Of a DNA stretch of 33,645 bases, positions 1-33,645 are shown one piece after another. The DNA is from a virus: positions 1 through 33,645 of the IMG/VR virus record IMGVR_UViG_3300021467_000019. One strand, given 5' to 3'. Position 1 is the stretch's first letter. Each line of letters opens with the position of its first letter. Under the pieces are notes generated by a model. It searched no databases, was not told the origin of the DNA, and saw only the letters and a program-made list of their open reading frames with translations. A program made the translations under genes and the position numbers.

Positions 1-2
1 TT

Positions 3-152
3 GCAACTGCTGGATCCATCATAGCGGGGGCCGCACTAGCGGTGGCCGGAGTTGCCCTTCATCACGTTCCTATATGCTTCACAGGCGTGACAATCTTCGG
101 TGTCGCGGCGATGTTCGCAATCTGGTTCCCTTGGGGGAGATGGGATGGCTAA
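3..152 (+). CDS. C-terminal end of a small membrane protein (5' partial)
   Basis: The third forward frame is open from the left edge to a TAA at 150-152. The roughly 49 visible residues are strongly hydrophobic: an Ala/Gly/Ile/Val-rich stretch (ending near ALAVAGVAL), a short polar turn (HHVPI) and a second hydrophobic stretch (VTIFGVAAMFAIW), then a short Trp/Arg tail. This looks like two closely spaced membrane helices, as in small phage membrane proteins. The stop overlaps the next gene's start at 145, the same tight packing seen elsewhere here. The beginning of the gene lies outside the window. A holin-like role is possible but unsupported, since no lysis gene is visible beside it. What is seen is only the hydrophobic reading frame; that it is a real gene is inferred. 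Confidence 0.5.
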   Translation, partial: ATAGSIIAGAALAVAGVALHHVPICFTGVTIFGVAAMFAIWFPWGRWDG

Positions 153-393
153 GCGTAGTAACAGTTTCCGGAAGGAACTTTGGCTGGTGGGAGAACTGGT
201 TAACAAGATGCCTGTAACCGTAAACGGTGAAGGGCACGAGCTAGAGATGAAATGGGCTGACGAGATGGTAGGAGTAATCCCGGTGTTCAAATCGGCAGCG
301 GGCGCAGAGGCTTATGCTAGATGGCAAGAAGAAATCCACGGCGGCAGGAGAGAAGTTTGGGCGGTTGAGATAGTAAAGCCGAGGAGGCATTGA
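145..393 (+). CDS. Hypothetical protein sharing its N terminus with the HNH protein
   Basis: An 82-residue protein of unknown function. I place the start at ATG 145, preceded by a purine-rich GGGGGAGA stretch, rather than at the upstream in-frame ATG at 100, which has no good ribosome binding site. The first ten residues, MAKRSNSFRK, closely match MAERSSTFRK at the start of the next gene, and the DNA of both starts is also alike. After that the two proteins diverge: this one has no Cys pairs and no HNH motif, and ends in a mixed charged segment (AYARWQEEIHGGRREVWAVEIV). It overlaps the preceding membrane gene by 8 bases and is separated from the HNH gene by one base, so the two are very likely co-translated. 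It could be a partner of the HNH protein, but this is inference. Confidence 0.7.
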   Translation: MAKRSNSFRKELWLVGELVNKMPVTVNGEGHELEMKWADEMVGVIPVFKSAAGAEAYARWQEEIHGGRREVWAVEIVKPRRH

Positions 394-394
394 C

Positions 395-1264
395 ATGGCT
401 GAGCGTAGCAGTACTTTCCGGAAGCAGGTTCTAGAAGCCGACAGGCACGAGTGCCAGAAGTGCGGCTCAACAGTGAACCTCGAAGCCGATCACGTGGTAG
501 AGAGGGGGATGGGAGGGATTCCAAGCCGTGACGAAATCAAGAACGGAATCACCCTGTGCGCCCGATGTCATCGACAGAAAACCGATAAACTGTGGTTCAT
601 CGAACGATGGGACCGCGACGATCCAGAGAACGGCCTGGTCATCCGGCTACGAAACGGTAGCTACATGCCCAAGACTGACATCTGGTTCTACCTCCGACAG
701 GAACGCGACAAGGTTAAGGAGGAGACAGCATTGCTTACGAACCTCAGCCTGTCTGAAGGAGCGCGGGCGATGATGCTGTGGCACGTCTACACGTACTACC
801 ACCTGGTCGAACCGGGGACGACTCCCGATCAATACGTGGCGAGCATCGGGCTAGATCCGGTTCGCGCCCGTGAAGAGGCTGAGCTTGCCGGGTGGTTGAA
901 GGAGAAGGGAGTTGTGTGGCCCGACGGGGTGAACGCGGCCAAGGTTGCCCTCATCCGTGAAGCCGGGGACTTGACCGTGGAGGAGGTGACGACGTGGCTC
1001 GTCAAGGCCCGCGACTCATCCTACTCAGATCTTGCCCGTGAGTTATTCAGAGCCGGGTTGCTTCCAGAGAACCGGTCGCCGGTCCATCTATACGCCCAGG
1101 TTCCCTTTGAGGCGATTACGTGGCAGTTCAGCGATGACGAGACGGCTATCGAGCGCAAGCCGGGGCATGCGCTTCTCCGGGTATCAAAAGTCTATTCCCC
1201 CCTCCGGCGAGCGCGGGGGAAGCTCTACCTCCGCGATGGTTTGATCGAACGGGAAATCGCGTGA
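395..1264 (+). CDS. HNH endonuclease with long C-terminal domain
   Basis: A 289-residue protein with a clear HNH nuclease domain in its first 65 residues. Zinc-binding pairs are C20/C23 and C55/C58; the catalytic-type residues are the D32-H33 pair, N50 and H59 within CARCHRQKT. HNH proteins encoded beside terminase genes are known to assist terminase cleavage of concatemers in HK97-like phages, and the position directly upstream of terS fits that. The start at 395 follows a GAGGAGG ribosome binding site. The C-terminal 200 residues are helical and charged, resemble nothing I recognise, and may bind DNA or terminase. Many phage HNH proteins of this context are only 100-150 residues, so this one is long. 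A homing endonuclease is the alternative, but the packaging context makes that less likely. Confidence 0.88.
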   Translation: MAERSSTFRKQVLEADRHECQKCGSTVNLEADHVVERGMGGIPSRDEIKNGITLCARCHRQKTDKLWFIERWDRDDPENGLVIRLRNGSYMPKTDIWFYLRQERDKVKEETALLTNLSLSEGARAMMLWHVYTYYHLVEPGTTPDQYVASIGLDPVRAREEAELAGWLKEKGVVWPDGVNAAKVALIREAGDLTVEEVTTWLVKARDSSYSDLARELFRAGLLPENRSPVHLYAQVPFEAITWQFSDDETAIERKPGHALLRVSKVYSPLRRARGKLYLRDGLIEREIA

Positions 1265-1350
1265 TAGACTTGACAAAGATGACGGAACGCGACGCGCGCT
1301 TGACACAGATGTCGAATCGGAGGCGGAAAGACAGAGCCTATGCCTGCTAG
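1261..1350 (+). CDS. Possible 29-residue peptide between HNH and terS
   Basis: A GTG at 1261 overlaps the HNH stop and opens a 29-codon frame ending at TAG 1348-1350, just inside terS. The peptide is basic and contains an imperfect in-frame duplication (LTKMTERDAR followed by LTQMSNRRRK) that mirrors the 30-bp DNA repeat in the same place. There is no strong ribosome binding site, although the GTGA overlap would permit re-initiation by ribosomes finishing the HNH gene. The repeat could equally be a DNA site rather than a coding feature, so this is a weak call. Confidence 0.2.
   Translation: MIDLTKMTERDARLTQMSNRRRKDRAYAC
1269..1328 (+). repeat. Imperfect 30-bp tandem repeat upstream of terS
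   Basis: The 13-base core CTTGACAAAGATG at 1269-1281 recurs as CTTGACACAGATG at 1299-1311, exactly 30 bases later, with weaker similarity across the rest of the unit. Both copies contain TTGACA, but no TATAAT-like hexamer lies 16-18 bases downstream of either, so they do not look like promoters. Repeats next to terS are sometimes binding sites for the small terminase subunit (pac or cos-type recognition). That role here is inference. Confidence 0.45.
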
Positions 1351-2047
1351 ACTGAGCGAGCTGAAAATTGCGGCGATGGAAGAGGACTGGATCACGTCCC
1401 CGGTCCAGCCTATTCGTAAGAAGTTTGCCAGGAAGCACAAGGTAGCTGAATCCACAGTCCAGTACTACTATCAGAGACGAGAGTGGAAGAAGAAAAGGGA
1501 GATGTACTTTGCAGGCTTGGCAAAGCGCGTGGCCGAATTGGAAAAGCAGCTCAAGGTCGGGACCAAAGGAGATAAGAAGGGATGGGTTGATCGGGAGACA
1601 GCGACAGCGGCGGTCGAGGCAGACGTCGAGGTAATCGGTCGGGAGACAGCCGCAGTGATCGCTCAGGATCGATCAGCGACTCTCCAGGGAATTGACTGGC
1701 TGAAGAAGGCCCTGCTTCAGCTGCTTCAGAACATCACGACGAGGAACACCTACCCGGTCCTTGCAACGGCGACGACTCCGAGAGAGATAGTCATGAGGAT
1801 GCAAGAATACATCGGACAGATCCCACCAGCGGAAAGGATTAGGCTAGTTCCTCAGTTAGCAAGGGCGGTGACTGAGGTCATTAAACTCGAAGAGGTGATG
1901 GAAGGGCGGGTGACGGAAAGGATGGAACACGTTGTCGGCGTCCCAGTTGAGATTGATCTAACCCCAGAGGAGGAGGCGGTATGGGAGAGGATACGGCGAA
2001 AGATCGAAGAGGCACGACGGGTTCAAGGGGTCCTAAGCGGTTCCTGA
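1340..2047 (+). CDS. terS: Terminase small subunit
   Basis: A 235-residue protein. Near residues 22-50 it has a helix-turn-helix-like segment (IRKKFARKHKVAESTVQYYY) followed by a basic RREWKKKRE run, the usual N-terminal DNA-binding layout of phage small terminase subunits. A long helical region follows, with an acidic C-terminal segment (LTPEEEAVWERIRRKIEEARR) suited to contacting the large subunit. The small subunit recognises viral DNA and loads the large subunit for packaging. Its place between an HNH gene and, after several small genes, terL supports the call. No other gene in the window fits the role. The ribosome binding site is only moderate, with GGAGGCGG about 15 bases before the ATG, so the exact start is less certain than the frame. 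Confidence 0.78.
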   Translation: MPARLSELKIAAMEEDWITSPVQPIRKKFARKHKVAESTVQYYYQRREWKKKREMYFAGLAKRVAELEKQLKVGTKGDKKGWVDRETATAAVEADVEVIGRETAAVIAQDRSATLQGIDWLKKALLQLLQNITTRNTYPVLATATTPREIVMRMQEYIGQIPPAERIRLVPQLARAVTEVIKLEEVMEGRVTERMEHVVGVPVEIDLTPEEEAVWERIRRKIEEARRVQGVLSGS

Positions 2048-2056
2048 CCCGGAGGC

Positions 2057-2209
2057 ATGGCGACGTTGATCGGTTATTGGGTCATCGGGTGGGCGCGGTT
2101 CTGTGCACGCGCAAGCGGCTGTTACCGCAAGATGTGGCTGCTATTCAATGCGCATGGGGGCGGCGGTGGTTGTGGCCTATCGTGCGTTTGCGCTATTCCC
2201 TGCGGGTAA
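2057..2209 (+). CDS. Possible Cys/Gly-rich small hydrophobic protein
   Basis: A 50-residue frame with ATG at 2057 and TAA at 2207-2209 fills an otherwise empty gap between terS and the next basic protein. The N-terminal half is hydrophobic and Trp-rich (LIGYWVIGW, then KMWLLF), like one membrane-associated helix. The C-terminal part is HGGGGGCGLSCVCAIPCG, with four closely spaced Cys after a Gly run. GGAGG sits at 2051-2055, only one base from the ATG, which is closer than ideal. An overlapping frame (1981-2220) is also open here, so the coding assignment is uncertain. No family is recognised. Confidence 0.3.
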   Translation: MATLIGYWVIGWARFCARASGCYRKMWLLFNAHGGGGGCGLSCVCAIPCG

Positions 2210-2216
2210 AGGAGAT

Positions 2217-2399
2217 ATGATGTCAAAGGAGATAAAGCGGCTGTTCTTCAACCGGAAGGCCCTCCGGAGACTCCGGCGGGAAAACAAGCGGCGCAACCGG
2301 CCGACTGCGCACGGATCGTCAGACGTGAAGGAACGTCGGCGACGGCACAAGAGGGAGAGGCAAGCTCGGAAGACGAGTTACAAAGGGAGGCGGAAGTGA
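2217..2399 (+). CDS. Very basic small protein, possible nucleic-acid binder
   Basis: A 60-residue protein made largely of Arg and Lys (for example KALRRLRRENKRRNR near residues 13-27 and ERRRRHKRERQARK near 38-51). The start is ATG 2217, or the adjacent ATG 2220, behind an AAAGGAG ribosome binding site; an upstream in-frame ATG at 2103 lacks such a site and would run through the preceding gap. No fold or family is recognised. The charge suggests binding to DNA, RNA or an acidic partner, which is inference. Its stop overlaps the GTG start of the next gene, so translation of the two is probably coupled. Confidence 0.6.
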   Translation: MMSKEIKRLFFNRKALRRLRRENKRRNRPTAHGSSDVKERRRRHKRERQARKTSYKGRRK

Positions 2400-2626
2400 A
2401 GGACACGGCTTCCGATCGGTATGTTGGGATACGACGGGATGAACATGGGTGGTACGCGGCTATATGGGACTCTGCTCAGCGGCGCATACTGGGACTGGAT
2501 GTGGATCAGTTGACCGCTCGAATTAAGTTGTGTAAGGAGAACGGTCTGGACGCTGGTGAGTTTGAGAAGGCTCGGCGCGCCCTCGAGGAGCTGAACAACC
2601 GCGAATTTGATAGGGGGACGAAATGA
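2396..2626 (+). CDS. Hypothetical protein
   Basis: A 76-residue protein starting at GTG 2396, seven bases after an AAAGGGAGG ribosome binding site and overlapping the previous stop by four bases. The N-terminal half looks like a small beta-sheet (YVGIRRDEHGWYAAIWDSAQRRILGL), and the C-terminal half is helical and acidic (AGEFEKARRALEELNNREF). This alternating strand-then-helix layout recalls small phage regulators but matches no family I can name. It belongs to the chain of small overlapping genes between terS and terL. Confidence 0.65.
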   Translation: MKDTASDRYVGIRRDEHGWYAAIWDSAQRRILGLDVDQLTARIKLCKENGLDAGEFEKARRALEELNNREFDRGTK

Positions 2627-2627
2627 A

Positions 2628-2849
2628 ATGGCCGAGGATTCAGCTATGGAACTGACAGATGAGGAGATTCGTCGCCTGAGTCGCCGCATTGCCATTACTA
2701 CCGTCTCCACGTGGCGGGAGGCTTACCTAACTACCCTTCACAAGTTACAGGCGAGCCAAGAGGCTTGTGAGAAGGCTTTCCGCGCGGCCTTGCGGAACAT
2801 TAACCTGGAGGAGTTCAGTGAAGCACTCAAGCGGAGGTTGCGATGGTAA
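2628..2849 (+). CDS. Hypothetical small helical protein
   Basis: A 73-residue, almost entirely helical protein (MELTDEEIRRLSRRIA, then THKLQ- and EALKRRL-like helices). I chose ATG 2628, which has a GGGGGA site nine bases upstream; an in-frame ATG at 2607 lies inside the previous gene without a clear site, and ATG 2646 is a further option. The gene lies directly after the previous stop. No family is recognised. The regular heptad-like Leu and Ile spacing suggests a helical bundle or an oligomerisation module. Confidence 0.6.
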   Translation: MAEDSAMELTDEEIRRLSRRIAITTVSTWREAYLTTLHKLQASQEACEKAFRAALRNINLEEFSEALKRRLRW

Positions 2850-2926
2850 TCGGTCTTGTTTGGAGCGGAAAGCTCGGCAAGAGATGTATAGGAGGATGCG
2901 ATGAAGTGGCCGTGGGTATCGCGTAG
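2843..2926 (+). CDS. Possible 27-residue micropeptide
   Basis: ATG 2843 overlaps the previous gene's end and has GGAGG at 2833-2837, an ideal five-base spacing. The frame encodes 27 residues (MVIGLVWSGKLGKRCIGGC and eight more) and ends at TAG 2924-2926, overlapping the next gene's start at 2901. The good ribosome binding site is the only real support; length and composition cannot confirm a gene. It could simply carry ribosomes across to the next start. Confidence 0.25.
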   Translation: MVIGLVWSGKLGKRCIGGCDEVAVGIA

Positions 2927-3317
2927 GCGGTATGAGATAGAGATAGCCCGTCTCAAAGATGATGTTGAGTTGGAGAAGTATTCCCTTCGGCAACAGATGA
3001 GAAGGAGTCTAAGGGAAGCCGTTGATCGCCTTCCCAGTCTTCATTCCAAGCTAGAGAGATTCCTGGATCTTAAGGCGAGTGCATCTATCGGTGAAGTCGA
3101 TGAGTGGTACAAGCCGGATGGTCCGATTACGCTGACGTTACGGTTGGACATCAACCGGGAGCTGGTGCTAGGAATTACGAGTGAAGAAATGGCTGCTTTG
3201 GTAGCGGCTGATGCAGCAAGGGCGATCCGTTATAAGATCGAGGAGATGAAGGAGGTCAACATCCCGGCGATCCTTGCGGAGGCATTACGGGAGGACTCAC
3301 AACATGACGGAGATTGA
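2901..3317 (+). CDS. Hypothetical protein with N-terminal coiled coil
   Basis: A 138-residue protein with a strong ribosome binding site (AGGAGG at 2890-2895) before ATG 2901. Residues 10-55 are highly charged and helical (RYEIEIARLKDDVELEKYSLRQQ onward is broken by few helix breakers), consistent with a coiled coil. Residues 70-105 form a probable beta region (GPITLTLRLDINRELVLGIT), and the rest is helical. No known domain is recognised. It overlaps the next gene by 14 bases, and the pair lies just before terL. Confidence 0.7.
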   Translation: MKWPWVSRRRYEIEIARLKDDVELEKYSLRQQMRRSLREAVDRLPSLHSKLERFLDLKASASIGEVDEWYKPDGPITLTLRLDINRELVLGITSEEMAALVAADAARAIRYKIEEMKEVNIPAILAEALREDSQHDGD

Positions 3318-3564
3318 CTTTTCTCATTTTGAGATTGACCTTTCCCATCTTTTGGATGGGGTTAGCGTCGAGATAGAGTACGTGGAAATGGAGGGGAAGT
3401 TTCCTCGTCCCAAGATCATCTACACATTCACACCTGAGGCATGGGAAAGGCTGAAAGATACCCCGATGGTTCATATACCGGCGGATGTGGAGTACCGGAT
3501 CCTGACAGAAGTCCCGATGGAAAAGTTCATGATAAAGGATGGCGATGACGAAGATCAGCGGTGA
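3304..3564 (+). CDS. Hypothetical acidic protein
   Basis: An 86-residue acidic protein. I chose ATG 3304 (MTEIDFSHFEIDLSHLL), with GGGAGG about nine bases upstream, over an in-frame ATG at 3274 inside the previous gene. The start contains a small internal duplication, IDFSHFE/IDLSHLL, visible also as TTTTCTCATTTT and CTTTCCCATCTT in the DNA. The rest has alternating hydrophobic residues (VSVEIEYVEM, KIIYTF) typical of beta strands. It overlaps terL's start by about 20 bases. No family is recognised. Confidence 0.65.
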   Translation: MTEIDFSHFEIDLSHLLDGVSVEIEYVEMEGKFPRPKIIYTFTPEAWERLKDTPMVHIPADVEYRILTEVPMEKFMIKDGDDEDQR

Positions 3565-5083
3565 ACTTCTAGTAATCCAGGCGCAAGATCCATACCTGTG
3601 GGCAGTCCAGAACTACATGATGCCCGACGGGAAGCCCTACGGGATCTACTCGCCTCCATTCGTCATGCCGTACCTGCGCGATGTTTTCCGAGCGTTTGCT
3701 CGGCTACCAAGGCGGGGGCGGTTGGTGTTCATGAAAGCAGGGCAGATGGGGCTGACCGAGCTAGGGAAGATATGCGCGTTCTGGTTTATGGACGTTCGCC
3801 AGGAAGGCGTCCTCTATATGCTCAGAACTGATGGTGAGCTTGGACAGTTTGCCCAGGCCCGCATTGATCCTCACATCCAAGCATCGCCGTACCTTGAGCG
3901 GGGTTTCACGGACGTGGATAACGTTCACCTCAAGATCGGATGGGGCCAGACGCTTTACCTCCGTGGATCAGTAGCGACGGGCAAGATGCGGGAGATTCCG
4001 GTGGGACTGGTCGTGCGTGATGAGTACGAGGTCCAGGATCCGGAAGGAGCGAAGCTCGCAGAAGCCCGGTTAGGATTGTCGCAGTATCAGTACCTGCTAG
4101 ACATCGGGAATCCGAAATATCCAGAAGGGAAGCTACACAATGCCTACCTTGAGGGGACGCAAGAGGAGTGGGAGATAAAGTGTGAGGCGTGCGGCGAGTG
4201 GTTTATCCCGCGGTGGCCGGACTCAGTTGATGCGGAGCGGCCAGAGGCTCTGATCTGTCCTAACTGCGGAGAGGCGGTTGATCGTCTCCAACGTGGAAGG
4301 TGGGTCGCTCAGAATCCAGACGCTCCTTACCGATCATTCCACATTTCCAGACTGGTTAGCCCAAGGATTCAGCCGGGTGACTTCATCACTGAGTGGAACG
4401 CGGCGAAGGGGAACCCGACACGAGAGCAAGTCTTCTACAACATGTGGCTCGGCCTTCCCTACGCTCCGGGAGGAGCTAAGCTCGATGAGTCGATCGTCTC
4501 CGGCTTGCCGTCTTCAGGCGAGATGAAGATGAGCTGTAACCAGCCAACGGTCATGGGGGTTGATGTGGGAGCGGTTCTACACGTCGTGGTGAGGCTCCTG
4601 TCGGGAGGAATCATCTGGGCGGGTGAGGTTGAGTGGCCGGCGTTGGATCGGCTGATCGGCGCGTACAACGTCGTCGCCTGTGGGATTGATGCTATGCCGG
4701 AGACGTATGCGGCGACGAAGTTCGCCCAACGGTTCCCTGATATCGTGTCCCTAATCCGTTATCACAGTAGCCCACTCAGCATCAATGTCACTAAGAAAAT
4801 TGAGGAAGGGGTGACCGTCTTGACCGTGCCTCGCACTGCGACGCTAGACAAAGCGTTCCAGTTGATCCACGTGGGGGAGCTGGCAGTACCCAGTACGTTG
4901 CCGGAGGGATTCTGGAAGCACTTCTTCGCGCTAACGCGGCAAGTGGTCGATGACGGTCACAAAACCTACGCGACGTATGTTCAAGACGGCGGGCGACCCG
5001 ATCACTACGCCCATGCTTTCAACTACTCAGAGATAGTTCGGGAAGGGCAATCCTTCCACGAAAGGGTCCAGGTGTTTATATGA
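3545..5083 (+). CDS. terL: Terminase large subunit, phage lambda GpA family
   Basis: A 512-residue ATPase-nuclease that drives DNA into the procapsid. The P-loop region KAGQMGLTE (residues 64-72) matches the deviant Walker A of the GpA family, where the functional Lys comes at the beginning (lambda gpA KSARVGYS) rather than before the Thr. A Walker B-like LVVRDEYE lies near residue 157. Two CxxC pairs (CEACG near 213, CPNCG near 237) match the zinc-binding insertion of the GpA family. The C-terminal nuclease domain has an acidic start (VMGVDVGA), CGIDAMPET and a final DHYAHAFNY. ATG 3545 is preceded by AAAGG at a six-base spacing; ATG 3539 is in frame and possible. The stop overlaps the next ATG (ATGA). 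Confidence 0.92.
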   Translation: MTKISGELLVIQAQDPYLWAVQNYMMPDGKPYGIYSPPFVMPYLRDVFRAFARLPRRGRLVFMKAGQMGLTELGKICAFWFMDVRQEGVLYMLRTDGELGQFAQARIDPHIQASPYLERGFTDVDNVHLKIGWGQTLYLRGSVATGKMREIPVGLVVRDEYEVQDPEGAKLAEARLGLSQYQYLLDIGNPKYPEGKLHNAYLEGTQEEWEIKCEACGEWFIPRWPDSVDAERPEALICPNCGEAVDRLQRGRWVAQNPDAPYRSFHISRLVSPRIQPGDFITEWNAAKGNPTREQVFYNMWLGLPYAPGGAKLDESIVSGLPSSGEMKMSCNQPTVMGVDVGAVLHVVVRLLSGGIIWAGEVEWPALDRLIGAYNVVACGIDAMPETYAATKFAQRFPDIVSLIRYHSSPLSINVTKKIEEGVTVLTVPRTATLDKAFQLIHVGELAVPSTLPEGFWKHFFALTRQVVDDGHKTYATYVQDGGRPDHYAHAFNYSEIVREGQSFHERVQVFI

Positions 5084-5682
5084 CAGATCGAAGAGGCTTG
5101 AGTATCAGGTGTCTGCCTGAACTGATAGCGGCGTTGGATGAGGCTGACAATCCTCCGGTAACTGATGAGGAGGTGTGGGAGTGGGTCAAGAAGTGGCGTG
5201 AAGTGGAGCGGTCGCTCTACACCGATGAGAACGAGGCCGATCGTGGTGCGGCATACATCACGCCATACGAAATCAAGAGTATCATCCGAACCTGGAAGTA
5301 TCGGCACGGAGACGGACGCAACTGTACCCGATATCGCCAAGGAGTGTGCCGGATCCTCCGCTATGCGCCGCGAAAGGAGAGTGTACAATACGTCCTTGGA
5401 ATAGGCATGGCGAGTGTCCGGCGATGGGATATGACGCGGTATAAGTCAGTTGACATCACTGAGCGTGATGATGCTTTCCTTCTGCATTTCCGGACTGATC
5501 GAGAGGGGCAACGTGCGTTCGGTCGCCGGGGTTCCGGGGTTTACGGGATCAGGAGCGTAGGATTCAAGCCGCTATGGTGGCATGGAGAATGGTATAAGAT
5601 AGAACATCTAAAAGGCGACGACTTCGTTATTCCCAAGGAGCCGTTGGAAGGAGATGGATATGTGGCCGGTGAAGCTAGCTGA
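5080..5682 (+). CDS. Hypothetical protein following terL
   Basis: A 200-residue protein that starts at ATG 5080 within an ATGA overlap with terL, so it is probably translated by re-initiation. The N-terminal 60 residues are acidic and helical (DEEVWEWVKKWREVERS). The remainder is rich in Arg, Tyr, Trp and His (TWKYRHGDGRNCTRYRQG near residues 72-89; FKPLWWHGEWYKIEH near 165-180), which may indicate nucleic-acid contact. Two Cys (in NCTRY and GVCRI) are seven residues apart but form no recognisable zinc motif. No family is recognised. It begins the accessory block between terL and portal. Confidence 0.65.
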   Translation: MTDRRGLSIRCLPELIAALDEADNPPVTDEEVWEWVKKWREVERSLYTDENEADRGAAYITPYEIKSIIRTWKYRHGDGRNCTRYRQGVCRILRYAPRKESVQYVLGIGMASVRRWDMTRYKSVDITERDDAFLLHFRTDREGQRAFGRRGSGVYGIRSVGFKPLWWHGEWYKIEHLKGDDFVIPKEPLEGDGYVAGEAS

Positions 5683-5872
5683 TGGGATATACGAGGCGGT
5701 GTTTGGCTTCCAGTTCATCCGAGATGATGAGAATAAGCACCACCTAGAGCTTCGATTGATGGGTGGCGGGCGGATCAGGATGACCAAGTCGATCACTAGT
5801 GATGAGCGCGAAGCGTTGGGAAAACAGATCGAGGAATGGAAGCCGGGTGACGACCCGATCGTGATAGGATGA
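5660..5872 (+). CDS. Hypothetical small protein
   Basis: A 70-residue protein. The ribosome binding site GGAAGGAG at 5646-5653 abuts ATG 5654, so the in-frame ATG at 5660, with a six-base spacing, is the more likely start. The first half alternates hydrophobic and polar residues like a beta sheet (YEAVFGFQFIRDD, HHLELRLMGGGRIRM), and the second is a short charged helix. It overlaps the previous gene's end and joins the next gene by an ATGA overlap. No family is recognised. Confidence 0.6.
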   Translation: MWPVKLADGIYEAVFGFQFIRDDENKHHLELRLMGGGRIRMTKSITSDEREALGKQIEEWKPGDDPIVIG

Positions 5873-6171
5873 ACGGATTACTAGAAGCGACTGGCAACTT
5901 TGCGTTGCTGGTGAGCTTTGCAGTGAGCGCGGCGTGCATCTTCTGGTATTTGACGACGAGTGTTGATGATGCGCGGGGCCTCCCAGCGAAAGGCCGGTTG
6001 GTCTACCGAGCAGGGCGGGCGTTCGTCTGGCTTTACGGCGCAATTGCTGTGACGATGATTGGGAAAGAGGTAGCAGCTCACCTTGAGGAGTCGGTGTACG
6101 GCATGGCGATTGTCGCCTCCGTGGTGGTGGCGCTAGTATATATTCTGCGAGGGGTGAAGCATGGCCGATGA
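5869..6171 (+). CDS. Small membrane protein with three predicted helices
   Basis: A 100-residue protein with three hydrophobic stretches: about residues 10-29 (NFALLVSFAVSAACIFWYL), 48-66 (AFVWLYGAIAVTMIGKEV) and 77-95 (YGMAIVASVVVALVYILRG). The loop between the first two is basic (DDARGLPAKGRLVYRAGR), which suggests it faces the cytoplasm. It would sit in the host inner membrane. Size and topology are compatible with a holin or a superinfection-exclusion protein, but no endolysin is adjacent, so neither can be claimed. The start is ATG 5869 in an ATGA overlap with the previous gene. Confidence 0.72.
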   Translation: MNGLLEATGNFALLVSFAVSAACIFWYLTTSVDDARGLPAKGRLVYRAGRAFVWLYGAIAVTMIGKEVAAHLEESVYGMAIVASVVVALVYILRGVKHGR

Positions 6172-6526
6172 GCAGGACAGGAAAGATCGAGCGGCGATCC
6201 GGGAGGTAGCGCGCAAGTTCCTCCAGGCGATCATGGACGGCGAGGACTGGCGACCCTACGCTCAACAGACGTTCCGAGAGGCGCGGGTCCAACCGAATAT
6301 CCCAGTCTTTCGTGACTTCGAGGTGGGGAGGACGCAAAGGATGGCCGGGGCAAACGACAAGGTCTTCCGCGCTGTGTACGTCAAGATGCAGTTAGGACCG
6401 TCCAGCATAGCAGGGATCGAGTGGATCGAGGCACGGTTGACGGCGGTCAAGGAATCGGCCCCGTACACGCCCGATCCGAACGGAGAGTGGGGCATTTGCC
6501 CGACATCGTGGACGATGGTGAGATGA
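6161..6526 (+). CDS. Hypothetical protein
   Basis: A 121-residue protein beginning at ATG 6161, preceded by GAGGGGTGAAG and overlapping the membrane protein by 11 bases. The first 40 residues form a charged helix (DRKDRAAIREVARKFLQAIMDG). The rest is mixed, with a likely strand (KVFRAVYVKMQL) and a Trp/Pro-rich end. No family is recognised. It is tightly linked to the next gene by ATGA, which makes it part of the same translational chain. Confidence 0.65.
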   Translation: MADEQDRKDRAAIREVARKFLQAIMDGEDWRPYAQQTFREARVQPNIPVFRDFEVGRTQRMAGANDKVFRAVYVKMQLGPSSIAGIEWIEARLTAVKESAPYTPDPNGEWGICPTSWTMVR

Positions 6527-6792
6527 ATCGGAGGCAGATCAACGAGGCGGTTGCGCAACTGTTCACTGAGCAGTTCGCTATTCCGGGGATCACGGCGGAG
6601 TTCACGGTCTGCGTTACGCACGGGGTGGCGCGGGTAGTCAAACTCGGGAAGCTGGTGTTGATGAAGGATGGAGAGCAGAGATTCCATCTGATTCCATCAC
6701 AGAGTCATGACCCAGGAGGTCCACGTGATTATCCTGACCGAGGCAGAGCAGCGGTTGGCGCGGTATCTGGCCCAAGAACGTCCAAGGCGTAA
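6523..6792 (+). CDS. Hypothetical protein, overlapping the nuclease gene
   Basis: An 89-residue frame. The start is placed at ATG 6523 in the ATGA overlap rather than at the longer in-frame ATG at 6421 inside the previous gene. The first 63 residues look like a normal protein (MNRRQINEAVAQLFTEQF, then TAEFTVCVTHGVARVVKL). The last 25 residues, rich in Gly, Pro, Arg and Ser, are read across the start of the nuclease gene, so they may be a by-product of the overlap. No family is recognised. Confidence 0.55.
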   Translation: MNRRQINEAVAQLFTEQFAIPGITAEFTVCVTHGVARVVKLGKLVLMKDGEQRFHLIPSQSHDPGGPRDYPDRGRAAVGAVSGPRTSKA

Positions 6793-7258
6793 CCGGGCGG
6801 CGGGAGTCAAGGATCAGCTGTCAGGCGGTGACGCTGAGGCGGTTGAGCTTGACGGCGTAGGTGCAGAGTTGGCGTTCTGTCGCTTGATGAACGTCTACCC
6901 CGATCTGACTACAGAGCCTAGGAGAGGCGGGGGGGATTGCGTCGTGAACGGTGTGCCCGTCGATGTCAAAACCACCCGCTACAACAACGGACAACTGATC
7001 GTCAAGGAGAAGGTTCCCAAATATCATGCGACCGTCTACGCCCTTATGGTTGGGAGGTTCCCTGAATATGACTACCGAGGATGCGCGTTAGCTCGTGACG
7101 TCCTCCGCCCGGAGCGGTTGACGAAGCTCGGAGCCGGGAAGGTCTACGCGGTCGATCAAGCCGACCTAGTGATGTGGGATGGGACGATCGACGCGGTGTT
7201 CAAAGGGGCGTTGACCGCCAACCCTGATGGGGTGGGGCGAGTGGATGGGTGGGATTGA
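6725..7258 (+). CDS. PD-(D/E)XK-type nuclease-like protein
   Basis: A 177-residue protein with the layout of a small PD-(D/E)XK nuclease: E48 in DGVGAELAF, an acidic residue after a Gly run (GGGD, D71), then D80-V-K82 in [10 protein letters not shown], followed by a core helix/strand region ([13 protein letters not shown]). This set matches the family's metal- and DNA-binding core. I chose GTG 6725, which has GGAGG five bases upstream; an in-frame ATG at 6707 has no site of its own and would lie deeper in the preceding gene. The substrate (host DNA, recombination intermediates or invading DNA) cannot be read from sequence. It lies between unknown genes and the sugar acetyltransferase, outside any replication cluster. 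Confidence 0.7.
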
Positions 7259-7260
7259 CT

Positions 7261-7770
7261 ATGACAAAGGTATTTATTCACCCCACTGCGGTAATCGATG
7301 ATGACGTACAGATCGGAGAAGGAACGCGGATCTGGCACTTCACCCACGTAATGCCAGGAGCGAGGATCGGAAAGAACTGTACCTTGGGACAGAACGTATT
7401 CATCGGTGCGAACGTCCTGATTGGTGACGGCGTGAAGATCCAGAACAACGTTTCAATCTACGAAGGGGTCACCCTGGAAGATGACGTATTCTGCGGGCCA
7501 AGTTGCGTATTCACCAACGTTAGATGGCCGAGGGCAAGTAAACCTACGCCGCCGGCTCGTTATCTGAAAACACTAGTGAGAAGGGGCGCGACGATTGGGG
7601 CGAACGCCACGATCATTTGCGGTGTGACTATCGGCGAGGAGGCATTCATCGGCGCGGGGGCCGTGGTGACGAAAGATGTCCCAGCCCGCGCACTAGTGTA
7701 CGGTAATCCGGCTCGTGTTCAGAGATGGTTGGAGGTGGCAAGTGGCAAAGAAGGCGACGATAAAGGTTGA
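7261..7770 (+). CDS. WbpD/WlbB-like sugar N-acetyltransferase (left-handed beta-helix)
   Basis: A 169-residue acyltransferase of the hexapeptide-repeat type. Repeating [LIV]-G-x4 turns run through the protein (VQIGEG, ARIGKN, VLIGDG, ATIGAN, VTIGEE), which fold as a left-handed beta-helix trimer. The segments [19 protein letters not shown] and [11 protein letters not shown], and the end [17 protein letters not shown], closely follow WbpD/WlbB enzymes, which acetylate the 3-amino group of UDP-2-acetamido-3-amino-glucuronate using acetyl-CoA in O-antigen synthesis. It appears intact. ATG 7261 follows a weak GGTGGGA; GTG 7249 is an alternative. It is out of place in a virion gene cluster and is probably an acquired cargo gene. 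The phage substrate may differ from the family's. Confidence 0.88.
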
Positions 7771-7840
7771 CCCTAGGAACGCTAGACTATATTCCGAGCG
7801 GCTGGAGGCGTTAGGGCTAGAGCCACGGCTGGTCGCGTAA
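7742..7840 (+). CDS. Possible 32-residue protein with ParB-like motif remnant
   Basis: GTG 7742 sits six bases after GGAGG (7731-7735), and the frame runs 32 codons to TAA 7838-7840, overlapping the acetyltransferase end by 29 bases. The peptide contains [20 protein letters not shown], which resembles the DP-x-NAR-x-x-SER region near the start of ParB-type nuclease domains, but the rest of such a domain is absent. It may be a trimmed remnant or a small independent peptide. The good ribosome binding site favours real translation. Confidence 0.45.
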
Positions 7841-7859
7841 TAAGGTGATGAATGTCCTC

Positions 7860-7888
7860 TTGACCCCCTTGTTACTATAGGGTATAAT
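7860..7888 (+). promoter_or_regulatory. Strong sigma70-type promoter
   Basis: TTGACC at 7860-7865 and a perfect TATAAT at 7883-7888 are separated by exactly 17 bases, giving a predicted start near 7895. It lies in the only non-coding gap of this block, just before the gene at 7919, and fixes that gene's start: ATG 7895 would sit at the first transcribed base and have no ribosome binding site, whereas ATG 7919 has GAAGGAGGG. It would transcribe the two unknown genes up to the terminator at 8634-8673. Confidence 0.82.
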
Positions 7889-7918
7889 ACGGACATGAAA
7901 ACAGCGAAGGAGGGCAAA

Positions 7919-8233
7919 ATGGATCAGGTTCAGTCGAGGAGGTTTGACGTGATCGAGATCACGGTCCAGAGGTACGCGAACGAGTCGCAGTGGTCCGAAA
8001 TGCCCGTGTGGATCTTTACAAGCCACGGACCCCAGCGAGTTACAGGCTTGAGGCGGTTTTCGGACGGTCCGTGGGTCGTTTGTGGGGAAGAGAACGGCGG
8101 ATTCGGCGTTTCGTATTGCGTGACGTGGGATTCGCGTTTGTACGTTGGGTTGCGGGAATCCGTTGTTCTGGAGTGGCGGAGAGAACGGGCGCGGGAAGCG
8201 GCGAGAATGGCGGCAGTGGGGAGGAGATCGTAA
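7919..8233 (+). CDS. Hypothetical protein under its own promoter
   Basis: A 104-residue protein starting at ATG 7919, with GAAGGAGGG just upstream and a strong promoter at 7860-7888. The first 80 residues are beta-rich with many Trp and Val (MPVWIFTSHGPQRVTGLRRF, GPWVVCGEENGGFGVSYCV), and the end is a basic helix (EWRRERAREAARMAA). No family is recognised. Having a private, near-consensus promoter inside a late gene cluster suggests expression separate from the structural genes, for example early or in the lysogenic state, as in cargo (moron) genes. That timing is inference. A short 11-codon frame at 8233-8268 bridges it to the next gene. Confidence 0.7.
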   Translation: MDQVQSRRFDVIEITVQRYANESQWSEMPVWIFTSHGPQRVTGLRRFSDGPWVVCGEENGGFGVSYCVTWDSRLYVGLRESVVLEWRRERAREAARMAAVGRRS

Positions 8234-8264
8234 TGGCGGACCGTGTCAAGGTGGAGGTAACGGT

Positions 8265-8618
8265 ATGAACCCGATTCATATTGAGGATGACCGGGAAGAC
8301 CTTTCCGCTCCGGTCGAGGACTGGGGCGCGGAGGTAGGAAAACAGAGGGCGAAGGGGATCAATGAGGTCGCCTTCATCGAGCCGGACCCGGATACACGAG
8401 CGATGAGCCGTGCTTTGAATAGGGAACCGGCGTGGCTTAGGGTAGGCGACAGGGTGTGGTACTGGGCCAGCTTCGGTGTTGGCCCTAAGCTGGAGGCCGT
8501 CATTACCGGAATCAGTGTGAAAGACGGCCAGTTGGTCTATGACTGCGAGACTCCCGCCGGGAAGCGCTGGGGGTACGCAGATCAGTTCGAAAAACGGGAA
8601 GAAGCAAGCACCACCTAG
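8265..8618 (+). CDS. Hypothetical protein with SH3-like C-terminal region
   Basis: A 117-residue protein. The start is ATG 8265, preceded by GGTGGAGGTAACGGT; an upstream in-frame ATG at 8145 is in the previous gene and encodes a Gly/Arg-rich run that looks non-coding. Residues 1-60 are acidic. Residues 62-110 read as a small beta-barrel (WLRVGDRVWYWASFGVG, LEAVITGISVKDGQLVYDC, RWGYADQFE), similar in pattern to SH3 or KOW-type domains, though no specific family can be named. It is the last gene before the terminator and shares the promoter at 7860. Confidence 0.68.
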   Translation: MNPIHIEDDREDLSAPVEDWGAEVGKQRAKGINEVAFIEPDPDTRAMSRALNREPAWLRVGDRVWYWASFGVGPKLEAVITGISVKDGQLVYDCETPAGKRWGYADQFEKREEASTT

Positions 8619-8633
8619 AACCCTCCTTTGCTT

Positions 8634-8673
8634 AGGGCGGCGGTTTTCGCACTTTCCGCCGCCCTCTCCTTTT
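8634..8673 (+). terminator. Rho-independent terminator
   Basis: Perfect 10-bp inverted arms AGGGCGGCGG (8634-8643) and CCGCCGCCCT (8656-8665) flank a 12-base loop, followed by CTCCTTTT. It closes the small operon driven from 7860 and separates it from the portal operon. Confidence 0.8.
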
Positions 8674-8704
8674 GAGACGACCGTGTAACGGAATGCAGAC
8701 GGGC

Positions 8705-8733
8705 TTGACTCGGAGGTGAGCCTGAACTAGAAT
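8705..8733 (+). promoter_or_regulatory. Sigma70-type promoter before the head genes
   Basis: TTGACT at 8705-8710 and TAGAAT at 8728-8733 are 17 bases apart, with a predicted start near 8740. It is the only promoter seen upstream of the portal-to-fibre series and would serve as the head and tail gene promoter, but an intrinsic hairpin begins about 20 bases after its start. Confidence 0.75.
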
Positions 8734-8760
8734 AGACCCACGGGAATAGCGTCGAGAAGG

Positions 8761-8798
8761 ACGCCCCCGCGCCAAACGGCGTGGGGGTGTTTCTTTTA
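8761..8798 (+). terminator. Terminator/attenuator-like hairpin in the portal leader
   Basis: Arms at 8761-8773 and 8778-8790 form a 13-bp stem (two G-U pairs) with an AAAC loop, followed by TTCTTTTA. It lies between the 8705 promoter and the portal ribosome binding site (AGAGGAGG at 8798-8805), so transcripts from that promoter would end after about 55 bases unless the polymerase reads through. This invites an antitermination or attenuation model like lambda pR'-tR', although no antiterminator gene is recognised here. Confidence 0.72.
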
Positions 8799-8809
8799 GA
8801 GGAGGCGAT

Positions 8810-11002
8810 ATGTCGCTATCGACGTTACTAGAACGTGGGTTAGGTCAGCGGACACGCGGCGTGGGGGAAACCACGTCGATCATCATGGCGGGGGAGGACA
8901 AAGGCGATTACATCTCCCGTCCGAGTTACACGAGCGACCTGTTAGCCGCGTACAGGGTTCACAGCTGGACGTATGCTGGAATCCGGGCTATTGGTCGAGC
9001 GGTCGCTAGGGTGCCGATTGTTGCGATTGAGTTCAAGCGGACCCCGAAGTTCGCATCCGTTCGGGAGTTCAAAGAAACGACCCAGATCAACAACTGGGCG
9101 GAGGCGTTCGAAGCGTGGCTCAAGTTTGAGCGGGCGACGGTTGTCGATCACGAAATCCTCGATCTGATTGAGCATCCCCTTGATGAGGCTCAGTTGACCC
9201 GATACGACCTGATCTACGTTACGTCGGTCTACATCGACCTTGCCGGAGACGCGTACTGGGAGAAGCGGTTTTCCAACAAGGCAAAGACGAAGGTTGACGG
9301 CCTGTGGCCGAAGATCGATCCCAGGTACATGTACGCTATCCCCGATGAGAAGACGCTGATCGGCGGTTGGCTTTATCGGGTGGGAACGCGTGCCGTCGTG
9401 TTTGACAAGGATGAGATTGTCCACTTTGTGGAATTTAACCCTGAAAATCCCTACTACGGCCTCAGCCCGACGAAGGTTCTGCGAACGCAGCTGATCGCCG
9501 ATGCGCGGGCGATGGACTGGAACAGGGCATTCTTCGATAACTCAGCGGAGGTTCCTGGTTACCTGAAAGTCGATCGGAAGATCAACCCCTCAGACGCCCG
9601 AATGCTGAAAGCGATGTGGGATGAGCAGCACAAGGGCGTCGCTCGGTCGCACGGGATCGCAGTCCTTGGACAAGGAGCGGAGTATAAGAAGGTCGGCTTA
9701 AGCCATACAGAGATGGGGTTCCGTGAATTACGCCTTCTCACCCGTGAAGAAGTGCTAGCCGTGCTGGGAGTCCCTCCGATCGTGGCAGGCGTTTCTAAAG
9801 AGCAAGGGCTGAATCGCGCCGTCGCCCAGGTCCAAGAGCAGCTTTTCTATGAGAACACGGTCCTTCCTCGTTGCGAGATGATCGAGCGTAAGATGAACTT
9901 CGGCCTGCCTCTTGGCGGTGAGAGAGTCAAGGTAGCGTTCGATGTCACAGGAATCCCGGCTCTTCAGGAAGACCAGCAGACCAAGGCTCGGATTGGACGG
10001 TTCCTCCAACAGCAGGGTTGGACGCTCCAGGAGCTGCGAACGAAGTACTGGAACCTGCCTGAAGCCGAGGGCGGTATGGTCAACGACGTCCTGATCCCGA
10101 CGAACCTCCAAAGCGCGGGGACAGTCGCACCGGCCAAGGGTGTCCGCAGGGTGAGAGGCAAGATCCTCGACGTTACCAAGCTGGCGAGTGATCCCGATAC
10201 GTTGCTCCCCGACCCTTACGAATCGCTCGTTGATCAGCGTAAGACCCATGCAGAGCATCTGCCAAAGTTAATGGATGAGGGAGCGGATAGGGGGCATCGT
10301 CTCGCTCTTGAGTTAGGAATTGAGGTACCGGATGACTGGAGAGGCCGGTACAACTGGCAAGAACATATTGATCAGTACGTGAACGAGCGGCTAGGGGAAA
10401 AGATCGGCGGAAAAGGCATCGTTACGTCTATCAACGAGGAAACCCGTACGCGGATCCGCAGGCTCATCCGAGATGCGATGAGAGAAGGGGAAGGGGTTCC
10501 TGAAATCGCTAAGCGGCTCCGGGAAGCGTTTGATGGGATGAGCAAGACGCGGGCCAAGACGATCGCGGGGACAGAACTGCACAACGCCTTGGAGACGGGA
10601 CAGTTCCAGTTCTATTCAGCGGTCCGGGTTCCTAAGAAGCGGTGGCTCGCCTTCCCGTCTCAAGAGAATCCTCGGCAGTGGCACCTGGAGGCAATGGACA
10701 CTTACTCGAACGGTATCCCGATGGATGAGCCGTTCGTGATGTCAACGGGGAATTCGTTGATGTATCCCGGCGACATCGCGGCCCCTGGCGAGGAGACGAT
10801 CAACTGTCATTGCGACCTAGTTCCCATGAACGAGGCAGGGAAGACACCGGACATAACGAGGAAGGACTTCCTCGCCTGGGAGAATGAGCTACTGACTGAC
10901 GGAGCGGGCAAGGCATACATAGGGGCGCTGGCGGACTTCTTCCAGCGCGAAAAGAAGCGGTATCTAGATCACTTGGCGACGGTTACAGGACAGGAGGTGT
11001 GA
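8810..11002 (+). CDS. Portal protein fused to a MuF-type minor head domain
   Basis: A 730-residue protein. Residues about 30-430 match the HK97-type portal layout (VHSWTYAGIRAIGRAVARVP, then SPTKVLRTQLIADARAMDWN, GVPPIVAGVSKEQG), which forms the dodecameric ring through which DNA passes. A linker of about 130 residues follows. Residues about 570-690 carry a MuF-like domain: RIRRLIRDAMREGEGVPEI, then TIAGTELHNALETGQ, and the closing NCHCDLVP, the family's C-x-C-x3-P hallmark. In many phages portal and MuF protein are separate adjacent genes; here they form one chain with no stop between. ATG 8810 has AGAGGAGG four bases upstream. MuF proteins sit inside the head near the portal and can be ejected with DNA. 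Confidence 0.92.
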   Translation: MSLSTLLERGLGQRTRGVGETTSIIMAGEDKGDYISRPSYTSDLLAAYRVHSWTYAGIRAIGRAVARVPIVAIEFKRTPKFASVREFKETTQINNWAEAFEAWLKFERATVVDHEILDLIEHPLDEAQLTRYDLIYVTSVYIDLAGDAYWEKRFSNKAKTKVDGLWPKIDPRYMYAIPDEKTLIGGWLYRVGTRAVVFDKDEIVHFVEFNPENPYYGLSPTKVLRTQLIADARAMDWNRAFFDNSAEVPGYLKVDRKINPSDARMLKAMWDEQHKGVARSHGIAVLGQGAEYKKVGLSHTEMGFRELRLLTREEVLAVLGVPPIVAGVSKEQGLNRAVAQVQEQLFYENTVLPRCEMIERKMNFGLPLGGERVKVAFDVTGIPALQEDQQTKARIGRFLQQQGWTLQELRTKYWNLPEAEGGMVNDVLIPTNLQSAGTVAPAKGVRRVRGKILDVTKLASDPDTLLPDPYESLVDQRKTHAEHLPKLMDEGADRGHRLALELGIEVPDDWRGRYNWQEHIDQYVNERLGEKIGGKGIVTSINEETRTRIRRLIRDAMREGEGVPEIAKRLREAFDGMSKTRAKTIAGTELHNALETGQFQFYSAVRVPKKRWLAFPSQENPRQWHLEAMDTYSNGIPMDEPFVMSTGNSLMYPGDIAAPGEETINCHCDLVPMNEAGKTPDITRKDFLAWENELLTDGAGKAYIGALADFFQREKKRYLDHLATVTGQEV

Positions 11003-11003
11003 T

Positions 11004-11942
11004 GTGAGGAAACTACTTCTTACAGCGGTATTGGTGGCGCTATGCGCGTTCAGCGCATGGGGCTTGGACGGATCGGATTATGTCAGCGGGCGGTATTTCA
11101 CTACGCCCTGGGGAACGGTCCTCGCCGGGTTCACCTCGACGGGGCTGTTTGATCTAATCGGCGGGGCGCGGTTCGATAACGTGACATCTAGTTCGGTTCT
11201 GACGATCACAGAGAATACGATCGGATTGGTCGGGGATGCTTACAACTACGGAGACTCGTTCAAGATCGGTTACGACAGCGGCGCGTACATCTCGTTTGCT
11301 GTTGCGGACACGACAGGGAATGTCACGATCACCCATGCAGGGTCTACGAAGAATGTCAGCTGGACGACGGCAGGCTCATTCACTCTCAGCGCCGGATCAT
11401 TTGCGTTGACAGCGGCCTCGCAGACGTTTACAGCGTCAACAGCATGGTACGGCTACACGCCGGCGTTCTACATCGGGTATGACTCCGGGGCGTGGTTGAA
11501 GATCGCGGTTGCGGACACGACCGGGAACGTCACCATTACGCAGACGGGATCAGGCAAGACGGTTACATGGACTCAAAGCGGGATCACTTTGAGTGGCGGT
11601 ACCGTTGCTATATCCGGTGCAAGCGGTGACGAGCTTGAGGTTACTGGAACCGCAGAAATCAAGTCGTCCCTCGGGCTTAAATTGACCGGAGTTACCACGG
11701 CGACGTGGGATCCGGCTAGCCTTGCCGATGGTGCCCAGGAATCGAAGGACGTCGCGGTTACTGGCGCAGCAGTGGGCGATTTTGTCCTCGTTGCGGCTCC
11801 GGTTGATGTAGTCGATCTTCTAATCTCAGCCCAGGTCACAGCGGCCGATACGGTGACGATAACGATTGCGAACGAGACGGGCGGCGCTGTTGATCTTGCA
11901 TCGGGGGACTGGAAGGTCTTCGTAATCCCGTCAAGTGACTAA
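11004..11942 (+). CDS. Secreted or virion protein with signal peptide and internal repeats
   Basis: A 312-residue protein starting at GTG 11004 behind AGGAGGTG. Residues 1-20 look like a classical signal peptide: MRK, a hydrophobic core (LLLTAVLVALCAFSA) and a possible cut after AWG. There is a Cys in the core but no lipobox. Two tandem beta-rich units follow, each with YDSGA, the AVADTTGNVTIT motif and a Thr/Ser/Gly end (from about residues 90 and 156). The C-terminal 75 residues (VTGAAVGDFVLVAAPVD, TVTITIANETGGAVDLASG) resemble a small beta domain common at the ends of phage tail and fibre proteins. A signal peptide is unexpected between portal and protease genes. The protein could be exported, or the segment could act as a membrane anchor. 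Function is unknown. Confidence 0.75.
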   Translation: MRKLLLTAVLVALCAFSAWGLDGSDYVSGRYFTTPWGTVLAGFTSTGLFDLIGGARFDNVTSSSVLTITENTIGLVGDAYNYGDSFKIGYDSGAYISFAVADTTGNVTITHAGSTKNVSWTTAGSFTLSAGSFALTAASQTFTASTAWYGYTPAFYIGYDSGAWLKIAVADTTGNVTITQTGSGKTVTWTQSGITLSGGTVAISGASGDELEVTGTAEIKSSLGLKLTGVTTATWDPASLADGAQESKDVAVTGAAVGDFVLVAAPVDVVDLLISAQVTAADTVTITIANETGGAVDLASGDWKVFVIPSSD

Positions 11943-11953
11943 GGAGGCGAGTG

Positions 11954-12046
11954 ATGAAGTGTCCGATGTGTAATGCCCCTCTAAAGAAAGGTGCTAAAAA
12001 GTGCCCGATGTGCGGGTACGTCCTTCCTAAGGAGGCCAAGAAATGA
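11954..12046 (+). CDS. Tiny zinc-ribbon protein 1
   Basis: A 30-residue protein with two CxxC pairs, CPMC at residues 3-6 and CPMC at 17-20, the four ligands of a zinc ribbon. ATG 11954 has AAGGAGG at 11941-11947, whose first bases overlap the previous stop codon (TAAGGAGG). The end is basic (PKEAKK). It shares four bases with the next gene (ATGA). Such a small zinc-binding module may help assemble the head or bind nucleic acid; the role is unknown. Confidence 0.75.
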   Translation: MKCPMCNAPLKKGAKKCPMCGYVLPKEAKK

Positions 12047-12177
12047 AGATGGTGTGCCCTGAGTGCGGGTTGATCGTGAAGGCGTCTCCGCCGTCGGGAA
12101 AGTGCCCGCGCTGTGGTGCGGACATGGTAGCCTCGCGCAAGATCCGCCTCAAGAGGCACAAGGGGAGGCGAAAGTGA
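12043..12177 (+). CDS. Tiny zinc-ribbon protein 2
   Basis: A 44-residue protein with CPEC (residues 5-8) and CPRC (residues 21-24) zinc-binding pairs and a strongly basic tail (SRKIRLKRHKGRRK), which may contact DNA or RNA. ATG 12043 lies in an ATGA overlap with the first zinc-ribbon gene and has AAGGAGG eight bases upstream. Its TGA overlaps the protease ATG at 12177. The pair looks like an old duplication, since both keep the spacing of a minimal zinc ribbon. No known head protein family matches. Confidence 0.75.
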   Translation: MKMVCPECGLIVKASPPSGKCPRCGADMVASRKIRLKRHKGRRK

Positions 12178-13643
12178 TGGAACGGATGCTTGCAACAGAA
12201 GTCCTAGTTAAGGGCGAAAGCGAACATGTCGTCGTCCCACGGGATGAAGTCAAACGGTTGGCGGAGACGATGCAGCTTGCCGGGGTATTCAAGTTCGGGA
12301 TCTATCCCCGCGAGGATGTCCCGGATACGGCTGTCAAGGCCGTTCATTCCTTCAAGGGTGACTTCTTAAACCCGGCACGACCTGTAGCCTCATCAACCAT
12401 TTCGTCGGCCGAAGTCGATCGTGACGGTGATGTTCTGGAGTCTACGGGGGTCATCATTACGGACAACTTTCGACAGAATCCGGTGGTGTTGCCGTCTCAT
12501 GCTCACACTTTCCCTGTGGGGTTTGATCGAAAGCTGAAGGTGAGCAAAGACCGTGTTTGGGCAGAATGGGAGTGGTTAGTAGACGTTCCCGAGACTCCCG
12601 CCCAGGTCTATCAGCGCCTGTGGGATGCTCACGTCCTCAACTGCACGTCTGTTGGATTCATTCCCATTCCTGGTGAGTGGGAAGAGATACCCGAGACGTG
12701 GGGGTGGAAGTTTAGGGCGTGGGAGCTACTAGAACACAGCCCTGTAGTCATCCCATCAAACCGGGAGGCGATGCGGACAGATGGGATTCGGGACTACGTG
12801 CGACAGTACGCTGAGGCTATCGCTGTCGGGCCGTCCCCGATCGCTAAAGGTCTTTGGAACGCGGCGGATGCGGCGTTGCGGCCTAAGCAGGTGGCGGTAT
12901 CCAAGCCGACTGAACCCGTAGCGGCTGTTTCTTCTGAGACGTTGGGAACGAAGGAAACAGGCACCACCGCAGCGGAGCCGATCCCTGCTCAGGTGATTGT
13001 GACTACCACGGTGTCCAGCACCGATTCCGAGGAGAAGGGCGTCATCACCTACGGTGCAGCGCACCCAGACGGTACGCCGAAAGCGCCGAAGGATGAAGCC
13101 TGGGACGGCCCTGCAGAAGTGGCAGCGGCCGAAGTCTCCGATCTAAAGGTCATGTGCACCTGGGTGGATTCGGAGGAGCCGGATAACAAAGGCTCCTACA
13201 AACTTCCGCATCACAAGGCAAGCGGACATGCGGTTGTCTGGCGTGGTGTAACGGCGGCAATGGGGGCATTACTCGGTGCACGGGGCGGGGTCAACATCCC
13301 CGATGCAGACCGAAAAGGCGTCTACAACCATCTCGCTCGCCACTACAAAGAGTTCGACGAGGAGCCACCTGAGTTCAAGGACTACAGCGCGGAGGAACTG
13401 TATCAGCGGTTTCCTGAGCTGTATGAGGACTTCAAGTCGGAGACATCTCTCGATGGAGAGAAGCTAGTCCGCCGGGTGCTTACAGCGTGGCGGAGTGGAA
13501 CGTTGTCGGAGGATGAGGCGACGTGGCTTATCCTCGGTTACCTGAAAGGGATAGAGACTGAGAAAAACGAGGCAGTAGCGAAGTTGGCCGAGTTAGCGGC
13601 CAAAGTGGTCAAAAAGTCAGGAGGTGACAGATGGAAAACCTAA
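12177..13643 (+). CDS. Prohead maturation protease (S78-like) with C-terminal extension
   Basis: A 488-residue protein. Residues about 75-205 are an HK97-type S78 prohead protease: SSAEVDRDGDVLES, the catalytic-type His (H108 in SHAH), S158 in NCTSVGF and the ELLEHSPVVIPSN segment. The protease cleaves capsid and scaffold in the procapsid. After a low-complexity linker rich in Val, Ala and Thr (about 225-285) comes a second conserved block near 330-405, SYKLPHHKASGHAVVWRG then GVNIPDADRKGVYNHLARHY, recurrent in related phage head genes and possibly a scaffold or assembly part. Family members without this part are near 200 residues. ATG 12177 follows GGGGAGGCG; the longer in-frame start at 12063 overlaps the zinc-ribbon gene and is rejected. 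Confidence 0.9.
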   Translation: MERMLATEVLVKGESEHVVVPRDEVKRLAETMQLAGVFKFGIYPREDVPDTAVKAVHSFKGDFLNPARPVASSTISSAEVDRDGDVLESTGVIITDNFRQNPVVLPSHAHTFPVGFDRKLKVSKDRVWAEWEWLVDVPETPAQVYQRLWDAHVLNCTSVGFIPIPGEWEEIPETWGWKFRAWELLEHSPVVIPSNREAMRTDGIRDYVRQYAEAIAVGPSPIAKGLWNAADAALRPKQVAVSKPTEPVAAVSSETLGTKETGTTAAEPIPAQVIVTTTVSSTDSEEKGVITYGAAHPDGTPKAPKDEAWDGPAEVAAAEVSDLKVMCTWVDSEEPDNKGSYKLPHHKASGHAVVWRGVTAAMGALLGARGGVNIPDADRKGVYNHLARHYKEFDEEPPEFKDYSAEELYQRFPELYEDFKSETSLDGEKLVRRVLTAWRSGTLSEDEATWLILGYLKGIETEKNEAVAKLAELAAKVVKKSGGDRWKT

Positions 13644-14836
13644 CTGAGAAGGACGTGCAGAAGCTCGCAGACGCGGCCCTTGCTATGTTGGATAAGGAGC
13701 CGGAGGAGCGGGAATCTGCCGAGGTACGGATCGGTGATCAGGTCTTCACAGTAGTGCCGAAGAGGGCTGACCGTGTAGAGGCAGTCGATCCCGAGCAAGC
13801 ACAGGAGAAGGAACGGGAGGCAAGCTTCCCGGCGATTCACCCGCAGCCGAAGCAGCCGGACAAGGTCCAGTCCTTCTCGTTCGCCAAAGCGCTGAGTGCG
13901 TGTTGGCGGCGGAACTGGAAAGGGGCTGAGTTCGAGCGCGAGGTGCTGATCCAGACAAAGGCCCTCACGACCGATGACGACAGCGCCGGGGGATTCCTAG
14001 TTCAGGATGAGCTTCTCCCAGAGCTGATCCCTGAGCTTTACGCTCAGACGGTCGTCCGCTCCCTTGGAGCCACGATCTACACGATGTCATCGGAGAAGCT
14101 GAGCATCCCTCGGATGGCCTCAGGTGCAACTGCGTACTGGCTCGACCAGTCCATGCAGAAGACGGAGAGCCAGCCTGCATTTGAGCAGGTGACGCTGAAT
14201 CTCCGTGAGTGCATCGGGCTTGTCCCGATTCACGAGCGGCTCCTCAAGTTCGCAAACCAGTCGATCGAGACGATCGTCCGGCAGGACTTGATGAAGCAGC
14301 TTGCCCTCGCTGAGGATCAAGCGTTCATCCGGGGAACCGGTGGAGTGCAGCCTCTAGGTCTGTATTATCAGGCTGGCGTTGGTTCTGCCAATATCGACAC
14401 GAACGGTGCAGCCCCGACAGCGAGCGATCTGACTGGTATGATGTACCAGATCGAGCTTCTGAACGGTTCTTACAGTGGCTGGGCGATGCACCCCCGTTCG
14501 CTGAACACGATCCGCAGCTTGGTCGATGGTAACAACAGGCCGATCTACTACGACTCGATGGCGAGCGGGATACCGAACGGCCTGTTTGGTATGCCGGTCA
14601 AGACCACGACCCAGATCCCGATCAACCTCACTGTTGGAACGTCGTCTGACTGCTCGTACATCATCCTCGGTAACTGGCCGAGCTACGCAATCGGCGAGGC
14701 CGGTGCGATCGAGATTGCGGTCAGCCGCGATGAGAAGTTCAGCTACGACCAAGTGCTGATCCGGGCGGTGCACTACGTAGACGGTGTGCCCAAGCAGCCG
14801 GAAGAGTTCTACATTCTGAAGGGCATCCGCGCCTAG
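13631..14836 (+). CDS. Major capsid protein, HK97 fold
   Basis: A 401-residue capsid protein. Residues 1-90 are a charged, helical delta-like segment (KDVQKLADAALAMLDKEPEE) expected to act as scaffold and be cut by the upstream protease. From about 110, HK97-fold sequence begins: TDDDSAGGFLVQDELLPELI (N-arm), SEKLSIPRMASG (E-loop region), a long spine helix (RLLKFANQSIETIVRQDLMK) and P/A-domain segments such as FIRGTGGVQPLGLYY and MASGIPNGLFGMPVKTT. The ATG at 13631 follows AGGAGGTGACAG and overlaps the protease end by 13 bases. Size and order match the family. Whether it crosslinks like HK97 is not evident. Confidence 0.94.
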   Translation: MENLTEKDVQKLADAALAMLDKEPEERESAEVRIGDQVFTVVPKRADRVEAVDPEQAQEKEREASFPAIHPQPKQPDKVQSFSFAKALSACWRRNWKGAEFEREVLIQTKALTTDDDSAGGFLVQDELLPELIPELYAQTVVRSLGATIYTMSSEKLSIPRMASGATAYWLDQSMQKTESQPAFEQVTLNLRECIGLVPIHERLLKFANQSIETIVRQDLMKQLALAEDQAFIRGTGGVQPLGLYYQAGVGSANIDTNGAAPTASDLTGMMYQIELLNGSYSGWAMHPRSLNTIRSLVDGNNRPIYYDSMASGIPNGLFGMPVKTTTQIPINLTVGTSSDCSYIILGNWPSYAIGEAGAIEIAVSRDEKFSYDQVLIRAVHYVDGVPKQPEEFYILKGIRA

Positions 14837-14846
14837 GAGGTGGAAG

Positions 14847-15230
14847 ATGCAGAGAAACTTTGATGACTTTGCGTACGATGGGCAGCTCCTAGCCCCGCAG
14901 ACTATCGCGGGAAGTGGGTCTGAGGTAGACGGTTCCGGTGTTGACATGAAGCGGTGCAAGACCGGAGTCGTCGTGTTCGACGTTGGTGCCGTCGATTCTG
15001 GGACGACCGTCTCGGTCATGATCCAGAAGTCGGAGGATGACTCGACTTGGGAGGATGCAATCTCCTCGGCCAAGACGTTCACCAATGCGGACGCAAACTC
15101 AACGGTGACCCAGGAGGTCAAGAACATGGAGCGGTACTGGAGGATCCAGTACACCGTGACCAACGGAAAGAACGCACTGTTCGGCGCTGTTGCGATCGGT
15201 TGGGATGCTCCTGTAGCTCCTATCTCGTAA
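14847..15230 (+). CDS. Probable head decoration or stabilisation protein
   Basis: A 127-residue beta-rich protein directly after the capsid gene, the usual place for decoration or head-stabilising proteins. Its middle reads GTTVSVMIQKSEDDSTWEDA, the jelly-roll-like pattern found in many small phage virion proteins of this position, followed by ANSTVTQEVKNMERYWRIQY. The TAG stop of the capsid gene is embedded in its ribosome binding site (TAGGAGG), which couples the two. Function is inferred from position and fold pattern rather than from a family hit. Confidence 0.65.
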   Translation: MQRNFDDFAYDGQLLAPQTIAGSGSEVDGSGVDMKRCKTGVVVFDVGAVDSGTTVSVMIQKSEDDSTWEDAISSAKTFTNADANSTVTQEVKNMERYWRIQYTVTNGKNALFGAVAIGWDAPVAPIS

Positions 15231-15242
15231 TAGGAGGTTAGG

Positions 15243-15869
15243 GTGGCTCTAGCTAGCGGTTGGCCGACGTCGGCGGATGTTGCCGTACGTGCAAAAGTGA
15301 CGTTGACCAACGATGAAACGAGCTATGGGTTAAACGTCGCCACGTTATTAGAACGGGCCTATTGGTGGGCAGCCGAATACTGCCGAAGGGACAGAGAGCT
15401 AGGTTTCGACGAGGCGACGGTTACGGAGAAATTCGATGGGGGGATTGATCTATTCGTGAAACACCCCCCCATCGTCTCCGTGACGAGCGTTACCGATGAC
15501 GAGGAAGAGTTGACTGTGGATGACGACTACTACGTGTACGACAACTACATTCACATCGTTACCGCCGAGAATGCTCTAGAACGGCGGTATCCGTTGGTGC
15601 GTACACCACAAGTGTTTGAGGTCGTCTACACCGGCGGCTACTCGGATTCGGGAACGGGGACCCACAAAGCCATCCCATACGAGTTAAAGGAGATTGTGTT
15701 GGAGATTGCGGTTCGGTGGTTACTCAGAATACACGAGCAGTACCGGATGGACCGTATGGCATCGAGCGTTTCGATCGGTGAGTACTCAGCGAAGTTCGCG
15801 TCGTTCGCCGATCAGATGGAGGACTTGAAGAGCAGGTTGGACCATTTCGTGGTCGGAGGATACTGGTGA
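15243..15869 (+). CDS. Head-tail connector (gp6-like adaptor)
   Basis: A 208-residue protein with the pattern of HK97 gp6/SPP1 gp15-type adaptors: a helical N-terminal region with WWAAEYCRRD, a beta insertion (KHPPIVSVTSVTDDEEEL, TPQVFEVVYTGGYSD), then an IPYELKEIVLEIAVRWLLR helix. These adaptors form a ring under the portal and receive the tail. The start is GTG 15243 with AGGAGG 11 bases upstream. The stop overlaps the next GTG, as expected in the connector series. Confidence 0.85.
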   Translation: MALASGWPTSADVAVRAKVTLTNDETSYGLNVATLLERAYWWAAEYCRRDRELGFDEATVTEKFDGGIDLFVKHPPIVSVTSVTDDEEELTVDDDYYVYDNYIHIVTAENALERRYPLVRTPQVFEVVYTGGYSDSGTGTHKAIPYELKEIVLEIAVRWLLRIHEQYRMDRMASSVSIGEYSAKFASFADQMEDLKSRLDHFVVGGYW

Positions 15870-16210
15870 TCGGCCTAAACGAAACCGTAGACAAGTATCG
15901 GCCAACGCAGACTATCACTCCAGAAGGGGAGGAAGTCTTCGAGTGGCCGGATTCGCCGACGGAGAGCGACATTCCATGCCGGGTGGTGACTGTATCCCTG
16001 GCAAGGAAGGCTCAGATGGAGGCGATTGGTTTGCACTACGGAGACGTTGAGGCGTACACGTTCCTCTTCGAAGACGGGAAGGACATAGCGAGGGACGACA
16101 AGTTGAAGTACGACGGTGAATACTATCGAGTACTGAGTGTCGAGGATCCGGACAAGCTCGGGCATCACCTCGAAGTGTTGGCCGTTCACGTGGAGGGGAT
16201 TACATCGTGA
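15866..16210 (+). CDS. Head closure protein (head-tail joining type)
   Basis: A 114-residue, beta-rich protein in the slot after the gp6-like adaptor. The sequence VDKYRPTQTITPEGEEVFEW followed by IPCRVVTVSLARKAQ and a C-terminal YRVLSVEDPDKLGHHLEVLA follows the SPP1 gp16/head-tail joining layout, a small barrel that plugs the neck before the tail attaches. The start is GTG 15866 within a GTGA overlap. Other small beta-barrel neck proteins cannot be excluded. Confidence 0.82.
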   Translation: MIGLNETVDKYRPTQTITPEGEEVFEWPDSPTESDIPCRVVTVSLARKAQMEAIGLHYGDVEAYTFLFEDGKDIARDDKLKYDGEYYRVLSVEDPDKLGHHLEVLAVHVEGITS

Positions 16211-16590
16211 GTGTAGCGTGGAATCCGGCGAACTTCATGAAGAACGTCCAAGCAGCGGCCATGATCCGGATGAGGCAGGCGATGACTCTCGCTGTCCAGA
16301 CTGCCAAAGAAGGGATGCAAGAGCTTGGCCCCGGTGTCCATTCCGAACCTGGTGAATACCCGGCAAGCCAGAGCGGTGCACAGGGCATGAGGGGACATAT
16401 CACGTTTGAGGTGGTGACAGAGGGCGACAAGGTGATCGGGCGGTTCGGGATCGTCCCGACTACCGCCGGTGCGGAGGAGCTGGGGTATCCCGCGTTTCTA
16501 GAACTAGGAACGATCAAGATGGCTCCTCGCCCGTGGATCACACTAACGGTAGATTCGTGTATGTCCGCCTGGAAGGAGATTCTAACATGA
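16207..16590 (+). CDS. HK97 gp10-like tail completion protein
   Basis: A 127-residue protein. The ending YPAFLELGTIKMAPRPWI is the hallmark of HK97 gp10-type proteins (FLE-x-GT-x-x-MAPRPW-x), which help join the tail to the neck. The N-terminal half is helical (MIRMRQAMTLAVQTAKEGM). It begins at GTG 16207 in an overlap with the previous gene (GTGA) and ends in an ATGA overlap with the next, the strictly coupled layout of this connector block. Confidence 0.88.
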   Translation: MSVAWNPANFMKNVQAAAMIRMRQAMTLAVQTAKEGMQELGPGVHSEPGEYPASQSGAQGMRGHITFEVVTEGDKVIGRFGIVPTTAGAEELGYPAFLELGTIKMAPRPWITLTVDSCMSAWKEILT

Positions 16591-17012
16591 CAGGACACCT
16601 TTCAGCGACACGGATAGCAGTGCGATCGCACTTGCTAGCGGATGCCGGTGTGTCAGCGGAGGTTGATTCCCGTGTCTATTCAGGGCGACCTAAGAATCCA
16701 ACCTTGCCGTACATCATCGTCGATGTCCTTCCAGCGCTCGACTTTCACGGACTGGGCTTCAACGAACCGGCGTATAAGAAGGTCAGGGTCCAGATCATGA
16801 CAGTCGGAGTCACGCAGACAGAGGCAGAGAAGGTTATGGATGCTGTCATGGTGGCCCTTGACGGAGCGACTATAGATGTCACAGGTTGGGGTACGCCTCG
16901 CTTCGAGGGGTACTACGGTCCGTTCACTCAAGAGGAAGAAATCGAAGGCGTGCGCCACTACTACACCATTAAGCGGTGGGAAGCGGTGTACGCCGGAGTC
17001 AATGTAAGCTAG
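16587..17012 (+). CDS. Tail terminator/completion protein (DUF3168-like)
   Basis: A 141-residue protein starting at ATG 16587 (MTGHLSATRIAVRSHLLADA) in an ATGA overlap, chosen over the in-frame ATG at 16533 inside gp10. The pattern of an N-terminal helix, RVYSGRPKNPTLPYIIVDVL, KKVRVQIMTVGVTQTEAEKV and a late helix matches the DUF3168 / tail-terminator group, which caps the tail tube at its head-proximal end. It is the last gene before the tail tube genes, the expected place. Confidence 0.82.
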   Translation: MTGHLSATRIAVRSHLLADAGVSAEVDSRVYSGRPKNPTLPYIIVDVLPALDFHGLGFNEPAYKKVRVQIMTVGVTQTEAEKVMDAVMVALDGATIDVTGWGTPRFEGYYGPFTQEEEIEGVRHYYTIKRWEAVYAGVNVS

Positions 17013-17022
17013 GAGGTGAAAC

Positions 17023-17457
17023 ATGGGTAATACCTTTACGCCTAGACAGGGGTATCAGGGGAAGATCACGTTCAATGGAGAGACGGTGCAGTTCATCAAC
17101 GTTCCGACCATCTCGGGCGTTGAGCGGACGCCGATCGAGGTCACAGCTCTCTATGATGGGAAAGCGCCGTTCCGGTCGTGGGTTCCTGGGATGTACGGAT
17201 TCATCGAAATCTCAGGCCAGATCGCCCTCGATACGGATAACGACGCTGTGACCGGCACGCTTAACGTGTTCAACGCAGGGACGACAGGGACGTCTCTAGC
17301 TGTGTACCCAACAGGAAGTGCTACCCCGCTTCTAACGGGTTCAGCGGGGGTCCCCAAGGCAACTCCGATCATCGACAAGGAGGGAGTGCAACTGCTGGAC
17401 GTGACGTACCGCTACTGCGGTTCGGTGACCGGTACGCTGTGCGCGGGTGCAACCTAG
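17023..17457 (+). CDS. Tail tube protein (probable major tail protein)
   Basis: A 144-residue, beta-rich protein placed after the terminator and before the tail chaperones, the normal place of the major tail protein. Its start MGNTFTPRQGYQGKITFNGE parallels that of the next gene, and both contain FR-x-W-x-P-x-M (FRSWVPGM here). It could form the hollow tube around the tape measure. The stop of the previous gene lies inside its ribosome binding site (TAGGAGG). No database family can be assigned with certainty; the call rests on context and paralogy. Which of the two tube-like proteins is the abundant one is unclear, and this is the shorter, undecorated one. Confidence 0.68.
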   Translation: MGNTFTPRQGYQGKITFNGETVQFINVPTISGVERTPIEVTALYDGKAPFRSWVPGMYGFIEISGQIALDTDNDAVTGTLNVFNAGTTGTSLAVYPTGSATPLLTGSAGVPKATPIIDKEGVQLLDVTYRYCGSVTGTLCAGAT

Positions 17458-17467
17458 GAGGTGAGCA

Positions 17468-18409
17468 ATGGGTAACACAGTGACTCCTTTGCAGGGTTAC
17501 CTGGCAGGGATCTTTCGCTCGCCTGGAGTGACGGTTGGCGGCAGCACGGTCCACGAGCTTGTCCAGAACGGCGACTTCGAAACCGGAGATTTCACGAACT
17601 GGACGAATAACACTACGGGATCACGGGCAACCGTTGCAGCCTCATCGGGTTACAACGAGATGTCCTACGGGGCCGTGTTAGTGGATGATGGACCAACGGG
17701 GAATACGGTCCAGATCACTGGATCAAGAACCCTTGATACGCCGTTCAATCCAACTGACGCGGCTGAATATGATGTCGTCCTAAGCTGTTGGGCTAAGCAC
17801 TCGTTAGCCGGGAATACTGGATCCTTGAAGCTCGTGTTGCGCGATCCTACCGGATCGATTCTGACTAGCGGATCGGTGGCCTTGGTCGATCACGGATTCT
17901 ATCCGGAGGCCGATTGGGGCTACTACTCAGTTCGCATAGATGCTGTTGATCGTCTGGAGACGATCGAGTGGCAGGTCAGTACTAACATGGCTTCAGGTTC
18001 AACCGGGACGATGTACGTTGACAACGTGTCTTGTGCTGTCGTCCAGCAGATCGCCGGGGCTTACGGTACTCTCACCAAAGAGGGTGACGAGTGGGATACT
18101 GAGGACGTGACGACGTTCGCCTCAGTTGGTGTAGACGGCCCGTTCCGGCGTTGGGCACCTACCATGCGAACCCAGGGCAGAATCCACGTGGATTCCTTCT
18201 ACGTCACGTCTGAGCAACCGGCAACTCCGATGGCTCAGCAAGACAAGGTCTTCGTCGTTCTTGCTACCAAGAAGGGAACGAAGACACAGGACCGATGGGA
18301 GTTTTGGGCGCGGCCGATGGGTGTTGAGTTCAGGGCGCCGATTGGTGAAGTCCAAAAGGAGCCGTTCGATCTGATCATCGACGGCATCGTGGGATACGCT
18401 GACAGATAG
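17468..18409 (+). CDS. Second tail tube-like protein with inserted lectin-like domain
   Basis: A 313-residue paralogue of the preceding gene. The ends are tube-like (MGNTVTPLQGYLAGIFRSPG at the start; GPFRRWAPTMRTQGRIHV and the C-terminal sheet from about residue 195). Between about residues 30 and 190 lies an extra domain, LVQNGDFETGDFTNWTNN through GTMYVDNVSCAVV, which has the NGDFE-x-G-x-x-x-NW opening and the VDNV closing strand of carbohydrate-binding CBM4/9-type jelly rolls. So the domain looks inserted into a tube protein, projecting from the tail. It could bind host surface glycans or other cells. The start is ATG 17468, with the previous TAG inside the ribosome binding site. Confidence 0.72.
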   Translation: MGNTVTPLQGYLAGIFRSPGVTVGGSTVHELVQNGDFETGDFTNWTNNTTGSRATVAASSGYNEMSYGAVLVDDGPTGNTVQITGSRTLDTPFNPTDAAEYDVVLSCWAKHSLAGNTGSLKLVLRDPTGSILTSGSVALVDHGFYPEADWGYYSVRIDAVDRLETIEWQVSTNMASGSTGTMYVDNVSCAVVQQIAGAYGTLTKEGDEWDTEDVTTFASVGVDGPFRRWAPTMRTQGRIHVDSFYVTSEQPATPMAQQDKVFVVLATKKGTKTQDRWEFWARPMGVEFRAPIGEVQKEPFDLIIDGIVGYADR

Positions 18410-18418
18410 GAGAGCGGC

Positions 18419-19105
18419 ATGGGTAACTTGCTAGCAGCCTTTGAAAAAGGGAAAGCCTTATCAGGCAAGAAGCGAGCGTTTACTTTGGCGGGGGAGTCGA
18501 TTGAACTTCCCCGCCTGAACCTCGGGAATCGAGCGGCATTTGAGATGTGGATGAAGAAGCGTGGGGTAGAAAACTTTTCACTCTCCTCAATCCGTAACCG
18601 GGCGATGCTAAAGATCGCGCAGGTAGCGCAAGAGGTTAAAGATGAATGGGCAGAGGAAGGGCTACCAGAAAAGCTGAGTGATGAAACTCGGGACGAGCTG
18701 ACGAAGCGAATCTCTGAGAAGATGGGGCCTTATACAGATGCTCTCTTATCCCCTCTTGACACCAACGCGCAGACGCACGCCATCTACCTGGCTCTTAGGC
18801 AAGAGTTCGGGGCCAAGTGGGGGCAAGGCGACGACTCGCTCGATCTGACTGAGGAGAACGTCACCACGATCCTCAACGCGACTCCTAGTGGTGTTATCAG
18901 CCGTGCGGCATTGTTTGTCCTCGGTCTTGAGGACTGGACAGATGAGATACCTGCACCGGCGGAAACCGTCGATGAGGAAATAGAAAGGAGTCTCGGGGAC
19001 CCAAAAGCCTCCGAGAAGCCGCCCGCTACGACATCAACTACGACGAAGCCATCCCTCTCGTCTGCCTCTACTGGAGAAAAGGCCCCGACTGGGTCTGGCA
19101 GTTAA
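18419..19105 (+). CDS. Tail assembly chaperone, gpG-type
   Basis: A 228-residue protein between tube genes and tape measure, the fixed position of tail assembly chaperones. The first 195 residues are helical and charged (LNLGNRAAFEMWMKKRG, DELTKRISEKMGPYTDALL, EENVTTILNATPSG). After residue 196 the normal frame turns into a low-complexity Ser/Thr/Lys/Pro tail (PPATTSTTTKPSLSS), because the bases there mainly encode the overlapping -1 frame. A slip at CCCAAAA makes the longer gpGT-type product. The chaperones coat the tape measure before tube assembly. The ATG at 18419 follows AGGAGAGCGGC. Confidence 0.85.
   Translation: MGNLLAAFEKGKALSGKKRAFTLAGESIELPRLNLGNRAAFEMWMKKRGVENFSLSSIRNRAMLKIAQVAQEVKDEWAEEGLPEKLSDETRDELTKRISEKMGPYTDALLSPLDTNAQTHAIYLALRQEFGAKWGQGDDSLDLTEENVTTILNATPSGVISRAALFVLGLEDWTDEIPAPAETVDEEIERSLGDPKASEKPPATTSTTTKPSLSSASTGEKAPTGSGS
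19000..19006 (+). promoter_or_regulatory. -1 ribosomal frameshift (slippery) site CCCAAAA
   Basis: The heptamer C-CCA-AAA is in the X-XXY-YYZ register of the gpG frame (codons CCA at 19001-19003, AAA at 19004-19006). Slippage by one base joins gpG residue 196 to the frame that stays open to 19344. Lambda gpG/gpGT and many siphoviruses use the same device. No obvious pseudoknot was worked out downstream. Confidence 0.85.
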
Positions 19106-19344
19106 CGGAGGAGGAGTTTGCGTGGCGGCTACAGGCGATACAGACGTATATGGGTTTCCAGTTGAGCTGGAACCCGCCGCCGTTCATAACGGAGGAGGGG
19201 GCGAAGGAGATTGAGAAACTCAAGCCCGACCTATACGTGGAAACGGTTGAATACTGGGAAGTGATAAACGAAGAGAACAGGAAAGCGGCGGAGAAGTACA
19301 ACTTGATACCACCGCCACCAGGAGGGCCGGATGCCGGGAGATAG
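19006..19344 (+). CDS. gpT-type extension expressed by -1 frameshift (gpGT)
   Basis: This is not an independent gene: it is the C-terminal 112 codons of a 308-residue fusion, read as 18419-19006 joined to 19006-19344. The fused region begins SLREAARYDINYDEAIPL, continues as VCLYWRKGPDWVWQLTEEEF and ends with a Glu/Lys-rich helix and PPPPGGPDAGR. This frame is clearly protein-like from the slip point on, whereas the gpG frame turns low-complexity. The first ATG in this frame (19150) lies far inside the coding-like part, so a separate start is unlikely. It overlaps the tape measure start at 19331. In lambda, the T part binds the major tail protein; the same is inferred here. Confidence 0.85.
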   Translation, partial: SLREAARYDINYDEAIPLVCLYWRKGPDWVWQLTEEEFAWRLQAIQTYMGFQLSWNPPPFITEEGAKEIEKLKPDLYVETVEYWEVINEENRKAAEKYNLIPPPPGGPDAGR

Positions 19345-22300
19345 CCTAGGGACTGCGTATGCAGAAGTCGTCCTAGACCAGACAGGATTCAAGCGCGGAC
19401 TGGGGCAAGCCCAGACCAGCATGATTGCCTGGAATAAGTCGATGATGAAATACGCCAAGATCGCTATTGGTGTAACAGGCGTAGCCGCCCTCGTACATCA
19501 GCTTAACAGTGCCCTAGACGCCTCAGTCAAGTTCGATACGGCCCTCAGAAACGTTTGGACCCTAACCGACGCGACATGGGCTGAGATGCAGAAGCTCGGT
19601 GAGGAAGTCGCTAACGTAGCACTCCAGTTTGGCGCAACGGGTGAAGAAGGGTTGAAGGCAATGTATCAGATCTATTCGGCCTCCTTCACCGGGCGTGACG
19701 CCATGAATATCTTCAAGGCGTCCCTTACAGGCGCAGCAGCCGGACTGAGCGACGTCTTCACTCAGGCTGATCTACTTACCACGATCCTCAACGCTTACGG
19801 CATGGCGGCTGAGGAAGCCACCCACGTAAATGATGTTCTGTTTACCATCATCAAGCGTGGTAAGACGACCGCCTCCGAGTTGGGTTCGGCCTTTGGACGC
19901 CTTGCCGCTGTTGCCGCTCCGCTTGGCGCGTCGTTTGATGATATCTCAGCCGCGTTGATGACCCTGACTAGACAGGGAATCGCGACCGATGAAGCAGTGA
20001 CAGCGATTCGTAATTCAATTGTCCAGTTAGCGCGGCCGGGGAAAGAACTGTTAGCCTTAATCCAGTCCCTCGGCTATGAGTCAGGGACACAGATCATCAG
20101 TACTCTCGGCTTCGCCGATGCCTTGGGTGCAGTTGCTGAGGCGGCTGAGAGGAATAACCTCCCGCTCACTGACCTGTTTACTAACATCCGAGCGATCCTG
20201 GCAGTTCTGCCTCTTGCCGGGGCAAGTGCAGCGGAATACGCCGAGGATCTTATTGCCGCTAAAGAGTCAGCAGGGGCGACATCGGAGGCGTTTGAGAAGC
20301 AGAAAGGAAAAGAATTCGAGCTATCTAAAGCCCATGCAGAACTGGAAGAGGCAACGAGGAAGCTCGGCGACGCCTTATCAGATCTAATCGGGCTTAAGAT
20401 CGGGATAATAAACTTCTTTGCCAGCTTGCTAGAGGGCCTCGTAAAAGCGGCTGATGCAGCTGACAAGCTTGTTTCGAAACTGATTGACCTAACAGGGCTG
20501 GGTGGACTTGGGATACTCGGTCTTGGGAAGCCCTCTCCAGAGGAACAGGCATACCTTGATAAGATGATAGAAAAGTACAGAGGAGGTCCTACTGCACCGG
20601 CTCCCGCTCCCGCGCCTTCTCCTAGCGTAATTTCTGATGAGGAGATGCTCTCATTTAGGGCGGCTGTGAAGGCGGCGACAGAGGCGAACGAAGCAGGTAC
20701 CCCTGTTGTTTCCGCTCTTACCCTAGCGTGGCAAGCCCTCTTAGATGAAGTTTCCGACGAAACGTTTAATAAGTTCTGGAGTGAGTTGCTGAAGGCTAGT
20801 CCGACCGTCGAGGATCTGATCGCCAAAGTGAAGGCGTTCGGTGCTGAGGCAAGTGGAAACGAGGATGTCCTCAGTCGTTTGCATGATGCATTAGAAGACG
20901 AACTTGATCGCAGCCGCGACATGGTGGATGTCTTGCGGCTATTCGGCATGGATACCGAGGACGCTAAGGAGCGGGTAATCGCCCTCGCCGAGGCATTAGG
21001 ATACAGCGAAGAAGAACTTGCTAGTCTCCGTGAAGAACTATACGGCGCGGCGGATGCAGTGAAGTCGTTTGCTGAGAGGTTAAGCGAAGGCCAGGTAGGG
21101 GATGCCCTAACTCTCATCGATGATGCCTCTAAGAAGCTAGGCGAGGCGCTGGCAAGTGGGAATTGGGGAGAGATAGCGAAGGCCATTTCCGATCTTTCCT
21201 TCCTCGGTGGTAGCGTCAAGGCAATGCAGGACAACCTTGAGCGGATCATTACTGGGAACTTTGACGAGGCCACCAAGGAAGCGGCTAAGAAGCTCCATGA
21301 TCAGTTGACCCAGGCGGGAGAAGTCCTCGGGAAGACGTTTGAAGAGATAGCCGACGAGGAGAAGAGGGCGGCTGATAAGGCCCTCCAAGAGAAGCGAGAG
21401 GCGGCGAGGAAGGAAGCTGATGAAGCTCGCAAGCGGGCTGAGGCATTGGATCAGGCTTGGCAGAACGCTCTCAATGCTCTGGTTACGGCCTTTGTGGGCG
21501 GCGACATGGATGCTGTTGTGGAAAACATGCGGCGGCTAGCCACAAGCTCTGATCCTGACCGTGTCCTCGCATTGTATCGAGTGCTGTACAGCACGATTGA
21601 GGATGAGATAACCCTACGCCGACTCCAAGGAAAGGAAACGAAAGATCTAGAAGATCGCCTAAAGGCATTGAAAATCGCTTTAGGTGATCTGACCGAGGAA
21701 GTAAAGGAAGATACCTACGATTTGCCTAGTTCCATCTCTACTTGGGGCGATGCGATATCGAGCTTCGTTTCTATCATGGATGAAGGCAAAGCTGATATCA
21801 TCGGCTCGCTCACAAGCCTGGCGACGTCTTTGATCTCGGGAGACATTTCGGGGATAGCCTCTGCGTTCGCAGGCTTGGTGAAGGGAATTGAGAGCGCGGC
21901 TCAGGCTACCGTTGACAGAATACACGACGTACTGACATCGGGGCTAAAGAGACTAGTCGGGTACCTTGAACAAGGGATAACGACCGTCGTCGATTGGATT
22001 CAGAGAGCATTCCGGCAAGGAATTGATTTATCGACCAAGGCCCTTCAGACACTAGCCAGGAGTGCCTTCTCCGCCGCCCGCTCCTTTGAAGCGTTAATCC
22101 GCCAGACCGAGGTCTACAGACGATTACAGGCGGCTATAAGCCTGGTACAGCAGGCAGCGATGAACGCACTGCTAGCCTTCCTGTGGCCGTTTGTCGTCAT
22201 CCTTGAAGAACTGTTTGGAGTGACCACTGATTTGGGTGACGTGTTAGGGGATGAGGTTGAGGAACGCAAACGTCTCCTCGCTAGCCTAAACGTTCCTATC

Positions 22301-24208
22301 GGCTGGAAAGCGGAAAGGGCGGCTTATGAAGCATCAATCCCCGGACAGCCTCCCATCTTCCCGGAGGAGGTTACAGACGGCGGTGGCGGTCCTACAGTAG
22401 AGTTACCTGGATGGATCCAGGGGCTGATTGATACCTGGGGAGGAGCCATCCGTGCGGCCCTAGCTCCGTTACGGGAATTCATCGACATTCTACAGCAAGT
22501 CGGGGCGCAACTAGCAGATGCGATCATCGGAGGGATACTACCGGCGTTAGAGCAGTTCGGGAATGACCTGGTGGATATTGCTATCCACATTCGGGATGAC
22601 CTAACCCCAATCTTCCTTGAGCATCTACCAGGGGTGATCGAGGGATTCCTGAAATCAGCATTTAACATAATAACAGCCTTCATCGCTGGAGTAGTGGATT
22701 TCTTCGCTCAGATCATACCAGGGCTGGATGATTTGGCTCAGTCGCTAGCGGGCTTCACTGATCTATTCCAGGAGTTTTTTACAGATATAGCGAACGCGGT
22801 TGGCCCGATCGTTAATGCCATCCTAGAGGATGTAGCAGATATGATTGACTACCTGACAGAACACGCAGGCCCGATCATGGATGCTATCGTCGCGGCTGTG
22901 AGCTTGGTTACTCAAGGGCTAGCTGACATCATAGATACCTTGGCGTCTGGAATAGAACCACTGGTAGATCTGTTTACCGAACTGATCGATAGGTTCGGAG
23001 AAGGGCTAAGCCTTTTCCTGGGATCTATTGATGACGCAGTCGCGCACTTCATCGAGACGCTTCTTACGCCGGTAAACATCGAGGCACTCGGTGACATTCT
23101 AGAGGATTTCCTCAACATACTAGGGAATGTTATAGAAACCGTTACTACTTTCCTGACCGACTTTTCTGCGATTATCCTACCTAGCTTGGCCGACTTCGTA
23201 GACGTCCTTAGCGACATATCCGACCAACTACCAGGACTGGCGAGTGCGTTGGCGGACGCACTAGGAGCGGTAGCCCTGACCCTTCTAGAGGATGTCTTTA
23301 CTCCTGTGGGAGAATGGATAAGGGACACGTTCATCCCTGACTTAGAAACCTTCTTCGGTAATTTTGGGACGTGGTGGACTGAGAAGGTCGATCCATTCCT
23401 TGAGAGCGAGGTTCTTCCCAAAATTGGAGAAGCCCTAGAGCGGATATATGGGTGGCTTGATCCTATTCTTGAATGGCTTGGCGGGCCGTTTTGGGACTGG
23501 CTCTCTGGCCCTGCATGGGAGACCGTGTCGCCGTATATCGATGAAGTCCTCGGCATGTTCGAAGACTTCGGGAGGTGGGTAGGTGAGAACTGGGACAGCA
23601 TCTCCAACTTCCTCACAGTGTGGCTAGATCGTACATTATCTAATCTTGAAGACAATCTAGATGATTTCCTGTCAGCTACTGAAAACTGGTTGCTATACGG
23701 TAATCCAATCGCTATTGCTTTAGAAGACTTGAGAGATGCTTTTAACCGGCTGTGGGATGCTCTTTCCCCTATCATCGCGCCTGTCGTCATAGGGGCGATA
23801 GAGGCACTCGCTATAGCATTCGAAGCATTATCAATTGTGATGGAAGGGTTCGAAGCTACTGTCCGTCTAATCGCGAACGCATTCATCGCAGCCGGGAACG
23901 CAATGATTCTGATCCACAATATGTTCAGCGCAAATGATTGGGATTACATCCCATACCTACAGACACGCGGGCGCGACTTCTGGCAAGTTGAGCAAGGGGG
24001 GTTGGCTGTCGTCCACAAGGGAGAGATTGTCGGCCGGCCTCCCGCTGTCATAGCTGGAGAGGGGTATACCGCTTCAATGGGGGCAAGGAGTAATGAGCCT
24101 ATTCAGTTACAGGTATTCCTGGACGGGCAACAGATTTACGCAGCGGTGCGACAACGGAACAGAATGGGGAATCTCGATTCAGGCTTCGCATTGGAGGGGA
24201 TAGGATGA
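19331..24208 (+). CDS. Tail tape measure protein
   Basis: A 1625-residue protein, by far the longest complete gene here. Residues about 70-300 match the PhageMin/TP901-type tape measure core (ALRNVWTLTDATWAEMQKL, DLLTTILNAYGMAAEEATH, FGRLAAVAAPLGASFDDIS). A Pro/Ala linker near 420 is followed by a long helical body with a charged coiled coil near 670-720 (EEKRAADKALQEKREAARKE), then several hydrophobic, amphipathic segments (FNIITAFIAGVVDFFAQIIP) that may insert in the host membrane during DNA entry. Trp-rich repeats (WLSGPAWETVSPYI, WVGENWDSISNFL) lie near 1400-1440. At about 0.15 nm per residue the tail would be near 240 nm. ATG 19331 follows AGGAGGG. Confidence 0.95.
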   Translation: MPGDSLGTAYAEVVLDQTGFKRGLGQAQTSMIAWNKSMMKYAKIAIGVTGVAALVHQLNSALDASVKFDTALRNVWTLTDATWAEMQKLGEEVANVALQFGATGEEGLKAMYQIYSASFTGRDAMNIFKASLTGAAAGLSDVFTQADLLTTILNAYGMAAEEATHVNDVLFTIIKRGKTTASELGSAFGRLAAVAAPLGASFDDISAALMTLTRQGIATDEAVTAIRNSIVQLARPGKELLALIQSLGYESGTQIISTLGFADALGAVAEAAERNNLPLTDLFTNIRAILAVLPLAGASAAEYAEDLIAAKESAGATSEAFEKQKGKEFELSKAHAELEEATRKLGDALSDLIGLKIGIINFFASLLEGLVKAADAADKLVSKLIDLTGLGGLGILGLGKPSPEEQAYLDKMIEKYRGGPTAPAPAPAPSPSVISDEEMLSFRAAVKAATEANEAGTPVVSALTLAWQALLDEVSDETFNKFWSELLKASPTVEDLIAKVKAFGAEASGNEDVLSRLHDALEDELDRSRDMVDVLRLFGMDTEDAKERVIALAEALGYSEEELASLREELYGAADAVKSFAERLSEGQVGDALTLIDDASKKLGEALASGNWGEIAKAISDLSFLGGSVKAMQDNLERIITGNFDEATKEAAKKLHDQLTQAGEVLGKTFEEIADEEKRAADKALQEKREAARKEADEARKRAEALDQAWQNALNALVTAFVGGDMDAVVENMRRLATSSDPDRVLALYRVLYSTIEDEITLRRLQGKETKDLEDRLKALKIALGDLTEEVKEDTYDLPSSISTWGDAISSFVSIMDEGKADIIGSLTSLATSLISGDISGIASAFAGLVKGIESAAQATVDRIHDVLTSGLKRLVGYLEQGITTVVDWIQRAFRQGIDLSTKALQTLARSAFSAARSFEALIRQTEVYRRLQAAISLVQQAAMNALLAFLWPFVVILEELFGVTTDLGDVLGDEVEERKRLLASLNVPIGWKAERAAYEASIPGQPPIFPEEVTDGGGGPTVELPGWIQGLIDTWGGAIRAALAPLREFIDILQQVGAQLADAIIGGILPALEQFGNDLVDIAIHIRDDLTPIFLEHLPGVIEGFLKSAFNIITAFIAGVVDFFAQIIPGLDDLAQSLAGFTDLFQEFFTDIANAVGPIVNAILEDVADMIDYLTEHAGPIMDAIVAAVSLVTQGLADIIDTLASGIEPLVDLFTELIDRFGEGLSLFLGSIDDAVAHFIETLLTPVNIEALGDILEDFLNILGNVIETVTTFLTDFSAIILPSLADFVDVLSDISDQLPGLASALADALGAVALTLLEDVFTPVGEWIRDTFIPDLETFFGNFGTWWTEKVDPFLESEVLPKIGEALERIYGWLDPILEWLGGPFWDWLSGPAWETVSPYIDEVLGMFEDFGRWVGENWDSISNFLTVWLDRTLSNLEDNLDDFLSATENWLLYGNPIAIALEDLRDAFNRLWDALSPIIAPVVIGAIEALAIAFEALSIVMEGFEATVRLIANAFIAAGNAMILIHNMFSANDWDYIPYLQTRGRDFWQVEQGGLAVVHKGEIVGRPPAVIAGEGYTASMGARSNEPIQLQVFLDGQQIYAAVRQRNRMGNLDSGFALEGIG

Positions 24209-25953
24209 GGAGCGTAACAAACGGTAATTCCCTTGTCCCCGTGACGGCCTTTGAGTGTCAGGTCTACAACGGCTCAGCCTGGGTTGATATTGCTTCCCGT
24301 ATTAGAACGACGGTCCTCCGATACGCGCATAATTCAGGGCGATGGACGGCGGAGCTGGAAGTGATCAACACGCCCTCTTATCGCGATGACAACAAGAGTC
24401 TTGATCCGGGGCACACGTCTGATTACAACCCAGGCGGGGTTCCTCTTCTTGGAGCCTACCACGATGTTAGGATCAGTATAGGGAAGAACGCGGCGGCTGT
24501 TCCGCTGTTCGAAGGGTATGTTGGTCCAAGTGACATCCGGGGGATGGAGAGCGTTGAAGGTGAGGACATCCTAGGGGCATCCGCTGTTGACATTCTCCAG
24601 CCTTATGCCGACTACTGGATTGATGTTGATGAAGGGCGCACCTATGAGGAGACGTATATAAAGGCATCGGAGAACGTGCTGAATACCATTCTGGCCGACT
24701 ATGGGTTCGCTCCTGTCGTCGTCCTGCAGGATGATCCGAGTTACTACCTATACCGCTACGAAATCGGCGACACCAATATGTTAGAGATTCTCCAGAATCC
24801 CATACATTCGATTGGGTACGTTCTGATGACCAAATGGAGTGCTTCGGAGGGGGCATTTAGGCCGACTGTAGCCGATCCACAGCGAGATAACACTACGCCT
24901 GATATCGTCATCGGCGGGGATCTAAAGGTCATCTACACGACCTATACTGAGGCGAACGTCCGTACAAAGGTTCGTTGGGTTTACAAGGATAGGGACACGG
25001 GGAAAGAGGCATCTGTTATCGCCGCCGATGAAGGAGCCAAGGCCCTGTATGGTATTCCCGACGGGCAAGGCGGGCGGTTACATCGGTACATGCGGGTTGT
25101 CATGACAGATCTATCCACCGTCGATACCCGTGCAGAGGCACAGATAGCCGCGAACCGAGCCTTGTTTGACCTTTCGCACCCGTGCCCAGGGGTTCGGGTA
25201 GAGATTCCGTGGCTAGCATTGAACGTCGAAGGTGGGGATCTTGTTCAGTTCACGACACGGACTGAGACGGTAACGGTCGGCGTGACGGGAATTACTCACC
25301 GCATCTCAACGGCGGATGAGAAGGGAATGATCGGACAGACTACCATTGAGGGTGTCCTGAATTACCGTGTTGGGAATCAGCGATACTGGCTACTAAGAGG
25401 ACGGACTGATCTTCTGGGTAAATTGGCGAGAGATTACTACACCCAGCACGGCAAGTGGCCGGAGCCTCCTGCAAACATTCACGCCGAAGGTGAGTGGGGA
25501 GAATCCAACGACTCAAGCGCCGCGCCTCTTCTCTTCATTAACTGGTCGGGATACCGGGACTGGACTACTAAAGGTTATGAGGTGAAGTTGAGGCAGGCCA
25601 AGGAGATTGATACCGGGACCGCTGATTCAGGCGGGACAAACTCGTTAATTGATTCATCTAAGGCCTGGATCAGACATGAGTTCATGGGATACTACGTCTA
25701 CCTGAAAGGGACTGGGCGAGGCGGCGAGGATCAAGTACGCCTCATCATCGACAACGACGCCACGACGATCACATGGCGGGATTCTCTCGATACGGCTGTA
25801 GCAGCCGCTGAAGAGTATGCTATCCTCAAACCGACGACGGATTGGCAAGCCATCCGCTGTGATAGGTACCCATTCACACAGGTAGAGGGATTACCAAGCG
25901 GAGTGTACACAATTTCGAAAGTACGAACGGTGCCTTTCGGGGTGGGGCGATGA
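24205..25953 (+). CDS. Distal tail / baseplate hub-like protein
   Basis: A 582-residue protein directly after the tape measure (ATGA overlap), where siphoviruses encode the distal tail and hub proteins. The N-terminal 230 residues read like a gp27/hub fold (FECQVYNGSAWVDIASRI, VPLFEGYVGPSDIRGME, ASAVDILQPYADYWIDVD, a YEIGDTNMLEIL stretch). Residues about 300-390 hold a second beta region with AAEVE-like processing (EAQIAANRALFDLSHPCPGV, then IPWLALNVEGGDLVQFTT), typical of tail hub proteins. The C-terminal 190 residues (NIHAEGEWGESNDSSAAPLL, LFINWSGYRDWTTKGYEV) look like a fibronectin-III-like or receptor-facing domain. No peptidoglycan hydrolase motif is seen. Exact role is inferred from order. 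Confidence 0.75.
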   Translation: MRSVTNGNSLVPVTAFECQVYNGSAWVDIASRIRTTVLRYAHNSGRWTAELEVINTPSYRDDNKSLDPGHTSDYNPGGVPLLGAYHDVRISIGKNAAAVPLFEGYVGPSDIRGMESVEGEDILGASAVDILQPYADYWIDVDEGRTYEETYIKASENVLNTILADYGFAPVVVLQDDPSYYLYRYEIGDTNMLEILQNPIHSIGYVLMTKWSASEGAFRPTVADPQRDNTTPDIVIGGDLKVIYTTYTEANVRTKVRWVYKDRDTGKEASVIAADEGAKALYGIPDGQGGRLHRYMRVVMTDLSTVDTRAEAQIAANRALFDLSHPCPGVRVEIPWLALNVEGGDLVQFTTRTETVTVGVTGITHRISTADEKGMIGQTTIEGVLNYRVGNQRYWLLRGRTDLLGKLARDYYTQHGKWPEPPANIHAEGEWGESNDSSAAPLLFINWSGYRDWTTKGYEVKLRQAKEIDTGTADSGGTNSLIDSSKAWIRHEFMGYYVYLKGTGRGGEDQVRLIIDNDATTITWRDSLDTAVAAAEEYAILKPTTDWQAIRCDRYPFTQVEGLPSGVYTISKVRTVPFGVGR

Positions 25954-26456
25954 TGGCAACAGGGAGGATATCAGTCGTGCCGGTGGTTATAAAACTAGTA
26001 ATGAAGATGAATCCTATGTCTATTTTGGACGTTGGGTCGGGCTTTGGAAAGTGGGGATTCTTATTCAGAGAATACCTAGAGGGATGGCAGGGAAGAGTGC
26101 TTCCTAGAGCATGGCAGAAGACCATTGATGCCGTGGAAATCTATGCCCCATATGCAGAATTGCCTTGGTATCAGGCGATCTATAACCATGTGTATGTCGC
26201 CCCTGTGCAGAGAGTTCCCGTCGAGGAATATGATCTGGTGATGTTTGGAGATGTGATAGAACATATCCCTAAAGAAGAAGGGCGCGGGCTGTTGGCACGA
26301 TGCAAGAACTGGATAGTCACAACACCGGGCTATAATGCACCGCAAGGCCAAGTGGGGGGAAATAAACATGAGGCTCATGTGTCCCGTTGGTATGTAGAGG
26401 AGTTTCCGAATTCCGTCATAACAGATGAAAGAATGATAGTGGGGTGGTCCAGCTGA
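25950..26456 (+). CDS. Class I SAM-dependent methyltransferase
   Basis: A 168-residue protein with a Rossmann methyltransferase core: motif I ILDVGSGFGKWG (residues 25-36), the acidic end of strand 2 in IDAVEIY (residues 60-66), and motif IV-like YDLVMFGDVIEHI near residue 100. It ends after only two further strands ([27 protein letters not shown]), which is compact for the family. No target-recognition or DNA methylase catalytic motif (such as DPPY) is seen, so a small-molecule, sugar or protein target is more plausible than DNA. The gene overlaps both the hub gene (ATGA) and the glycosyltransferase that follows. Confidence 0.85.
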   Translation: MMATGRISVVPVVIKLVMKMNPMSILDVGSGFGKWGFLFREYLEGWQGRVLPRAWQKTIDAVEIYAPYAELPWYQAIYNHVYVAPVQRVPVEEYDLVMFGDVIEHIPKEEGRGLLARCKNWIVTTPGYNAPQGQVGGNKHEAHVSRWYVEEFPNSVITDERMIVGWSS

Positions 26457-28466
26457 AGATCTTAATGTTAGCATGGAGCGACTGGGCAGGTTGGGGATAC
26501 AAAATGAAGAAGGCTGTGGAAGGGTTAGGGCATGTCGCCCGCCTGGTGGACTTCAGTCCTCCTTACTATACCCAGTATCCCCACGATCTACACAAGCCGA
26601 CGGTCCAGGAGGTAGGTGACCTTGTGGATTGGGCTGATGTCATCGTGGCGTTCGACAACGGCGACACTCTCATCCCAGTTGACCGGGATTGGAAACCTGT
26701 TCTGCAAGTCTACCACGGGTCATGGTTCCGTCAGCGTCCTGAGCCGGTCATAGAACGCGCTGAGAGGAGGGGATACGTTACAGCCTGCACTACCCACGAT
26801 CTAACCCGTTGGGGGCCGGTCTGGTTGCCTGTAGCGGTCAAAGATCTAAGTGACTTGCGGAAGCCGGCTGAGGAATTCACCGTCGTCCACGCACCGACGA
26901 AGCGTGACGTTCGTGGTACAGAGGAAATCATCAAGGCGTGTGAGGAAGCCGGCGTCAAGCTGGATCTGATCGAAGGGGTATCGAACGCGGACTGCATCAA
27001 ACGTAAAGCGAGAGGCCATCTCTACATCGACCAAGCAAAGTCCGGGGCCGGGTTAGGGTACGGCGTGAACGTCGTTGAAGCATGGGCGTTGGGCTTGCCG
27101 GTGATTAGCTACTCGACGCCCGAGATTGAGGAGAAGATTGTGGAATCCGTCGGTGGGCTACCGTTCTGTCCCGCGATCGATGACCTTGCGGCGATCATCA
27201 CACGGTTCCGAGATGGCGGGGACTTCAGGCGGAAATGGACCGAAAAAGGACGGGCGACATGGGCGGATCACCACAAGCCCGAAAAGGCTGCCAAGAGATT
27301 CGTTGAAGCATGTGAGAGGGCGGTAAAGGAGGGCCGGCCTCCTACACCGCTGAAGATCAGCGTGACGATGATCGTTCGTAACGAGGAGGAGTGTCTGCAA
27401 ACAGCCCTTGATTCCACGAAAGGTCTAGCTGATGAAGTCGTCGTCGTTGATACAGGATCCTCAGACGACACGGTCAAGATCGCCGAGGCGTTCGGGGCGA
27501 AAGTCATCCTCGGCGGGGATCGGATGGATAAGGCAGGGTCGAGGAATAAGGCGATCCAGGAAGCGACAGGCGACTGGGTGGTAGTCCTTGATGCTGACGA
27601 GCGAATAGCTGAGCCAGAGAAGGTGCGAGAGCATATCAATCAGACCTACGCGGATGGCTTGATGATCCGTACAACCTACATGCACGGCGACGAGTCAGGG
27701 CTAGCGTTCTATCAACAGAGATGCTGGAAGAAAGGGGCGTTCTGGTATAAGTACCGAGCGCATGAGCTACCTCTCCCCAGTGAGGGGCGCAAAGCAGTCG
27801 AGCGGGTTCCTTACGTTTGGGAACATCGACCACCTAAAGGCCGATGGGGATGGAAGACAAAGTACGCCCTTGATCGGTTACTGTTAGATGTCGCTGAACA
27901 TCCCGACGATCCGCGCCCTGTCTACTATCTCGGCAGACAGTATCGGTATATGGCCGGCCTGGAGGAATACAAAGACAAGGCCGATTACTACAACGATCTA
28001 GCGATCGCAACTCTTGAAAAGTATCTAGGAATGCTTGGGGACCGTATCGCCTGGGATCGGCCGAATGCTTGCTTTGATCTGGCATTGCTCTATGAGAAGA
28101 AGAAGCGGTTCACTGATCGGATCAAAGTCTTACACGAGGCATGCCGATCACAGCCGACAAACAAGCGATGGTGGGCGGAGCTTGCCCGTGCATACTGGGA
28201 TGTAGGGCTACGGGAACTAGCTCTTGGTCTGATGAAGGTCCCACTTGAGCTACCGAGCGAGCGACAGGAAGGGTACATCGTTTCCGCTCTTGATGGACCT
28301 TACATCTACGATCGAGCCTCAATGTGGTGCTGGCATATGGGGCGTTGGCAAGAGGGGCGAGAGTATGCTAAGGAGGCGTTGGCGAGGACGCCTCCCGATA
28401 CGCCGGACCACAAAAGGATTATTCAGAACATCAAGCACTTTGATCAGCGATTGAAAGGAGGCGGGG

Positions 28467-28474
<8 letters not shown>
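26444..28474 (+). CDS. Two-domain glycosyltransferase (GT4-like plus GT2) with TPR-like C terminus
   Basis: A 676-residue protein. Residues 1-300 look like a GT-B (GT4-type) unit: an N-terminal Rossmann start ([17 protein letters not shown]), [18 protein letters not shown] and the sugar-nucleotide segment [18 protein letters not shown]. From about residue 303, a GT2 (GT-A) domain starts with [18 protein letters not shown], has [13 protein letters not shown], and a metal-binding DAD at 383-385. The C-terminal 200 residues contain TPR-like pairs of helices ([48 protein letters not shown]). The GT2-TPR pairing resembles peptide or protein glycosyltransferases of the SunS group. The start is GTG 26444, overlapping the methyltransferase. 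The acceptor cannot be read directly; the fibre that follows is the obvious candidate. Confidence 0.88.

Positions 28475-33645
<5,171 letters not shown>

Follow-up and report, generated by a model that had tools for sequence, protein, structure and literature searches.

A candidate antiterminator hairpin between promoter and terminator ahead of the head operon of related uncultured bacterial viruses

Introduction

The lambdoid phages (Q, N and put) are the best-known case of genes controlled by releasing RNA polymerase past a stop close to the promoter. In the viral record studied here (G000), a stretch of 33,645 nucleotides (33.6 kb, called the window) whose predicted genes lie on the plus strand, the initial annotation had described such a stop ahead of the head operon: a terminator (T1), a promoter and a second terminator (T2), at which transcripts would end early unless polymerase was let through, an arrangement likened to the lambda pR'-tR' switch, to RNA-based, put-like antitermination or to a short regulatory RNA.

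Results

As summarized in Table 1, the region from the end of a short gene (8618) to the portal gene contains, in this order, T1, the promoter, T2, an AGGAGG and the ATG at 8810. All three elements of the initial annotation are present, its coordinates and stem lengths are right, and the promoter does stand ahead of the head operon, whose first product matches the PHROG families portal (3.6e-89) and head morphogenesis (1.4e-35).

Table 1. Positions of the regulatory elements and of selected genes in the window.
Feature	Position	Strand	Basis
Large terminase	3539-5083	+	
T1, a weak terminator of the intrinsic type or an insulator, behind the upstream gene	8634-8673	+	10-bp hairpin, C/T-rich tail
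Promoter, sigma70/sigmaA-type, TTGACT-17-TAGAAT	8705-8733	+	hexamers 8705-8710 and 8728-8733
Predicted short leader RNA, ~58 nt if stopped at T2	8740-8798	+	both ends inferred from the -10 and the T2 tail
H1, candidate antiterminator, GCGTC-GAGAAG-GACGC	8749-8764	+	corresponding hairpin covaries in the G012/G014 copies
T2, intrinsic terminator or attenuator	8759-8798	+	stem of 13-15 bp with AAAC loop; U-rich tail
Shine-Dalgarno AGGAGG	8800-8805	+	sequence, ahead of the portal ATG at 8810
Portal protein, first in the head operon, with a MuF-type head-morphogenesis domain at its C terminus	8810-11002	+	PHROG
Major capsid protein	13631-14836	+	

The two terminators differ in predicted strength, which was expressed as a d-score from ViennaRNA energies and the classical formula of the literature. 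The T1 stem is perfect over 10 bp (8634-8665), and owing to its weak U-tract (tail CTCCTTTT), its long loop of 12 nt and a d-score of -8 it was graded a weak terminator. T2 has a core of 13 bp (8761-8773/8778-8790), extendable to 15 pairs (8759-8792), with an AAAC loop, a U-rich tail up to about 8798 and a d-score of +48 to +57; the fold of the leader has a z of -4.6. Transcripts that began at about 8740 and ended at about 8798 would be about 58 nt long, in agreement with the early stop that had been predicted. The window has no more promoter-like matches than its shuffles (6 found versus 8.7), so that promoter and terminator each lack significance on their own. In G003, a complete relative of 46.7 kb, no other terminator-like stem of the entire plus strand is as long and as GC-rich as those of T1 and T2, and the strand carries just three promoters scoring at least 10/12.

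Besides the identical contig L002, the close relatives L003, L007, L008 and G003 were compared. Neither hexamer nor any part of T2 varies among them, while five spacer positions do; the invariance of T2 says little by itself, since the adjoining portal codons are equally conserved. The arms of T1 are identical in five close relatives, and the upstream gene is swapped right up to T1. A separate promoter at 7860-7888 (TTGACC-17-TATAAT, 11/12), the best in the scanned part of the window, heads a block of short genes (7895-8618) that differs between close relatives and looks like an exchangeable cargo cassette with T1 as its end. G003 is circular with a terminal repeat of 114 bp, and exact direct repeats at the ends (114 bases in G003, L030-L032; 114 in G012, L202-L204; 64 in G014, L205-L207) indicate that these three genomes are probably complete and circular, although the collection lists no completeness for them.

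Conservation of the leader in relatives, which the initial annotation had named as a check, was found as a conserved arrangement down to 37% portal identity. Relatives whose portals are 95, 53, 43, 38, 38 and 37% identical to that of the window keep a promoter, 21-32 nt, a terminator, a ribosome-binding site and the portal start (L112-L115, 53%; L116 and L118, 43%; L117, 38%; L177/L178, 38%; L098, 37%; the contigs of L112 and L114 start inside the promoter). In these distant lineages the promoter is consensus-like and a GC-rich hairpin with a U-rich tail follows 21-32 nt past the -10, in leaders of largely unrelated sequence that share no DNA similarity. Because these leaders are too diverged for reliable alignment, what is conserved between lineages is the layout and not the sequence. 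T1 is restricted to the lineage of the window and absent from the more distant ones. The conserved unit comprises the promoter, a further hairpin described below (H1), the terminator and the ribosome-binding site, with T1 outside it; the proposed terminator-promoter-terminator switch stands as a list of elements, but not as a conserved unit, its first member being weak and lineage-specific. Since the terminator hairpin is in every case at most about 35 nt ahead of the start codon, it might instead serve mainly as a stabilizer or processing site of the 5' end of the mRNA; stabilization, however, needs no U-tract, whereas a U-rich tail and clearly positive d-scores are found in every lineage, which makes this role decidedly unlikely.

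With H1 left out of the criteria, a promoter and terminator ahead of a ribosome-binding site and start codon occurred 12 times (about 8 non-redundant, two of the 12, in L177/L178, having been read by eye) in 0.84 Mb of family strand, compared with 2 times in 2.6 Mb of controls, a control rate of about one in 1.3 Mb of strand. When promoter, H1 and terminator were required together, a scan devised after the family had been seen gave 11 matches in 0.84 Mb of family strand versus 1 in 1.9 Mb of controls; all 11 lie on the coding strand just ahead of a ribosome-binding site and start, although neither property was among the criteria. The pattern TTGACT-N17-TAGWATAGACY retrieved 62 stretches, mostly by chance, which were reused as controls. 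The arrangement has limits: the group L179-L187 (41% portal identity) has no such leader at the portal, although in its member G019 the module, with a weaker promoter, is found at 62.1 kb, and portal homologues at 25-34% identity in bacterial genomes and known phages have none. In L214 of G017 (16352-16395) a module-like hairpin with a T-rich tail lies directly before the ribosome-binding site and start, upstream of a terminase gene, without a recognisable promoter.

The module is not confined to the portal gene. G012 and G014 (L116 and L118; 50-51 kb) each contain three copies, with 27-29 nt from the -10 to the terminator. Copy A heads the head/tail operon in both genomes, and the genes behind copy C resemble Gam and a phosphoesterase/exonuclease (DNA metabolism). 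Copy B is followed by QueE-, FolE-, QueC- and TGT-like genes in G012 (L203 278-3207), a probable 7-deazaguanine (queuosine-type) DNA-modification operon, and a ParB-like gene, as judged from its sequence, in G014. Between the two genomes, cassette B retains its promoter and leader (75/83), with different genes downstream. A match of cassette B in the Streptomyces phages Spocter and Keanu covers an ordinary terminator only, without H1. For cassette A, the DNA upstream is unrelated between L116 and L118 and the inter-hexamer spacer is identical at 4/17 positions; a consensus promoter nevertheless stands at the same distance in both despite the replaced upstream DNA, and the leaders differ at two positions only, which together make one compensating change from a C-G to a U-A pair in T2. 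G012 also encodes (L204 5148-6308) an OrfB_IS605/TnpB-like protein with a Cas12f1-like zinc-ribbon domain.

These cassettes bear on the proposed likeness to lambda. A Q-type late switch, in which a phage protein binds promoter DNA and loads onto paused polymerase that then passes T2, would suit a promoter, short leader and terminator ahead of late genes, as in lambdoid pR'-tR', and Q action requires both a DNA site between the hexamers of the promoter and, in the initial transcribed region, a -10-like pause element (PMC6606751). TAGAAT just past the -10 in L098 and TAGAAG in L113 could be taken for such an element, but none is evident in the window or in G012. The DNA between -35 and -10, where a Q binding element would sit, is not conserved: the spacer agrees at 4/17 positions where the L116 and L118 leaders are nearly identical, and it varies at five positions among close relatives. 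Furthermore, the modules head non-late operons too, and no Q-like gene was detected among the proteins scanned. The pR'-tR' likeness drawn by the initial annotation is consequently not supported in its strict form, and we consider a Q-type mechanism very unlikely. The module shares with pR'-tR' one late-gene promoter, a short untranslated leader and a terminator before the first gene; it differs in lacking a conserved promoter-DNA site, a pause element evident throughout the family and, among the proteins scanned, a Q homologue, in being reused before other operons and in having an RNA hairpin that overlaps the terminator.

This hairpin, H1, had been missed by the initial annotation. It has 5 bp in the window, and its 3' arm doubles as the base of the T2 5' arm; in each lineage the hairpin that the leader can form has its 3' end inside the opening 2-6 nt of the terminator stem. 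Equivalents are GCGTTC-TAGAC-GAATGC in L113, CCGTG-AGACA-CACGG, GCCTG-AGACA-CAGGC and GCCTT-AGACG-AAGGC in copies A, B and C of G012, CCTTA-TGAAC-TGAGG in L117 and CGGCT-ATAAGA-AGCCG in G019. H1 is present in every lineage, but it is weak (3 bp only) in L098 and L177/L178. Its summed score exceeded all 3000 dinucleotide shuffles and all 3000 between-lineage swaps of the terminator (P ~3e-4 each, values that are somewhat optimistic as H1 was spotted by inspection before testing). MAFFT, without structural input, aligned the H1 copies of G012/G014 in register; across the three copies, 3/5 pairs change on both sides and none is broken, and sliding the pairing partner in this alignment abolishes the covariation signal. 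The loops agree within the genome (AGACA, AGACA, AGACG) and differ between lineages. A third helix closing H1 and a shortened T2 to a three-way junction, proposed by RNAalifold and constrained folds, was discarded (combined P 0.78 versus shuffles), and beyond close relatives all matches of the exact H1 17-mer in viral contigs lay in unrelated contexts.

Were H1 incidental, T2 could be a leaky terminator that passes a fixed share of polymerases, sets the expression level and yields an abundant short RNA. The U-tracts are imperfect in several lineages and the search for a regulatory factor (see below) gave none, which favours this reading; H1, on the other hand, recurs and covaries, and the module is repeated with matching loops ahead of functionally different operons, so that a plain leaky terminator appears improbable.

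By default, the leader folds into the full terminator, and imposing H1 costs 2-15 kcal/mol (14.5 in L117), for which reason something would have to favour H1. With H1 formed, the predicted terminator score drops in every lineage, from +57 to +19 in the window and from +22 to +66 down to -34 to +20 in the others, ending below or near zero in most leaders (about +19 in the window, +20 in L098); since any stem loses score without its base, this drop is weak evidence alone.

Discussion

Building on what is visible in the sequence, namely the promoter, T2, the ribosome-binding site, the family-wide conservation, the recurrence and covariation of H1 and the repetition at three operons, we give about an even chance to the reading that the locus is an operon-heading, default-off attenuator that is released when H1 is stabilized, probably by a trans-acting factor. 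Host RNA polymerase would start near 8740 from TTGACT/TAGAAT and by default stop at T2 after about 58 nt, and the head operon would be expressed once polymerase passes T2. H1 would be made just before T2, from nucleotides of the base of the T2 5' arm; if it were held, what is left of the terminator stem would have lost length and would no longer adjoin the U-tract, so that termination would be weakened. The head genes are thus probably controlled at terminator readthrough rather than at the promoter itself. Two features of an attenuator are found: an intrinsic terminator lies in the untranslated leader, after the promoter and before the first gene, and a conserved alternative helix, weak with 3 bp in L098 and L177/L178, uses part of the terminator stem. 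A leader peptide is not indicated, as no start codon with a ribosome-binding site precedes T2 in the window and none is conserved across lineages.

As the H1 loops match within a genome and differ between lineages, they suggest a trans-acting factor, presumably an RNA-binding one, phage- or host-encoded, that would recognise the loop; with the same H1 at several operons of one genome, one factor could coordinate them. A bolder and rather tentative version would be a dedicated modular RNA antitermination system, in which one trans factor reads the loop of the 5-bp hairpin, the promoter-hairpin-terminator cassette moves between operons in one piece and loop specificity drifts between lineages. 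No conserved candidate for the factor was found. One small soluble gene of the window is kept in most lineages (6161-6526, 121 aa), and it was dropped as a candidate after its NTF2-like fold model gave no significant PDB match.

Of the suggestions in the initial annotation, RNA-based antitermination comes nearest. HK022 put is a protein-free RNA of about 70 nt that forms two adjacent stem-loops just past an early promoter and brings about long-range antitermination by binding the zinc-binding domain of polymerase (PMC9378689). If the nascent leader acted likewise in cis, its two hairpins would bind polymerase, and T2 and later terminators would be ignored without any phage protein. The module leader indeed lies just past a phage promoter and can fold as two adjacent stem-loops, in the window before the U-tract is made (8738-8785), and in G012 the module heads DNA-metabolism genes, where a phage protein might still be absent. 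Against this stand the facts that the leader has no sequence or Rfam relation to put, that one of its two hairpins is the terminator itself and that the finished leader favours the full terminator fold. What remains of the put-like proposal is a resemblance, and we regard put-like action in cis as unlikely. Rfam covariance models gave nothing at gathering thresholds, the best score being that of Actino-ugpB (18.7 bits versus a threshold of 42.5).

Returning to an attenuator released through H1, two protein-dependent systems invite comparison. The N-boxB hairpin of lambda and P22 consists of a 5-bp stem and a purine-rich pentaloop. H1 likewise combines a 5-bp stem with a pentaloop in G012/G014 and L117, and a pentaloop with a 6-bp stem in L113; it differs in the hexaloop of the window and G019 and in its overlap with the terminator. 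No boxA-like sequence was seen by eye in the leaders, and no N-like protein was present among the proteins scanned, which cover part of the ORFs. In the BglG/SacY/LicT RAT and the ANTAR attenuators, a small protein-binding hairpin overlaps the 5' arm of the leader terminator. H1, as a candidate protein-binding hairpin, overlaps the terminator in the same way, but it lacks the internal loops of RAT and deviates from the ANTAR hexaloop rule; proteins of the BglG/SacY/LicT or ANTAR type were absent from those scanned. The module would accordingly be a variant of transcription attenuation or antitermination that does not match the known systems compared, and no description of its layout was found in the open-access literature searched.

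If the same promoter-hairpin-terminator module does regulate several operons, it would represent a further, apparently separate, solution to the timing of phage gene expression, carried by a family of uncultured bacterial viruses and compact enough to be placed on a single reporter plasmid.

Two further observations concern the window. An open frame at 28455-33644 (at least 1730 residues), which runs off the contig end, carries long Gly-Pro-Thr (collagen-like) repeats and encodes a probable tail fibre; repeats in G003 are related but different. In the predicted fold of the readthrough RNA (8738-8850), the portal start codon can lie inside a hairpin (GGCGAUAUGUCGC) and the 5' arm of H1 can pair with early portal codons, hinting at a possible translational control.
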